A stretch of DNA of 64,000 nucleotides. Source: Rubrivivax sp. (GTDB lineage Bacteria; Pseudomonadota; Gammaproteobacteria; Burkholderiales; Burkholderiaceae_C). Location: NCBI GenBank assembly GCA_019635285.1, contig JAHBZS010000015.1, positions 1-64,000 on the forward strand, given 5' to 3'. Under the pieces are notes generated by a model. The model was not told the origin of the DNA, did no database searches, and saw nothing but the letters and a program-made list of their open reading frames with translations. Shown here one piece after another: positions 1 to 64,000 of the stretch. Both the position numbers and the translations under genes were made by a program. Position 1 is the stretch's first letter; every line of letters starts with the position of its first letter.

Positions 1-1
1 T

Positions 2-922
2 CTAGCCAGCCTGCGTGGGGGGGAGCGCAGCCGGCTTCGATGCGAGGCGTGCGGCGGCTTCGCGGCTGCGTCGCCAGCCGTCCAGCGAATACAGGGCCAG
101 CGCACACCAGATGAAGGCAAAGCCGATCAGCCGCGCGCGGTCGAAGGGCTCGTGGAACACCCACACGCCCAGCGCCAGCTGCAGCGTTGGCGACACATAC
201 TGGATCAGCCCGACGGTGGTCAGCGGCAGCCGGCGCGCGCCGGCGGCGAACCACAGCAGCGCCATCGCGGTCAGCGGGCCGCCGAGCAGCAGCCAGCCGT
301 TCAGGGCCCAGTCGCCGCGCGCCATCGCGCCCTGGCCGCGCCACGTCCACCAGGCCAGCAGCGGCAGCACCAGCGGCGACAGCAGCAGCGTTTCCAGCGC
401 CAGGCCTTCCATGGCGCCCAGCGACGAGGTCTTGCGCATCAGGCCGTAGAGGCCGAAGCTGACGGCCAGCACCAGCGCGATCCACGGCGGCCGGCCGGCC
501 AGCACCGTGAGCCACAGCACGCCGGCGGCGGCCAGCGCCACGGCCGTCCATTGCACGCGGTTGAGCCGCTCGTGCAGCACCAGCACCCCCAGCAGCACGT
601 TGACGATGGGGTTGATGAAGTAGCCCAGGCTGGCCTCGACCACATGCCCGGACTGCACCGCGAACACATACACCAGCCAGTTGCACGACAGCAGCAGCGC
701 GCTGACCGTGAACAGCCCCAGCGTCCGCGGCTGCCTGAAGGTGGCGCGCAGCGCGTCCAGGCGGCGCAGCGCCGCCATCAGCACCAGCACGAACAGCAGC
801 GACCAGGCCGAGCGGTGCAGCACCACTTCGACCGGGTGCACCGACGCGACTTGCCGCAGGTACAGCGGAAACAGCCCCCAGGTGACGAACGCGAGGACGG
901 CGTAGACGATGCCGGAATTCAT
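2..922 (-). CDS. rarD: EamA-family transporter RarD
   Basis: A 306-residue integral membrane protein with about ten hydrophobic segments and the RarD-type start MNSGIVYAVLAFVTWGLFPL. RarD proteins are inner-membrane drug/metabolite-superfamily permeases; chloramphenicol sensitivity in E. coli gave the name, but the natural substrate is not firmly known. Length is normal for the family (about 300), and the stop lies two bases from the window edge, so the gene is complete. It sits 64 bp downstream of the ferritin-like gene on the same strand and could be the last gene of the regulator transcript. Family assignment is firm; substrate is unknown. Confidence 0.9.
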   Translation of the reverse strand: MNSGIVYAVLAFVTWGLFPLYLRQVASVHPVEVVLHRSAWSLLFVLVLMAALRRLDALRATFRQPRTLGLFTVSALLLSCNWLVYVFAVQSGHVVEASLGYFINPIVNVLLGVLVLHERLNRVQWTAVALAAAGVLWLTVLAGRPPWIALVLAVSFGLYGLMRKTSSLGAMEGLALETLLLSPLVLPLLAWWTWRGQGAMARGDWALNGWLLLGGPLTAMALLWFAAGARRLPLTTVGLIQYVSPTLQLALGVWVFHEPFDRARLIGFAFIWCALALYSLDGWRRSREAAARLASKPAALPPTQAG

Positions 923-986
923 CGAGGGGGCGATGGCAAGGACCAGGCGCTGGACCGGCGACGGTGGCCGCCGGCGCGCGGTGGGC

Positions 987-1847
987 TCAGGCGCCGGCGG
1001 GCGCGGCCGGGCTTGCGGCCAGCGCCGCGGCCATTTCCTTGCGGTAGCGGTTGAGCTCCTGCACGCTGGCGAAGCTGCGCTCCAGCAGCAGGCTCAGGTT
1101 GTGCAGGATGCGTTCGACCACCTTGCTCTCCCACGCGGCGTCGAAGCGGATCTGCTGGTCCAGCCAGCGCTCCAGCCACTGCGTGTCGGGCAGGCGGCTC
1201 TGCACCGTATCGCGCGGGAACAGCCGTGCATTGACGTGCAGGTTGGTCGGGTGCAGCGCCTGCGCGGTGCGGCGCGCGCTGGCCATCAGCACGCCGACCT
1301 TGGCGAAGGCGGCGCGCGCCTCGTCGCCGCAGCGCGCCAGCGCGCGCTTCATATAGCGCAGGTAGGCGCCGCCGTGGCGCGCCTCGTCGCGCGCCAGCGT
1401 CTCGTAGATGTGGCGGATCACCGGCTCGGTGTGCCACTCGGCGGCGCGCCGGTACCAGTGGTTGAGCCGGATCTCGCCGCAGAAGTGCAGCATCAGCGTT
1501 TCCAGCGCCGGTGCCGGGTCGAACTCGAAGCGCACCTCGTGCAGCTCGGCCTCGCTGGGCACCAGCTCGGGGCGGAAGCGGCGCAGGTACTCCATCAGCA
1601 CCAGGCTGTGCTTCTGCTCCTCGAAGAACCACACGCTCATGAAGGCGCTGAAGTCGCTGTCGCCGCGGTTGTCGCGCAGGAACATCTCGGTCGCCGGCAA
1701 CGCCGCCCATTCGGTGATGGCGTTCATCTTGATGGTCATGGCCTGCTCATCGCTCAGGCGCGCCGCGTCGAAATCGGCCCACGGGATGTCGTGGTCCATG
1801 TTCCAGCGCACGGCCTCGAGTTGCTTAAAGAGTTCCGGATACAGCAT
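987..1847 (-). CDS. Ferritin-like / acyl-ACP-desaturase-like diiron protein
   Basis: A 286-residue soluble all-alpha protein. Two carboxylate-histidine motifs, EEQKH (E77, H80) and DEARH (E155, H158), plus isolated E46 and E125, give the ligand set of a ferritin-superfamily diiron centre. The spacing resembles plant-type acyl-ACP desaturases (EENRH and DEKRH). The start is placed at ATG 1847; the reading frame runs further upstream, but that extension lacks family character and would overlap the regulator gene. It lies 19 bp downstream of the CarH/LitR-like gene and is probably co-transcribed. Given the lipid operon across the promoter, oxidation or desaturation of an acyl chain is a reasonable but unproven role; iron storage or an orphan oxygenase are alternatives. 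Confidence 0.72.
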   Translation of the reverse strand: MLYPELFKQLEAVRWNMDHDIPWADFDAARLSDEQAMTIKMNAITEWAALPATEMFLRDNRGDSDFSAFMSVWFFEEQKHSLVLMEYLRRFRPELVPSEAELHEVRFEFDPAPALETLMLHFCGEIRLNHWYRRAAEWHTEPVIRHIYETLARDEARHGGAYLRYMKRALARCGDEARAAFAKVGVLMASARRTAQALHPTNLHVNARLFPRDTVQSRLPDTQWLERWLDQQIRFDAAWESKVVERILHNLSLLLERSFASVQELNRYRKEMAAALAASPAAPAGA

Positions 1848-1866
1848 CGTCGGGGCTCGTCGGCTT

Positions 1867-2826
1867 TCAGCCAGTCGGGGGGTGGGGCTCGGCAGCGGCA
1901 GGTGCAGACCGCAACCGCTGTGCGTGTTCACCGATGGCCTCCAGTGCCGCGATCGCCAGCACACCTTCGATGGCGCGGCGCCGCAGCACCGGCGCATCGC
2001 CACCGGCCCACAACTGTACCTCTAGCGGGAGGGTGGAGCGCAGCTCGACCAGCGCGTCCAGCACGGCGCGCGGACTCATCAGCGCGCTGAAGCTCAGCGC
2101 CACCGCGTCGGCGCGGTGGGCCCTGGCGGCCGCGGGCACCTCGGCCAGCGGCGTCTGCACGCCCAGCGACAGGCAGTGGCAGCCCTGCAGCACCAGCATC
2201 GCCTCGGCCATCAGCAGGCCCAGCCCGTGCGGTTCGCCCGGCACGGTGGTGAGCAGCACGCGCGCCGCCGCGGCGCCGGGCTGCGGCACCGCGGCGATGG
2301 CCTGGCGCAGCACGCCCTGCACCAGCTCGGTGTAGAGATGCTCTTCGAAGACCTGCAACCGGCCCTGGTACCAGGCGTCACCGACGGCGCGCGTCATCGG
2401 GCGAATCACCTCCAGCGTGAAGCGGGCCAGCCCCAGTTGCGCCAGCAGCCGGGCAAGGCGGTCGCGCAGGGCCGCCGTGCGGTGCTCGCCCAGCATGGCC
2501 AGCAGCGCGGCCAGGTCGACCTCGTCGGCGCTCGGCGCATCGCGGCGCGTCTCGGCCGTGAGCGGGGCGGACAGTTCCAGCAGGCGGTCCAGCGGCAGGC
2601 CCACGACGCGGCCCGGGCGGTGCCCGGCATCCAGCAGGCGCTTCAGCACGCGCAGCTTGGTCAGATCGCCGCGGCCGTAAAGCCGCTCGCCCACCGCGTC
2701 GCGCGCCGGCGACGGGAAGCCGTAGCGCCGCTCCCAGACCCGCAGCGTGTCCTTGCTGAGCCCGGTGTCGCGTTCGACCGCGGCGATGGACAGCAGGACT
2801 TCGTGGGGCGGATCGGCGTCGGCCAT
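1867..2826 (-). CDS. MerR-family regulator with B12-binding domain (CarH/LitR type photoreceptor)
   Basis: A 319-residue protein with a MerR DNA-binding head (about residues 10-75, including the pattern LRVWERRYGFPSP), then a helical bundle and a Rossmann-like cobalamin-binding domain. The bundle has W152, nine residues, then E162-H163, which is the Wx9EH signature of adenosylcobalamin photoreceptors. The cobalamin motif is E198-x-H200-x-x-G203. In this family AdoCbl promotes tetramer binding to operators in the dark, and light breaks the Co-C bond and releases DNA. The residue after Trp152 is Tyr; in Thermus CarH, as I recall, a His there ligates cobalt after photolysis, so the light-state chemistry may differ. 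It faces the lipid operon across a 108-bp promoter region containing two matching palindromes. Confidence 0.9.
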   Translation of the reverse strand: MADADPPHEVLLSIAAVERDTGLSKDTLRVWERRYGFPSPARDAVGERLYGRGDLTKLRVLKRLLDAGHRPGRVVGLPLDRLLELSAPLTAETRRDAPSADEVDLAALLAMLGEHRTAALRDRLARLLAQLGLARFTLEVIRPMTRAVGDAWYQGRLQVFEEHLYTELVQGVLRQAIAAVPQPGAAAARVLLTTVPGEPHGLGLLMAEAMLVLQGCHCLSLGVQTPLAEVPAAARAHRADAVALSFSALMSPRAVLDALVELRSTLPLEVQLWAGGDAPVLRRRAIEGVLAIAALEAIGEHAQRLRSAPAAAEPHPPTG

Positions 2827-2840
2827 GGGTTCATCGCAAA

Positions 2841-2855
2841 TTTGTCTAAGACATC
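2841..2855. promoter_or_regulatory. Candidate CarH/LitR operator 1
   Basis: The sequence TTTGTCTAAGACATC contains the dyad TGTCT-A-AGACA at 2843-2853. It lies just behind the regulator start codon and upstream of the -35 of the rightward promoter. It shares TTTGTCxxAGACA with the second palindrome at 2904-2918. Assignment to the neighbouring MerR-type protein is inferred from position and repetition. Confidence 0.55.
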
Positions 2856-2858
2856 ATA

Positions 2859-2887
2859 TTGTCAAAGTGGGACTTCATCAATATGAT
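2859..2887 (+). promoter_or_regulatory. Sigma70-type promoter for the lipid operon
   Basis: TTGTCA at 2859-2864 and TATGAT at 2882-2887 are separated by exactly 17 bp and match the consensus hexamers at five of six positions each. The predicted start of transcription is near 2894, about 40 bp before the first gene. It lies between the two palindromes, and the -35 itself carries a third TTGTC, so a bound regulator would be expected to control access. Confidence 0.6.
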
Positions 2888-2903
2888 TGCGTCCGCAACA
2901 AAG

Positions 2904-2918
2904 TTTGTCCTAGACAAA
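2904..2918. promoter_or_regulatory. Candidate CarH/LitR operator 2
   Basis: TTTGTCCTAGACAAA is a near-perfect 15-bp palindrome placed just downstream of the predicted transcription start and 16 bp before the first start codon of the lipid operon. It matches operator 1 in both half sites. A repressor here would block initiation or early elongation. Confidence 0.6.
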
Positions 2919-2934
2919 ATAGGGACACCTTCTC

Positions 2935-4215
2935 ATGAAACGCATCGCCGTGATCGGCTCGGGCATCAGCGGCCTGGCGGTGGCACACGCCCTGGCGCCG
3001 CGCACGCGGCTCACGCTGTACGAGGCCGGTGCCCATTTCGGCGGCCACGCGCATACCGTGGACCTGGAACTGCAAGGGCGCCGCCATGGCGTGGACACCG
3101 GCTTCCTGGTCTTCAACCACCGCACCTACCCGCGCTTGACGGCGCTGTTCGACACGCTGGGCGTGGCCACCGCGGCGGCGGACATGAGCTTTTCGGTGCA
3201 GGTGCCGCAGCAGGGGCTGGAGTGGAGCGGCAGCAGCCTGAACAGCGTCTTCGCGCAGCGGCGCAACCTGCTGCGGCCGCGCTTCCTGGGCATGCTGGCG
3301 CAGATCCTGCGCTTCAACCGGCTGGCGACGGGCCTCGCCGAGGCCGGCGACGACGCTGCGCTGATCGAGCCGCTGGGCGAGTTCCTGGCGCGCCACCGCT
3401 TCGGGGCGGCGTTCCGCGACTTCTATCTGCTGCCGATGCTGGGCTGCATCTGGAGTTGCCCGACCGACCAGATGCTGCGCTTCCCGGTGGCGACGATGCT
3501 GCGCTTCTGCCACAACCACGGCCTGCTGCAGGTGCACGACCGGCCGCAGTGGATGAGCGTGCGTGGCGGCTCGCGCGAGTACGTGCGCCGCATCGTCGAG
3601 GCGCTGCCCGACGCGCGCCTGCGCTGCCCCGTGCGCAGCGTGCGGCGCACGACCGCCGGCGCGGTGATCCGCACCGACGCCGGCAGCGAACACGTCGACG
3701 AAGTCGTCTTCGCCTGCCACAGCGACCAGGCGCTGGCGCTGCTGGCCGATCCGCAGGCCGAGGAACAGGCCCTGCTGGGGGCCATCCGCTACCAGCCGAA
3801 CGTGGCGGTGCTGCATACCGACATCGGCATGCTGCCGCGGCGCCGGCTGGCCTGGGCGGCGTGGAACTACGAGCGTGCAGCGGACGCGGCGGCCGAGCAG
3901 GGCGCCGTGTGCCTGCACTACCTGATCAACCGGCTGCAGCCGCTGCCCTGGCGCACGCCGGTGATCGTGTCGCTGAACCCGGCGCGGCCCATCGACCCGC
4001 GCCATGTGCACGGGCGCTTCGACCTCAGCCACCCGGTGTTCGACGGCGCCGCCATCGCGGCGCAGCGCCGGCTGCCGTCGCTGCAGGGGCAGCGCCACAC
4101 CTGGTTCTGCGGCGCCTGGACACGCTACGGTTTCCATGAAGACGGGCTGATGTCCGGCGAAGCGGTGGCCGGCGCGCTGGGCGCCCGTCTCGACACCGAG
4201 CGGGCGGCGGCATGA
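2935..4215 (+). CDS. FAD/NAD(P)-binding oxidoreductase (amine-oxidase fold)
   Basis: A 426-residue flavoprotein with the N-terminal dinucleotide-binding motif VIGSGISGLAVAHAL (residues 5-19, GxGxxG) and the flavin-containing amine-oxidase/phytoene-desaturase fold. Homologues next to cfa-like and DUF1365 genes occur in light- or singlet-oxygen-responsive operons, and related proteins have been linked to unusual fatty acid formation. That link is from the literature on such operons and is not visible in this sequence. It is the first gene of the rightward operon, starts 16 bp after operator 2, and its stop overlaps the next start as ATGA. Specific substrate unknown. Confidence 0.85.
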   Translation: MKRIAVIGSGISGLAVAHALAPRTRLTLYEAGAHFGGHAHTVDLELQGRRHGVDTGFLVFNHRTYPRLTALFDTLGVATAAADMSFSVQVPQQGLEWSGSSLNSVFAQRRNLLRPRFLGMLAQILRFNRLATGLAEAGDDAALIEPLGEFLARHRFGAAFRDFYLLPMLGCIWSCPTDQMLRFPVATMLRFCHNHGLLQVHDRPQWMSVRGGSREYVRRIVEALPDARLRCPVRSVRRTTAGAVIRTDAGSEHVDEVVFACHSDQALALLADPQAEEQALLGAIRYQPNVAVLHTDIGMLPRRRLAWAAWNYERAADAAAEQGAVCLHYLINRLQPLPWRTPVIVSLNPARPIDPRHVHGRFDLSHPVFDGAAIAAQRRLPSLQGQRHTWFCGAWTRYGFHEDGLMSGEAVAGALGARLDTERAAA

Positions 4216-4976
4216 GCGCGACCCACGTGCCGCAGATCGGCACCGGCCAGGTGCGGCACCACCGGCTGCGCCCCGCCGACAACGCCTTCGCCTATCGCAG
4301 CTATTTCCTGTTGCTGCCGATGCGCACGCTGCGCGCCGTGCCGTCGCCCGTGCTGCGGCGCAACCGCTTCGGCCTGCTGGCCTTCCACGACCGCGACCAT
4401 GGCGACGGCGGCAGCGACGCCTTGCACTGGGTCGAACACTTGCTGGCCCGCGAAGGCATCGCCGATGCCGACGGCGAGATCTGGCTGCAGACCTATCCGC
4501 GTGTGCTGGGCTACGTCTTCAAGCCGGTGAGCTTCTGGTTCTGCGAGCGCGCCGACGGCACGCTGGCGGCGGTGGTGGTCGAGGTCAACAACACCTTCGG
4601 CGAGCGCCACTGCTACCTGCTGAGCGGGCCGCAGCTGGACTGGGGTCGTGAGCAGCGGGCGCGCAAGGTGTTCCATGTCTCGCCCTTCAGCCCCATCGAA
4701 GGCGACTACCGCTTCGTCTTCGCGCGCAGCGCCGACGGTCGGCAGCGGCTGGTGCGCATCGACCACCACGACCCCCAGGGGCCGCTGCTGCAGACCAGCC
4801 AGTCGGGCCGGCTCGACGCCCTGTCGGGCGCCAGCGTGCGCCGCGCCTTCTTCGGCGTGCCGCTGATGACCTTCGGCGTGATGCTGCGCATCCATTGGCA
4901 GGCGCTGCGCGTATGGCTCAAGCGCGTGCCGCTGGTGCGCAAGCCCGCTCCTCCCCAGGCCTTCGTCAGTCGTTGA
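4212..4976 (+). CDS. DUF1365 domain protein
   Basis: A 254-residue protein of the DUF1365 family, with conserved stretches such as YVFKPVSFWFC and VEVNNTFGERHCYLL. No catalytic assignment exists for the family. It almost always sits between an FAD oxidoreductase and a CFA-synthase-like methyltransferase, as here, which suggests a step in lipid modification. The start overlaps the upstream stop by 4 bp (ATGA), so translation is probably coupled. Family identification is firm, function is not. Confidence 0.85.
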   Translation: MSATHVPQIGTGQVRHHRLRPADNAFAYRSYFLLLPMRTLRAVPSPVLRRNRFGLLAFHDRDHGDGGSDALHWVEHLLAREGIADADGEIWLQTYPRVLGYVFKPVSFWFCERADGTLAAVVVEVNNTFGERHCYLLSGPQLDWGREQRARKVFHVSPFSPIEGDYRFVFARSADGRQRLVRIDHHDPQGPLLQTSQSGRLDALSGASVRRAFFGVPLMTFGVMLRIHWQALRVWLKRVPLVRKPAPPQAFVSR

Positions 4977-4984
4977 AAGAATCC

Positions 4985-6202
4985 ATGTCGCGTAGCACCA
5001 CCGCCCCACCGCTCCTGCTGCCTCCTTCCGTGCCGGCTGCCGCGCGCGCCGGCCTGCGCCTGCTGTCGCGCCTGCGCTGCGGCACGCTGGACCTGCAATT
5101 GCCCGACGGCTCGCAGCGCCGCTTCGGCGGCGACGGCGGGCCGCGTGCGGCCATGAGCCTGCACAACTGGAAGGTCTTCGGCGCCGCCCTGAAGAGCGGC
5201 GACATCGGCTTCGCCGAGAGCTGGATCGCCGGTGACTGGCATGCGCCGGACCTGGCGGCACTGCTGAAGCTGTTTGCGCTGAACCGCGATGCCATCGAAG
5301 GCGCGGTCTACGGCCGCTGGTGGGGCCGGCTGCTGTACCGGCTGAAGCATCTGCTGAATGCCAACACGCGCAGCGGCAGCCGCCGCAACATCCACGCGCA
5401 CTACGACCTGGGCAACCCCTTCTACCGCCTGTGGCTCGACCCGACGATGAGCTATTCGGCGGCCTGGTTCGACGGCGATCTGGACGGCGACCTGGCGCAG
5501 GCGCAGCGCGCCAAGCTGCGCCGCGCGCTCGACGCCTGCGGCATCGGGCGCGACGGCAGGCTGTTGGAGATCGGCTGCGGCTGGGGCGGGCTGGCCGAAA
5601 TCGCCGCCGCCGAGCGCGGCGCACGGGTGACCGGCGTGACGCTGTCCACCGAGCAGTTGCACTGGGCGCAGCGCCGGCTGCAGGCGCTGGGCCTGCGCAG
5701 CGACCTGCGCCTGCAGGACTACCGCGACATCGCCGACGGCCCCTATGACGCCATCGTCTCGATCGAGATGTTCGAGGCCGTGGGGCGCGCCTACTGGCCG
5801 GGCTACTTTCAGCGCGTGCACGATCTGCTCAAGCCCGGCGGCCGCGCCTGTATCCAGACCATCACCATCCGCGACGACCTGTTCGAGCGCTACGTGGGCG
5901 GCACCGACTTCATCCAGCAATACATCTTCCCCGGCGGGTTGCTGCCCAGCGCCACGGCCTTCCGCGACGCGGCGGCAGCCGCGGGGCTGCAGGTGGTCGA
6001 GCAGTTCGCCTTCGGCCGCGACTATGCGGAGACACTGCGCCGCTGGCGCGCGCGCTTCCAGGCCGAGGAGGCCGCCGTGCGGGCGCTGGGTTTCGACGGG
6101 CGTTTCCTGCGCATCTGGGAGTTCTACCTGGCCTACTGCGAGGCGGCCTTCGACACCGGCAATACCGACGTCCTGCAGTTCACGCTGCAAAGGGCTGGCT
6201 GA
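4985..6202 (+). CDS. CFA-synthase-like SAM-dependent methyltransferase
   Basis: A 405-residue member of the cyclopropane-fatty-acyl-phospholipid synthase family. It has HYDLGNPFY at 139-147 and the SAM-binding motif LLEIGCGWGGL at 193-203, followed by typical CFA regions such as SIEMFEAVG. The family transfers a methylene or methyl group from SAM onto double bonds of membrane phospholipid acyl chains. The start is ATG 4985, eight bases after the DUF1365 stop; an upstream in-frame ATG would intrude into that gene. As part of this operon it is likely a tailoring enzyme for stress-related membrane lipids rather than the housekeeping Cfa. Confidence 0.9.
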   Translation: MSRSTTAPPLLLPPSVPAAARAGLRLLSRLRCGTLDLQLPDGSQRRFGGDGGPRAAMSLHNWKVFGAALKSGDIGFAESWIAGDWHAPDLAALLKLFALNRDAIEGAVYGRWWGRLLYRLKHLLNANTRSGSRRNIHAHYDLGNPFYRLWLDPTMSYSAAWFDGDLDGDLAQAQRAKLRRALDACGIGRDGRLLEIGCGWGGLAEIAAAERGARVTGVTLSTEQLHWAQRRLQALGLRSDLRLQDYRDIADGPYDAIVSIEMFEAVGRAYWPGYFQRVHDLLKPGGRACIQTITIRDDLFERYVGGTDFIQQYIFPGGLLPSATAFRDAAAAAGLQVVEQFAFGRDYAETLRRWRARFQAEEAAVRALGFDGRFLRIWEFYLAYCEAAFDTGNTDVLQFTLQRAG

Positions 6203-6768
6203 TGCCTGCGGGCGTGGCCGTCACCCGCCGGCGCGCGCTGGTCGTGCTGGGCAGCGCACCGCTGGCAGCCGTGGCGCGACGCGGCGACGCGTTGCCGCCT
6301 GAACTGCTGGGCACGCTGCCGCAGGCCCAGCTGCTGGGCGAGGCCACCCTGCGCTACCTGGGCTGGCAGGTCTACGACATCCGCCTGTGGGCCGACGGCC
6401 CGCGCGCGCTGGATCGGCCCGAGGCGGCGCGGCTGGCGCTGGAGCTGCGCTATGCGCGCGCGCTGGACGGCAGCGCCATCGCCGAACGCTCGCTGCAGGA
6501 AATGCAGGGCATCGGCCCGGTGTCGCGGGACCAGGGCGAACGTTGGCTGGCGGCCCTGCGCGGCATCTTCCCCGACGTCGACAAGGGCGACCGCATCACC
6601 GGGCTGCAGCTGCCCGGCGAGGGCACGCGCTTCTGGGTCAACGGCCGCAGCGCCGGCGAGCTGCGCGACGCCGAGTTCACGCGCTTGTTCTTCGGCATCT
6701 GGCTGTCGCCGCGCACATCGCAGCCGCGCCTGCGCGAGGCCCTGCTCGGCAAGGCGGCATCGTCGTGA
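6202..6768 (+). CDS. Chalcone-isomerase-like protein
   Basis: A 188-residue protein of the bacterial chalcone-isomerase-like family, recognisable from YLGWQVYDIRLW and the C-terminal FGIWLSPRTSQP. The N-terminus is short and hydrophobic after a positively charged start (VTRRRALVVLGSAPLAAVA), so export or membrane attachment is likely. Related proteins bind fatty acids in plants; in bacteria the role is undefined. The start codon overlaps the last base of the methyltransferase stop codon. Placement supports handling of fatty acyl substrates, by inference. Confidence 0.78.
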   Translation: MPAGVAVTRRRALVVLGSAPLAAVARRGDALPPELLGTLPQAQLLGEATLRYLGWQVYDIRLWADGPRALDRPEAARLALELRYARALDGSAIAERSLQEMQGIGPVSRDQGERWLAALRGIFPDVDKGDRITGLQLPGEGTRFWVNGRSAGELRDAEFTRLFFGIWLSPRTSQPRLREALLGKAASS

Positions 6769-8081
6769 AACCGCGCGCGCTGAGCCTGAAGGCCGCGCCG
6801 CCGAAGCTGTCGACCGGGCAGGGCTGGCGCGGCGGCTGGCGCGACGGCGTGGCCTATGGCGCGCTGGGGCTGCCGCTGGCCTTCGTGGCGCTGCCGCTGT
6901 ATGTGGTGCTGCCCGCGCACTATGCCCAGCAGTTCGGCGTGCCGCTGGCCTGGCTGGGTGCGCTGCTTTTGGCGGTGCGCGTGCTGGACGCGGCGGTCGA
7001 CCCCTGGATCGGTGGCCTCTGCGACCGCGTCTTCACGCAGGCACCGCAGTGGCTGCTGCCACTGGCCGGCGCCGCGGCGCTGCTGCTCGCACTGGCCTTC
7101 CAGGCATTGTTCTTCCCGCCCGTGACGCACCTGCCGTCATTGCTGGCGTGGTGTGCGGCGGCGCTGTCGCTGACCTATCTGGCCTACAGCCTGCTGGCCA
7201 TCCTGCACCAGGCCTGGGGGGCGCGGCTGGGTGGCACGGCCGCACAGCGCGCCGGCATCGTCGCGTGGCGCGAGGCCTTCGCCCTCGCGGGCGTGGTGCT
7301 GGCCAGCGTGCTGGCCCTCGGCGTGGGTGCCGCCGCGCCGGCCACGGCGCCGTCGCTGGGCCTGGTGCTCGGCCTGGCGGCGCTGCACCGCGCCCCGCGG
7401 GCGGCGCCGCGCCGCGCGGCGCCGGGCGGCGAGCTGCCGATGCGCGCGGCGCTGCGCAACCCGTCGTTCCGCCGGCTGCTGGCGGTGTTCGTGGTGAACG
7501 GCCTGGCCAGTGCGATGCCGGCGACGCTGGTGCTGTTCTTCGCGCGCGACCGGCTGCAGGCGGCGGCCTGGGAGCCGCTGTTCCTGGCCGGCTACTTTCT
7601 GGCCGCCGCGCTGGCCATGCCGCTGTGGCTGCGCGCCGTGCGTCGCTGGGGTCTGTCGCGCTGCTGGCTTGCCGGCATGGCGCTGGCGGTGCTGGCCTTT
7701 GCGTGGGCGGCACTGCTGGGCCCGGGGGACGCGGGGGCGTTTCTTGCGGTGTGCGTGGCCAGCGGCATGTCGCTGGGTGCCGACCTGAGCCTGCCGGGCG
7801 CGCTGCTCGCCGGCGTGATCCGCCGTGCCGGCCATGGGGGGCGTGCCGAAGGCAGCTACTTCGGCTGGTGGAACGCGGCCGCCAAGCTCAACCTGGCGCT
7901 GGCCGCGGGCATCGCACTGCCGTTGCTTGGCCTGTTCGGCTATGCGCCCGGCAGCCGCGATGCCGCGGCATTGGACGCGCTGATGTGGGCCTATTGCCTG
8001 CTGCCTTGCGGGCTCAAGCTGGCTGCGGCGGCGCTGCTGGTCGTGCTGTGGTTGCGCAGCCCTGAAGGAGCCAACGAATGA
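6765..8081 (+). CDS. MFS transporter (GPH/melibiose-type)
   Basis: A 438-residue polytopic membrane protein with about twelve hydrophobic segments, resembling sodium:galactoside-type symporters of the major facilitator superfamily. The start is GTG 6765, overlapping the upstream stop as GTGA; the open frame extends much further upstream, but that part is antisense-like low-complexity translation. The next gene starts inside its last codons (8078). MFS proteins of this kind occur in similar photo-oxidative-stress operons; the cargo is unknown and may be a lipid or a precursor. Confidence 0.85.
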   Translation: MKPRALSLKAAPPKLSTGQGWRGGWRDGVAYGALGLPLAFVALPLYVVLPAHYAQQFGVPLAWLGALLLAVRVLDAAVDPWIGGLCDRVFTQAPQWLLPLAGAAALLLALAFQALFFPPVTHLPSLLAWCAAALSLTYLAYSLLAILHQAWGARLGGTAAQRAGIVAWREAFALAGVVLASVLALGVGAAAPATAPSLGLVLGLAALHRAPRAAPRRAAPGGELPMRAALRNPSFRRLLAVFVVNGLASAMPATLVLFFARDRLQAAAWEPLFLAGYFLAAALAMPLWLRAVRRWGLSRCWLAGMALAVLAFAWAALLGPGDAGAFLAVCVASGMSLGADLSLPGALLAGVIRRAGHGGRAEGSYFGWWNAAAKLNLALAAGIALPLLGLFGYAPGSRDAAALDALMWAYCLLPCGLKLAAAALLVVLWLRSPEGANE

Positions 8082-8614
8082 AACGACGTCTGTGGCTGGC
8101 GCTTCCGGTCGCGGCGACCGCCGCGGCCCTGGCCGGTTGTGCCGCACCGAGCCCGGCCGACTATGCGGACCAGAAACCGCTGCTCGACCTGAAGACCTAC
8201 TTCGACGGCGACCTGGTGGCGCACGGCCTGTTCACCGACCGCAGCGGCAAGGTGCTGCGGCGCTTCGTCGTCGACCTGAAGGCCCGCTGGCAGGGCGACC
8301 AAGGCACGCTGGAGGAAGACTTCCGCTACACGGACGGACGCGCCGAGCGCCGCGTCTGGCGCCTCACCGCGCACGGTGGCGGCCGCTACACCGGCGTCGC
8401 CGATGACGTGGTGGGCATCGCCGAAGGCCAGGCGGCCGGCAACGCCCTGAACTGGCGCTACACGCTCAGGCTGCCGGTGGACGGCCAGGTCTACGACGTG
8501 CAGTTCGACGACTGGATGTTCCTGATCGACGAGCAGGTGATGCTGAACAAGGCGGTGATGAGCAAGTTCGGCATCCGGCTCGGCGAAGTGACGCTGGCCT
8601 TCCGGCGGAAGTAA
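8078..8614 (+). CDS. DUF3833 lipoprotein
   Basis: A 178-residue predicted lipoprotein: a basic start, a hydrophobic stretch and a lipobox LAGC ending at residue 21, then a soluble beta-rich DUF3833 domain (KTYFDGDLVAHGLF, DDWMFLIDEQVMLNK). DUF3833 proteins accompany the FAD oxidoreductase, DUF1365 and CFA-like genes in many proteobacteria, and no biochemical role is established. The start overlaps the transporter stop as ATGA. An envelope-located partner of the lipid-modifying enzymes is a fair inference. Confidence 0.88.
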   Translation: MKRRLWLALPVAATAAALAGCAAPSPADYADQKPLLDLKTYFDGDLVAHGLFTDRSGKVLRRFVVDLKARWQGDQGTLEEDFRYTDGRAERRVWRLTAHGGGRYTGVADDVVGIAEGQAAGNALNWRYTLRLPVDGQVYDVQFDDWMFLIDEQVMLNKAVMSKFGIRLGEVTLAFRRK

Positions 8615-8619
8615 CGGGC

Positions 8620-9411
8620 ATGGCGCTGAACCCGAAGATCGGTGACTGGCAGGGCCGCGTGGTCTGGCTGCTGGGTGCGTCCACCGGCATCGGCCAGGCC
8701 GCCGCGCACGCGCTGCATGCGCGCGGCGCCACGGTGGTGGTGTCGGCGCGCAACGCCCAGGCGCTGCAGCAGTTCGGTGCGGCGCACGTGGGCAGCGAGG
8801 CGTTGGCGCTGGATGCCACCGACAGCGCGGCCGTCAAGGACGCCGTCGCGCAGATCGTCGCCCGGCATGGGCGCATCGACCTGGCGCTGTACTGCGCCGG
8901 CACCTACCAGCCGCTGCGGGCGACGCAGTTCGACCTTGCCATCGCGCGGCAGCACCTGCAGGTCAACTACGAGGGGGTGCTGCTGTGGCTGGACGCGCTG
9001 CTGCCGCAGCTGCTGCGGCAGGCGGCGGCCGGGCAGGGCGGCCACCTGAGCCTGGTCGGCAGCGTGGCCGGCTACCGCGGCCTGCCGAAGGCGCTGGCCT
9101 ACGGGCCGACCAAGGCGGCGATGATCAACCTGGCCGAGATCCTGTACCTGGATTTGGCGCCGCGCGGCCTGGGCGTGTCCATCGTCAACCCCGGCTTCGT
9201 GCGCACGCCGCTGACCGCGCAGAACGACTTCCGCATGCCGGCGCTGATCACTCCCGCGGAGGCGGCCGAGGCGATGATCCGTGGCTGGCAGGCGGGCGAC
9301 TTCGAGATCCACTTTCCCAAGCGCTTCACCCGGGCGATGAAGGCGCTGCGCGCGCTGCCCGATCGTCTGTACTTCGCGCTGACGCAACGCAGCGTCGCCC
9401 CCTCGCCATGA
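8620..9411 (+). CDS. Short-chain dehydrogenase/reductase
   Basis: A 263-residue SDR with the cofactor motif GASTGIG near residue 20 and the catalytic Y-x-x-x-K pair in YGPTKAAM. The C-terminus (HFPKRFTRAMKALRALPDRLYF) is the type seen in SDRs of this operon family. It should perform an NAD(P)-dependent alcohol/ketone conversion; the substrate is not evident. It begins five bases after the lipoprotein gene, and its stop overlaps the next start. Confidence 0.86.
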   Translation: MALNPKIGDWQGRVVWLLGASTGIGQAAAHALHARGATVVVSARNAQALQQFGAAHVGSEALALDATDSAAVKDAVAQIVARHGRIDLALYCAGTYQPLRATQFDLAIARQHLQVNYEGVLLWLDALLPQLLRQAAAGQGGHLSLVGSVAGYRGLPKALAYGPTKAAMINLAEILYLDLAPRGLGVSIVNPGFVRTPLTAQNDFRMPALITPAEAAEAMIRGWQAGDFEIHFPKRFTRAMKALRALPDRLYFALTQRSVAPSP

Positions 9412-9860
9412 GCCGGCTCGACGATGGCGGCGACGACGCGCGCCTGCGGCGTGTGTCGCGCGTGGTGAGTTTCTACGAGCACCTGTGCGAGGCCGACCTG
9501 CCGCGGCTGGGCGAGCTGTATGCCGCCGACGCGCGCTTCAAGGATCCGTTCAACGACGTGCGCGGCGTGTCGGCGATCCGCGCGATCTTCGAGCACATGT
9601 TCCGCACGCTGCGCGAGCCCGTGTTCGTGGTGCGCGAGGTGGCCGCGCAACGCGACGGCGGCTTCCTCACCTGGGACCTGTGCTTCCGCACGCAGCGCGG
9701 CGCCGAGATGAGCATCCACGGCGCCACGCACCTGCGCTTCGGCGACGCCGGCCTGATCGTCGAGCACCGCGACTACTGGGACGCCGCCGAGGAGCTGTAC
9801 GAGAAGCTGCCCGTGCTGGGCGCGCTGATGCGCTGGCTGAAGCGCCGCGTCGCGGCCTGA
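9408..9860 (+). CDS. NTF2/SnoaL-like protein
   Basis: A 150-residue protein with the alpha+beta cone of the nuclear-transport-factor-2/SnoaL superfamily (VVSFYEHLCEADLPRLGELYAADA at the start, HRDYWDAAEELYEKLP near the end; quoted only in part). Such proteins often act as isomerases, cyclases or ligand binders. The ATG overlaps the SDR stop (ATGA), making it the last gene of the operon. It ends 14 bp before the convergent MarR gene. Family fold is clear; activity unknown. Confidence 0.8.
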   Translation: MSRLDDGGDDARLRRVSRVVSFYEHLCEADLPRLGELYAADARFKDPFNDVRGVSAIRAIFEHMFRTLREPVFVVREVAAQRDGGFLTWDLCFRTQRGAEMSIHGATHLRFGDAGLIVEHRDYWDAAEELYEKLPVLGALMRWLKRRVAA

Positions 9861-9874
9861 CGGCCCCCCCGGGC

Positions 9875-10366
9875 CTAGCCGTGGCTGGACGCGCCGCCGG
9901 CCACCAGCTTGTGCAGCAGTTCACCGAGCATCGCGCGCTCGGCCGCCGACAGCGATGCCAGCAACCCGGCCTCCATGCCTTGCGAGACGCGCTGCGCGCG
10001 TCGCGCCAAGTCTTCCCCCTTGTCGGTGAGCAGCAGGTTCAGCGCGCGGCCGTCGGTGGTGCTGCGCTGGCGCTGCAGCAGCCCGCGCTCGGCCAGCCGG
10101 TCCACCAGCACGGTGACGTTGGGCGGCGGCACGCCCAGCGTCTGGGCCAGCTGCTTGGGCGTGGCACGCCCGTTGCTGAGCAGCAGCACCAGGATCGTGA
10201 ACTCCACCGGCCGCAGCTTGAAGGGCACGCCGATGTGGCGCTGGAAGACGCGGCGCGACGCCACTTCGGCCAGCGTCAGCCGGTAGCCCAGCAGGTGCTG
10301 CATCGCGCTCTGGTCGAGCAGCGCGCCGACGGCCGGCCGGTCGCGCGCGACGGTCTCGGCGGTCAT
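9875..10366 (-). CDS. MarR-family transcriptional regulator
   Basis: A 163-residue MarR protein with a central winged helix: the recognition region is about residues 70-95 (KQLAQTLGVPPPNVTVLVDR), followed by the wing with DGRALNLLLT. MarR repressors next to feruloyl/coumaroyl-CoA synthetase and crotonase genes usually sense the CoA thioester, as CouR of Rhodopseudomonas does; that analogy is inferred. The start at 10366 overlaps the stop of the solute-binding gene by 4 bp, so the regulator is at the distal end of the operon it probably controls. Confidence 0.88.
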   Translation of the reverse strand: MTAETVARDRPAVGALLDQSAMQHLLGYRLTLAEVASRRVFQRHIGVPFKLRPVEFTILVLLLSNGRATPKQLAQTLGVPPPNVTVLVDRLAERGLLQRQRSTTDGRALNLLLTDKGEDLARRAQRVSQGMEAGLLASLSAAERAMLGELLHKLVAGGASSHG

Positions 10367-11340
10367 GCCTCGGGCGTGAAGCCGACGCGCTTGACGATCG
10401 GCCCCCACGCGGCGTTTTCTTCCTTCACCGCCTTGGCCAGCTCGGCCGGCGAATTGACCGAGACGTCCAGGCCGAAAGCCGCCAGCCCGTCGGCCACCTC
10501 GGCGCCGGCCATCGCGGCGCGCAGCGCGGCCGAGGCGCGCTGCACCAGTTCGGCCGATGCCTTCGGCGGCAGGAACAGGCCGTACCACTCCATCATTTCC
10601 AGCGCCTTGAAGCCCTGTTCGGTGTAGGTCGGCGCGTTGGGCGCATAGCGCGAACGCACCGGGCCCGACGTGGCCAGCACGCGCAGCTTGCCGCTCTTCA
10701 GGTGCGGCAGGTAGTCGCCAATGGGCGAGCTGAAGGCCGTCACCTGGCCACCCAGCAGGTCCTGGATGCCCGGTGCCGAACCGCGGTAGGGCACGTGGCG
10801 CAGTTCGACGCCGCTTTCCTTGGACAGCAGCGCGCCTTCCATGTGCGGCGGCGAGCCGGCTCCGGGCGAGCCGTAGTTGGCCAGCGCCGGGTTGGCCTTG
10901 GCCCAGGCCAGGAAGTCCTTCAGGTTGTGCACCGAGTCGGGCACCGCCGGGCCGACGCCGAAGGCGAAGGCCACCTGCGCCAGCGTACCCACCGGCGTGA
11001 CGTCGTCGATGCCGTAGGCCAGCTTGGTGTACAGGTGCGGATACAGCGTGATCATCGCCGCCGGCGTGACCAGCAGCGTCGTGCCGTCCGGTGCGCTGCG
11101 CTTGAGCTCTTCGACGGCCAGGCGGCCGCCGGCGCCCGGCTTGTTCTCGACCAGCACGGTCTTGGCGTAGCTGCCGCGCATCTTGTCGGCCAGACGGCGT
11201 GCCACCGCATCGACGGTGCCGCCCGCCGGGAAGCCGACGAGGATGCGGGCGGTCTCGAGGCTTTGGGCGCGCAGCAGCCCGGGCAGCCCGTACAGGCCAA
11301 GGGCGCCGGCGGCGGCGAGGAACTGGCGGCGTTGGGTCAT
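10363..11340 (-). CDS. Bug-type tripartite tricarboxylate transporter solute-binding protein
   Basis: A periplasmic binding protein of the Bug/TctC family (about 325 residues). It has a twin-arginine-like export signal (TQRRQFLAAAGALGLYG) and conserved ILVGFPAGG and GSPGAGSPPHMEGAL-type segments. Burkholderiales carry dozens of such orphan receptors; no TctA/TctB membrane genes are nearby. Placement between the regulator and the CoA ligase suggests that it binds an aromatic acid. The start is set at ATG 11340, beginning with the export signal; ATG 11352, four codons upstream, is equally possible and neither has a strong ribosome-binding site. Confidence 0.87.
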   Translation of the reverse strand: MTQRRQFLAAAGALGLYGLPGLLRAQSLETARILVGFPAGGTVDAVARRLADKMRGSYAKTVLVENKPGAGGRLAVEELKRSAPDGTTLLVTPAAMITLYPHLYTKLAYGIDDVTPVGTLAQVAFAFGVGPAVPDSVHNLKDFLAWAKANPALANYGSPGAGSPPHMEGALLSKESGVELRHVPYRGSAPGIQDLLGGQVTAFSSPIGDYLPHLKSGKLRVLATSGPVRSRYAPNAPTYTEQGFKALEMMEWYGLFLPPKASAELVQRASAALRAAMAGAEVADGLAAFGLDVSVNSPAELAKAVKEENAAWGPIVKRVGFTPEA

Positions 11341-11379
11341 GGGGAGTCTCATGGTGGATGGAAGGGGAGGGAAGCAGGT

Positions 11380-13242
11380 TCAGCGCCGCGGCAGGATCAC
11401 CTGCGCGTCCGGCGCGTCGGCATACAGGCGCTCGACCAGGTCGGCACGGTGTTGCAGCACCGCGCGCTGGTTGATCGAGCCCTTGTCGGTGACTTCGCCG
11501 CGGTCCAGATGCGGCGGTTCCTCGAGCAGCAGCGCACGCGCCACGCGGTTGGCGCTGCCGGTGCCTTGGTGCCACAGCGCGTCGACCAGCGACTGGAAGA
11601 AGCCGCGCACCTCGGGGTGCGCCAGCACCTGCGCCGGCGTCGCCTGCTCGGGCAGGCCGAAGCGCCGGCGCGCGTCGTCGATGCGCGGGAAGATCAGCGC
11701 GCCGAGGTCGTCGCGGTTGAGCCCAGCAAGCACCACGTCCTGCACCAGCGGGTCGCCGGCCAGCACGATCTTCATGCGCAGCGGGCCGACGTTGACGAAG
11801 GTGCCGGTGGACAGCTTGAAGTCCTCGGCGATGCGGCCATCGAAGCGCAGGCCGCGCTGCGCGTCGGCGTCGTCGGCGTAGAGCACGGCGTCGCCGGTGC
11901 GGTAGTAGCCCTCTTCGTCGAAGGCGGCCGCGGTTTCGGCGGGCGCGCGCCAGTAGCCCGGCATGACGTTGGGGCCCTTGAAGCGCACTTCGAGCTTGCC
12001 GTCGGTGGGCACCAGCTTGACGGACACGCCGGGTGCCGGCAGGCCGATGTCGCCGCTCTTCACGTCGGTGCCCAGCGCGAAGGTGCAGGACGGCGCGGTC
12101 TCGGTCATGCCCAGGCCGGTGAAGATGCAGATGCGCTCGCCGATGGCCGCTTCGGCATGGCGGTCCAGGTGGTCCCACACCGCCTGGCTCAAGCCCGCGC
12201 CGGCGAACATGAAGGCCTTGACGCGCGAGAACAGCCTGTCGCGCAGGGCCGCGTCGCTGTCCATCGCCCGCGCGATCTCTTCGAAGCCCTTGGGCACGTT
12301 GAAGTAGATCGTCGGCGCGATCTCGCGCAGGTTGCGCAAGGTGGCGGCCATGCCCTTGGGCGTGGGCTTGCCGTCGTCGATGTACAAGGTGCCGCCGTTG
12401 TACAGCGCGATGCCGACGTTGTGGTTGCCGCCGAAGGTGTGGTTCCACGGCAGCCAGTCGACCAGCACCGGCGGCTCGTCGGCCAGGAAGGCGAAGCACT
12501 GGCGCAGCATCTGCTGGTTGGCGCAGAGCATGCGCTGCGTGTTGATCACGCCCTTGGGCTGCTTGGTCGAGCCGCTGGTGAACAGGAACTTGGCGATGGT
12601 GTCCGGCCCGACGTGGCCGTGCGCTTCCATCTCGGCATCGCCCGGCTCGGTGGCCAGCAGCGCATCGAAGCGGGCGATCTTGCGCCCCTGCAGCGCCGGC
12701 GTGTCGTCGCCGGTGGTGACCCAGATTTCGGTGTCCGCCGGCACCACGCTGGCGATGGCATTGCGGAAGGCATGGCCGTCGGCCGCGAACACCAGCCCCG
12801 GCGTCAAGGTGCCGAGGATCTGCTTCAGCTTGGCGAAGTCCTGAGACACGGTGGAATAGGCCACCGACACCGGCGTGTACGGCACGCCCACCCATTGCGC
12901 GGCCAGCGCCAGCGTGTAGTGTTCCAGGTCGTTGTCGGACAGGATGGCGATCGGCCGTTCGGCCGACAGGCCGCGTTCGGCAAGGGCCTGGCCGATGCGG
13001 CGCACGCGGTCGAGCATCTGCGCATAGGTGATGCGGCGCCAGGCGCCGTCGGCTCCGCGCTGCGCCACCTGCACGCGCTCGGGCGCATGGCGGGCCCATT
13101 CCTCCAGCCGGTCGGTCAGCCGGGCGGGGAAGGGCTGCAGGCGCTCGGTGGAGTGCAGGTGCTGCACGCCGGCGGCATCGACGCTGCGCAGCGCGGCCGT
13201 GCAGCCGCCGACCTTGACGTCACGGTACTTGGCAGTGGTCAT
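11380..13242 (-). CDS. Feruloyl-CoA-synthase-like acyl-CoA ligase
   Basis: A 620-residue ANL-superfamily ligase. The phosphate-binding loop FTSGSTKQPKG is at about 221-231, followed by TGLGMTETAP and YYRTGDA, the usual adenylation motifs; the C-terminal part diverges as in feruloyl-CoA synthases. Expected reaction: hydroxycinnamate + ATP + CoA to the CoA thioester, AMP and PPi. Start ATG 13242 is supported by GGAGA about 10 bp upstream. It lies between the crotonase and the binding protein. Other aryl-CoA ligases are possible, so the substrate is inferred. Confidence 0.85.
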   Translation of the reverse strand: MTTAKYRDVKVGGCTAALRSVDAAGVQHLHSTERLQPFPARLTDRLEEWARHAPERVQVAQRGADGAWRRITYAQMLDRVRRIGQALAERGLSAERPIAILSDNDLEHYTLALAAQWVGVPYTPVSVAYSTVSQDFAKLKQILGTLTPGLVFAADGHAFRNAIASVVPADTEIWVTTGDDTPALQGRKIARFDALLATEPGDAEMEAHGHVGPDTIAKFLFTSGSTKQPKGVINTQRMLCANQQMLRQCFAFLADEPPVLVDWLPWNHTFGGNHNVGIALYNGGTLYIDDGKPTPKGMAATLRNLREIAPTIYFNVPKGFEEIARAMDSDAALRDRLFSRVKAFMFAGAGLSQAVWDHLDRHAEAAIGERICIFTGLGMTETAPSCTFALGTDVKSGDIGLPAPGVSVKLVPTDGKLEVRFKGPNVMPGYWRAPAETAAAFDEEGYYRTGDAVLYADDADAQRGLRFDGRIAEDFKLSTGTFVNVGPLRMKIVLAGDPLVQDVVLAGLNRDDLGALIFPRIDDARRRFGLPEQATPAQVLAHPEVRGFFQSLVDALWHQGTGSANRVARALLLEEPPHLDRGEVTDKGSINQRAVLQHRADLVERLYADAPDAQVILPRR

Positions 13243-13303
13243 GGGCGAGTCTCCGTGTTTGGCGTGACGGCGCGCGGCGCCTGCGGGATGGCGGGACGGC
13301 AAC

Positions 13304-14098
13304 TCATTGCTTGGCCACCTTGGCGGCACGGCCGTCGAGGAACGCACGGATGCGCTGCTTGGCCGCCGGGTCGCCCTGCGCGATGGCTGCCACCAGCGAC
13401 TCGACGAACAGCCCTTCGGACGGCGCCAGCTCGGCGATGCGCGGCAGCGCCTGGATGACCGCGAAGTTGGACAGCGGCGCGTTGCCGCAGATCTTCTGCG
13501 CCAGCGCCATGCCCTTGGCCAGGCCTTCGCCTTCGCCGACCAGGTAGTTGGTCAGGCCGGCCTGCTGGCCTTCTTCGGCATCGAAGACGCGGCCGGTGAG
13601 CATCATGTCGGCCATGCGCGACGTGCCGATCAACCGCGGCAGCCGCATCGAGCCGCCGCCGCCAACGAAGATGCCGCGCTGGCCCTCGGGCAGGCCGTAA
13701 TAGGCATTGCGCTCGGCCACGCGCACGTGCGCCGCGGCGGCGATCTCCAGCCCGCCGCCGATCGTCGCGCCGTGCAGCACCGCCACCACCGGCACCGGCG
13801 CGAACTGCAGCTTGTCCAGCGTGGCGTGCCACATGCGCGAATGCAGCACGCCTTCGTACACCGTGCGCTCGGACAGCTCGGACAGGTCGAGCCCGGCGCA
13901 GAAGTGCTGGCCCTCGCCGCTGAGCACGATGCAGCCCACGTCGCTGCCCAGGCCGGTGAAGGCGCGGTCCAGCGCCAGCACCAGGCCGTCGTTGACGGCA
14001 TTGCGCTTGGCCGGCCGGTTGAGCCGCAGGTGCAGCACCGCGCCGTGACGTTCGGCGAGGATCAGGCCGGCATCGGAGGGGTCGGGGGGCAGGCTCAT
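13304..14098 (-). CDS. Enoyl-CoA hydratase/isomerase (crotonase) family protein
   Basis: A 264-residue crotonase with the two oxyanion-hole regions: HFCAGLDLSEL near residues 65-75 and HGATIGGGLE near 109-118. In coumarate/ferulate clusters this position is taken by a hydroxycinnamoyl-CoA hydratase(-lyase) or a beta-oxidation hydratase, which is the likely role here. It is the first gene of the leftward operon, directly downstream of an AT-rich divergent promoter region. Which of the two reaction types it performs cannot be told from the sequence alone. Confidence 0.85.
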   Translation of the reverse strand: MSLPPDPSDAGLILAERHGAVLHLRLNRPAKRNAVNDGLVLALDRAFTGLGSDVGCIVLSGEGQHFCAGLDLSELSERTVYEGVLHSRMWHATLDKLQFAPVPVVAVLHGATIGGGLEIAAAAHVRVAERNAYYGLPEGQRGIFVGGGGSMRLPRLIGTSRMADMMLTGRVFDAEEGQQAGLTNYLVGEGEGLAKGMALAQKICGNAPLSNFAVIQALPRIAELAPSEGLFVESLVAAIAQGDPAAKQRIRAFLDGRAAKVAKQ

Positions 14099-14144
14099 CG
14101 GTGGAGAGGAAGATCGTTAAAGTAGTTATAGATGATAAGTAAAA

Positions 14145-14180
14145 TTGACTTAGAAACCATAGGGTTTGTACTGACCTATG
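14145..14180. promoter_or_regulatory. Divergent promoter region with dyad operator candidate
   Basis: In an AT-rich island, TTGACT (14145-14150) is followed 16 bp later by TGTACT. The inverted repeat CATAGG-N11-CCTATG (14158-14180) overlaps that -10. The size suits a MarR dimer. Rightward it would drive the amidohydrolase; leftward it lies about 60 bp from the crotonase start. Regulator assignment is inferred from proximity. Confidence 0.45.
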
Positions 14181-14301
14181 AGTGTTGAACAAGCAGAATT
14201 GCCTTGAGAGAATGGGAAAACGCCCGCAGCCACGCAAGCCCCCTGAAGTGTTGGCTCAGTGCAGCAAAACAGTTATTCAAGGTAAATAAAGGAGTGAACG
14301 A

Positions 14302-15183
14302 ATGAAGGTCGACGAGCTGGTCGCCATCGATACCCACACGCACCTGGAGGTGTCGTGCTGGAACCCCTTCGACAGCTACGGCGAAGAGTACGACCGCGCC
14401 GCCGACAAGTACTTCCGCTCGAGCAAGCGGCCGACCATGGCGGAGTCGCTGGCGTATTACCGCGAGCGCAAGATCGGTTTCGTGATGTTCACGGTCGATG
14501 CCGAGACGCAGATGGGGCGGCGGCGCATCCCCAACGAGGAGATCGCCGAGGCCGCAATGGCCAATCCGGACATCATGATGGCCTTCGGCAGCATCGACCC
14601 GCACAAGGGCAAGATGGGCGCGCGCGAGGCGCGCAAGCTGATCGAGGAATACGGCGTCAAGGGCTTCAAGTTCCACCCGACGGTGCAGGGCTTCCTGCCC
14701 TACGACAAGATGGCCTGGCCGCTGTACGAGGTGATCGCCGAGCACAAGCTGCCGGCGGTGTTCCACAGCGGCCATTCGGGCATCGGCTCGGGCATGCGCT
14801 GCGGCGGCGGCCTGCGCCTGCAGAACAGCAACCCGATGCTGCTGGAAGACGTGGCCATCGACTTCCCCGACATGCAGATCATCGTCGCGCACCCCAGCTG
14901 GCCGTGGCAGGACGAGGCGCTGTCGCTGGCGGTGCACAAGCCGAACATCTGGATCGACCTGTCGGGCTGGAGCCCGAAGTACTTTCCGCCGCAGCTGGTG
15001 CAGTACGCCAACACGCAGCTGAAGGACCGCATCCTCTTCGGCAGCGACTTCCCGCTGATCATGCCCGACCGTTGGCTGAAGGACTTCGCCGAGGCCGGCT
15101 TCAAGCCCGAGGTGCAGCCGCTGATCCTGAAGCGCAACGCGATGCGCCTGCTGGGGCTGGTGCCGCAGGCCGCGGCGGCGTAG
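14302..15183 (+). CDS. Amidohydrolase-family metal-dependent hydrolase/decarboxylase
   Basis: A 293-residue TIM-barrel amidohydrolase (amidohydrolase 2/ACMSD-like group). It starts with the metal-binding DTHTH at residues 10-14 and carries KGFKFHPT, HSGHSG, AHPSWPW and GSDFP, which supply further histidines and the catalytic Asp. Relatives decarboxylate or hydrolyse aromatic acids. A clear GGAG ribosome-binding site lies 10 bp before ATG. It is transcribed divergently from the CoA ligase operon and probably belongs to the same aromatic pathway, although its substrate is unknown. Confidence 0.8.
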   Translation: MKVDELVAIDTHTHLEVSCWNPFDSYGEEYDRAADKYFRSSKRPTMAESLAYYRERKIGFVMFTVDAETQMGRRRIPNEEIAEAAMANPDIMMAFGSIDPHKGKMGAREARKLIEEYGVKGFKFHPTVQGFLPYDKMAWPLYEVIAEHKLPAVFHSGHSGIGSGMRCGGGLRLQNSNPMLLEDVAIDFPDMQIIVAHPSWPWQDEALSLAVHKPNIWIDLSGWSPKYFPPQLVQYANTQLKDRILFGSDFPLIMPDRWLKDFAEAGFKPEVQPLILKRNAMRLLGLVPQAAAA

Positions 15184-15195
15184 CAGCGCGCCGCG

Positions 15196-16500
15196 TCAGC
15201 GCGCGCGCTTGCGCGCCGGCCAGGGCTTCCAGCGCCGGTGCACCCACCACCATTGCTCGGGGCGGCGCACGATCAGCAGTTCCAGCGCGCGGTTGAACTC
15301 GCGCGTCGTCAGGCGGATGGCTTCGTTGGTGTCGGCATCTTCGACGGCCTGCACGGGCGCCTCGAAGCGCAGCACGTGGTGGCCATCGGGCTCACGCCAG
15401 CACGACGCCGGCACCACCGGGGCGCCGGTGCTCAGCGCGATCACGGCCAGGCTGCGGAAGGTGCCGGCCGGGTGGCCGAAGAACTCCACCCGCACGCCGT
15501 CCTTGCGCTGTGCATGCTGGTCGAAAGGGAAGACCACCAGGTCGCCGGCACCCAGCCGGTCGAGGATGGCGTCCAGCCCGCCGCGCTTGGGCAACACGCC
15601 GAAGCCCGCCTTGCGGAAGCGCCGCGTCACCAGCCGGTCCAGCCACTCGGGGCGGATCGGCCGGCGCACGAAATGGAAGCGGCCGTCGGCCTGCGGGAAG
15701 CTGGCCAGCCCGGCGCTGGTGGCCACCTCGAAGTTGCCGAAGTGGCCGGTCAGGATCAGCACGCCCTTGCCTTGCGCATGCGCGGCCAGCAGGTCCTCCA
15801 GCCCTTCGACGCGCACCATCGCCAGCTTGCGCGCGCGCGGCAGCCACGGGTACCACAGGAACTCCAGGAACAGCCGGCCCAGATGGCCGTAGTGCGCCTG
15901 CGCCAGCCGTGTGATCTCGGCGCGGTCGGCGCGTTCGCCGTAGACGCGGTTTAGGTTTTCCAGCACCACCTTGCGGCGCAGCGGCAGCAGGCGGTAGAGC
16001 AGCCGCGCGGCCCACGACGGCGCCGCCTGCGCCGGCCGCGCCAGCGCCATGGCCGTGGCCGCATGGCGGTCGTGCGTCAGCGACAGCTGGATGTCGGCAT
16101 AGCGGTTGTGCCCCAGCGCGCGTTGCGCGGCGGCGCTGAGCACCACCGTCGGCGCGCCGTAGCCATCGCGCGCCACCGAAAAATCCGCCGGCCCGAGGGC
16201 GCCCAGCGCGGCTTCGCGCGGGAACAGCTTGGTGCAGGCCTCCTTGGCGGCGAAGCGGCCGGCCAGGCTGGCGGCGCGGCCGGGGCCGTCGCCGGCATCG
16301 GCCAGCTCCTGCGGCGAGAAGAAAGCGCCCAGGTCCTGCGGCGCCGTCTCGGCCAGCAGCCGCTGGATGCGCGCGATCTCCACCGTGTCCACGCCGCAGC
16401 GCGCGGCGTCTTGCGCGGCAGGGGCGTCGTCAGGCCGCTCGAAGCCCCCCGGAGGAGGGGCCGGGGCCCCCGCCTGACCCAGAGGGCCCGGATCAGCCAC
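15196..16500 (-). CDS. Fusion: AcpS-like phosphopantetheinyl transferase + LpxL/HtrB-type acyltransferase
   Basis: A 434-residue two-domain protein. After a Pro/Gly-rich leader, residues 35-153 carry an AcpS/4'-phosphopantetheinyl transferase domain with Mg-binding D38 (CGVDTVEIARI) and FAAKEA (E87), then SLTHDRHAATAMA. Residues 160-434 are an LpxL/HtrB lysophospholipid acyltransferase with the catalytic HX4E motif H253-FGNF-E258. The first domain would activate the operon ACP, and the second would move the finished acyl chain to a lipid acceptor at the inner membrane. The start is taken as GTG 16500, overlapping the ketosynthase stop by 8 bp; the Pro/Gly linker is encoded just after. Last gene of the operon. 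Confidence 0.85.
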   Translation of the reverse strand: MADPGPLGQAGAPAPPPGGFERPDDAPAAQDAARCGVDTVEIARIQRLLAETAPQDLGAFFSPQELADAGDGPGRAASLAGRFAAKEACTKLFPREAALGALGPADFSVARDGYGAPTVVLSAAAQRALGHNRYADIQLSLTHDRHAATAMALARPAQAAPSWAARLLYRLLPLRRKVVLENLNRVYGERADRAEITRLAQAHYGHLGRLFLEFLWYPWLPRARKLAMVRVEGLEDLLAAHAQGKGVLILTGHFGNFEVATSAGLASFPQADGRFHFVRRPIRPEWLDRLVTRRFRKAGFGVLPKRGGLDAILDRLGAGDLVVFPFDQHAQRKDGVRVEFFGHPAGTFRSLAVIALSTGAPVVPASCWREPDGHHVLRFEAPVQAVEDADTNEAIRLTTREFNRALELLIVRRPEQWWWVHRRWKPWPARKRAR

Positions 16501-17773
16501 GCGCCACGCGCAGCAGGCAGGCGGCGTTGGTGCTGCCGAAGCCGCGCGACAGCACCAGCACGACGTCGCTGCGCGACTGTACCGGCGACGCGCTGGCCGG
16601 CAGCGCCGGCGCGTCGGCATCCTGCGCGCCCAGGCCGGCGATGCCGGGCACGCGGCCGGCGCGCAAGGCCGCCACCGCCAGCACCGCGTCGATCAGCCCG
16701 GCGGCGGCGAGCAGGTGGCCGAAGGCCCATTTGAAGGCGGTGACCGGCGGCATGTCGGCGCCGAAGACCTGCGCCAGCGCGCGAGCCTCGGAGCGGTCGG
16801 AATTGGGCGTGCCGTTGCCGTGGGCCACCACCAGGCCCACCTGCGCCGGCTGCAGCCCGGCGTTGGCCAGCGCGGCCTGGATGGCGCGCACCAGGCCATC
16901 GCCGTCGTCGCGCACCGGCAGCAGGCCCAGGGCTTCGCCGGCGCTGCCGAAGCCCAGGACCTCGCCCAGCACCGCGGCGCCGCGTTCCTGCGCCGCGGCT
17001 TCGGTCTCCAGCGTCAGCGCCGCGGCGCCTTCGCCCATGGCGCTGCCGTCGTGGCGCGCGTCGAAGGGGCGCAGCGCCTGCGCCGACAGCAGGCCCAGCT
17101 GGTGGTAGTACAGCAGGGTCTGCGGCTCGATCGGTGCGTCGTGCGCCACGACCACGGCACGAGTACATTCGCCGGCGCGCAGCGCGGCCGTGGCTTCGGC
17201 CAGCGCCAGCAGGCCGCTGATGCTGTGGTGCGTGATGCAGGCGTTGGGGCCCTTCAGTCCCTGGCGGATGCCAACGTGGCCGAGCACGTTGTTGGGCAGC
17301 GAGCGCAGCAGCCACAGCGGGTTGACGGTGGCCGCCAGCTCCTGGCCGAAGGCCTTCAGATCGCCTTTGGCCGCGGCGATCAGCGGCAGGTAGTCGTACT
17401 GGTTGCCGAAGGTGCCGCCGCCCGAGCCGACGATGACGCCGGTGGCGTCGGCGAAGCGCTCCTTGCCGGCGTCGTCCAGCGTCTCGCGCCAGGCGTTGAA
17501 TGCCGCCTGCTCGATCGCCTGGTCGGCCGCGTACAGCCCGAAGACATCGCCGCGGCGGATGTGCTTGAGCAGCTTGCGGTCGCCGGTCAGCTTGCCGGCG
17601 TTGTAGTCGGGCACCTCGGCGGCGATGCGTACCGGCCAGTCGCCGGCGTCCCATTGCGTGATCGGGCCGATGGCCGAGCGGCCCTCGTTCAGCGCGCCCA
17701 GGATCGCGTCGGGCGTGTGGCCGGCGCCGCAGATCGCGCCGCCGCCGGTGATGACGATGCGCGTCGTGCTCAC
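16493..17773 (-). CDS. Ketosynthase-like partner with Cys-to-Ser active site (chain-length-factor-like)
   Basis: A 426-residue beta-ketoacyl synthase fold. Aligned to FabF-type enzymes through LKGPN and the following helix, the nucleophilic Cys position is Ser184 (context ITHHSISG). The two histidine motifs are kept as AHGNGTPNSD and GHLLAAAG. A nearby Cys179 is five residues off register. Loss of the nucleophile beside a complete ketosynthase is the pattern of KS/chain-length-factor heterodimers in type II PKS and aryl polyene systems. The start is GTG 17773, overlapping the upstream KS stop as GTGA, which favours equimolar production. Decarboxylase-like activity is an alternative. Confidence 0.85.
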   Translation of the reverse strand: MSTTRIVITGGGAICGAGHTPDAILGALNEGRSAIGPITQWDAGDWPVRIAAEVPDYNAGKLTGDRKLLKHIRRGDVFGLYAADQAIEQAAFNAWRETLDDAGKERFADATGVIVGSGGGTFGNQYDYLPLIAAAKGDLKAFGQELAATVNPLWLLRSLPNNVLGHVGIRQGLKGPNACITHHSISGLLALAEATAALRAGECTRAVVVAHDAPIEPQTLLYYHQLGLLSAQALRPFDARHDGSAMGEGAAALTLETEAAAQERGAAVLGEVLGFGSAGEALGLLPVRDDGDGLVRAIQAALANAGLQPAQVGLVVAHGNGTPNSDRSEARALAQVFGADMPPVTAFKWAFGHLLAAAGLIDAVLAVAALRAGRVPGIAGLGAQDADAPALPASASPVQSRSDVVLVLSRGFGSTNAACLLRVARG

Positions 17774-19098
17774 GGCAATGCCTCCACGTCATCGGGGTGG
17801 CGGAAGGCCAGGCAGCTGTTCGAGCCGCCGAAGCCCAGCGAGTTGGACAGCGCGATGCGGATGCGCCGCGCACGTGGCGCATCGCGCACGATGTCGACGT
17901 CGCAGTCGGGGTCGAGTTCGCGCAGGTTGGCGTTGACCGGCAGCGTGCCGTGGTGGATGGCCAGCGCGCACACCGCGGCTTCCACCGCGCCGGCGGCCGC
18001 GATCAAATGGCCGGTGACGCTTTTCGTGGAGCTGACCGCCACCTGGCTGCGCGCGTCGCCCCACACCGCCTTGACGGCGGCGCACTCGCTGCGGTCGTTC
18101 ATCGGCGTCGAGGTGCCGTGGGCATTCAGGTAGTTGACGTCGGCAAGCTGCGCACCCGCGTCGGCGATGGCCTGGCGCATCGCCTGGATCGGCCCGTCGC
18201 CGGAGGGGTGCGAATCGGTGATGCGGTAGCTGGACAGCGAGTTGCCGTCGCCGGCCAGCTCGGCATAGATGCGCGCGCCGCGCTTCTTGGCGGCCTGCCA
18301 TTCCTCCAGCACGAGGAAGCCCGCGCCTTCGCCCAGCACGAAGCCGTTGCGCGTGGCATCGAAAGGGCGGCTGGCGCGCTCGGGCGCGTCGTTGTCCGGC
18401 GACACCGCATTGAGCAGGCAGAAGCCCGCCAGGCCCACCGGGTTGATCATCGAATCGAAGCCGCCGGCCAGCACGCAGTCGGCCTCGCCGCGGCGGATCA
18501 GCTTGAGCGCCGTGCCCACCGCCTGGCCGCCTGACGCACAAGCGGTGTGCACCGAGCTGGAATAGCCGCGGATGCCGAACACCCGCGACAGCAGCGCCGC
18601 ACCGGCGCCCGAATTGCTGCGGCAGAAGACCAGCGGGTCGGCGGCCGAGCCCTGCGCCGTCAGCAGCGCGGACGGCTGCAGTTCGCCGTCGGGCGCAGCG
18701 TCGCGCTGCACCTGGGCCAGCTCGTCGTAGGTCACGCCCATCATGCCGGTGCCGACCACGCAGCCCCAGCGCTCGGCGGTGGCCTCGGTGGGCCGCAGGC
18801 CGGCGTCGGCGAAGGCCTGCGCCGCCGCCACCAGCGCAAAACGGTGCGAGCGGTTGGCGAACTTCAGCAGCTTGCGATGTTCGCCCAGCGCCTGCAGCAC
18901 GGCGGCGTCCGGCAGGCCCTTGACCTCGGCGGCGATGCGCACCGGAAAGCCGCTGGCATCAAAACTGGCGATGCGTGCCGCGCCGCTGCGGCCGGCCAGC
19001 AACGCCGCCCAGGTGCTGGCCACGTCGTTGCCGACCGGCGTGACCAGGCCGAGGCCGGTGATGGCCACCCTGCGGCCTTGGTGGCGGCGTGAACTCAT
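17770..19098 (-). CDS. Beta-ketoacyl-ACP synthase (complete KS)
   Basis: A 442-residue FabF-like ketosynthase with the full triad: C187 in VHTACASGG, H327 in NAHGTSTP and H364 in TKSVTGHLIAAAG. It should condense malonyl-ACP with an acyl-ACP, releasing CO2. The start ATG 19098 overlaps the dehydratase stop (ATGA); a longer open frame upstream is a shadow of that gene. It is tightly coupled to the Ser184 partner downstream, so the two probably form a heterodimer that sets chain length. It is not the housekeeping fabF, which normally clusters with fabD/fabG/acpP. Confidence 0.9.
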   Translation of the reverse strand: MSSRRHQGRRVAITGLGLVTPVGNDVASTWAALLAGRSGAARIASFDASGFPVRIAAEVKGLPDAAVLQALGEHRKLLKFANRSHRFALVAAAQAFADAGLRPTEATAERWGCVVGTGMMGVTYDELAQVQRDAAPDGELQPSALLTAQGSAADPLVFCRSNSGAGAALLSRVFGIRGYSSSVHTACASGGQAVGTALKLIRRGEADCVLAGGFDSMINPVGLAGFCLLNAVSPDNDAPERASRPFDATRNGFVLGEGAGFLVLEEWQAAKKRGARIYAELAGDGNSLSSYRITDSHPSGDGPIQAMRQAIADAGAQLADVNYLNAHGTSTPMNDRSECAAVKAVWGDARSQVAVSSTKSVTGHLIAAAGAVEAAVCALAIHHGTLPVNANLRELDPDCDVDIVRDAPRARRIRIALSNSLGFGGSNSCLAFRHPDDVEALP

Positions 19099-19937
19099 GA
19101 AACGCTCCGCGGTGAGACTTCGATACGCGCCGTGGCCACGGTCTTGTCCTCGCTGCGCGCCGTGACCTTCAGGCGCGCGCGCAGCGCGTCGGCGTCCTGC
19201 AGCACGGCTTCGAGTGCCAGGCGCGTGCCGGGCGCGGTGAACGCACGGATCTTCACCTGGCCGACCTTGCGCGTGACCAGTGCGCCGGCGGCGGACAGCG
19301 GCGCCGCGGATTGCGCCAGCTGCAGCGACAGCGTGGCCAGCGCATCCATCAGCAGCGTGCCGGGAAACACCGGCCGCCGCGGAAAGTGGTCCTGAAAGTA
19401 GGGTGCCGCGGCGAGGTCCGGCACCTGCAGCCCCGCGCCAATGCGCTCGCCGGGCTGGAGTTGCAGGTCGTGGAACTCGGGCTCGGGCACGCCGCCGAAG
19501 CGTCCCGGCGCGGCGCCGGCGCCCAGCAGCGTGTGGAAGTCGGCGCGCACCGCTTCGGGCGCGTCGAACTCGTCCATCGGCAGCATCGGGCCGACGCTGT
19601 CCTGCAGCTCCATCGCCAGTGCGCCGTCGACGAAGGCCTTGCCGCTGTAGGCCACGGCCTCGGCGTCGCAGCGCTCGATGTCCGCCTGCAGCTGCAGCAG
19701 GCCGCCGGGGTGCGGCAGCGCGTGGTAGTGCACGGCGTTGGCCAGCCCGGCGACCGGCCGGTGCACGAAGTCCAGCTGCGCCATCGCCGACCACGCGGCC
19801 AACTGGCCCACCGCCTCGGCCATCAGCGAGGCCGGGAAGTGCGCACCCAGCGGCACCGCAAAGTGGCCCTCGACACGGCCGCCTTCGCGCCGCGTGATGC
19901 GGTCGACGAAGGAGAAGCTGCGAAAGCGCCCGCTCAT
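19095..19937 (-). CDS. Double-hotdog 3-hydroxyacyl-ACP dehydratase
   Basis: A 280-residue protein with two hotdog-like halves. The C-terminal half carries a FabA/FabZ-like HFPRRPVFPG segment starting at H184, followed by D198 in LLMDAL as the probable acid. The N-terminal half has a shortened relic, AHFPASLMAEAVGQL (H33, E41). Likely reaction: dehydration of 3-hydroxyacyl-ACP to enoyl-ACP. The start ATG 19937 has GGAGGGG six bases upstream. This start region is tandemly duplicated upstream, and a 21-codon reading frame ends exactly on it (TGA within ATGA). Confidence 0.82.
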   Translation of the reverse strand: MSGRFRSFSFVDRITRREGGRVEGHFAVPLGAHFPASLMAEAVGQLAAWSAMAQLDFVHRPVAGLANAVHYHALPHPGGLLQLQADIERCDAEAVAYSGKAFVDGALAMELQDSVGPMLPMDEFDAPEAVRADFHTLLGAGAAPGRFGGVPEPEFHDLQLQPGERIGAGLQVPDLAAAPYFQDHFPRRPVFPGTLLMDALATLSLQLAQSAAPLSAAGALVTRKVGQVKIRAFTAPGTRLALEAVLQDADALRARLKVTARSEDKTVATARIEVSPRSVS

Positions 19938-19999
19938 GGGGCGCCCCTCCGCGCAGCGCGCTCCGGCATGAGCGCTTGGGAGCGGCCCTGCGCGCTCAT
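19934..19999 (-). CDS. Mini-ORF 2 in leader of dehydratase (21 codons)
   Basis: It begins at ATG 19999, is preceded by GGAGGGG at 6 bp, and its TGA overlaps the dehydratase ATG (ATGA). The peptide begins MSAQGRSQAL and is basic. Its existence follows from the 62-bp repeat period (not a multiple of 3). It may serve only to carry ribosomes to the dehydratase start; product function is not expected. Confidence 0.3.
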   Translation of the reverse strand: MSAQGRSQALMPERAARRGAP

Positions 20000-20061
20000 G
20001 GAGCGCCCCTCCGCGCAGCACGCTCCGGGATGAGCGCTTGGGAGCGGCCCTGCGCGCTCAT
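19996..20061 (-). CDS. Mini-ORF 1 in leader of dehydratase (21 codons)
   Basis: It begins at ATG 20061, just after the ACP stop, and ends with a TGA overlapping the start of mini-ORF 2 (ATGA). Nearly identical to mini-ORF 2, with Ile instead of Met at position 11. Its own ribosome-binding site is weak, so initiation would depend on ribosomes finishing the ACP gene 14 bp upstream. Confidence 0.25.
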   Translation of the reverse strand: MSAQGRSQALIPERAARRGAP

Positions 20062-20075
20062 GCAGCGACGCTGCG

Positions 20076-20498
20076 TCAGCCCTGGGCCGCGCGCTGCGCG
20101 CGGATCACGACCTTGCAGAAGGTCTCGGTGGTGAACAGGCGCGGCACGTCGGAGGCCTTCAGCGGCGTCTTGATGCGCTCGGCCGGCACCTCGCTCAGGA
20201 AGGAGCGCAGCCGCGCCAGCCCGGCTTCGGTGACGATGCCCTTGGATTCGAATTCCGATTCGGGCAGCGGGCCGCGTGCGTCCTCGACGATCTTGCCGCG
20301 CGGGATCTTCACGCCGAAGCCCTTTTCGAGGCGGAACACCAGGTCCAGGAAGTCGATGGACTCGGCGTCCAGGTCTTCGATCAGCGAGGCCTTCGGCGTC
20401 ACTTCGTCGAGGTCGCAGCCCAGCGCGTCGGAAACGATCTGCGCCACCTTGGGGAATACCGCGTCGATCTCTGCCTGGCTGATTGCCTGTTCTGACAT
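20076..20498 (-). CDS. Long acyl carrier protein
   Basis: A 140-residue protein whose first ~80 residues are a type II acyl carrier protein, with S47 in LDAESIDFLDL as the phosphopantetheine site. The remaining ~60 residues (including RIKTPLKASDVPRLFTTETF) form an extension not found in AcpP. The start is ATG 20498 with GGAG eight bases upstream; GTG 20507 is too close to that site. Modification is probably done by the AcpS-like domain encoded at the end of this operon. The extension could dock the dedicated ketosynthase pair or acyltransferase. Confidence 0.88.
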   Translation of the reverse strand: MSEQAISQAEIDAVFPKVAQIVSDALGCDLDEVTPKASLIEDLDAESIDFLDLVFRLEKGFGVKIPRGKIVEDARGPLPESEFESKGIVTEAGLARLRSFLSEVPAERIKTPLKASDVPRLFTTETFCKVVIRAQRAAQG

Positions 20499-20511
20499 GT
20501 TGCTCACTCCG

Positions 20512-21270
20512 TTATTCCATCTTGAAGCCGCCGTCGACGTGCAGCACCTGGCCGGTGATGTAGTCGGCGAAACGCGAGGCGAGGAACCACACCGCGTGGG
20601 CCACGTCCTGGGCCTGTCCGTAGCGGCGCAGCAGGATGCGCGCCTTGATCTGGTCGTCGGCGAGGTCGCGCACCTGCTGCGACATCTCGGTCTCGATCAC
20701 GCCGGGGGCCACGCAGTTTACCGTGATCTTGCGCGAGGCCAGCTCCACCGCCATGGCCCGCGTGAAGGCGTTGATGGCGCCCTTGCTGGCCGCGTAGTTG
20801 GACTGGCCGCGGCCGCCCTTGTCGCCCGCCACCGAGCTCAGGTTGATGATGCGGCCCGAGCGCTTGGAGATCATGTGCCGCGCCACCGCGCGGGTGACGT
20901 TGAAGACGCCACCGACATTGGTGTCCAGCACCGCCCGGATGTCCTCGTCCTCGAGCATGCCGAGCAGGTTGTCGCGCACGATGCCGGCGTTGTTGACCAG
21001 CACGTCGATGCGGCCGCGGCTGTCGACGATTCGCTCCACCGCGTCGCCCACGGCAGCGGCGTCGGTCACGTCCGCCTGCATCGCCTCGGCCTTGCCGCCG
21101 GCGGCCTGCACCGCGGCGACCACCTCTTGCGCGGCCGCGGCGTTGTCGCGGTAGAAGAAGACCACGTCCATGCCGTCCTGCGCGAACAGCTCGACGATGG
21201 CCCGGCCGATGCCGCGGCTGCCGCCGCTGACCAGCGCGACCTTGCCGGCCAATCCCGAGTCGATGTTCAT
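20512..21270 (-). CDS. 3-oxoacyl-ACP reductase (FabG-like SDR)
   Basis: A 252-residue classical SDR with SGGSRGIG near residue 16, NNAG near 93, and the YxxxK catalytic pair in SNYAASKGA. The C-terminal GQVLHVDGGFKM is typical of FabG. It should reduce 3-oxoacyl-ACP with NADPH. The start at 21270 overlaps the upstream enoyl-reductase-like stop (ATGA), and the ACP start follows 13 bp after its stop. Context makes it the ketoreductase of the dedicated FAS-like operon. Confidence 0.9.
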   Translation of the reverse strand: MNIDSGLAGKVALVSGGSRGIGRAIVELFAQDGMDVVFFYRDNAAAAQEVVAAVQAAGGKAEAMQADVTDAAAVGDAVERIVDSRGRIDVLVNNAGIVRDNLLGMLEDEDIRAVLDTNVGGVFNVTRAVARHMISKRSGRIINLSSVAGDKGGRGQSNYAASKGAINAFTRAMAVELASRKITVNCVAPGVIETEMSQQVRDLADDQIKARILLRRYGQAQDVAHAVWFLASRFADYITGQVLHVDGGFKME

Positions 21271-22061
21271 CCGGAGATCGCGAAGCCGCCGTCGACGAAC
21301 AGCGTGTGGCCGTTGACCATGTGGGCCTCGGGCAGGCACAGCAGGTACACCGCTCCGGCCACGTCTTCGGGCGTCAGCACCGGGCCGGCCGGCGTGCGCG
21401 CCTTGAAGGATTCGACCAGCTGCTCGCGGTTGGGGAAGTAGCTCAGCGCATCGGTTTCGACCACGCCGGCGCTGACCGCGTTGACGCGGATGCCGCTGGG
21501 GCCGAGTTCCTGCGCCAGCGAGCGCACCAGCGATTCCAGCGCGGCTTTCGAGGCACCGATGAAGGCGTAGTTGGGCATCGCGCGCACCGAGCCCAGGCTG
21601 GACATGGCGATGATGCGGCCGCCCGGCCCCATCAACGGCGCGGCGCGCTGCGCCAGCAGGTTCAGCGCAAAGGCGTTGGTCTCCATGCACCAGCGCCAGT
21701 GCTTCAGCGTCATGTCCATCGCCGGCTTGAGCACGCCGCTGGCGGCGTTGCTGATGACGATGTCCAGGTGGTCGAAGTGCTTGCGCAGCTCGGTGAACAG
21801 CTCGTCCACGCTGTCCGGCTGGCTGACGCTGGCCTTCAGGGCCACGGCACGGCGGCCGAGCGCGCGGAACTGCTCACACAGCGCCTCGGCCTCTTCGTGG
21901 CTGTTGTAGTAGTTGACGACGAGGTCCGCGCCCGACTGCGCCAGCTTGGTGGCGATGGCGCGGCCGATGCCGCGTGCGGCGCCGGTGACGAGGGCCACCT
22001 TGCCGGCCAGCGGCAGCGCGGCAACGGAGGCAGAAGCGGAAGGCGCAGCAGGCTGGTTCAT
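21267..22061 (-). CDS. FabL/FabI-like enoyl-ACP reductase (SDR, Y-x6-K)
   Basis: A 264-residue SDR with TGAARGIG at the N-terminus and the Y-x6-K spacing (MPNYAFIGASKAALES) that separates FabI/FabL enoyl reductases from FabG-type ketoreductases, where the spacing is Y-x3-K. The resemblance to Bacillus FabL around that motif is strong. Expected reaction: NAD(P)H-dependent reduction of enoyl-ACP. It is the first gene of the leftward FAS-like operon; start ATG 22061 begins a low-complexity leader, and an in-frame ATG at 22100 is less likely. A separate FabI is encoded at 53.1-53.9 kb. Confidence 0.78.
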   Translation of the reverse strand: MNQPAAPSASASVAALPLAGKVALVTGAARGIGRAIATKLAQSGADLVVNYYNSHEEAEALCEQFRALGRRAVALKASVSQPDSVDELFTELRKHFDHLDIVISNAASGVLKPAMDMTLKHWRWCMETNAFALNLLAQRAAPLMGPGGRIIAMSSLGSVRAMPNYAFIGASKAALESLVRSLAQELGPSGIRVNAVSAGVVETDALSYFPNREQLVESFKARTPAGPVLTPEDVAGAVYLLCLPEAHMVNGHTLFVDGGFAISG

Positions 22062-22154
22062 GGTCGGGCGAATGGCGCTGTGCCCGCCAGTGGGGAACAC
22101 GCGGCGCGGATTGTAGGCCTGGGTAGAGGGGCTTGCTTATGATGGGCGACGCCG

Positions 22155-23621
22155 ATGACACCGCCTCAAGCCGACGATCCGCGCCCGGCGCGGCGCAATC
22201 CGCTGCTCGACATCCTGCGCCTGGTGCAGGCCCTGCTGCACGGCGGCTGGCGCAAGACGCGCGCCATCGAGCCGGCCTTCTGGAACAACCTGCAGAACGA
22301 GCTGCTGACCTGGCACCAATGGCGCGACCGGGCGGTGGTGATGCTGTTCGCTGCGATCACGGGCCTGGCGGTGGTGGGCTTCACGCTGCTCACCGAAGCC
22401 GCCAGCCATGTCCACGAGTGGCTGCGTCAGCAGGGCGATGCGGGCCGCTACCTGGTGCTGCTGTGGACGCCTTTGTTGACGGTCGGGCTGCTGTGGTGGA
22501 CGCGGCGTTTCGTGCCCAGCGCCGCCGGCTCGGGCATTCCGCAGGTGGTGCGCGCGCTGGAAGACGACCTGCCGCCGGCACAGCGCGAGCAGTTGGTGTC
22601 GCTGCGCATCGCGCTGCACAAGATCGCGCTGGTCTCGGGCGGCATGCTGGCCGGCCTGTCGATCGGCCGCGAGGGGCCGACGGTGCAGGTCGGCGCCGGC
22701 CTGATGGACACGGCGCGGCGCTGGCTGTCACCGCGCACCGGCATCGACGCGCACGACCTGATGGTGGCCGGCGCGGCGGCCGGCATCGCCGCGGCCTTCA
22801 ACACGCCGCTGGGCGGCATCGTGTTCGCGCTGGAGCAGTTGTCGCGCCGGCGCGGCATCTCGCACAGCTCGCTGGTCATCGCGGCCATCGTGCTGGCCGG
22901 CCTGGTGTCGGTGTCGATCTTCGGCAACCAGACCTACTTCGGCCAGATGCGCGTGCAACGCATGTCGTGGGACCTGCTGGGGCCGGGCCTGGTGGTGGCG
23001 CTGGTGGCCGGCCTGAGCGGCGGCCTGTTTGCGCGCCTGATCATCGTCTCCACGCTCGGCATGCCCGACCGCTTCAGTCGCTGGCGGCGGCAATATCCGC
23101 TGCGCTTCGCCGCGGTCTGCGGCTTCGTGGTGGCGCTGATCGGCCTGGTCACCGGCGGCGCCACCGCCGGTGCCGGCTACGCGCCGACGCGTGCGCTGCT
23201 GGAAGGGCAGGGCGACCTGCCCGGCGTGTACACGCTGCTGAAGTTCTGCGCCACCTGGCTGTCGGCCTGGACCGGCGTGCCGGCCGGCATGTTCGCGCCG
23301 TCGCTGACCATTGGCGCCGGCATCGGCCACGACGTGGCGCTGCTTGCCGGCCTGGGCAAGGACGCGGCGATTCCGTTGATCGCGCTGGGCATGGCCGGCT
23401 TCCTGGCGGCCACCACCGGCGGGCCGATCACCGCCTTCATCATCGTCATGGAAATGGTCTCCGGCCAGGCGATGGTGCTGAGCCTGATGGCCTGCTCGCT
23501 GCTGTCCAGCGGCGTGGCGCGGCTGGTCACCGAACCGATGTACCAGGAACTGGCGGACGCGTTGCCCGTGCCCGCAGCGGCGCAGGCGCCGCCGCCGTCG
23601 GCGAGCCGCAGCGAGGCTTGA
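22155..23621 (+). CDS. CLC-type chloride channel/antiporter
   Basis: A 488-residue voltage-gated chloride channel family protein. The selectivity-filter motifs GSGIPQV (about 125) and GREGPTVQ (about 170) are intact, and a later GVPAGMFAPSLTIGA supplies the third conserved region. About 10-12 hydrophobic segments follow a roughly 50-residue soluble N-terminus. CLC proteins move Cl- or exchange Cl-/H+; this one lacks a C-terminal CBS pair. It is divergent from the FAS-like operon, 93 bp apart. Confidence 0.92.
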   Translation: MTPPQADDPRPARRNPLLDILRLVQALLHGGWRKTRAIEPAFWNNLQNELLTWHQWRDRAVVMLFAAITGLAVVGFTLLTEAASHVHEWLRQQGDAGRYLVLLWTPLLTVGLLWWTRRFVPSAAGSGIPQVVRALEDDLPPAQREQLVSLRIALHKIALVSGGMLAGLSIGREGPTVQVGAGLMDTARRWLSPRTGIDAHDLMVAGAAAGIAAAFNTPLGGIVFALEQLSRRRGISHSSLVIAAIVLAGLVSVSIFGNQTYFGQMRVQRMSWDLLGPGLVVALVAGLSGGLFARLIIVSTLGMPDRFSRWRRQYPLRFAAVCGFVVALIGLVTGGATAGAGYAPTRALLEGQGDLPGVYTLLKFCATWLSAWTGVPAGMFAPSLTIGAGIGHDVALLAGLGKDAAIPLIALGMAGFLAATTGGPITAFIIVMEMVSGQAMVLSLMACSLLSSGVARLVTEPMYQELADALPVPAAAQAPPPSASRSEA

Positions 23622-23655
23622 GGCGTGGGTACCGCCGCCGCACGCGGCGCCTGCG

Positions 23656-23784
23656 TCACCAATGCCGCCGGTGCTGCTCTTGCTGTTCGTCGCGCACGTG
23701 CGCGCGCCAGGACCAGAAGATGAACACGCCGAGCAGCGCGAAGACACCAAGCAGAACGTAGAGCAAGCCAGATCCCCGAAACAC
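23656..23784 (-). CDS. Small membrane protein (42 residues)
   Basis: A 42-codon frame from GTG 23784. After MFRGSG there is a single hydrophobic segment (LLYVLLGVFALLGVFIFW), then a highly charged tail (RAHVRDEQQEQHRRHW). The alternation of a membrane helix and a basic/acidic tail is not expected by chance in this GC-rich background. GGGG lies about 6 bp before the start. It is convergent with the CLC gene and lies between it and tRNA-Arg. I do not recognise a family. Confidence 0.55.
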   Translation of the reverse strand: MFRGSGLLYVLLGVFALLGVFIFWSWRAHVRDEQQEQHRRHW

Positions 23785-23886
23785 GGGCGCCCCGCAGACG
23801 GCCAGAGGGCCGCGCGGACGCTCCGGGTGGGGTTCACGCCCGGGCCAGAAGTTCCGCTGGCGTCGAGCCGGCGTGGTGGCTTGTCG

Positions 23887-23963
23887 TGGCCTGCCCGGAG
23901 GGACTCGAACCCCCGACCTGCTGCTTAGAAGGCAGCTGCTCTATCCAGTTGAGCTACGGGCAG
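23887..23963 (-). tRNA. tRNA-Arg (anticodon TCT)
   Basis: A complete 77-nt tRNA on the minus strand. The acceptor stem CTGCCCG pairs with CGGGCAG, followed by G and encoded CCA. The anticodon stem GCTGC/GCAGC holds loop CTTCTAA with anticodon TCT, and the T arm GGGGG-TTCGAGT-CCCTC follows. Reads AGA (and probably AGG) arginine codons, which are rare in this GC-rich genome. Confidence 0.97.
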
Positions 23964-23991
23964 CAAGGGCCGTGATTTTAGGCGCCGGGGC

Positions 23992-24684
23992 TCAACGGCG
24001 GCGGTATTGCTGCGCGCCGAACAGCGCCTCGCGGGCTTTGTCCCCGGTCAGCGGCTTGCGCAGCCCGGCCAGCACCTCGACGCCGCGCATCACCGCCGGG
24101 CGCGCCGCGATCTCGTCGAACCAGCCCTTCAGGTGCGGGTGGTCGCCCCAGTCGATGCCCTGGTTCTTCCACGAGCGCAGCCAGGGAAAGACGGCGATGT
24201 CGGCGATCGAGTACTCCGGCCCGCCGAGGTAGCGGCTCTTCGCCAGGCGCTTGTCCATCACGCCATAAAGGCGCCTGGCCTCGTTGCTGTAGCGCTCGAT
24301 CGCGTAGGGGATCTTCTGCGGCGCATAGATGCGGAAGTGGTGCGCCTGGCCGAGCATCGGGCCGACCCCGCCCATCTGGAACATCAGCCACTGCAGCACC
24401 TCGTACTTGCCGCGTGTGCTCTGCGGCAGGAAGCGGCCGGTCTTGCCGGCCAGGTACAGCAGGATGGCGCCCGACTCGAAAAGCGAGATCGGCTGCCCGT
24501 CCGGTCCGTCGGGGTCGACGATGGCCGGAATCTTGTTGTTGGGGCTGATCTGTAAAAAATCACTTCGGAACTGGTCGCCGCTGCCGATATCCACGGGAAC
24601 CGCCTTGTAGGGCAGGGCGCACTCCTCCAGCATGACGTGCACCTTGTGGCCATTGGGCGTCGGCCAGGAATAGACCTCGATCAT
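23992..24684 (-). CDS. Glutathione S-transferase family protein (YfcG/nu-like)
   Basis: A 230-residue GST with an N-terminal thioredoxin-like domain (IEVYSWPTPNGHKVHVMLEE) and a C-terminal helical domain. The TPNGHKV segment and SPNNKIPAIVDPDG are typical of the YfcG/nu class, which shows glutathione-dependent disulfide-bond oxidoreductase activity. Start ATG 24684 is preceded by GGGAGGG at 8 bp; upstream in-frame codons lack family similarity. It sits alone between tRNA-Arg and a divergent gene of unknown function. Confidence 0.9.
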   Translation of the reverse strand: MIEVYSWPTPNGHKVHVMLEECALPYKAVPVDIGSGDQFRSDFLQISPNNKIPAIVDPDGPDGQPISLFESGAILLYLAGKTGRFLPQSTRGKYEVLQWLMFQMGGVGPMLGQAHHFRIYAPQKIPYAIERYSNEARRLYGVMDKRLAKSRYLGGPEYSIADIAVFPWLRSWKNQGIDWGDHPHLKGWFDEIAARPAVMRGVEVLAGLRKPLTGDKAREALFGAQQYRRR

Positions 24685-24736
24685 CTGTGCATCCCTCCCC
24701 ACGCGTGCCAAGGCACGCGACAACCGACTCTAAGCC

Positions 24737-25456
24737 ATGCTCGAATCGATGAAACGCTGGTTCGGCCAGACCCCGCCGCCCGTCCCCGGCTGGAGCGAGC
24801 TCTCGGCCTGGTGCAAATCCCGCCAATACGCGCTGCGCTCGGTGCGTGAGCCGGCCGGCTTCGTGGTCGACGGCAGCAGCGGCGACACGTCGTGGCGGCT
24901 GGAATGGGGCCCGTCGCAACGCTCCTACATCCAGGGCGCCGAACTGCGCCTGCGCGCCGACGTGGCGGTGCCGCGCGAGCTGCAGGCGCTGGTGCTCAAC
25001 CGCGAGCTGATGGAGAGCATGGAGAAGGCGGTCTTCGATCAGTACGTCGAAGGCGTGCAGACGCGCATCGACACCGCCACACCGCCCGAGATGCGCTGGC
25101 TGGTGATGTTCCCCAAGCTCACGTCGAGTGAGCTGCGCAGCCTGCGCGACAGCTACGGGGCGCTATCCAGCTTCAAGCCGTGGCTGCAGCAATGGCTGGC
25201 CGGTGACCTGACGCCGACCCTGGCTGCCATGCCCACCGACGCGGCCCGCCCGCTGGTGCTGATGATCGCCAGGCGCCGCCTGAGCCTGCGCACCACGCTG
25301 CCGCGGCCCGACGCTGCGGCCCTGAGTGGCTGGCTGAAGATTTTCGAATGCGCGTTGCAGGCCGCGCAGCGCGTGGTCGTCTCGGACGTCGACACGCACA
25401 CGGCCAGCACCATGCCGAGCCTGTTCTCGGCCTCGACTTTGTCGAGCCCCGGCTGA
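24737..25456 (+). CDS. Conserved hypothetical protein
   Basis: A 239-residue soluble protein with no recognised domain. It is rich in Trp and Arg in the N-terminal half (RWFGQTPPPVPGWSELSAWC), has a central patch EMRWLVMFPKLTSSELRSLRD, and ends in a low-complexity Ser/Thr tail. Codon use fits the genome, and the frame is the best of six over its length. It is convergent with a phosphotransferase gene 4 bp away and divergent from the GST gene. No signal peptide or membrane segment is evident. Confidence 0.7.
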   Translation: MLESMKRWFGQTPPPVPGWSELSAWCKSRQYALRSVREPAGFVVDGSSGDTSWRLEWGPSQRSYIQGAELRLRADVAVPRELQALVLNRELMESMEKAVFDQYVEGVQTRIDTATPPEMRWLVMFPKLTSSELRSLRDSYGALSSFKPWLQQWLAGDLTPTLAAMPTDAARPLVLMIARRRLSLRTTLPRPDAAALSGWLKIFECALQAAQRVVVSDVDTHTASTMPSLFSASTLSSPG

Positions 25457-25460
25457 GCCT

Positions 25461-26537
25461 TCAGCCGCGCTGCGCGAAGCTCCAGCCCAGCTCGGCCAGC
25501 GGCCGGGCGCCGGCGCCCGACTGGCGCGCCTGTTCGCTGGCCGCCGTGCCGGCCTCGACACGCTTGGCGATGCCCTGCAGGATCGCCGCCAGGCGGAACA
25601 TGTTGTAGGCCAGGTAGAAGTTCCAGTCGGCTTTCAAGGACTGCGGCGTGCCCCGGCCGCTGCGCTCGCAGTAGCGGCGGATGTACTCCGACTCCAGCGG
25701 GATGCCCAGCGCCGCATGGTCCAGCCCGCCGATGCCGCGGAAGGTGCCCGGCGGGATGTGCCAGGACATGCAGTGGTAGCTGAAGTCCGCCAGCGGGTGG
25801 CCGACGGTGGACAGCTCCCAGTCCAGCACCGCCAGCACGCGCGGCTCGGTCGGGTGGAACATCAGGTTGTCCAGCCGGAAGTCGCCGTGCACCACCGACA
25901 CCATGGTCTCGTCGCGCGCGCTGGCCGGGATGTGCTGCGGCAGCCATTCGAGCAGCCGGTCCATGGCCTCGTTGGGCCCGGTGACCGAGGCCTGGTACTG
26001 CTTGCTCCAGCGCGCGATCTGGCGTTCGAAGTAGTTGCCGGGGCGGCCATAGTCGGCCAGGCCCAGGGCGTTGACGTCCAGCTTGTGCAGCGCGGCGATG
26101 ACGCGGTTCATCTCGTCGTAGATCGCGCCGCGCTGCTCGCGCGTCATGTCCGGCAGCGACTGGTCCCACAGCACGCGCCCCGGCACGAACTGCATCACGT
26201 AGAAGGCCCGGCCGATGACGCTCTCATCGTCGCACAGCAGGTGCATCTTGGGCACCGGCACCGCGCTGTCGGCCAGCGCCCGCATGACGCGGAACTCGCG
26301 CTCGATGGCGTGGGCCGAGGGCAGCAGCTTGGCCACCGGACCGGGCTTGGAGCGCATCACGTAGGAGGTGCCCGGCGTGACCAGCTTGTAGGTCGGGTTC
26401 GATTGCCCGCCCTTGAACTGCTCCACGCTCAACGGGCCGGCGAAGCCCGGCAGGTGCCGCTGCAGATAGGCCTCGAGGGCCGCCGTGTCGAAGGCATGGG
26501 TGCCGGCCATCGCCTTCGTGCCCTGAAACTGTTCCAT
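25461..26537 (-). CDS. Phosphotransferase family protein (APH-like)
   Basis: A 358-residue aminoglycoside-phosphotransferase-fold protein. It has a GGQSNPTYKL nucleotide loop near residue 43, the catalytic VVHGDFRLDNLMFHP and the Mg-binding VLDWELSTVGHP. This subfamily resembles the kinase domain of ACAD10/ACAD11, which acts on hydroxyacyl substrates; many bacterial members sit with acyl-CoA dehydrogenase genes, although none is adjacent here. Start ATG 26537 follows the Crp/Fnr gene by 14 bp on the same strand, so the two form an operon. Confidence 0.88.
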   Translation of the reverse strand: MEQFQGTKAMAGTHAFDTAALEAYLQRHLPGFAGPLSVEQFKGGQSNPTYKLVTPGTSYVMRSKPGPVAKLLPSAHAIEREFRVMRALADSAVPVPKMHLLCDDESVIGRAFYVMQFVPGRVLWDQSLPDMTREQRGAIYDEMNRVIAALHKLDVNALGLADYGRPGNYFERQIARWSKQYQASVTGPNEAMDRLLEWLPQHIPASARDETMVSVVHGDFRLDNLMFHPTEPRVLAVLDWELSTVGHPLADFSYHCMSWHIPPGTFRGIGGLDHAALGIPLESEYIRRYCERSGRGTPQSLKADWNFYLAYNMFRLAAILQGIAKRVEAGTAASEQARQSGAGARPLAELGWSFAQRG

Positions 26538-26551
26538 CGTCCTCTCCTTGT

Positions 26552-27256
26552 TCAGCGCTCGGCGATCTGCAGCAGCTTGTCGCGCGACAGCACCACCAGT
26601 CGGGTAGGTTCGACGCGCACCGCGCCTTCCCGCTCGAAGCCTTTCAGTTCCTGGTTGACGCGCTGGCGCGACGCGCCCAGCAGCTGCGCCAAGTCCTCCT
26701 GCGCCAGCTGCAGGCCGATGCGGATCTCTTCGCCCTGGGCGATGCCATAGCTCTTGGCCAGCAGGATGATCTGCTTGGCCAGCCGCGCCTGCAGCGGCCG
26801 CGTGTTCAGGTCCTCGAACTGGTCGAACATCAGCCGCAGCCGGCGGCAGTTCAGCCGCAGCAGCGCGTCGTACAGCTCGGTGTGGCGCGCCAGCAGGTCC
26901 TTGAAGTCGGGCTTGCGCACGCACAGCAAGGTGGTCTGGCCGTGCGCGTCGGCATCGTGCGTGCGCGGCAGGCCGTCGAAGAGCGAGATGTCGCCGAACC
27001 AGATGCCGGGCTCGGCGTAGGTCAGCGTAACCTGCTTGCCCGACAGCGACACCGAGCTGATGCGCACCGCGCCCAGGGCCACGCCGCACCATTCCTCGGC
27101 CGCGGCGCCGCGCGAGCTGAGCGGTGCGCCATCCTTCAGCCGGCGCACGAGGGCGCGCGCCAGGATGTCCTCGCGCAGCGCCGGCGAGAGCTTGGAGAAC
27201 CAGGCGCCGGAATCGATGTTGCGGCGCTCCTCGACGCTGAGGGTCGATGCGTTCAT
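26552..27256 (-). CDS. Crp/Fnr-family transcriptional regulator
   Basis: A 234-residue regulator with an N-terminal cyclic-nucleotide-binding fold (about 20-140, including AEPGIWFGDISLFDG) and a C-terminal HTH (EDLAQLLGASRQRVNQELKG, about 183-202). There is no N-terminal Fe-S cysteine cluster, so it is not Fnr; the cNMP pocket lacks an obvious cAMP arginine-serine pair, so the effector is open. Start ATG 27256 was chosen because upstream in-frame sequence is low complexity. Co-directional with the phosphotransferase gene. Confidence 0.88.
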   Translation of the reverse strand: MNASTLSVEERRNIDSGAWFSKLSPALREDILARALVRRLKDGAPLSSRGAAAEEWCGVALGAVRISSVSLSGKQVTLTYAEPGIWFGDISLFDGLPRTHDADAHGQTTLLCVRKPDFKDLLARHTELYDALLRLNCRRLRLMFDQFEDLNTRPLQARLAKQIILLAKSYGIAQGEEIRIGLQLAQEDLAQLLGASRQRVNQELKGFEREGAVRVEPTRLVVLSRDKLLQIAER

Positions 27257-27402
27257 GTCTGCGTGAGGCGGGTAGTCACGGCCTTCATTCTGGGTCAATG
27301 CTAACCGTGCGCTGTTGCACGAACGGCCGCGTGCGGCGGGAGGGCCTGCACGGACACGCGTGCTAGAGTGGTTCGCAGATGTAGCGTCACCAGAACCCAC
27401 GC

Positions 27403-28998
27403 ATGTTCCAGCGGCCGCTGAGTTCCGCGCTCCTGCTGCTCGCCGGATTTGCGACCGTCTCGCCGGTGCGGGCGCTGGGCTTTGGCCGCGTCCCCGAATC
27501 GATTCCCTTCGCCCAGCCGCTGGATCTGTCGGTGCCGGTGCAGCTGGGCGGTGCGGCGATGCCGCCACCGGGCTGCCTGCAGGGGCAGGTGCTCCTGGGC
27601 GAGCATCGGCTGCCACCGAGCAGCCTGCAGATGCAGATGGAAGGCAGCGGCGAGGACGCCCGCGTGCGCATCCGCAGTGCCGTCGTGGTGCAGGAACCGA
27701 CCGTGACCGTGCAGCTCACGCTGGGCTGCAGTGGCGCGGTGTCGCGGCAGTTCGTGTTCTTTGCCGACCTGGTGCCGCAGCGCGCAGGCGCCGACGCGGT
27801 GCCGGCGGCCGTGGCCGCGCTCGGCGCGGAGCGTCCGCGGCCGGCCCCGCTGCCGAGCGCCCGCGCGCTAGGCACCGACGTCCCGCCGACGCCGCCACGT
27901 GCGAAGCCCGAGCCGCCCCCCGCTCCGCCCCGCGCTCCGTCCCCTGCGCCTCCGCCTACGACGCCCACCGCCGACGACGCCGCCCTGAATGCGGCGTGGC
28001 AGGCGGCCGCGGCGGCACAGGCTGCCGCCTCGGCCGCCGAGCAGCGTCTGGCTGGGGTGCAGGCCGACCTGGAACGGTTGCGCGCGGAGGCGGCGGCCCA
28101 GCGCGCGCTGGTCGCCGAGCTGCGCACGCAGCAGGCCGTGCCCGGCGACCCGAGCCGCGTGCAGGCGGCGTTGATCGCCTTCGTGGTGTCGCTCGGGCTG
28201 GTGGCGCTCTGGCTCGGATGGCGCATACGCAGCGCCCGGCAGGAGCGGCCGGTCACGGACTGGCAAGGGCTCGTCGACTTCGACGACGAGGCCATGTCCG
28301 AACCGTTCAGACCGCAAGCTCCGGCCACGTGGGAGCCCGCCGCGGACCGGCCCATGGCACAGGCCCCCGAGCACGCGCCGAGCTCCGCGATGAGCGTGGA
28401 CGAACTGATCGACCTGGAGCAGGAGGTGGAGTTCTTCCTGCTGCTGGGCGACGAGCATGCGGCGGTCGACCTGCTCGAGGCCCATCTGCGGCACCGCGGC
28501 ATGGCCAGCCCGCTGCCTTGCCTGCAGCTGCTGCAGATGCACCGCCGGCACGGGGACCGCGAAGCCTACGACCGGGTGGCGAGCCGCCTGGGGGCTAACC
28601 CGCCCGATTGGCAAGCCGACCGGGAGGCCGGCCGGACGTCCGGCCGCGGCCTGCTGGACTGCCCGGTGCTGCTGGCCGAACTGCAGGCCCAATGGGCGTC
28701 CCCGGCGCAGGCCGTGGGCTGGCTGCAAGCGCAGCTGTTCAGCGCACCCGGCCCCGACCGGCCCGGGTTGCCGGCCTACCGCGACCTGCTGACCTTGTTC
28801 ATCGTGGCGCGGGACCTGCACCGCCAGGCGGATGGGCTGGAGACCGACGTGGACCTGCTGTTGCCGCTGGCGGACGGCGACGAACGGGTTGCGACGCAGA
28901 GGACGTCGATCTTCGACCGGCTGGAGCCGGGTGGCGGCGCGCCGACGGCGGATTCGGCCGTCGACGTCAACCTGAACGAGCCGGCCGCGCGGTCTTAG
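27403..28998 (+). CDS. FimV-like protein
   Basis: A 531-residue envelope protein: signal peptide (about 1-24, ending VRALG), a beta-rich periplasmic domain resembling the N-terminal region of FimV, a Pro-rich stretch (145-190), a predicted coiled coil (195-243), one membrane helix (254-274), and a cytoplasmic C-terminal part with a FimV-like DLEQEVEFFLLLGDEHAAVDLL segment. FimV/HubP proteins organise pole-located machines such as type IV pili. No LysM motif is evident. The gene stands alone and converges with the aminotransferase gene 4 bp away. Confidence 0.68.
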   Translation: MFQRPLSSALLLLAGFATVSPVRALGFGRVPESIPFAQPLDLSVPVQLGGAAMPPPGCLQGQVLLGEHRLPPSSLQMQMEGSGEDARVRIRSAVVVQEPTVTVQLTLGCSGAVSRQFVFFADLVPQRAGADAVPAAVAALGAERPRPAPLPSARALGTDVPPTPPRAKPEPPPAPPRAPSPAPPPTTPTADDAALNAAWQAAAAAQAAASAAEQRLAGVQADLERLRAEAAAQRALVAELRTQQAVPGDPSRVQAALIAFVVSLGLVALWLGWRIRSARQERPVTDWQGLVDFDDEAMSEPFRPQAPATWEPAADRPMAQAPEHAPSSAMSVDELIDLEQEVEFFLLLGDEHAAVDLLEAHLRHRGMASPLPCLQLLQMHRRHGDREAYDRVASRLGANPPDWQADREAGRTSGRGLLDCPVLLAELQAQWASPAQAVGWLQAQLFSAPGPDRPGLPAYRDLLTLFIVARDLHRQADGLETDVDLLLPLADGDERVATQRTSIFDRLEPGGGAPTADSAVDVNLNEPAARS

Positions 28999-29002
28999 CG
29001 CG

Positions 29003-30166
29003 CTACAGCTTCTGCAGGCGCTGCAACGCCGTCTGCAAGGTCTCGTCGCGCTTGGCGAAGCACAGCCGGGCGATGCGCTGCTCGAAGCCGTCGGCGTAGA
29101 AGGCCGACAGCGGAATGGCCGCCACGCCGATCTCGGTGGTCAGCCACTCGCAGAACTTGGCCTCGGGCAGGTCGCTCACCAAGGCGTAGTCCACGCACTG
29201 GAAATAGCTGCCCTCGCTGGGCAGCATGCGCAGCCGCGTCGCTGCCAGCCCGGCGCGGAACAGGTCGCGCTTGCGCTGGTAGAAGGCCGGCAGTTCCAGG
29301 TAGTGGCGCGGCTCGGCCATGTAGCGCGCCAGCCCGTGCTGCATCGGCGTGTTCACCGTGAAGACGTTGAACTGATGCACCTTGCGGAACTCCGCCATCA
29401 GCGGCGCCGGCGCCACCACGTAGCCGACCTTCCAGCCGGTGACGTGGTAGGTCTTGCCGAAGCTGGAGACGACGAAGCAGCGCGAGGCCAGCGCCGGGAT
29501 CGACGCGGCGCTGACGTGCGGCACGCCGTCGAAGACCATGTGCTCGTAGACCTCGTCGCTGATCAGCAGGATGTCGGTGGGTGCCAGCAGGTTGGCCAGT
29601 TGCTGCATCTCGGCCGCGGTCCACACGGTGGCGCTGGGGTTGTGCGGCGAGTTCACCATGATGAGCCGCGTGCGCGGCGTGATCGCGGCGGCGATGCGCG
29701 CGAAATCGGGGCGGAAGCTGCCCGGCGTCAGCGGCACGCGCACCACCACGCCGCCGGCCAGTTCGATGTTTGGCGCGTAGCTGTCGTAGCAGGGCTCCAG
29801 CACGATGACTTCGTCGCCGGGGTGCACGCAGCACAGCACCGCGGTCAGGATGGCCTGCGTGGCGCCGGCGGTGATCGTCACCTCGGTGTCGGGGTCGTAG
29901 TGCCGGCCGTACAGCGCCTCGACCTTGTGCGCCACCGCCTGGCGCAGCGGCGCCACGCCCGGCATCGGCGGGTACTGGTTCAGGCCCTCGCGCATGGCGG
30001 CGCTGACCAGGTCCAGCAGCGCGGGGTCGCAATCGAAGTCGGGGAAGCCCTGGCCCAGGTTGACCGCGCCGTGCTGCTGCGCCAGCGCCGACATCACGGT
30101 GAAGATGGTGGTGCCGACCTGCGGCAGGCGGCTCTCGATGGGCGGGGTGATGTTCGATGGTTGCAT
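29003..30166 (-). CDS. PLP-dependent methionine aminotransferase (YbdL-like)
   Basis: A 387-residue class I aminotransferase. The PLP lysine is in SSFGKTYHVTGWKVGY, with conserved NSPHNP and SDEVYEHMVF upstream, and LGQGFPDF near the start is typical of the YbdL/kynurenine-aminotransferase-like group that favours methionine or glutamine. Start ATG 30166 is preferred over TTG 30172. Expected role: transamination of methionine or its keto acid. It lies next to cysB, which fits sulfur amino-acid metabolism, but that is inference. Confidence 0.88.
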   Translation of the reverse strand: MQPSNITPPIESRLPQVGTTIFTVMSALAQQHGAVNLGQGFPDFDCDPALLDLVSAAMREGLNQYPPMPGVAPLRQAVAHKVEALYGRHYDPDTEVTITAGATQAILTAVLCCVHPGDEVIVLEPCYDSYAPNIELAGGVVVRVPLTPGSFRPDFARIAAAITPRTRLIMVNSPHNPSATVWTAAEMQQLANLLAPTDILLISDEVYEHMVFDGVPHVSAASIPALASRCFVVSSFGKTYHVTGWKVGYVVAPAPLMAEFRKVHQFNVFTVNTPMQHGLARYMAEPRHYLELPAFYQRKRDLFRAGLAATRLRMLPSEGSYFQCVDYALVSDLPEAKFCEWLTTEIGVAAIPLSAFYADGFEQRIARLCFAKRDETLQTALQRLQKL

Positions 30167-30237
30167 GTTCAAGCGCTACGGCGTGTCAGAAGCACCGCGC
30201 CAACGGGCGACCGAAGGCCGTTACGGGTGATGCCAAT

Positions 30238-31185
30238 TCATAGCTGGTAGTCGTCGTCACCGCCGCCGCTCATGGCGCGCTGGATCAGCGCGCGCGTCAG
30301 GCGGTCCGACAGCAGTTCGGCAAAAGTGTAGACAAAGTGGCGCAGGTAGGCACCGCGGCGGAAGGCGACACGCGACACGTTCTGGCCAAAGAGATGGCCC
30401 ACCGGATGGCAGACCAGGTCGCCGTCCGCGGGCTCGTCGCGCACCGCCATCTCGGCCACGATGCCGGTGCCCAGCCCCAGCCGCACGTAGGTCTTGATGA
30501 CGTCCGAATCCAGCGCCTCCAACGCGAACTGCGGCTTCAGCCGCGCCTTGGCGAAGGCGGCGTCGATGCGCGAGCGGCCGCTGACGGTGGGGTGGTAGGT
30601 GACCAGCGGCTCGACGGCCAGCTGCTCCAGCGACGGCCGGTCCACCGTCGCCAGCGCATGCGTGCGCGGCACGACCAGCGCATGCTGCCATTCGTAGCAC
30701 GGCAAGGTCACCAGGTCGTCCACCTCGCTCAGCGATTCGGTGGCCAGGCCGATGTCGGCAACTTCCGACAGCAGCATGCGCGCCACCTGCTCCGGCGTGC
30801 CCTGGTGCAGCACCACCTGCACCTTCGGGTAGCGGCGGCGCAGCAGCGCCACCGGGCCCGGCAGCACGTAGCGCGCCTGCGTGTGCGTGGTGGCGATGGA
30901 CAGCGTGCCGGCCTCCTGCTTGGAGAACTCCTCGCCGATGCGCTTCAGGTTGGCCACCTCGCGCAGGATGATGTCGATGGCCTTCAGCACCTCCTGCCCG
31001 GGCTCGGTGACGCGGCGCAGCCGCTTGCCGTGGCGCGCGAAGATGTCGATGCCCAGCTCTTCCTCCAGCTCGAGGATGGCCTTGCTGATGCCGGGCTGCG
31101 AGGTGTACAGCGCCTTCGCCGTCTCGGTGAGGTTGAGGTTGCGGCGCACGGCCTCCTGCACGAAGCGGAACTGGTGCAGGTTCAT
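30238..31185 (-). CDS. cysB: LysR-family regulator CysB
   Basis: A 315-residue LysR regulator. The HTH lies in the first 60 residues (TETAKALYTSQPGISKAILE), and the effector domain has the CysB-type THTQARYVLP and HPTVSGRSRIDAAF segments. CysB activates sulfate assimilation genes with N-acetylserine as inducer. The start ATG overlaps the stop of the upstream chelatase-like gene (ATGA), tying sulfur control to siroheme supply. Length matches the family (about 310-324). Confidence 0.9.
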   Translation of the reverse strand: MNLHQFRFVQEAVRRNLNLTETAKALYTSQPGISKAILELEEELGIDIFARHGKRLRRVTEPGQEVLKAIDIILREVANLKRIGEEFSKQEAGTLSIATTHTQARYVLPGPVALLRRRYPKVQVVLHQGTPEQVARMLLSEVADIGLATESLSEVDDLVTLPCYEWQHALVVPRTHALATVDRPSLEQLAVEPLVTYHPTVSGRSRIDAAFAKARLKPQFALEALDSDVIKTYVRLGLGTGIVAEMAVRDEPADGDLVCHPVGHLFGQNVSRVAFRRGAYLRHFVYTFAELLSDRLTRALIQRAMSGGGDDDYQL

Positions 31186-31565
31186 GCGCCGTCCTCGTCG
31201 CTCAGCGCCACCGCGGCGGCGGCCATGGCCTGGGCCACGGTGTCCATCTCGCCGATGGCCGCGTGCAGGGTCCAGCGGACATCGGGATGGCGCTGGCGCA
31301 GCTGGTCGATCATCGGTGGCAGGTCCTTGCGCAGGTGGCCGCCGGTGCCCAGGAACATCGGCAGCACGTCGATATGGCGGCAGCCGGCCGCGCACAGTTC
31401 GGCGCCGGCTTCAGGCAGCGTCGGCGACATCAGCTCCAGAAAGGCCAGCCGCAACTGCAGCGCCGGCCGCTGCCGCCGCACCCTCGCGGCGACGGCCTCG
31501 AAGGGTGCGGCCCAGCGCGGGTCGCGCGCGCCGTGGGCGAAGAGGATCAACCCCCGCGCGCTCAT
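31182..31565 (-). CDS. cbiX: CbiX-type sirohydrochlorin chelatase, short form
   Basis: A 127-residue single-domain chelatase of the CbiX/SirB family. GLILFAHGARDPRW supplies the metal-binding His at about residue 10, and MFLGTGGHLRKDLP the second conserved His. Short CbiX proteins act as dimers that insert iron or cobalt into sirohydrochlorin. Position directly before cysB suggests a role in siroheme for sulfite reductase. The frame extends upstream, but ATG 31565 begins the conserved domain; the lptG stop lies about 70 bp upstream. Confidence 0.85.
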   Translation of the reverse strand: MSARGLILFAHGARDPRWAAPFEAVAARVRRQRPALQLRLAFLELMSPTLPEAGAELCAAGCRHIDVLPMFLGTGGHLRKDLPPMIDQLRQRHPDVRWTLHAAIGEMDTVAQAMAAAAVALSDEDGA

Positions 31566-31635
31566 GCGGCGTCCCCGCGGCCCGCGGCACGCTGGCTGCG
31601 GCGGAGCTGGCGCCTGCGGGACGGCCGCGCCGCGC

Positions 31636-32748
31636 TCATCGGTAGCGCACCAGCCAGCCGAAGGCGGCCAGCGACAGCAGCATGAATGCCGCACTGGGCA
31701 TGGCCGCCACCAGCCAGGGCGTCCAGCCGCGCAGCATGCCGATGTGGCCGGCCACGTTGTTGAGCAGCACGAAGCTGATGCCGAGCATGATGCCGCCGAA
31801 GACCTTCAGGCTGATGCCGCCGGCCCGCGCGTGCAGGTAGGCGAAGGGCAGCGCCAGGGTGGTCAGCACCAGGCAGGCCAGCGGATACAGCGCCTTCTTC
31901 CAGAACTGGATCTCGTAGCGTTGCGCGGCCTGCTCCTGGTCGCTGAGGTGCATGCTGTAGCGCCACAGCTCGGTGGTCGACATGGTCTTCAGCGGCAGCA
32001 CTGCGGCGGAGACGACGCCGGCGCTCAGCGTGCTGGGCCACGACAGCTTTTCCAGGTGCTGGCGCCGCACGGCGTCCTGCGCGCTGCCGCCGCCTTGCGG
32101 CCAGGTGGTGACGTCGGCGTCGGTCAGCGTCCAGGTGCCGTCGGCGCCGACCTTGCCCTTCTGCGCGACGATGCGCGAGACGTGGCCGCCCTCGGCGTCG
32201 AACTCGAAGATGCGGATGCCGCCCAGGTGGCCGCTGCCGTCGATGCGGGTGACGTTGACCGCATAGGTGCGCTCGCCGGCCTCGGTGCTGCGGCGCTCCT
32301 TGAGCCAGGCGCCCCCGGTGCCCAGCTTGCGCCCGCCGGTGACCGCGGCCTTGACCAGCGCCGTCTGCGTCTCGGTGAAAGGCACCAGGTAGTCGCCCAG
32401 CGCAAAGGTCACGGCACTGAAACCCAGCGCCAGCAGCGCCAGCAGGCGCAGCGCGCGCAGCGGGCTCAGCCCGCTGGTGCGCAGGATGGTGAACTCCGAG
32501 GTCTGTGCCAGGCGCGCCATGGAATAGATGGTGCCGATCAGCACGGCGATGGGCAGCAGCTCGTACAGGTTGCCCGGCACCTCGAGCAGCGCACCGACGA
32601 CCGCGGCCCACAGCGTGAAGCCGGGCCGGCCCAACTGTTGCAACTCGTCGACGAAATCGATGAAGAAGGACAGCGACAGGAAGGCCAGCGCGACGAAGAC
32701 CACCGACAGCGTAATGTCGCGGTAGAGCATGCGGCGCACGGTCCTCAT
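31636..32748 (-). CDS. lptG: LPS export ABC transporter permease LptG
   Basis: A 370-residue permease of the YjgP/YjgQ family with three N-terminal and three C-terminal membrane helices around a periplasmic beta-jellyroll domain. LptG with LptF and the LptB ATPase extracts LPS from the inner membrane and passes it to LptC/A. Start ATG 32748 overlaps the lptF stop by 4 bp. Order lptF-lptG divergent from pepA is conserved in many proteobacteria. Confidence 0.95.
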   Translation of the reverse strand: MRTVRRMLYRDITLSVVFVALAFLSLSFFIDFVDELQQLGRPGFTLWAAVVGALLEVPGNLYELLPIAVLIGTIYSMARLAQTSEFTILRTSGLSPLRALRLLALLALGFSAVTFALGDYLVPFTETQTALVKAAVTGGRKLGTGGAWLKERRSTEAGERTYAVNVTRIDGSGHLGGIRIFEFDAEGGHVSRIVAQKGKVGADGTWTLTDADVTTWPQGGGSAQDAVRRQHLEKLSWPSTLSAGVVSAAVLPLKTMSTTELWRYSMHLSDQEQAAQRYEIQFWKKALYPLACLVLTTLALPFAYLHARAGGISLKVFGGIMLGISFVLLNNVAGHIGMLRGWTPWLVAAMPSAAFMLLSLAAFGWLVRYR

Positions 32749-33845
32749 GCGGCGAGCACGCGCCGCGTGCGGCGCCTGAAGTGCAAGACCGCGGCATGGT
32801 CGCGCCACCACAGCAGTGCCATGGCCACCAGGAACACCCCGCCGTGCAACGCGATGAGGGCCGTGGCCATGCGCAGGCGGCCGTTGGCCACCCAGGACTG
32901 GGTGACGTTGATCGAGTTGAAGTAGGTCAGCGACCCGAGCAGCGCGAACACCAGGTTCAGGCTGCTGGGCCGGCGCGTGTTGACGTGCGACAAGCCGATG
33001 GCCAGCAGCGACAGGTTCAGCGCCGCGAACATCAGGCCGAAGCGCCACACCAGTTCAGCCTGGTTGCGCTGCGTCGGCGCGCGCACCAGGTCGATGGTGT
33101 CCATGGTCTTCGGCGGCGCCTCCTGCACGCGGCGCAGCGCGTGGATGTCGATCAGCGCCCTGTAGGTTTCGAAGCCGGCCAGCGTGGTTTCCCCACTGGC
33201 CGTGTTGACATCGCTGCGCTGGCCCGATTCGAGCACCAGGAAGCGGTCGTCGCCTTCCACGTCGATGCGCCCGCTGTGGGCGGAGACCACGGACTCGATG
33301 TTGTCCTTGTTGGACAGCGCGAAGATGTTGTTGACGCTGACGTCGTCGCGCAGGTCGCGCTCGACGAAGAACACCCGCCGGCCGTCGGCCGAGCTGCGGA
33401 AGACGCCGGGGGTGATGCGCGCCAGGTCCGAGCGCTGCGCGTAGCGGTCGCGCAGCTCGCTGCTGTTGCGGTTGACCCAGGGCCAGGCGAAGGCCATCAG
33501 CAGGCACACCACCAGCAGCACCGGCCAGATGGTGCGCAGCACCGGGCGCACGAAGCGCGCCAGGTCCATGCCGCTGGCGAACCAGATGGCCATCTCGCTG
33601 TCGCGGTACATGCGGCCGAGCGTGACGACGATGGCCACGAACACCGACAGGTTGAGGATCATCGCCAGCTGCCCCAGCGTGGTGTAGCCCAGCACCAGCA
33701 CGACGTCCTTGGGCTCGACCACGTCGCTGGCGGCCAGCGACAAGGTGCGCACCAGCAGCATGGTGATGACGATGGTCAACAGCACCACCAGCGTCGCGCC
33801 GAAGGTGCGGGCCAGCTCACGTCTCAGCGAGCTATCGAATAACAT
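32745..33845 (-). CDS. lptF: LPS export ABC transporter permease LptF
   Basis: A 366-residue permease, the partner of LptG. It starts MLFDSSLRRELARTFGATLV and shows the same six-helix topology with a large periplasmic domain (about 130-260). Start ATG 33845 gives the usual length. Only 27 bp separate it from the divergent pepA start, so the two promoters must lie within each other's coding ends. Essential LPS transport function is established for the family. Confidence 0.95.
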   Translation of the reverse strand: MLFDSSLRRELARTFGATLVVLLTIVITMLLVRTLSLAASDVVEPKDVVLVLGYTTLGQLAMILNLSVFVAIVVTLGRMYRDSEMAIWFASGMDLARFVRPVLRTIWPVLLVVCLLMAFAWPWVNRNSSELRDRYAQRSDLARITPGVFRSSADGRRVFFVERDLRDDVSVNNIFALSNKDNIESVVSAHSGRIDVEGDDRFLVLESGQRSDVNTASGETTLAGFETYRALIDIHALRRVQEAPPKTMDTIDLVRAPTQRNQAELVWRFGLMFAALNLSLLAIGLSHVNTRRPSSLNLVFALLGSLTYFNSINVTQSWVANGRLRMATALIALHGGVFLVAMALLWWRDHAAVLHFRRRTRRVLAA

Positions 33846-33872
33846 GGGCCGCTTTGCATTCGGGACCGGATT

Positions 33873-35333
33873 ATGGACTTCAAGATACAGGTCGCCGAGC
33901 CGAAGGACTTGCGCCATGCGGCGGTGGACGCGCTGCTGCTGGTGGTCGGCGAGGGCACGGCGCCGCAGTCGCTGGGCAAGGGGCTCGGCACGGCGCTCGA
34001 ACAGGCGTTGAAGCACGGCGACCTGGCCTACAAGGGCGGGCGCACGCTGTACCTGCAGGATGTGTCGGGCGTCAAGGCGCCGCGCGTGGTCTTCGTGGCC
34101 GCCGCCTCGTCGACGGCCAAGGCCTTCCGGTCGGCCGTGGGCGCGGGTCTGGCCCTGCTCAAGGGCGGCGGTGCGCGCCAGTTGCTGGTGGCGTCGCTGC
34201 TGCCGCAGCCGCTGGACGAGAGCCATGCGCAGGCGCTGCCGGCGGCCGTCGGCGATGCGCTGTATGTCTATCGCCATACCAAGCCCTCGGCGCCGGCGGC
34301 GTCCAAGCTGCAGCGCGTGAGCCTGGCCTGCGGCGCATCCGACGCCGCCGCGTTGCGCGCCGGTCTGGAGCGCGGCGAGGCCATGGCCGCGGGCGTGGCG
34401 CTGGCGCGCGAATGTGCCAACCGGCCGGGCAACCACTGCACGCCGTCCTTCCTGGCCGACGAGGCACGCCGCCTGGGCAAGGGGCACGACCTGGAGGTGC
34501 AGGTGCTCGGCCGCAAGGAGGTCGAAAAGCTGGGCATGGGTTGCCTGCTGGCCGTGGCGCAGGGCTCCGAGCAGCCGCTGAAGTTCATCGTGCTGCAGTA
34601 CCACGGCGCGCCCAAGTCGAGCGCGCCGCTGGTGCTGGTGGGCAAGGGCATCACCTTCGATACCGGCGGCATCTCCATCAAGCCGGCCGCCGAGATGGAC
34701 GAGATGAAGTTCGACATGGGCGGCGCGGCCAGCGTGCTGGGCACCTTCCGCGCGGTGGCGCAGTTGAAGCCCAAGCTCAACCTGGTCGGCCTGATCCCGG
34801 CCTGCGAGAACATGCCCGGCGGCCGGGCCGTGAAGCCGGGCGACGTGGTCACCAGCCTGTCCGGCCAGACGGTGGAGATCCTGAACACCGACGCCGAGGG
34901 CCGGCTCATCCTGTGCGACGCACTGACCTATGCCGAGCGCTTCAAGCCGGCGGCGGTGGTCGACATCGCCACGCTCACCGGGGCCTGCGTCATCGCGCTG
35001 GGACACCACCGCAGTGGCCTGTTCAGCCCGGACGATGCGCTGGCCGCTGAATTGCAGCAGGCCGGCGAGGCCGCGCTCGACCCCTGCTGGCGCATGCCGC
35101 TGGACGAGGAATACGACGACGGCCTGAAGAGCAACTTCGCGGACATGGGCAATGTCGGCCCGCGGGCGGGTGGCGCCATCACCGCGGCGATGTTCCTGAA
35201 GCGCTACGCCGGCAAGTACCCCTGGGCGCACCTGGACATTGCCGGCACGGCCTGGAAGTCGGGCGCGGCCAAGGGCGCGACCGGGCGGCCGGTGCCCTTG
35301 CTCACGCAGTTCGTGCTGGGCCGCGCCCGCTAG
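33873..35333 (+). CDS. pepA: Leucyl aminopeptidase PepA
   Basis: A 486-residue cytosolic M17 aminopeptidase. The two-metal centre and catalytic Lys are in VGKGITFDTGG, and the family signature NTDAEGRL is intact. It removes N-terminal residues from peptides; in E. coli it also binds DNA in site-specific recombination. Divergent from lptF and followed 7 bp later by holC, the same neighbourhood as in E. coli. Confidence 0.96.
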   Translation: MDFKIQVAEPKDLRHAAVDALLLVVGEGTAPQSLGKGLGTALEQALKHGDLAYKGGRTLYLQDVSGVKAPRVVFVAAASSTAKAFRSAVGAGLALLKGGGARQLLVASLLPQPLDESHAQALPAAVGDALYVYRHTKPSAPAASKLQRVSLACGASDAAALRAGLERGEAMAAGVALARECANRPGNHCTPSFLADEARRLGKGHDLEVQVLGRKEVEKLGMGCLLAVAQGSEQPLKFIVLQYHGAPKSSAPLVLVGKGITFDTGGISIKPAAEMDEMKFDMGGAASVLGTFRAVAQLKPKLNLVGLIPACENMPGGRAVKPGDVVTSLSGQTVEILNTDAEGRLILCDALTYAERFKPAAVVDIATLTGACVIALGHHRSGLFSPDDALAAELQQAGEAALDPCWRMPLDEEYDDGLKSNFADMGNVGPRAGGAITAAMFLKRYAGKYPWAHLDIAGTAWKSGAAKGATGRPVPLLTQFVLGRAR

Positions 35334-35340
35334 AACGCCG

Positions 35341-35775
35341 GTGCCGCAGGTCGAGTTCCACAGCGGCGTCGAGCAGCCGCTTCACTTCGCCTGCCGGCTG
35401 CTGCGCAAGGCTTGGCGGCAGGGTGTCGCGGTGGCGGTGACGGCGCCGGCGCAGACGCTGCAGGCGCTGGACCGCGAGCTGTGGACCTTCGAGGCCCAGG
35501 AATTCGTGCCGCACCTGCGCGTGCGCCCCGGGCAGGCGGCCGACGCCGCGCTGCGTCGCACGCCGATCTGGCTGTGCGAGGCCGAGGTGCCGAACCCCGG
35601 GCCCGAGGTGCTGCTGAACCTGGGGGCCGAACCGGGCGACGCGCTGGAGCGCTACCAGCGCGTCATCGAAGTCGTGCCCGAGGATGCCGAGTTGCGCCAG
35701 CGCGCCCGGGCGCGCTGGCGTGCCTACGAGGCCCGCGGCTGGCCGATCAAGCACCACGCCAAGGCCGGCGGCTGA
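35341..35775 (+). CDS. holC: DNA polymerase III chi subunit HolC
   Basis: A 144-residue chi subunit with the family pattern: Q-VEFHSG at the start, a central CRLLRKAWRQG, and HLRVRPGQ and RTPIWLCEAE downstream. Chi links the clamp loader (through psi) to SSB. Start is GTG 35341, the first plausible codon after pepA, giving the normal family length. A C-rich hairpin follows its stop. Confidence 0.88.
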   Translation: MPQVEFHSGVEQPLHFACRLLRKAWRQGVAVAVTAPAQTLQALDRELWTFEAQEFVPHLRVRPGQAADAALRRTPIWLCEAEVPNPGPEVLLNLGAEPGDALERYQRVIEVVPEDAELRQRARARWRAYEARGWPIKHHAKAGG

Positions 35776-35792
35776 GCTGGCTATGCTCGCTT

Positions 35793-35807
35793 CCCCGGTA
35801 TCCGGGG
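35793..35807 (+). terminator. Hairpin after holC
   Basis: CCCCGG-TAT-CCGGGG forms a perfect 6-bp stem 17 bp after the holC stop. There is no following T run, so it is a weak terminator candidate or an RNA end-stabilising hairpin. Confidence 0.35.
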
Positions 35808-35862
35808 TGGCTTGTCAATCCCGTATCATGGTGGGTACATCTTTTTCAGAGGAACCTCGTTC

Positions 35863-37065
35863 ATGAGCAAGTTCACCCTGTCTGTGGTCGCTGCAGCGGC
35901 CATCCTGCTGGCGGCCTGCGGCAAGAAGGAAGAAGCGCCCGCGGCGGCGGCGCCCGCGCCGGCTGCGGCGCCTGCACCGGCACCGGCGGCTGAACTGGTC
36001 GTCAAGATCGGCCACGTCGGCCCGACCAGCGGCGCCATCGCGCACCTGGGCAAGGACAACGAAATGGGCGCGCGCATGGCCATCGAGGATCTGAACGCCA
36101 AGGGCGTGATGATCGGCGGCCAGAAGGCCAAGTTCGAACTGCTGGCCGAAGACGACGCCGCCGACCCGAAGCAGGGCACGGCCGTGGCGCAGAAGCTGGT
36201 CGACGCCAAGGTCAACGGCGTGATCGGCCACCTCAACTCCGGCACCACGATCCCCGCCTCGCAGATCTACAACACCGCCGGCATTCCGCAGATCTCGCCG
36301 TCGGCCACCAACCCGAAGTACACCCGCCAGGGCTTCAACACCGCCTTCCGCGTGGTGGCCGATGACGTGCACCTGGGCGGCACGCTGGGCAAGTACGCGG
36401 TCAACGACCTGAAGGGCAAGACCATCGCCGTCATCGACGACCGCACCGCCTACGGCCAGGGCGTCGCCGACGAATTCGAGAAGGCCGCCAAGGCCGCCGG
36501 CGGCTCGACGCTGGACCGCCAGTTCACCACCGACAAGGCCACCGACTTCACCGCGATCCTCACGCAGATCAAGTCGAAGAAGCCGGACATCGTCTTCTTC
36601 GGCGGCATGGACGCCGTGGCCGGCCCGATGATGCGCCAGATGAAACAACTGGGCATCAACGCCAAGTTCATGGGCGGCGACGGCATCTGCTCTAGCGAGC
36701 TGCCCAAGCTGGCCGCCGGCGCAATGGCCGATGGCCAGGTGGTGTGCGCCGAGGCGGGCGGTGTCGAAGGCGAACAGAAGGCCGGCATGGACCAGTTCCG
36801 TGACAAGTTCAAGGCCAAGTTCAACACCGACGTCCAGGTGTATGCGCCGTACGTGTACGACGCCGTGATGGTGATGGCCGCCGCGATGGAGAAGGCCGGT
36901 TCGGCCGATCCGGCCAAGTACCTGCCCGTGCTGGCCAAGACCGACGGCTACAAGGGCGTCACCGGCACCATCGCCTTCGACGAGAAGGGCGACATCAAGA
37001 ACGGCGCGCTGACCCTGTACACCTACAAGGACGGCAAGCGCGAGCAGATCGCCGTGGTGCGCTGA
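35863..37065 (+). CDS. Branched-chain amino acid ABC transporter substrate-binding lipoprotein
   Basis: A 400-residue periplasmic type I binding protein of the LivJ/LivK family, with a lipobox (ILLAACGK, Cys20) and an Ala/Pro-rich linker (25-45) that tethers it to the membrane. It then has KIGHVGPTSG and repeated Rossmann-like lobes. It should bind Leu/Ile/Val or a related amino acid. AGAGGAA lies about 10 bp before ATG. No permease or ATPase genes are adjacent. A good rho-independent terminator follows. Confidence 0.92.
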   Translation: MSKFTLSVVAAAAILLAACGKKEEAPAAAAPAPAAAPAPAPAAELVVKIGHVGPTSGAIAHLGKDNEMGARMAIEDLNAKGVMIGGQKAKFELLAEDDAADPKQGTAVAQKLVDAKVNGVIGHLNSGTTIPASQIYNTAGIPQISPSATNPKYTRQGFNTAFRVVADDVHLGGTLGKYAVNDLKGKTIAVIDDRTAYGQGVADEFEKAAKAAGGSTLDRQFTTDKATDFTAILTQIKSKKPDIVFFGGMDAVAGPMMRQMKQLGINAKFMGGDGICSSELPKLAAGAMADGQVVCAEAGGVEGEQKAGMDQFRDKFKAKFNTDVQVYAPYVYDAVMVMAAAMEKAGSADPAKYLPVLAKTDGYKGVTGTIAFDEKGDIKNGALTLYTYKDGKREQIAVVR

Positions 37066-37086
37066 GCCCCGCGCTCGACGCAAGAC

Positions 37087-37113
37087 AAAGGCGCCCGCAA
37101 GGGCGCCTTTTTT
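37087..37113 (+). terminator. Rho-independent terminator
   Basis: AAAGGCGCCC-GCAA-GGGCGCCTTTTTT: a 7-bp G/C stem plus A-T pairs, GNRA-type loop and six T residues, 22 bp after the binding-protein stop. The convergent malQ stop codon (37112-37114) lies in the T run. Confidence 0.93.
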
Positions 37114-38617
37114 ATTCCGGAGTCGGCAGCCGGCCGTAGAGGCGGCACAGCGCCGCCAGGCGCTGCGCATGCCAGTCGTGCACCTGACTCCACTGCATGC
37201 GCCAGCGCCACCAGCCCGCGCTCTGGCCGGGGAAGTTCATGCGGGCCTCGGTGGGCAGCGACAGCAGGTCCTGCATCGCATAGATCGCCGTATCGGCCAC
37301 CGACGCGCAGGCGCTGCGGATCAGCGCCCAGGCCATGTCCGCGCCGTCCACATCCAGATAGGCGCGTGCGAACTCGCGCTCGTGCTCGCGGGCCGTGGCC
37401 CACCAGCCGAGGGTGGTGTCGTTGTCGTGCGTGCCCGGATAGATCACCGTGTCGCGCTCATGGTGGTGCGGCAGGAAGCTGTTGCGGGCGTCGTCGCCGA
37501 AGGCGAACTGCAGGATGCGCATGCCGGGGAAGGCGAAGCGTCGGCGCAGCGCCTCCACGTCCGGCGTGATCACGCCCAGGTCCTCGGCGATCACCGGCAT
37601 CGGCCCCAGCGCCGCGGCGATGGCCTCGAACAGTGCCGCGCCCGGGCCGTCGCGCCAGCGGCCGTGGATGGCCGTGGGCTCGCTGGCCGGAATCTCCCAG
37701 TAGCCGGCAAAGCCGCGGAAGTGGTCGATGCGCACCACGTCCACCAGCTCGAAGACCTGGCGCAGGCGCTGCACCCACCAGGCGAAGCCATCGCGCGCAT
37801 GGGCCGGCCAGCGGTACAGCGGGTTGCCCCAGCGCTGGCCGGTGGCGCTGAAGAAATCCGGCGGCACGCCGGCCACCACGGTGGGCATGCCGTCGGTCCC
37901 CAGTTCGAACAGCGACTGATGCGCCCAGACCTCGGCGCTGTGGTGGCCGATGAAGATGGGCACGTCGCCGACGATCTTCACCCCGCGGCCGTTGGCATAG
38001 GCTCTGAGCTTCAGCCACTGGCGGAAGAAACTCCACTGGCAGAACTTCCAGAAGGCGATGCGGCCGGCATGACGCGCCGCCGCCTGGGCCAGCGCCCGCG
38101 GCTCGCGTTGCGCCAGTGGCTCGGGCCACGACGGCCAGATGCGGAAGTCGTGCGCCTCGCTCAGCGCCATGAACAGGCTGTAGTCGTCCAGCCAGCCGGC
38201 CTGCGCGGCGCAGAAGGCGTCGAAGTCGGTGCGGCTGGCGTGCGGCGCAGGCAAGGCCAGGAAGCGCTGTGCCGCCCAGTCCAGGCGCTGCATGCGGTAA
38301 GGCCGCACCAGCGCATAGTCGACGTGCAGTTCGCTCAGTCCGGCCACCGGCGCCAGTTCCTCGGCCGACAGCCAGCCCTGCTGGTGCAGCTCCTGCAAGT
38401 CGATGAGCAGCGGGTTGCCGGCAAAGGCGGAGTCGCTGGCATAGGGCGAGTCGCCGGCGCCGATCGGGTTCAGCGGCAGGATCTGCCACAGCGACTGCCC
38501 GGCCGAGACCAGCCAGTCGACGAAGTGGTAGGCCGCCGGCCCGCAGTCGCCGCTGCCGTGCGGCCCGGGCAGTGAAGTGGGGTGCAGCAGCACGCCGCTG
38601 ACGCGTGGGAAGTGCAT
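37112..38617 (-). CDS. malQ: 4-alpha-glucanotransferase MalQ
   Basis: A 501-residue GH77 amylomaltase. Start VSGVLLHPTSLPGPHGSGD and catalytic regions RIDHFRGF (nucleophile Asp), AEDLG (acid/base Glu) and GTHDNDT are intact. It transfers maltooligosaccharides released from glycogen. The ATG overlaps the glgX stop (TGATG), making it the last gene of the glgP-glgB-glgX-malQ operon. The stop codon is inside the terminator of the convergent gene. Confidence 0.95.
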   Translation of the reverse strand: MHFPRVSGVLLHPTSLPGPHGSGDCGPAAYHFVDWLVSAGQSLWQILPLNPIGAGDSPYASDSAFAGNPLLIDLQELHQQGWLSAEELAPVAGLSELHVDYALVRPYRMQRLDWAAQRFLALPAPHASRTDFDAFCAAQAGWLDDYSLFMALSEAHDFRIWPSWPEPLAQREPRALAQAAARHAGRIAFWKFCQWSFFRQWLKLRAYANGRGVKIVGDVPIFIGHHSAEVWAHQSLFELGTDGMPTVVAGVPPDFFSATGQRWGNPLYRWPAHARDGFAWWVQRLRQVFELVDVVRIDHFRGFAGYWEIPASEPTAIHGRWRDGPGAALFEAIAAALGPMPVIAEDLGVITPDVEALRRRFAFPGMRILQFAFGDDARNSFLPHHHERDTVIYPGTHDNDTTLGWWATAREHEREFARAYLDVDGADMAWALIRSACASVADTAIYAMQDLLSLPTEARMNFPGQSAGWWRWRMQWSQVHDWHAQRLAALCRLYGRLPTPE

Positions 38618-40683
38618 CAGGCCTCCAGACGCAGCAGGCACACGCAACGCGGCGCCAAGGGGTAGGTCGGCGCGTCGATCGAGGTGCCCGCCTGCGACGA
38701 CGAAGCGGCGCTGTCCAGCAGCCGTCGCCAGCGGCCCGCCGGCAGCCGGAAGTCGACACCCTGCGCGCCGGCGTTGACCAGCAGCAGCAGCGGCGCGCCG
38801 CCGTCCCCGGGCGGCCCCACCCGCAGGCCGAAGGCGCGCGCGGCGGGGTCGTGCCAGCGCTCGCCCTGCAGCGCCTCGCCGTCCGGCTGCAGCCAGCGCA
38901 GGCCGTCGTTGCCGCTTGGGTCGACGGCGTCGTCGTACCAGCGGTCGCCGAGCGGCTTGATCTGGCGGCGCAGGCGGATCAAGGCGGCGCAGAAGTCGAT
39001 CAGCCCGTCGTCGGCCTGCGACCAGTCGATCCAGGTGATGGGGTTGTCCTGACAGTAGGGGTTGTTGTTGCCCTGTTGCGTGTGGCCCAGTTCGTCGCCC
39101 GCTGCCAGCATGGGCGTGCCCTGCGCCAGCAGCAGCGTGGCCAGCAGCGCGCGCTGCAGTCGCGCGCGCAGGGCCTGCACGGCCGGGTCGCCGGTGGGGC
39201 CTTCGATGCCGCAGTTCCAGCTGAGGTTGTGGGCATGGCCGTCGCGGTTGTCCTCGCCGTTGGCCTGGTTGTGGCGCCGGTCGTAGCTGACCAGGTCGCG
39301 CAAGGTGAAGCCGTCGTGCGAGACCACGTAGTTCAGCGACGCGGCGGGCGCGCGCGCGGCCGGCCGGAACAGCTCGGACGAGGCACACCAGCGGCGCGCG
39401 AATTCGGCCCGCGTGCCATCGCCCCGCAGCCACCAGGCGCGTGCGGTGTCGCGGAAGCGGTCGTTCCATTCCACCCAGCCGGGCGGGAACTGCCCCAGTT
39501 GGTAGCCGCCGGGGCCGATGTCCCAGGGCTCGGCGATCAGCTTGACGCCGGCCAGCAGCGGGTCCTGCGCGATGCAGGCGAAGAAGGCGGCGTGGCGATC
39601 GAAGCCCTGCGCGTCGCGCCCGAGCACGGTCGCCAGGTCGAAGCGGAAGCCGTCGACGTGCATCTCCTGCACCCAGTAGCGCAGGCTGTCCATGACCATC
39701 TGCAGCACGCGCGGCTGGCTCAGATTGAGCGTGTTGCCGCAGCCGCTGTGGTTGTCGTAGTGGCGCGCGTCGCCGGGGCGCAGCAGGTAGTAGCTGGCGT
39801 TGTCCAGCCCGCGCCAGCTGAGGGTGGGGCCGAACTCGTCGGTCTCCGCGGTGTGGTTGTAGACCACGTCCAGGATGACCTCGATGCCCGCGGCATGCAG
39901 GCGCCGCACCATCTGCCGGAACTCGTCGCGCACCGCCTGGCCGCCGGCGCGCAGCGCGGCTTCGCTCGCATAGCGTGCCTCGGGGCAGAAGAAGGCCAGC
40001 GTGTTGTAGCCCCAGTAGTTGCGCAAGCCCATGCGCACCAGCCGCTGCTCGTCGATGTACTGCTGCACCGGCAGCAGGCTCACCGCGGTGACGCCCAGGC
40101 GCTGCAGGTGGGCGATGGCCGCATCCGACGCCAGGCCGGCGTATGTGCCGCGCTGCGCCTCGGGCACGCCGGGGTGCTGCTGGCTGAAGCCGCGCACGTG
40201 CATTTCGTAGAGCACGCTGTCGCCCCACGGCGTGCGCGGCGCTGCGTCGTCGCCCCAGTCGAAGGTGTCGCGCACCACGCGTGCCTTGAGTGCCGTGGCG
40301 CCGTTGTCCTGCCGGTCCATCTGTCCGTCGGCCGTGTCGCCGCGGTGAGCCGCGTCCCAACGGAAGCTGCCGACCGTCTCGCGCGCATAGGGGTCGAGCA
40401 GCAGCTTGTGCGGGTTGAAGCGCTGTCCCATCGACGGCGCCCAGGGCCCCTGCGCGCGCAGGCCGTACACCAGCCCGGGGCCGGCGCCGGCCAGGTGGGC
40501 ATGCCAGAGGTCGCCGCTGCGCACCAGCGGCGCGCGCTGGACTTCCGCTTCGCCGCGCGGGTCGTACAGGCACAGCTCGACGGCGGTGGCGTGCGCGGAG
40601 AACACGGCGAAGTTGACGCCCAGGGCGTCCACCGTCGCGCCCAGCGGCCACGGCCGGCCGGCCGACGGCGTCAGGGCTTGCAC
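38617..40683 (-). CDS. glgX: Glycogen debranching enzyme GlgX
   Basis: A 688-residue GH13 isoamylase-type debranching enzyme with an N-terminal beta domain ([18 protein letters not shown]) and catalytic regions [15 protein letters not shown] (nucleophile), AEPWD and SHDGFT. It cleaves alpha-1,6 branches of phosphorylase-limit dextrin. No good ATG exists; GTG 40683 places the start at [15 protein letters not shown], matching the family, and overlaps the glgB end by 13 bp. Confidence 0.94.
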
Positions 40684-42845
40684 TCGAACATCACCGTGGC
40701 CAGCGGCGGCAGGTCGATGAGGATCGAGTCGCCGCGGCCGTCGTGTCCGATCGGCTGCGATTCCGCCATGCCGAAGGGCGTGCCGACGTTGCTGCCGCCG
40801 TACCAGGCCGAGTCGGTGTTCAGCACCTCCTGCCAGCGCCCGGCGCGCGGCACGCCGACGCGCCAGCCGCGGCGCACCACCGGCGTGAAGTTGCACACCA
40901 CCAGCACCAGCGAGCGCCCGTCGAGGCTGCGGCGCACGAAGCTCAGCACACTGTGCGCGGCGTCGCTGTGCGAGATCCATTCGAAACCCTGGGGCACGAA
41001 GTCGCCTTGGTGCAGCGCCGCGAGCTCGCGGTGCAGCCGGTTCAGGTCGCGCACCAGCGACTGCACGCCGGCATGCAGCGGGTCGGCCGTCAGGTGCCAG
41101 TCCAGGCTCTGGTCGTGATTCCACTCGCGCTCCTGCGCGAACTCGTTGCCCATGAACAGCAGCTTCTTGCCCGGGTGGCCGAACATGAAGCCGTAGTAGG
41201 CGCGCAGGTTGGCGAACTTCTGACAGCGGTCGCCGGGCATCTTCTGCAGCATCGAGCCCTTGCCGTGAACCACCTCGTCGTGCGACAGCGGCAGCACGAA
41301 GTTCTCGCTGAAGGCGTACATCAGGCCGAAGCTCATCTCGCCGTGATGGTGCTTGCGGTGCGCCGGGTCGCGGGACATGTACTTCAGCGTGTCGTGCATC
41401 CAGCCCATGTTCCATTTGTAGTGGAAGCCCAGTCCGCCGGCATAGGTGGGGCGCGACACGCCCGGGAAGGCGGTCGATTCCTCGGCCAGCGTCACCGCCT
41501 GAGCACGTTGCGTGCCCACCACCTCGTTGACGCGCTTCAGGAAGGCGATGGCCTCCAGGTTCTCGCGGCCGCCGTACTGGTTGGGCACCCACTCGCCGGG
41601 CTTGCGGCTGTAGTCGCGGTAGAGCATCGAGGCCACCGCGTCGATGCGCAGGCCGTCGGCGCCGTAGCGCTCCAGCCAGTACAGCGCGCTGCCGACCAGG
41701 AAGTTCTGCACCTCGGTGCGGCCGAAGTTGTAGATCAGCGTGTTCCAGTCCTGGTGGAAGCCTTCGCGCGGGTCGGCGTATTCGTAGAGCGCGCTGCCGT
41801 CGAACTGCGCCAGGCCGTGCGCGTCGGTGGGGAAGTGCGCCGGCACCCAGTCCAGCAGCACGCCGATGCCGGCGGCATGCGCGCGCTCGATCAGCCGTGC
41901 CAGGCCGGCCGGCTCGCCGAAGCGCGCGGTGGGCGCGTACAGCCCCAGCGTCTGGTAGCCCCAGGAGCCGTCGAAGGGGTGTTCGGTGATGGGCAGCAGC
42001 TCCAGGTGCGTGAAGCCCATGTGCGCCGCATAGCCCACCAGCTGGTCGGCCAGCTCGTCCCAGGTCAGCCAGCGGTTGCCGTCCTCCACGTGGCGCCGCC
42101 ATGAGCCCAGGTGCACCTCGTAGATGCTCATCGGCGCGTCCAGCGCGTTGGCGCGCTGGCGTGCGGCTGAGAATGGCTGCACCGGCGGCAGCGGCGCCAC
42201 CACGCTGGCCGTGGCCGGGCGCAGCTCGGCCCGGCGCGCGTAGGGGTCCACCTTCTGCGGCAGCAGTTGGCCGTCCTGCGACAGCAGCTCGAACTTGTAG
42301 CAGGCCCCTTCGCCCACGCCGGGCAGGAAGATCTCCCAGATGCCGCACTCGCGGCGCAGCCGCATCGGGTGGCGCCGGCCGTCCCAGCCGTTGAAGTCGC
42401 CGACCACGCTGACGCGTGCGGCATTCGGCGCCCATACCGCAAAGCTGCAGCCGGCCACGCCTTCGTGCGTGCGCGGCATCGCGCCCAGGGTCTCGAAGGG
42501 CCGCAGGTGCGAGCCTTCGCTCAGCAGCCAAGCGTCGAGCTCACCCAGCACCGGGCCGAAGCGGTAGGGGTCGTCGAGCGTCGCCGCGTCGCCGCCCGGC
42601 CAGCGCACCTGCAACCGGTAGGGCTGGCTGCGGTGCAGGGTGCCTTCGAACAGCCCTGCCGCATCGCGCTGGCGCAGCGACGCCAGCAGGCGGCCATCGG
42701 CGGCGACGGCGTCCACCTCGGCGGCGCCGGGCAGGAAGGCCGCCAGCTGCACGCTGCCGCCGGGCTGCGCATGCGGCCCCAGCACGCTGAAGGGGTCGGC
42801 ATGCCGGCCCTGGCACACCTGTCGCACGTCGTGGTCGGACAGCAT
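40671..42845 (-). CDS. glgB: 1,4-alpha-glucan branching enzyme GlgB
   Basis: A 724-residue GH13 branching enzyme: two N-terminal beta-sandwich regions, then the catalytic barrel with DGLRIDAV (nucleophile Asp), LAEESTAFP (Glu) and [13 protein letters not shown], and a C-terminal beta domain. It introduces alpha-1,6 branches into glycogen. Length matches the E. coli form (728). It starts three bases after the glgP stop. Confidence 0.96.
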
Positions 42846-42848
42846 CGC

Positions 42849-45272
<2,424 letters not shown>

Positions 45273-45300
45273 TGCTTTTGTACCGCGGCGTGTTCTTGCG

Positions 45301-45322
45301 CGCACTGGCGCACCGGAGTGCG
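45301..45322. promoter_or_regulatory. Dyad in glgP/glgC divergent promoter region
   Basis: CGCACT-N10-AGTGCG is a perfect interrupted dyad in the 154-bp gap between divergent glgP and glgC. Size and position fit a regulator site, but no regulator can be named. Confidence 0.35.
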
Positions 45323-45426
45323 AGTATCGCGCCTGCCGGCAGCGCACGACGCGCAACGGCATGCGGGACAATAGCTCCGCCGTGGAGCACGCCGCGGCAA
45401 ACATCAGGGAAGCAGGGAGACGGCCG

Positions 45427-46698
45427 ATGAACTCGAACTACCTCGCGCAAACTCTGGACCTGCCCAAGCGCGCCGTCGCGCTGGTGCTGGCCGGCGGCCG
45501 TGGCAGCCGGCTGCACAACCTGACCGACAGCCGCGCCAAGCCGGCGGTGTACTTCGGCGGCAAGTTCCGCATCATCGACTTCGCGCTGAGCAACTGCCTG
45601 AACTCCGGCATCCGGCGCATCGGCGTGATCACGCAGTACAAGAGCCACAGCCTGCTGCGCCACCTGCAGCGCGGCTGGGCCTTCATGAAGACCGAGATGA
45701 ACGAGTTCGTCGACCTGCTGCCCGCGCAGCAGCGCATGGACGAAGAGAGCTGGTACCGCGGCACGGCGGACGCGGTGTCGCAGAACCAGGACATCATCGA
45801 CAGCTACGAGGCCGACTACGTGATCGTGCTGGCCGGCGACCATGTCTACAAGATGAACTATGCGCTGATGCTCGCCGACCACGCGGCGCAGGGGCGCCCC
45901 TGCACCGTGGGCTGCATCGAGGTGCCGCGCAGCGAGGCCAGCGCCTTCGGCGTGATGGCCGTGGACGAGCAGCGGCGCATCACCGCCTTCGTCGAGAAGC
46001 CGATCGACCCGCCGGCCATGCCGGGCAAGCCGGACCGCTCTTTGGCCAGCATGGGCATCTACATCTTCGATGCCAAGTTCCTGTACCAGGAGCTCAAGCG
46101 CGACATGTCCGACCCGAACTCCAGCCACGACTTCGGCAAGGACATCATCCCGCGCGCCGTGCGCGAAGGCAATGCCGTGGCGCACCCGTTCGCGATGAGC
46201 TGCGTGGGTACCAAGCCCGGCCAGGAGCCTTATTGGCGTGACGTCGGCACCATCGACGCGTACTGGGACGCGAACATCGACCTGACGGCCACCGACCCGC
46301 TGCTCAACATGTACGACACGCAGTGGCCGATCATCACCTACCAGCCGCAGCTGCCGCCGGCGAAGTTCGTGCACAACCAGGACGACCGGCGCGGCATGGC
46401 CATCGAGTCGCTGACCTCGGGGGGCTGCATCATCTCCGGCCGCGTGTTCCGCTCGGTGCTGTTTTCCAGCGTGCGCGTGCACTCGTACTCGACGGTCAAC
46501 TGGTCGGTGCTGCTGCCGCTGGTGCAGGTGGGGCGCGGCGTGCGCCTGAACCGCGTCGTCGTCGACCGTGGCTGCGAGTTGCCCGACGGCATGGTCATCG
46601 GCGAAGACCCGGTCGAGGACGCGCGGCGTTTCTATCGCACCGACAACGGCGTGACGCTGGTCACCCAGGCCATGCTCGACGCGTTGCCGCGCGCATGA
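45427..46698 (+). CDS. glgC: Glucose-1-phosphate adenylyltransferase GlgC
   Basis: A 423-residue ADP-glucose pyrophosphorylase. It has [11 protein letters not shown] near residue 20, the [16 protein letters not shown] region, GTADAV and FVEKP, and a C-terminal left-handed beta-helix. It makes ADP-glucose from glucose 1-phosphate and ATP, the committed and usually allosterically controlled step. GGGAGA precedes ATG by 6 bp. The stop overlaps glgA (ATGA). Confidence 0.96.
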
Positions 46699-48167
46699 AG
46701 GTCCTGCAGGTCGGCGCCGAGATCTACCCGCTGATCAAGACCGGCGGCCTGGCCGACGTGCTGGGCGCGCTGCCGCAGGCGCTGCAGGCGCAGGGTGCGG
46801 ACGTGCGCCTGCTGCTGCCCGGGCTGCCGGGCATCATCGACGCGGTGCTGCACGCCAAGCGCGTGGCCCAGGTGGGCCCGGTGCTGGGCGCGGCGCGCGT
46901 CACCTTGCTGCTGGCGCAGATGCCCTACAGCCACTTGCCGGTGTACGTCATCGACGCGCCATTCCTGTACCGCCGCGGCGGCGGCCCGTACCAGGACCGG
47001 CGTGGCAACGAATGGGCCGACAACCTGCAGCGCTTCGGCGTGCTCGGCTGGATGGCCGCGCAGCTGGCGCAGGGCGAGCTGGACCCGGCCTGGGCACCGG
47101 AGGTCGTGCATGCGCACGACTGGCATGCGGCGATGAGCTGCGCCTACCTGCACGCCCACCCGGCCGGCACGGCAGCCTCGGTGTTCACCGTGCACAACCT
47201 GGCCTACCAGGGCTTGTTTCCGCATGACGACTGGGCGTTGCTGGGGCTGTCGTCGCGCTACATGTCGCCGGCCGCGCTGGAGTTCCACGGCCAGCTGTCG
47301 TTCATGAAGGCCGGGCTGAAGTTCGCCGACCGCGTGACCACCGTCAGCCCGACCTATGCCCGCGAGATCGCCACACCGGAATTCGGCGTGGGTCTGGAAG
47401 GCGTGATCCGCGGCCGCGGTGCGGACGTGTCGGGCATCCTCAACGGCATCGACACCAAGGTCTGGGACCCGAGCGCGGATGCGGCGCTGGCGCAGCGCTA
47501 CAGCGCCGAACAGCCCGCCGGCAAGGCGGCCTGCAAGGCCGCGCTGCAGGCGCAGTTCGGCCTGGCGCCCGAGCCGGCCACCCCGCTGCTCGGCGTGGTG
47601 TCGCGGCTGACGTCGCAGAAGGGCCTGGACCTGGTGCTGTCGGTGCTGCCGGAGGTCGTGCGCATGGGCGGGCAGCTGGTGGTGCAGGGCACCGGCGACA
47701 GCGCGCTGGAAGCCGCCTTCCGCATGGCCGCCGACGCGCACCCGGGCCGCGTCGGCGTGCTGCTGGGCTACGACGAGAACGGCGCACACCGGCTGATCGC
47801 CGGCGCCGACATGATCCTGGTGCCGTCGCGCTTCGAGCCCTGCGGGCTGACGCAGATGTACGGCCTGCGCTACGGCACGGTGCCGGTGGTGCGGCGCGTC
47901 GGCGGCCTGGCCGACACGGTGCGCGACGCCGGCGCCGACGCAAGCGCCGGCAATGGCTTCGTCTTCGAAGGCGCCCAGCCGGACGCGCTGCGCGAGGCGA
48001 TTGCGCGCGCCTTTGCGCAGTACCGCGCCAAGCCGGGCTGGGCCCAGCTGATGCGGGTGGGCATGGGCGAGCAGCTGTCCTGGGAAGGGCCGGCGCGCCA
48101 GTACATGGCGCTGTACGAGCAGGCGACCGGCGCGCGGCGCGAAGTGCGGCAGCGTGACATCGACTGA
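46695..48167 (+). CDS. glgA: Glycogen synthase GlgA
   Basis: A 490-residue GT5 synthase with the ADP-glucose-binding [13 protein letters not shown] near the N-terminus and the C-terminal GT-B motif [16 protein letters not shown]. It elongates glycogen using ADP-glucose. The ATG overlaps the glgC stop, so the two biosynthetic genes form a coupled pair opposite the glgP operon. Confidence 0.96.
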
Positions 48168-48168
48168 G

Positions 48169-48188
48169 GGCTGCGGCTGGCCGCAGCC
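48169..48188 (+). terminator. Hairpin after glgA
   Basis: GGCTGCGG-CTGG-CCGCAGCC is a perfect 8-bp stem starting one base after the glgA stop. No T run follows, so it may act with Rho or as a 3'-end stabiliser. Confidence 0.45.
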
Positions 48189-48570
48189 GGCTCAGGCGCC
48201 TTGCGTCTGCGTGGCGTCGGTCGAGCGTAGAGTCTCCTTGACCACGTAGTACTCCATGCACATGCCAGCGAGCCATCGTTGGCCCTTGAACTTCCAGGGC
48301 GGCGATGAAGCGACGGAGGGGCAGTATGAAGGGAACGAGCCGGACGACCGGTTCAGTCGGATGGCGCGACAAGCGAAGTCTTTGAGATTGAGGCGCGCTG
48401 CGGCATGTACGCGGCCTGCTCGCCGGTCTATGAGACGGTCATCGCGGAATTTAAGCGCGCTGTGCTTGCAACGAGATAGCTACTGCGCAGCGTCGCCTTT
48501 CCGGTTTATGTGGTTGCTTGTGGGACAAGAGCCAAAGACTGCCTGAAGGACCGGGTAGGACACTACGGTC
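48189..48570. other. Gene-poor region with decayed reading frames
   Basis: About 380 bp of noticeably lower GC than the flanks between glgA and tRNA-Ser, with no intact gene that I can support. A plus-strand frame at 48360-48479 reads as plausible protein (EVFEIEARCGMYAACSPVYE) and ends in a TAG, but has no start or upstream continuation. A 19-codon frame at 48326-48385 with GGAGG before its ATG overlaps it. This looks like the remnant of a gene or an acquired piece next to a tRNA; the family is not recognised. Confidence 0.45.
48360..48479 (+). pseudogene. Possible C-terminal gene fragment
   Basis: About 39 codons ending at TAG 48477-48479, with balanced amino-acid composition (Glu, Phe, Tyr, Cys, Val) unlike the Arg/Ala/Pro-rich shadow translations elsewhere in the window. 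No start codon or ribosome-binding site in frame, so if it was a gene the 5' part is lost or frameshifted. Family not recognised. Confidence 0.3.
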
Positions 48571-48661
48571 TGGCGGAGGGAGCGGGATTCGAACCCGCGG
48601 GGGGCTGTTAACCCCCACACGCTTTCCAGGCGTGCGACTTAAACCGCTCATCCATCCCTCC
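48571..48661 (-). tRNA. tRNA-Ser (anticodon GGA)
   Basis: A complete 91-nt class II tRNA on the minus strand. Acceptor GGAGGGA pairs with TCCCTCC, then G and encoded CCA. Anticodon stem CACGC/GCGTG with loop CTGGAAA gives anticodon GGA. A long variable arm (GGGGG...CCCCC) and T arm CGGGTTCGAATCCCG follow. Reads TCC and TCT codons. Confidence 0.97.
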
Positions 48662-48690
48662 GCGGGAAGGGCAGGATTCTAGTCGCGGAC

Positions 48691-49071
48691 TCAGGCCCCT
48701 TCCGCAGGCGCCGCGGCAGCGCGGCGCAGCCAATCCAGCAGCACGTATTCCAGCGCGCGCTCGTGCGTGCATTCCAGCACGACCGGCGGCGCGTAGCCGG
48801 CCTCGTAGGCCTCGCGCCAGCGCAGCGCGCACACGCACCATCGGTCACCGGGCTTCAGGCCGGGAAAGCGCGCGTCGGGCCGCGGCGTGATCAGGTCGTT
48901 GCCGCGCTCCATCTGGTGGTTCAGAAAGGCCGGCGTCATGCGTGCGCAGACCACGTGGCTGCCGGCGTCGTGGTCGTCGGTGTGGCAGCAGCCGTCGCGC
49001 AGCCAGCCGGTCAACGGGTCGAAGGAGCAGGGCACCAGCGGCGTGCCCAGCACGTTGCGCGCCGGCTTCAC
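48691..49071 (-). CDS. DUF2237 family protein
   Basis: A 126-residue protein of the DUF2237 family, with NVLGTPLVPCSFDPLTGWLR at the start, a Cys/His-rich DGCCHTDDHDAGSHVVCA, and GDRWCVCALRW near 85. The Cys and His residues could bind metal, but no function is established. Start is GTG 49071, overlapping the SPFH gene stop as GTGA. Last gene of the NfeD-SPFH-DUF2237 operon. It ends 30 bp before tRNA-Ser. Confidence 0.85.
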   Translation of the reverse strand: MKPARNVLGTPLVPCSFDPLTGWLRDGCCHTDDHDAGSHVVCARMTPAFLNHQMERGNDLITPRPDARFPGLKPGDRWCVCALRWREAYEAGYAPPVVLECTHERALEYVLLDWLRRAAAAPAEGA

Positions 49072-49982
49072 TTGGTGGCGCCGCCGGGCTTGATCAAGGC
49101 CATCGCGGTGCCGATCAGCGCCGACACCTCGGTCATGTTGCCGGGCACGATCATGGTGTTGTTCTTCTGGGCCAGCTGCGCGTAGGCCTCGACCGCCTTC
49201 TCGGCCACTTTCAGCTGCACGGCCTGCTCGCCGCCGGGCGAGCGGATGGCTTCGGCCACCTTGCGGATGGCGTCGGCGGTGGCCTCGGCCACCGCGACGA
49301 TGGCCGCCGCCTCGCCCTGCGCGGTGTTGATCTCGGCCTGCTTCTCGCCTTCGCTCTTGGCGATGAAGGCGGCGCGTGCGCCCTCGGCCAGGTTGATCTG
49401 CTCCTGGCGCCGGCCCTCGCTGGCGGCGATGAGCGCGCGCTTCTCGCGCTCGGCGGTGATCTGCGCCTGCATGCTGCGCAGGATCTCGGCCGGCGGCGTC
49501 AGGTCCTTGATCTCGTAGCGCAGCACCTTCACGCCCCAGTTCAGCGCCGCTTCGTCCAGCGCCGCCACGACCGAGGCGTTGATGATCTCGCGCTCCTCGA
49601 AGGTCTTGTCGAGCTCCATCTTGCCGATGACGCTGCGCAAGGTGGTCTGCGCCAGTTGCGTGATGGCGAAGACGTAGTTGCTGGAGCCGTAGCTGGCGCG
49701 CATCGGGTCGGTCACCTGGTAGTAGATGACGCCGTCCACCTGCAGCTGGGTGTTGTCCTTGGTGATGCACACCTGGCTGGGCACGTCCATCGGCACTTCC
49801 TTCAGCGAATGCCGGTAGGCAACGCGCTCGATGAAGGGGATCAGGAACTTCAGGCCCGGTGTCAGCACGCGGTCGAACTTGCCCAGCCGCTCGACCACCC
49901 AGGCGTTCTGCTGGGGCACGATCTTGAAGGTCTGCCAGACGAAGACGACGGCGATGATCAAGAAGACGATGGCGACTTCCAT
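49068..49982 (-). CDS. SPFH/Band 7 membrane protein (QmcA-like)
   Basis: A 304-residue stomatin/prohibitin-type protein: an N-terminal membrane anchor (VAIVFLIIAVVFVWQTF), the SPFH domain (about 25-190), then a long Ala/Glu/Lys-rich coiled coil and a C-terminal hydrophobic patch. Such proteins form ring oligomers and often pair with NfeD, as here (15 bp downstream of nfeD). Start ATG 49982 is preferred over GTG 49988 because GGAAGAG is correctly spaced. Likely role: membrane microdomain or protease control. Confidence 0.9.
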   Translation of the reverse strand: MEVAIVFLIIAVVFVWQTFKIVPQQNAWVVERLGKFDRVLTPGLKFLIPFIERVAYRHSLKEVPMDVPSQVCITKDNTQLQVDGVIYYQVTDPMRASYGSSNYVFAITQLAQTTLRSVIGKMELDKTFEEREIINASVVAALDEAALNWGVKVLRYEIKDLTPPAEILRSMQAQITAEREKRALIAASEGRRQEQINLAEGARAAFIAKSEGEKQAEINTAQGEAAAIVAVAEATADAIRKVAEAIRSPGGEQAVQLKVAEKAVEAYAQLAQKNNTMIVPGNMTEVSALIGTAMALIKPGGATK

Positions 49983-49997
49983 GGGCACTCTTCCAGG

Positions 49998-50435
49998 CTA
50001 GTGGGTGGCGGGGGCGACGATCAGCCGGTTGCCCTGCACGGCGACGATGACATGCGGCCCTGGCATGGGCACGCCCGGCCCGCGGTACTCGGCATTCCAG
50101 GCGCTGCCGCGGTAGCTGACGCGGGCGGCGCCTTGCGCGTCCCAGGCGTCCACCTGCAGCGTCTGGCCGATGTCCAGGTTGGCATCGCGGTTGTATTCGA
50201 TGGGCTCGGAGCGGGGCGCGCGGGCGCGCCGGTAGTGCCACAGCGCGGTGGTGCCGGCGCCGACGATGGCGGCGACGAACAGCTGCGTCGTATCGCTCGC
50301 GCCCAGGTGCGAGGCCAGCGCGCCGGCCACGCAGCCCAGCGCCAGCATCAGCATGTAGAAGCTGCCGATGAAAAGCTCCGCCACCACCAGCAGGCCGGCG
50401 ATCAGCCACCACCAGGTCGGCGCGCCGAGGTTCAT
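49998..50435 (-). CDS. NfeD-family membrane protein
   Basis: A 145-residue short NfeD: two or three hydrophobic helices in the first 75 residues (WWWLIAGLLVVAELFIGSF) and a C-terminal OB-fold domain (about 85-145) with GQTLQVDAWDAQGAARVSYRG-type strands. It lacks the ClpP-like protease domain of long NfeD. NfeD proteins partner with SPFH proteins, encoded next. Start ATG 50435 chosen for the hydrophobic N-terminus. Confidence 0.88.
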   Translation of the reverse strand: MNLGAPTWWWLIAGLLVVAELFIGSFYMLMLALGCVAGALASHLGASDTTQLFVAAIVGAGTTALWHYRRARAPRSEPIEYNRDANLDIGQTLQVDAWDAQGAARVSYRGSAWNAEYRGPGVPMPGPHVIVAVQGNRLIVAPATH

Positions 50436-50539
50436 CGTTGTCGTCCGTTCACAAAGTCTGCGAGCCCAGTGTAGCGACACACGGGTGGCACACGCTGCGG
50501 CCTACACTTCGCGTCTTTCGATTCGGCCCGCCCCCTGAC

Positions 50540-52798
50540 ATGCAGCGCTTCCATTTCCCCATCGTCATCATCGACGAGGACTACCGCTCGGAGAACACCT
50601 CGGGCCTGGGCATCCGCGCACTGGCCCAGGCCATCGAGAAGGAAGGCTTCGAGGTGCTGGGCAACACCAGCTACGGCGACCTGAGCCAGTTCGCGCAGCA
50701 GCAAAGCCGCGCCAGCGCCTTCATCCTGTCGATCGACGACGAGGAATTCAAGGGCGGCCCCGAGCTGGACCCGGCGGTGCTGAACCTGCGCAAGTTCATC
50801 CAGGAGATCCGCCGCAAGAACGCCGACATCCCGATCTACGTCTACGGCGAGACGCGCACCAGCCAGCACATCCCCAACGACATCCTGCGCGAGCTGCACG
50901 GCTTCATCCACATGTTCGAGGACACGCCGGAGTTCGTGGCGCGCCACATCATCCGCGAGGCCAAGAGCTACCTGGACGGGCTGGCGCCGCCGTTCTTCAA
51001 GGAGCTGATGGACTATGCGCAGGACGGCTCCTACAGCTGGCACTGCCCGGGGCACTCGGGCGGGGTGGCGTTCCTGAAGAGCCCGGTGGGCCACATGTTC
51101 CACCAGTTCTTCGGCGAGAACATGCTGCGCGCCGACGTCTGCAACGCGGTGGAGGAACTGGGCCAGCTGCTCGACCACACCGGCCCGGTGGCGCAGAGCG
51201 AGCGCAACGCGGCACGCATCTTCAATGCCGACCATTGTTTCTTCGTCACCAACGGCACCAGCACCAGCAACAAGATGGTCTGGCACCACACGGTGGCGCC
51301 GGGCGACGTGGTGGTGGTCGACCGCAACTGCCACAAGAGCATCCTGCACAGCATCATCATGACCGGCGCGGTGCCGGTGTTCCTGCGGCCCACGCGCAAC
51401 CACTACGGCATCATCGGGCCGATCCCCGAGTCGGAGTTCGCCCCCGAAGCCATCCGCCAGAAGATCGCCGCCAACCCGCTGCTCGCCGGCGTCGATGCCA
51501 AGAAGGCGCAGCCGCGCATCCTGACCCTGACGCAGAGCACCTACGACGGCGTGCTCTACAACACCGAGACCATCAAGCACGCGCTCGACGGCTACATCGA
51601 CACGCTGCATTTCGACGAGGCCTGGCTGCCGCACGCCGCCTTCCACCCGTTCTACGGCCAGTTCCATGCCATGGGGCGCAAGCGGCCGCGGCCCAAGAAC
51701 CAGCTGGTCTTTGCCACGCAGAGCACGCACAAGCTGCTGGCCGGCATCAGCCAGGCGAGCCAGGTGCTGGTGCAGGACGCGCAAAACCGCAAGCTGGACC
51801 GGCACCTGTTCAACGAGGCCTACCTGATGCACACCAGCACCAGCCCGCAGTACGCCATCATCGCCAGCTGCGACGTGTCGGCGGCGATGATGGAGGCGCC
51901 CGGCGGCACCGCGCTGGTGGAAGAGAGCATCGCCGAGGCGCTGGACTTCCGCCGCGCCATGCGCAAGGTGGACAAGGAATACGGCCGCGACTGGTGGTTC
52001 AAGGTCTGGGGGCCGGACAAGCTGGCGGCCGAGGGCATCGGCCGTGCCGAAGACTGGGAGCTGAAGGCGGGCGACAAGTGGCACGGCTTCGGCGACCTGG
52101 CGCCGGGCTTCAACCTGCTCGACCCGATCAAGAGCACGATCATCACGCCCGGGCTGGACGTGTCGGGCAAGTTCGCCAAGACCGGCATTCCCGCGGCCAT
52201 CGTCACCAAGTACCTGGCCGAACACGGCATCGTGGTGGAGAAGACCGGGCTGTATTCGTTCTTCATCATGTTCACCATCGGCATCACCAAGGGCCGCTGG
52301 AACACGCTGCTCACCGCGCTGCAGCAGTTCAAGGACGATTACGACCGCAACGCAGCGATGTGGCGTGTGTTGCCGGAGTTCTGCGCCGCCCACCCGCGCT
52401 ATGAACGCACGGGGCTGCGCGACCTGTGCCAGAGCATCCACGAGGCCTACGCCAAGGGCGACATCGCGCGGCTGACCACCGAGATGTACCTGTCGGACCT
52501 GGAGCCGGCGATGAAGCCCAGCGACGCCTTCGCGCGCATTGCCCACCGCGAGACCGAGCGCGTGGGCATCGACGCGCTGGAAGGTCGCATCACCACCAGC
52601 CTGCTGACGCCCTATCCCCCGGGCATCCCGTTGCTGATACCGGGCGAGCGCTTCAACCGCAAGATCGTCGACTTCCTGCGCTTCACGCGCCAGTTCAACG
52701 CGGCCTTCCCCGGCTTCGACACCGACGTGCACGGCCTGGTCGAGGAAGAGGCGCCGGACGGTGCCGGCCGGCGCTACTTCGTCGACTGCGTGCGCTAG
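50540..52798 (+). CDS. Arginine/lysine/ornithine decarboxylase (PLP, fold type I)
   Basis: A 752-residue large-family basic amino-acid decarboxylase: an N-terminal receiver-like wing domain (about 1-130), the PLP domain with SWHCPGHSGGVAF, DRNCHKSILH and the PLP lysine in ATQSTHKLLAG, and a C-terminal domain ending in YFVDCVR. It removes CO2 from Arg, Lys or Orn to give the polyamine or diamine; which of the three cannot be read from the sequence. Divergent from nfeD by 104 bp. A 266-bp palindromic element follows 12 bp after its stop. Confidence 0.92.
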   Translation: MQRFHFPIVIIDEDYRSENTSGLGIRALAQAIEKEGFEVLGNTSYGDLSQFAQQQSRASAFILSIDDEEFKGGPELDPAVLNLRKFIQEIRRKNADIPIYVYGETRTSQHIPNDILRELHGFIHMFEDTPEFVARHIIREAKSYLDGLAPPFFKELMDYAQDGSYSWHCPGHSGGVAFLKSPVGHMFHQFFGENMLRADVCNAVEELGQLLDHTGPVAQSERNAARIFNADHCFFVTNGTSTSNKMVWHHTVAPGDVVVVDRNCHKSILHSIIMTGAVPVFLRPTRNHYGIIGPIPESEFAPEAIRQKIAANPLLAGVDAKKAQPRILTLTQSTYDGVLYNTETIKHALDGYIDTLHFDEAWLPHAAFHPFYGQFHAMGRKRPRPKNQLVFATQSTHKLLAGISQASQVLVQDAQNRKLDRHLFNEAYLMHTSTSPQYAIIASCDVSAAMMEAPGGTALVEESIAEALDFRRAMRKVDKEYGRDWWFKVWGPDKLAAEGIGRAEDWELKAGDKWHGFGDLAPGFNLLDPIKSTIITPGLDVSGKFAKTGIPAAIVTKYLAEHGIVVEKTGLYSFFIMFTIGITKGRWNTLLTALQQFKDDYDRNAAMWRVLPEFCAAHPRYERTGLRDLCQSIHEAYAKGDIARLTTEMYLSDLEPAMKPSDAFARIAHRETERVGIDALEGRITTSLLTPYPPGIPLLIPGERFNRKIVDFLRFTRQFNAAFPGFDTDVHGLVEEEAPDGAGRRYFVDCVR

Positions 52799-52810
52799 AT
52801 GTGAAGCCAG

Positions 52811-53076
52811 GAGCCTGGGCGGCAGAGATCGGCACCCGCGCCGAGGTGGCCAAGGCCGCTGGCGTAGGCGCGTCGCGCAGCGCGGGCTCGCCGCCCGCGC
52901 AAGCGGCGCAACACCCGCCAGCGGCCTTGGGTACCTCGGCCCTTCGGGTTGGGGCTGATTCGGGCGCATGCAGCGTTGCAGCGCTTGCCCGGGCGGCGAG
53001 CCCGGGCTGCGCACTGCGCCTTGCCTGCATCCCGAATCAGCCCCAACGCGGGTGCCGATCTCTGCCGCCCAGGCTC
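52811..53076. repeat. 266-bp nested palindrome able to form a three-way junction
   Basis: Outer arms 52811-52840 and 53047-53076 are perfect 30-bp inverted repeats. Inside, arm A pairs 52841-52864 with 52916-52939 (22 of 24) and has a 7-bp tip stem CGCGGGC/GCCCGCG with loop TCGCC (52888-52892). Arm B pairs 52948-52964 with 53031-53047 (17 of 17), continues with ATGCAG/CTGCAT, and has tip CCCGGGC/GCCCGGG with loop GGCGA (52995-52999). The two loops are exact reverse complements. The element fills the gap between the decarboxylase and convergent fabI genes and may also stop transcription from both sides. Confidence 0.93.
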
Positions 53077-53087
53077 CCAGGCGGACC

Positions 53088-53873
53088 CTAAGCGTCCGGC
53101 GTGCCCATCGCCATGCGGCTGAAGCCGCCGTCGACGTAGGTGATCTCGGCGGTCATGCCGGCCGCCAGGTCCGACAGCAGGAAGGCGGCGACGTTGCCCA
53201 CGTCGTCGATGGTCACGTTGCGGCGCAGCGGGGCGGTCTTCGCAAAGGTCTCCAGCAGCTTGCCGAGATCCTTGATGCCGGAGGCAGCGAGGGTCTTGAT
53301 CGGCCCCGCCGAGATGCCGTTGACGCGGATGCCCCTGGGCCCCAGGCTGGACGCCAGGTAGCGCACGCTGGCTTCGAGCGACGCCTTGGCCAGCCCCATA
53401 GTGTTGTAGTTGGGCACGGCCCGCTCGGCGCCCAGGTAGCTCAGCGTCAGCAGCGAACTGCCCGGACGCAGCCGCGGCAGCGCCGCCTTGGCCAGCGCCG
53501 GGAAGCTGTAGGCCGAGATGTCGTGCGCGATGCGGAAGGCCTCGCGCGACAGGCCGTCGAGGAAGTCGCCGGCGATCGCCTCGCGCGGCGCAAAGCCGAT
53601 CGAATGCACAAAGCCGTCGAACTGCGGCCAGGACTGGCCCAGTGCGTCGAACAGGGCGGCGATCTGGGCGTCGTCGCCGACGTCGCAGTCGAAGATCAGG
53701 TCGCTGTCGAACTCGCGGGCGAAGTCGGCGGTGCGCTCGCGGAAACGTTCGCCGACGTAGCTGAAGGCCAGTTCCGCGCCTTCGCGCCGGCAGGCACGGG
53801 CGATGCCGTAGGCGATCGAACGGTTCGACAACAGCCCGGTGATGACCAGCTTCTTGCCAGCGAGGAATCCCAT
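53088..53873 (-). CDS. fabI: Enoyl-ACP reductase FabI
   Basis: A 261-residue Fab[21 protein letters not shown] at the N-terminus (cofactor loop), [10 protein letters not shown], and the Y-x6-K pair in [17 protein letters not shown]. It reduces enoyl-ACP with NADH, the last step of each fatty-acid elongation cycle, and is the target of triclosan-type inhibitors. Start ATG 53873 gives the normal length. This is presumably the housekeeping enzyme, distinct from the FabL-like protein at 21.3-22.1 kb. Confidence 0.95.
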
Positions 53874-53940
53874 CTGTGTGCTCCTAGGGCCCGTCGGCAG
53901 CGGGCGGGGCGGCATTCTGGCATGCGCCCGGTGGGCGTGG

Positions 53941-53969
53941 TTGCCGGGCCTTTCACCTGAGGTTACAAT
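53941..53969 (+). promoter_or_regulatory. Promoter of rimP-nusA-infB operon
   Basis: TTGCCG (53941-53946) and TACAAT (53964-53969) are separated by 17 bp; start expected near 53976. It is the only good match in the 200-bp gap between divergent fabI and rimP. Confidence 0.6.
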
Positions 53970-53990
53970 GCGCCTTTCGCTGACACACGG

Positions 53991-54020
53991 AATGGGCGGA
54001 TCTGATCCAGCCCATTTTTT
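53991..54020 (+). terminator. Attenuator-like terminator in rimP leader
   Basis: AATGGGCGGAT-CTG-ATCC-a-GCCCATT with a run of six T (54015-54020) forms a strong hairpin about 15 nt after the predicted start and 53 bp before rimP. An intrinsic terminator between promoter and operon implies read-through control; NusA autoregulation of this operon is known in other bacteria. Confidence 0.7.
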
Positions 54021-54066
54021 ATGGCTGATTGCATTTCGCGCCGCGCACGGGTGTCGTGTGAGGTAG

Positions 54067-54092
54067 CGGCGTGATGCAACGGCGTGATGCAA
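54067..54092. repeat. 13-bp tandem repeat at the rimP start
   Basis: CGGCGTGATGCAA occurs twice in tandem (54067-54079, 54080-54092) and CGGCATG begins a third. Because 13 is not a multiple of three, only the first ATG (54074) or its GTG neighbour is in frame with rimP. Confidence 0.85.
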
Positions 54093-54640
54093 CGGCATGG
54101 GCCACGAGGGCGGTAGACGGATTGGCAACGACAGCTTGGCATTCGACCATCGAGCGCACGGTCACCGGCTTGGACTACGAGCTGGTGGACGTGGAGCGCT
54201 CGGCCGCCGGCTTGCTGCGTGTGACCATCGATCGTGTGCCCGGGCACCATTATCCCGGCGGTGAGGCCGAGTCCGTCACCGTCGAAGACTGCGAGCGCGT
54301 GACGCGGCAGCTGCAGTACGTGCTCGAGGTCGAGGCCGTGCCCTATCAGCGGCTCGAGGTGTCGTCGCCGGGTCTGGACCGTCCGCTGAAGCGGCCGGCC
54401 GACTACACCCGCTTCGCCGGCCACGAGGTCGAGCTGACGCTGAAGGAGCCGTTCAACGGCAGGAAGAACTACCGCGGCACGCTGCTGGCCGCGGATGAAG
54501 GCTGGCGCCTGGCGCTGGCCGGTGACAAGGCCGATCAGGCGCTGGACTTCAACCTGGACGAGGTGCGCACGGCGCGGCTCGTGCCGGTGCTGAACTTCAA
54601 AGGCCGGGCCCGTGGGGTAGACGGAGGTCAGACACGATGA
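54074..54640 (+). CDS. rimP: Ribosome maturation factor RimP
   Basis: A 188-residue RimP needed for 30S maturation. The conserved part starts near residue 25 ([14 protein letters not shown]), with [12 protein letters not shown] and the signature [16 protein letters not shown]. The N-terminus is longer than in relatives (about 150). The start is ambiguous: ATG 54074 (AGGT 9 bp upstream), GTG 54071, or TTG 54122, which would give a family-like length. The stop overlaps nusA (ATGA). First gene of the translation/transcription operon. Confidence 0.9.
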
Positions 54641-56115
54641 ATCGCGAAATGCTGATGCTGGTGGACGCCATCGCGCGCGAGAAGAGCGTCGAACTCGACG
54701 TGGTCTTCGACGCGGTCGAGGCGGCGCTTGCTTCGGCAAGCAAGAAGTTTCACGGCGCCGACTGGGACATCCGTGTCGCCATCGACCGTGAAACCGGCGA
54801 ATACGAGACCTTCCGCCGCTGGCTGGTGGTGCCTGACGCCGCCGGGCTGCAGAACCCGGATGCCGAAGAGATGCTGTCCGACGCGCTCGACCGCATCGCC
54901 GACATCGAAGAAGGCGACTACATCGAAGAGCCGATCGAATCGGTGCCGATCGGCCGCATCGGCGCGCAGGCCGCCAAGCAGGTGATCCTGCAGAAGATCC
55001 GCGATGCCGAGCGCGAGCAGCTGCTCAACGACTTCCTGTCGCGTGGCGAGAAGATCTTCGTCGGCACGGTCAAGCGCCTGGACAAGGGCGACATCATCGT
55101 CGAGAGCGGCCGCGTCGAAGGGCGCCTGAAGCGCAGCGAGATGATCCCCAAGGAGAACCTGCGCTCGGGCGACCGCGTGCGCGCCTTCATCGCCGGCATC
55201 GACCCGACGCAGCGCGGCGCGCAGATCATGCTGTCGCGCTCCAGCCCCGGCTTCATGATCGAGCTGTTCCGCCAGGAAGTGCCCGAGATCGAACAGGGCC
55301 TGCTGGAGATCAAGAGCTGCGCGCGCGACCCCGGCAGCCGCGCCAAGATCGCCGTGGTCAGCCACGACCGCCGCGTCGACCCGATCGGCACCTGCGTCGG
55401 CGTGCGCGGCTCGCGCGTCAACGGCGTGACCACCGAACTGGCCGGCGAGCGCGTGGACATCGTGCTGTGGTCCGAGGACCCGGCGCAGTTCGTCATCGGC
55501 GCGCTGGCGCCGGCCAACGTGCAGTCGATCGTCGTCGACGAAGAGAAGCACGCGATGGACGTGGTCGTCGACGAGGAGAACCTGGCCATCGCCATCGGCC
55601 GCGGCGGGCAGAACGTGCGCCTGGCCAGCGACCTGACCGGCTGGCGCATCAACATCATGACGGCCGAAGAGTCGCAGGCCAAGCAGAGCCAGGAATCGGA
55701 CTCGGTGCGCGAGCTGTTCGTCGACAAGCTTGACGTCGACGCCGAGGTGGCCGACATCCTGATCGCCGAAGGCTTTACCAGCCTGGAAGAGGTGGCCTAC
55801 GTGCCGCTGCAGGAGATGCTGGAGATCGAAGCCTTCGACGAGGACACCGTCAACGAGTTGCGCACCCGTGCCAAGGACGCGCTGCTGACGATGGAGATCG
55901 CGCGCGAAGAAAAGGTCGACGAGGTCTCGCAGGACCTGCGCGACGTGGAAGGGCTGACGCCCGACCTGATCGGCAAGCTGTCCGACGGCGGCGTGCACAC
56001 CCGTGACGACCTGGCCGATCTGGCCGTCGACGAACTGACCGACATGACCGGCATCGACGAGGAGCGGGCCAAGGCCCTGATCATGAAGGCGCGCGAACAC
56101 TGGTTCACCGCCTGA
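54637..56115 (+). CDS. nusA: Transcription factor NusA
   Basis: A 492-residue NusA: N-terminal RNAP-binding domain (1-130), S1 domain (about 135-200), two KH domains (200-345) and two acidic C-terminal repeats (from about 365) as in proteobacteria. It controls pausing, termination and antitermination. GGAGG lies 9 bp before ATG, which overlaps the rimP stop by 4 bp. Confidence 0.97.
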
Positions 56116-56173
56116 TCACCGCCACCGCACCCCTGCCTGAAGCCCATACAGTCGCATTGAAGGAAACCCCACA

Positions 56174-59020
56174 ATGGCCGTGACCACCGTCGCCCAGCTA
56201 GCCACGGAGCTCAAGCGCCCCGCGGCCACACTGCTCGAGCAGCTGGAGTCGGCCGGCGTTCCGAAGAAGTCGGAAAGCGAGACGCTGACCGAAGCCGACA
56301 AGGAGCGGTTGCTGGAGTTCCTGCGCAGCGCGCACGGCACCAGCGGCAACGAGCGCAAGAAGATCACGCTGGTGCGCAAGTCGACCAGCGAGATCAAGCA
56401 GGCCGACGCCAGCGGCAAGGCGCGCACCATCCAGGTCGAGGTGCGCAAGAAGCGCGTGTTCGTCAAGCGCGACGACGTGGCGCCGGGCGTGGACGAGGCG
56501 GCGGCTGCTGCCGCCGCTGCCGCGGCCGAGCAGGTAGAACTGGAGCGCCGCGAAGCCGAGGCCCGTGCGCAGGCCGAGCTGCTGCGCGCCCAGGAGGCCG
56601 AGTTGGCCGAGCGCCGCCGCCAGCGCGAGGAACAGGAGCGTGCCGAACGCGAGGCCGCCGAAGCGCGCGCCCGCGAACAGGCCGCTGCGGCCGAAGCCGC
56701 CGCGGCCGCCGCCGCGGCCGCCGCGGCAGCGAAGCCCGAGAAGACGGCCAGCGAGCCGGCGCCTGCAGTGGCCGCTACGGCTGCAGCACCGGCAGCCCCG
56801 GCCGAGCCGCCCAAGCCCGCGCTGCGCGTCGTCAAGGCCTCGACCATCGAGGCCGAAGACAAAGCCCGCCAGGCCGACCTGGACCGCCGCCGCAAGGCCG
56901 CCGAATCGGAAGCCGCGGCCATCCGCGCGATGATGAACGCGCCGAAGAAGGTGCTCGTCGCCAAGGCGCCGGAGCCGGCCAAGCCGGCCGACGCCACCAA
57001 GGAAGGCATCACCGGCACGATCCACAAGCCCAAGGCGGCGCCGGGCGCGGGCGCCACCACGGCCAAGCCCGGCGACAAGAAGTCGGTCAAGTCCGAGAAG
57101 CTGTCGTCGAGCTGGGCCGACGACGCGAAGAAGCGCGCGGCCAAGCCGCGCACCGACGGCGGCGCTGCCGGCCGGCCGGGCTGGCGCGCGCCGCGCGGTG
57201 CACGCCGCGGCGACTCGCGCGAAGGCTCGGGCAGCGGCTTTGTCGCGCCGGCCGAATTCGTGACGCAGGAAGTGCACGTGCCCGAAACCATCTCCGTGGC
57301 CGACCTGGCGCACAAGATGTCGGTCAAGGCCTCCGAGCTGATCAAGCACCTGATGAAGCTGGGCCAGATGGTCACCATCAACCAGCAGCTCGACCAGGAA
57401 ACGGCGATGATCCTGGTCGAGGAAATGGGCCACAAGGCGCTGGCCGCCAAGCTGGACGACCCCGAAGCCTTCCTCGAGGAGGAAGAGGCGGCGACCACCG
57501 GCGAAGACAAGCCGCGCGCCCCGGTGGTCACGGTGATGGGCCACGTCGACCACGGCAAGACCTCGCTGCTGGACTACATCCGCCGCACGCGCGTGGCCTC
57601 CGGCGAGGCCGGCGGCATCACGCAGCACATCGGCGCCTATCACGTCGAGACGCCGCGCGGCATGATCACCTTCCTGGACACCCCGGGCCACGCCGCGTTC
57701 ACCGCGATGCGTGCCCGCGGCGCCAAGGCCACCGACCTGGTGGTGCTGGTGGTGGCGGCCGACGACGGCGTGATGCCGCAGACCAAGGAAGCCATCTCGC
57801 ACGCCAAGGCGGCGGGGGTGCCGATCGTCGTGGCGATGAACAAGATCGACAAGCCCGAGGCCAATGTCGAGCGCCTGAAGACCGAGCTGGTGGCCGAACA
57901 GGTCGTGCCTGAGGACTTCGGCGGCGACTCGCCGTTCGTGCCGGTGTCGGCGCGTACCGGCCAGGGCATCGACGAGCTGCTAGAGCAGGTGCTGCTGCAG
58001 GCCGAGGTGCTGGAGCTGAAGGCGCCGACCGACGCGATGGCCAAGGGCGTGGTCGTCGAGGCGCGGCTGGACAAGGGCCGCGGCCCGGTGGCCACCGTGC
58101 TGGTGCAAAGCGGCACGCTGAAGAAGGGCGACGTGGTGCTGGCCGGCTCGGCCTACGGCCGCGTGCGCGCCATGCTCGACGAGAACGGCAAGCCTGCCGA
58201 CGAGGCCGGCCCGTCGATCCCGGTGGAGATCCAGGGCCTGACCGAGGTGCCGCAGGCCGGCGACGACTTCATGGTGCTGGCCGACGAGCGGCGGGCGCGC
58301 GAGATCGCCACCTTCCGCCAGGGCAAGTACCGCGACGTCAAGCTGGCCACCAAGCAGGCCGCCAAGCTGGAGAACGTGTTCGACAGCATGGGCCAGGGCG
58401 AGGTGCAGGTGCTGCCGCTGATCGTCAAGGCCGACGTGCAGGGCTCGCAGGAAGCGCTGGCGCAGGCCCTGCAGAAGCTCAGCACCGACGAGGTCAAGAT
58501 CCAGATCGTGCACTCGGCGGTGGGTGGCATCAGCGAAAGCGACATCAACCTGGCGATCGCGTCCAAGGCGGTGGTCGTCGGCTTCAACGTGCGTGCCGAT
58601 GCCGGTGCGCGCAAGCTGGCCGAAGGCAACGGCGTGGACCTGCGCTACTACACGATCATCTACGACGCGGTGGACGACGTGAAGGCGGCGATGAGCGGCA
58701 TGCTGGCGCCCGAGCAGCGTGAAGAGGTCATCGGCGCGGCCGAGATCCGCACCAAGTTCGTGGCCAGCAAGATCGGCACGGTGGCGGGTTGCATGATCAC
58801 CGCCGGCGTCGTGCGCCGCGGCGCGCGCGTGCGCGTGCTGCGCGACAACGTCATCGTCTACACCGGCGAGGTCGAGAGCGTGCGCCGCATCAAGGAAGAC
58901 GTGCGCGAGGTCAAGGAAGGCTTCGAGTGCGGCGTCAAGATCAAGAACTACAACGACATCGCCGAGGGCGACCAGCTCGAGTTCTTCGAGGTCAAGGAAG
59001 TGGCTCGCACTTTGTCTTAG
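56174..59020 (+). CDS. infB: Translation initiation factor IF-2
   Basis: A 948-residue IF-2. N-terminal IF2_N domain, then a long Ala/Glu/Arg-rich segment (about 105-320, including runs of Ala), a second IF2_N-like part near 370, and the GTPase with GHVDHGKTS at about 456, DTPGH and NKID. Domains II-IV follow to the fMet-tRNA-binding C-terminus. It delivers initiator tRNA to the 30S subunit. Start ATG 56174 with AAGGAAA upstream; 58 bp from nusA. Confidence 0.97.
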
Positions 59021-59108
59021 CCCCCACGCACCCTCCCGGTCGCTGCCCCCCGAGGGGGCGCATGCAGCGGACCGGCGGAGCCGGGTCCGCGCATGGCCTC
59101 GATCAAGG

Positions 59109-59130
59109 GAGCCCCGCTTCGGCGGGGCTC
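59109..59130 (+). terminator. UUCG hairpin between infB and rbfA
   Basis: GAGCCCCGC-TTCG-GCGGGGCTC is a perfect 9-bp stem with a stable tetraloop; no T run follows. A smaller GCCCCC-CGA-GGGGGC hairpin lies ahead of it. Within an operon it more probably marks an RNA-processing or stability site than a full terminator. Confidence 0.5.
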
Positions 59131-59147
59131 GGTGCTTCAGGAGTCGT

Positions 59148-59516
59148 ATGCGTCACAAGAAAGCCATCCCCAACCGCAGCTTCCGCGTCGCCGACCAGAT
59201 CCAGCGCGACGTGGCGGTGCTGGTGCGCGAGCTGAAGGACCCGCGCATCGGCATGGTCACGATCAACGCGGTCGAGGTCTCGCCCGACTATGCGCATGCC
59301 CAGGTGTACTTCTCGCTGCTCAGCGGCGACGTGGGCGAATGCGAGCAGGCGCTCAACGAAGCCGCCGGCTTCCTGCGCAACAGCCTGTTCAAGAAGCTCC
59401 AGATCCACACGGTGCCGACGCTGCACTTTCACTTCGACCGCAGCACCGAGCGCGCCGCCGACCTGAGCGCGCTGATCGCCAAGGCCAACGCCCAGCGCGC
59501 CAAGGACGACGAGTGA
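59148..59516 (+). CDS. rbfA: Ribosome-binding factor RbfA
   Basis: A 122-residue KH-like cold-shock factor for 16S 5'-end maturation, with [20 protein letters not shown] and [12 protein letters not shown] as family marks. AGGAG precedes ATG by 6 bp. Its stop overlaps the truB GTG start (GTGA). Confidence 0.95.
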
Positions 59517-60451
59517 AGCCGTCGCCGCGTGTGCGCCCCCCGCGCCGTGCCGTGCACGGCGTGCTGCTGCTCGACAAGCCGCTGGGGCTGAGCAGCAACG
59601 ACGCACTGCAGCGCGTCAAGCGCCTGTACCGCGCCGAGAAGGCCGGCCATACCGGCACGCTGGACCCGCTGGCCACCGGCCTGCTGCCGCTGTGCTTCGG
59701 TGCGGCCACCAAGTTCTCGCAGGTCAGCCTGGACGCCGACAAGCGTTACCTGGCGACGCTGCGCCTGGGGCAGACCACGAGCACCGGCGATGCCGAGGGC
59801 CAGCTGCTGCAGCAGCGCGAGGTCGCGGTGGGCCGCGCCGACCTCGACGCGGCGCTGCTGCGCTTCACCGGCGCCATCGATCAGGTGCCGCCGATGCATT
59901 CGGCGCTGAAGCTGGACGGCCGCGCGCTCTACGAGTACGCGCGCCAGGGCGTCGAAGTCGAACGTGCACCGCGCCGCGTGACCGTCCATCGCCTCGAGGT
60001 CGTCGACTGGCAGGCGCCTACGCTGGTGCTGGACGTGGGGTGCAGCAAGGGCACCTACATCCGCACGCTGGCCCAGGACCTCGGCGAGCAGCTCGGTTGC
60101 GGCGCGCACCTGAGCGCGCTGCGCCGCACCGCCAGCGGCGCGCTGCGCGTCGAAGACGCGTCGTCGCTGGACGCGCTGGAGGCAATGAGCGAAGCCGAAC
60201 GCGATGCGCTGCTGCAACCCGCCGACGCGCTGCTGGCCGGCTGGCCGCGCGTGCAACTGCCGGACGACGAGGCGGGCCGCTTCCTCACCGGGCTGCGCCG
60301 CCGCGTGAGCCTGGCCGACGCCGCCGCGGTGCGCGTCTACGGGCCGCGCGAGGCCTTCCTGGGCAGCGCCCACATCAAGGCCGGCGAGCTGATCGCCGAC
60401 CGCCTGCTTTCGCCCGCCGAAGTGGCGGGCTGTACCGACAGCCTGAAATGA
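59513..60451 (+). CDS. truB: tRNA pseudouridine(55) synthase TruB
   Basis: A 312-residue TruB with the catalytic Asp in [14 protein letters not shown] (about residue 48) and the core motifs [20 protein letters not shown] and [14 protein letters not shown]. It makes pseudouridine 55 in the T loop of tRNAs. Start is GTG 59513, overlapping rbfA by 4 bp; the upstream frame extension covers rbfA. Confidence 0.95.
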
Positions 60452-60458
60452 GCCGACC

Positions 60459-62276
<1,818 letters not shown>

Positions 62277-62333
62277 CTTCGCGCTTGCGCCTCCGGATGC
62301 TCTTCGGCGTACCGCCTTTCCGTGGGCACCCCC

Positions 62334-62356
62334 GAGCCCCCGCCAAGCGGGGGCTC
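62334..62356 (+). terminator. Hairpin 1 after typA
   Basis: GAGCCCCCGC-CAA-GCGGGGGCTC is a perfect 10-bp stem, very like the infB/rbfA hairpin (GAGCCCC...GGGGCTC). No T run follows. Confidence 0.5.
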
Positions 62357-62372
62357 CAGCATGTGATGGCCC

Positions 62373-62389
62373 GGCCCGCTTCGCGGGCC
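62373..62389 (+). terminator. Hairpin 2 after typA
   Basis: GGCCCGC-TTC-GCGGGCC forms a 7-bp stem just before the EamA gene. Tandem hairpins here probably separate the translation operon from the transporter gene. Confidence 0.45.
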
Positions 62390-62400
62390 TCTGAGATGAC

Positions 62401-63321
62401 GTGACCCATCGGCGAGCCGTTTTCCTGATGATCTGCGTGACGCTGATGTGGAGCATCGCGGGCATCGTCACGCGCCATCTCGACAGCGCGCGCGGCTTCG
62501 AGGTGACCTTCTGGCGCAGCCTGTTCAACGCGCTGGCGCTGCTGCTGGTGCTGGGCGCGCTGCAGGGGCCGGCGCGGCTGTGGCGCACGCTGCGCAGCGG
62601 CGGCCGGCCGCTGTGGATCTCCGGCCTGTGCTGGTGCGTGATGTACACCGCCTTCATGGTGGCGATCACGCTGACCACGGTGGCCAACGTGCTGGTGACC
62701 ATGGCGCTGGCGCCGCTGTTGACGGCGTTGTGCGCGCGCGTCGCGCTCGGCCATCGGCTGGCCTTGCGCACCTGGGTGGCCATCGCCGTGGCCGGTACCG
62801 GCATCGCCTGGATGTACGGCAGCGAACTGGGCGGTGGCGATGCGCGCCATTGGCTCGGCACGGCGGTGGCCTTGTGCGTGCCCGTCGCCGCCGCCATCAA
62901 GTGGACGCTGCTGCAGCACTTGTACCGGCGCGCCGCCAGCGAGCCGCCGCCCGACATGCTGGCGCCGGTGCTGCTGGGCGCGCTGCTGTCGGCGGCACTG
63001 ACGCTGCCGCTGGCCTTGCCGCTGGCGGCGTCGGCGCACGACGTGGCGCTGCTGGCGCTGCTGGGCGTGGTGCAGCTGGCCATTCCCTGTCTGCTGGCGG
63101 TGCGCGTGGCGCGTGTGCTCAGCGCGCCCGAAGTGTCGCTGCTGGGCCTGCTGGAGGTGGTGTTCGGCGTGCTCTGGGTCTGGCTCGGCACCGACGAGGC
63201 GCCTTCGGCGTCGGTGCTCGGCGGCGGGTTGGTGGTGCTGTTGGCGCTGGCCGCCAACGAGACGCTGGCGCTGCGCCGGCTGTTGCCGATGCCCGGCGTG
63301 TCGCACACGTCGCGCCGCTAG
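62401..63321 (+). CDS. EamA/DMT-family transporter
   Basis: A 306-residue drug/metabolite transporter with ten hydrophobic segments in two EamA repeats (first about 5-140, second about 150-295). It starts at GTG 62401 (THRRAVFLMICVTLMWSIAG). Substrate unknown. A small GACCGC-TAACG-GCGGTC hairpin at 63327-63343 follows the stop. Unrelated in sequence detail to RarD at the left end apart from the common fold. Confidence 0.88.
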   Translation: MTHRRAVFLMICVTLMWSIAGIVTRHLDSARGFEVTFWRSLFNALALLLVLGALQGPARLWRTLRSGGRPLWISGLCWCVMYTAFMVAITLTTVANVLVTMALAPLLTALCARVALGHRLALRTWVAIAVAGTGIAWMYGSELGGGDARHWLGTAVALCVPVAAAIKWTLLQHLYRRAASEPPPDMLAPVLLGALLSAALTLPLALPLAASAHDVALLALLGVVQLAIPCLLAVRVARVLSAPEVSLLGLLEVVFGVLWVWLGTDEAPSASVLGGGLVVLLALAANETLALRRLLPMPGVSHTSRR

Positions 63322-63398
63322 CCGCTGACCGCTAACGGCGGTCTGGGTGCGCGGGGTTCCCGGCTAGCGCAGCGCCTGCCCGATGCGTACATCCCCTA

Positions 63399-63410
63399 GT
63401 TTGATCAAAC
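63399..63410. promoter_or_regulatory. Palindrome upstream of GntR gene
   Basis: GTTTGATCAAAC is a perfect 12-bp palindrome about 100 bp before the regulator start, in an AT-richer stretch. GntR/FCD proteins often bind short dyads of this kind in their own promoter; assignment is inferred. Confidence 0.45.
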
Positions 63411-63509
63411 ATCACGTATCGCCTATCGTCGATGGATTCCCTACTGCTGGCAGGTCATGCCTCTCCACGAGGGCATCCCACGAAAGCTCCATTTCTGCTG
63501 CGTCTTGCC

Positions 63510-64000
63510 ATGACCGACCTCCGCAGTTCCCGCGCCCCGGGCGCCGCCGGCCTGGATGTGCCTTCCGGCCCGCTGACGGCGCTGCAGCCCATCGTGCGCC
63601 AGTCGGTCAACGAGGCGGTGTACCGGGCACTGCGCAACAAGCTGATGCACGGTGAATACCGCGCCGGCCAGCAACTGGGCATCCAGGAACTGGCCGACGC
63701 GCTGGAGACGAGCACGATGCCGGTGCGTGAGGCGCTGCGGCGCCTGGTCGCACAGCAGGGCCTGGAGCCGATGCGCAACGGCTGCACCCGCGTGCCGCTG
63801 ATCACGCCGGCGCGGCTGGCCGACATCCGCCGCGCGCGCGTGCTGGTCGAAGGCACGGTCACCGAATGGGCCGGCCCGCGCCTGCCGGCCCGCACGCTGG
63901 ACCAGCTGAACCAGCTGGCGCGAGAGATCACCGAGGAGCGCCGCACGCGCGAAGGCGTGCCCAGCAGCCTGGAGAAGAACCGCATCTTCCACTTCACCAT
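63510..64000 (+). CDS. GntR-family regulator (cut by window end)
   Basis: The first 163 residues of a GntR regulator. After an Ala/Pro-rich leader, the winged helix at about 33-100 shows VNEAVYRALRNKLMHGEYRA, QELADALETSTMPVREALRRL and a wing with RNGCTRVPLIT. The following helices (ARLADIRRARVLVEG) begin an FCD-type effector domain, which continues beyond the window. The ligand cannot be judged. The next gene may show the regulated function. Confidence 0.88.
   Translation, partial: MTDLRSSRAPGAAGLDVPSGPLTALQPIVRQSVNEAVYRALRNKLMHGEYRAGQQLGIQELADALETSTMPVREALRRLVAQQGLEPMRNGCTRVPLITPARLADIRRARVLVEGTVTEWAGPRLPARTLDQLNQLAREITEERRTREGVPSSLEKNRIFHFT

What the first reader, a model, noticed from the sequence alone, without database searches (positions are those of the whole stretch)
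15196..22061. Self-contained FAS/PKS-like operon ending in an acyltransferase
Seven coupled genes supply every function of a dedicated acyl-chain factory: enoyl reductase (FabL-like), ketoreductase, ACP, dehydratase, ketosynthase, ketosynthase partner, ACP-activating transferase and an LpxL-type acyltransferase. There is no acyltransferase for malonyl loading, thioesterase, ammonia lyase or MMPL exporter as in aryl polyene clusters. The presence of an enoyl reductase points to a saturated or partly reduced chain. Inference: a special acyl group is made on the dedicated ACP and passed to a membrane lipid or lipid A.
Basis: partly seen in the sequence, partly recalled or inferred. Interest (0 to 1): 0.82.

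Follow-up and report, generated by a model that had tools for sequence, protein, structure and literature searches.

The report
Dedicated fatty-acid operon for lipid A
A bacterium carries a compact set of seven genes that looks like a private assembly line making an unusual, probably very long, fatty acid and attaching it to the outer-membrane lipid, and the same set turns up in distantly related bacteria, apparently passed between them as a block.

Summary
Window 15196-22061 (-) has seven closely packed genes: FabL-type enoyl reductase, ketoreductase, ACP, dehydratase, ketosynthase, Cys-less ketosynthase partner, and one ORF fusing an AcpS-type phosphopantetheinyl transferase to an LpxL-type acyltransferase. 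The same order and fusion occur complete in 16 loci, the window included, and cut by contig ends in 7 more, from Burkholderiales and other proteobacterial genomes, Methylomirabilota (NC10) and Verrucomicrobiota. Flanks mostly differ, so it behaves as a mobile, self-contained unit. No aryl-polyene partner gene was found in the 29 loci tested.

These genomes have no rhizobial-type AcpXL above cut-off. Fused and unfused operon acyltransferases form one 100/100 clade.

Best reading: a dedicated FAS II that elongates an acyl chain on its own ACP, probably to very long length, and hands it to lipid A. It works like rhizobial acpXL-lpxXL but fails tests of membership. New variant of a known kind. Chain length and acceptor are inferred, not shown.

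The parts
21267..22061 (-). Enoyl-ACP reductase, FabL type (264 aa); Tyr-x6-Lys 'YAFIGASK'
   Evidence: NF005975 FabL equivalog 351.6 bits over cut-off 328; motif read from the sequence, its meaning recalled
20512..21270 (-). 3-ketoacyl-ACP reductase, FabG-like; start overlaps ER stop (ATGA)
   Evidence: TIGR01830 279.1 bits, below its cut-off 297.75; junction
20076..20507 (-). Dedicated acyl carrier protein, 143 aa, Ser50 site, about 45-aa conserved insertion before the last helix
   Evidence: PF00550; 16-row alignment; AF2 model pLDDT 80.5, the other four models 58.1 or less; Foldseek to ACPs incl. R. palustris specialized ACP 3lmo/2kw2, none at E <= 0.001
19938..20075 (.). ACP-DH gap with a 62-bp tandem repeat (2.2 copies, 94%)
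19095..19937 (-). Dehydratase, double hotdog; invariant His184 (C half) and Glu41 (N half)
   Evidence: PF07977 on C half only; both residues in 16 of 16; AF2 pLDDT 91.4; hotdog matches in PDB
17770..19098 (-). Ketosynthase, Cys-His-His plus Lys335 and Phe400 (E. coli FabF numbering); start overlaps DH stop
   Evidence: TIGR03150 438.7 bits, below 493.75; NF005589 425.1 over 387; residues 16 of 16
16493..17773 (-). Ketosynthase partner (chain-length-factor-like): Cys replaced by Ser, both His and Lys kept; GTG start overlaps KS stop
   Evidence: PF00109/PF02801; residues
15196..16500 (-). Fusion: AcpS-type phosphopantetheinyl transferase (N) + LpxL-type acyltransferase (C), one ORF, 434 aa from the assumed GTG start; HFGNFE = HX4E
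   Evidence: PF01648 40.7 bits, PF03279 138.9 bits; single ORF in 21 of 21 loci

Best explanation
A self-contained type II fatty acid synthase dedicated to one acyl chain. Proposed working: the AcpS domain of the fusion charges the operon's own ACP; malonyl groups come from the housekeeping FabD (none in the operon); KS and its Cys-less partner form a heterodimer that elongates the chain (the partner keeps the residues needed to decarboxylate malonyl-ACP, so it may also make the starter); KR, DH and FabL-type ER fully reduce each round; the LpxL domain, in the same polypeptide as the ACP-activating domain, moves the finished chain from the ACP to lipid A. By analogy with the unfused operon of Legionella-like genomes and with rhizobial acpXL-lpxXL, the product is most likely a very long chain (about C26-C30) secondary acyl group. 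Shown: gene content, order, fusion, active-site residues, distribution, LpxC in 14 of 17 hosts. Inferred: heterodimer, chain length, starter, acceptor.
For: Enzyme set and catalytic residues. Order and fusion conserved; flanks mostly unshared; L049 (NC10) groups with Verrucomicrobiota in KS, CLF and LPX trees, so the block seems to move together. Lipid A: LpxC in 14 of 17 host genomes; in 4 of 17 (G735, G741, G743, G744) the only Lip_A_acyltrans genes found are operon-type, though these MAGs' completeness is untold. Unfused relatives: L137 and L138 share rpoA, ssb and an MFS gene before ER and ACP-DH-KS-partner-LPX. L. pneumophila tags: rpoA lpg0354 (PMC4549902), ssb lpg0356 (PMC5928044), ACP lpg0359, ketosynthases lpg0361/lpg0362 (PMC13200437); all passages; the order is compatible. 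L. pneumophila lipid A bears 27-oxooctacosanoic and heptacosanedioic acids (passage, PMC6927915). Window vs L137: ACP 55%, KS 59%, partner 43%, LPX 43%; KS vs rhizobial FabF1XL 37%. LPX tree: 20 fused and 4 unfused rows one 100/100 clade. AcpXL above cut-off in 0 of 26 genomes with the operon or relatives, and in the 1 control.
Against: No chemistry. In L137 two unrelated genes stand between ER and ACP. The window genome has two other LpxL-family genes side by side, so this one is not needed for basic lipid A. Best PDB match of the acyltransferase is phosphatidylinositol mannoside acyltransferase (E 4e-11), ahead of a lipid A lauroyl acyltransferase (5kn7, E 1e-8). Partner position 163 is Cys in 5 of 27 rows, so it is not a pure chain-length factor everywhere. 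KS position 108 is Met, not small. The group joining operon enzymes with rhizobial LpxXL is weak (92/94) and also holds two other host enzymes (L087, L104).
Confidence: 0.6

Rival explanations
1. The same private synthase, but the acyl chain goes to a membrane lipid other than lipid A (phospholipid, aminolipid or glycolipid) through a PatA-like activity.
For: The phosphatidylinositol mannoside acyltransferase is the best PDB match by sequence; PF03279 is not lipid A-specific (controls include Corynebacterium); condensation-like proteins beside the operon in L051, L053, L055 could act on another lipid.
Against: NCBIfam ranks lipid A lauroyl acyltransferases first (PRK08419 119.7, PRK06553 111.9, both below cut-off) and the PIM acyltransferase lower (83.7); LpxC in 14 of 17 hosts; in 4 of 17 hosts only operon-type family members were found (MAGs).
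Confidence: 0.2
2. Lipid A acylation with a chain of ordinary length but special structure (branched, hydroxylated or odd starter); the KS partner sets the starter, not the length.
For: Partner keeps both His and the Lys in 26 of 26 rows long enough to show them while position 163 is Ser, Thr, Ala, Gly or Cys, the pattern expected of a malonyl-ACP decarboxylase (recalled); KS position 108 Met.
Against: Unfused relatives lie in genomes ordered like Legionella, whose lipid A has C27-C28 acyl chains.
Confidence: 0.13
3. A pigment or secondary-metabolite type II PKS of the aryl-polyene / flexirubin / resorcinol kind.
For: Ketosynthase, CLF, KR, DH, ACP and an acyltransferase are also found in the aryl-polyene cluster; the KR scores 251.5 bits to FlxB (cut-off 340).
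Against: FabL over cut-off points to full reduction; no aryl-polyene partner genes in 29 loci; KS and CLF clades separate from ApeO/ApeR/ApeC, though these sit on long branches of unsure place.
Confidence: 0.05

Closest known systems
Rhizobial VLCFA lipid A cluster acpXL-fabZXL-fabF2XL-fabF1XL-adhXL-lpxXL
   Same: ACP, DH and two ketosynthases of which one lost its Cys, in a row, with an LpxL-type acyltransferase behind them in 3 of 4 clusters fetched (passages of PMC11901934 and PMC5613085)
   Different: Cys-less ketosynthase comes first there, second here; ACP far below the AcpXL cut-off (52.2 vs 83); KS not in the FabF1XL clade; FabF2XL lost one His and the Lys too; KR found in 2 of 4; an ADH in Rhizobium and Agrobacterium (paper passages) rather than FabL; DH of about 155-178 aa in the three loci where it has its own ORF; no PPTase fusion seen
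Legionella-like unfused operon (L137-L139; by gene order lpg0359-0363)
   Same: ACP with the same insertion, double-hotdog-size DH, KS, partner and LPX in the same order; 43-59% identity for the four proteins compared; LPX in one 100/100 clade
   Different: No KR in the L137-L139 sets and no PPTase domain; in L137 the ER is set apart
Aryl polyene cluster (E. coli CFT073)
   Same: KS, CLF, KR, DH, ACP, an acyltransferase
   Different: No annotated enoyl reductase; has MMPL exporter, LolA, thioesterase, AMP-ligase, none beside our operon
Fungal type I FAS with built-in PPTase
   Same: A fatty acid synthase that carries its own ACP-activating domain; the PPTase part matches the FAS alpha C-terminus
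   Different: Fused here to an acyltransferase, not to the synthase

Membership tests
Rhizobial acpXL-lpxXL VLCFA system | ACP over the AcpXL (PRK06508/NF005079) cut-off | tested here: not met
   52.2 bits against 83; over cut-off in 0 of 26 operon or relative genomes, and in the 1 control
Rhizobial acpXL-lpxXL VLCFA system | KS and partner in the FabF1XL / FabF2XL clades | tested here: not met
   operon KS clade 100/100 and CLF clade 90/96, apart from FabF1XL and FabF2XL (each 100/100); some long branches
Rhizobial acpXL-lpxXL VLCFA system | ACP, DH, two KS and an LpxL-type acyltransferase in one cluster | tested here: met
Rhizobial acpXL-lpxXL VLCFA system | C26-C30 acyl group on lipid A | not testable with these tools
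   no mass spectrometry
Legionella-type unfused operon | Same five core genes in order, operon acyltransferase in the same clade | tested here: met
Legionella-type unfused operon | Acyltransferase without PPTase domain | tested here: not met
   fused in 21 of 21 fused-type loci; no PPTase in 4 of 4 unfused-type loci with LPX
LpxL/LpxM/PatA superfamily (PF03279) | Family score and HX4D/E dyad | tested here: met
   138.9 bits over 22.3; H and E in 25 of 25 rows; dyad motif recalled
AcpS-type PPTase (PF01648) | Family score, Asp and Glu of the metal site | tested here: met
   40.7 over 25; Asp 21 of 21, Glu 20 of 21; roles recalled
FabL enoyl reductase | Equivalog score | tested here: met
   351.6 over 328
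Aryl polyene cluster | MMPL exporter, LolA, thioesterase, AMP-ligase nearby | tested here: not met
   29 loci, E <= 1e-8; flank lengths differ

The most novel reading that the evidence does not exclude
A mobile, self-sufficient synthase, not met in print in the searches made, that gives unrelated, so far uncultured Gram-negative bacteria lipid A with membrane-spanning acyl chains. The AcpS-LpxL fusion is a hub: AcpS works as a trimer (recalled), so three acyltransferase domains would sit round the sites that activate the ACP, binding the same ACP at the start and the end of its cycle; the Cys-less KS partner makes the acetyl starter from malonyl-ACP, so the line needs only malonyl-ACP and NAD(P)H.
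Probability: 0.3. Interest if true: 0.78.

Novelty: new variant of a known kind. Interest (0 to 1): 0.62.

Why it matters
Very long acyl chains on lipid A are tied in print to rhizobia, Brucella, Agrobacterium and Legionella and to survival in hosts or under stress (passages). If this operon makes them, the trait also exists in Burkholderiales, NC10 and Verrucomicrobiota, seems to have arisen at least twice from different ketosynthases, and spreads as one cassette. The fusion would be a new way to keep one ACP inside one pathway, and the comparison points to candidate genes behind Legionella's C27-C28 acyl chains.

Tried and rejected
Rejected: membership of the rhizobial XL family; aryl polyene; chance ORFs. 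A sigma-70 promoter scan found nothing (0; shuffles 0.1) and two terminator-like sites, fewer than the shuffles' mean of 3.5. The ACP fold search gave no match at E <= 0.001 and only general ACP similarity. FabF pocket positions gave no clear chain-length signal. One condensation-like neighbour (L053) had no PDB match at E <= 0.01. Papers on a fused PPTase-LpxL, or on such an operon in these phyla: none in the listings seen: 15 of 50 listed; 9 of 9; 0 found; 10 of 138 listed; open-licence PMC only.

Rows dropped or faulty: in the tree three 'KS' rows (L043, L045, L060) were CLF ORFs picked because those loci hold no KS; dropped from then on. L139 DH was read on its N half only, hence its odd residue. 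L055 was left out of the LPX tree (177 aa) and L081 gave no LPX hit. L039 is taken as the same contig as L044 (same length), and L010, L011, L040, L041 lie within L057-L060; not counted twice. The 15th locus (Streptomyces, 34%) was set aside as an unrelated PKS. The 'window GC 0.087' came from a script picking a protein row; one search gives 0.701. Output was cut, so flank sharing was recomputed.
Full report
Observation. Reading 5'->3' on the minus strand: ER 22061-21267, KR 21270-20512, ACP 20507-20076, DH 19937-19095, KS 19098-17770, KS partner 17773-16493, fusion 16500-15196 (start assumed). Four junctions overlap by 4-8 bases and KR/ACP is 4 bp apart; the ACP-DH gap of 138 bp holds a 62-bp tandem repeat. 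The enoyl reductase is over the FabL equivalog cut-off (351.6 vs 328). The last ORF holds an AcpS-type PPTase and an LpxL-type acyltransferase. The window genome has one other PPTase of this family, two other Lip_A_acyltrans genes side by side and a FabF-type gene with a KR and an ACP on another contig, so the operon is an addition to normal fatty acid and lipid A synthesis.

Distribution. With the KS partner as query, 2 of 299 other genomes drawn from the order (G010, G271) and 3 of 249 others drawn from the family have true relatives (60-64% identity), and neither of two same-genus genomes drawn does. In one search the loose cut-off also rang in 289 of 300 genomes, nearly all ordinary FabF-like matches at E 1e-30 to 1e-46. 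A scan of 84,980 species genomes by six exact peptides gave 15 loci, 14 of them true and all 14 titled MAG: seven Burkholderiales or other proteobacteria, three Methylomirabilota (NC10), four Verrucomicrobiota. With the ACP alignment: 1 of 387 Verrucomicrobiota genomes, the centre itself; 12 of 95 in the NC10 phylum set, 7 of them at E below 1e-38; 9 of 369 in the class, the own genome included. Sixteen loci, window included, hold all eight domains in the same order and strand with PPTase and acyltransferase in one ORF (in L055 the acyltransferase is cut by the contig end); seven more are cut by contig ends and agree as far as they go; the fusion is seen in 21 of 21 loci with both domains. Flank genes are not shared between groups except 2-3 condensation-like genes upstream in L051, L053 and L055, an MFS gene in L137, L138 and L142, and a few single pairs. 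In KS, CLF and LPX trees the NC10 locus L049 sits with the Verrucomicrobiota (98/97, 99/99, 98/95). The set thus seems to move as a block.

Enzymes. KS has Cys163, His303, Lys335, His340 and Phe400 in 16 of 16 rows and in 9 of 9 further rows. The partner has Ser (13), Thr (1) or Cys (5) at 163 in 19 rows and Ala (5) or Gly (3) in 8 further rows, with both His and the Lys in the 26 rows long enough to show them. Rhizobial FabF2XL has lost Cys, one His and the Lys. Retained His/Lys with a lost nucleophile is the pattern of a decarboxylating, non-condensing ketosynthase (recalled), hence the starter idea. The dehydratase is a double hotdog (AF2 pLDDT 91.4; hotdog enzymes fill the top of the PDB search, many of them thioesterases). 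His184 in the C half and Glu41 in the N half are invariant in 16 of 16, while the acid of the C-half helix is not conserved (Asp in 14 of 25): I read this as one FabZ-like composite site. That the two residues meet in space was not measured. The ACP has a conserved insertion of about 45 residues before its last helix; only one of its five AF2 models was confident.

Relatives with known chemistry. Fetching neighbours of the class hits gave an unfused version: ER and ACP-DH-KS-partner-LPX in L137 and L138, ACP-DH-KS-partner-LPX in L139, and ER-KR-ACP-DH-KS-partner-LPX in L141; none of the four has a PPTase domain; L142 and L143 show no LPX before their contigs end. One class hit, L140, has the full fused set, and L144 an ACP alone. 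L137 and L138 share rpoA, ssb and an MFS gene before the set; L139 as fetched does not show them. In L. pneumophila rpoA is lpg0354, ssb lpg0356, an ACP is lpg0359 and two ketosynthases are lpg0361 and lpg0362; passages only. The order is compatible, although L137 has two more genes between ER and ACP. The three genomes are in one family (f140), GC of the stretches is 37-47% and genome size 2.3-3.4 Mb. L. pneumophila lipid A carries 27-oxooctacosanoic and heptacosanedioic acids (passage citing Moll 1992 and Zahringer 1995). No AcpXL above cut-off was found in these genomes; their single sub-threshold hit is the operon ACP itself. The operon is thus the obvious candidate for those chains there, and the window's ACP, KS, partner and acyltransferase are 43-59% identical to L137's.

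Acyltransferase. The 20 fused and 4 unfused operon enzymes form a 100/100 clade in a 44-row tree; rhizobial LpxXL (3 rows) is a separate clade in the same weaker group (92/94), which also holds two other host enzymes; E. coli LpxL and the window genome's own pair lie outside. LpxC is present in 14 of 17 host genomes; of the misses one is 78% complete and two are MAGs of untold completeness. Of the same 17, four (G735, G741, G743, G744) show only operon-type Lip_A_acyltrans genes; MAG gaps may explain some of this.

Comparison and novelty. It works like the rhizobial acpXL-lpxXL system but fails two of its tests (AcpXL score, ketosynthase clades), and the order of the two ketosynthases is reversed. 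It is of one kind with the Legionella-like operon, with a KR (also in L141) and the PPTase fusion added. A paper passage says that a five-gene cluster is found in all bacteria with VLCFA lipid A (PMC5613085, citing Ardissone 2011), so the Legionella copy may have been noticed before; I saw no paper on the fused form in the listings.

Limits. No product, acceptor or expression is shown. The named fused-type carriers are all MAGs, so single placements could be binning errors, though several loci in each of three phyla make that unlikely for the whole.

Noticed in passing
window 19938-20075: 62-bp tandem repeat (2.2 copies, 94%) in the only long gap of the operon, just before the dehydratase start.
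   Followed up: partly
L051:1-3402, L053:1628-5132, L055:322-2807: Two or three tandem related proteins right upstream of the operon in two Verrucomicrobiota and one betaproteobacterium; one each in L053 and L055 hits the Condensation family PF00668.
   Followed up: partly
L053:5128-5757: Phospholipid/isoprenylcysteine methyltransferase-like gene between these and the operon.
   Followed up: no
L051:4778-5581: T6SS Hcp-family protein just upstream of the operon.
   Followed up: no
L135, L148, L149, L150, L151, L152: Other FAS/PKS-like clusters whose ACP aligns with this family (mostly over the insertion too) but without an LPX hit in the stretch fetched; a wider ACP family.
   Followed up: partly
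L144:9627-10037: ACP of this family standing without the other operon genes nearby except distant KR-like hits.
   Followed up: no
window 10363-14098: TctC receptor, AMP-ligase near PRK12582 (below its cut-off) and crotonase next to the operon; ligase and crotonase are also beside it in the close relative L042. Looks like aromatic or acyl-CoA catabolism.
   Followed up: partly
L140:13442-14959: The fused PPTase of G1234 has Arg where the others have the conserved Glu; could be an alignment slip or a dead domain.
   Followed up: no
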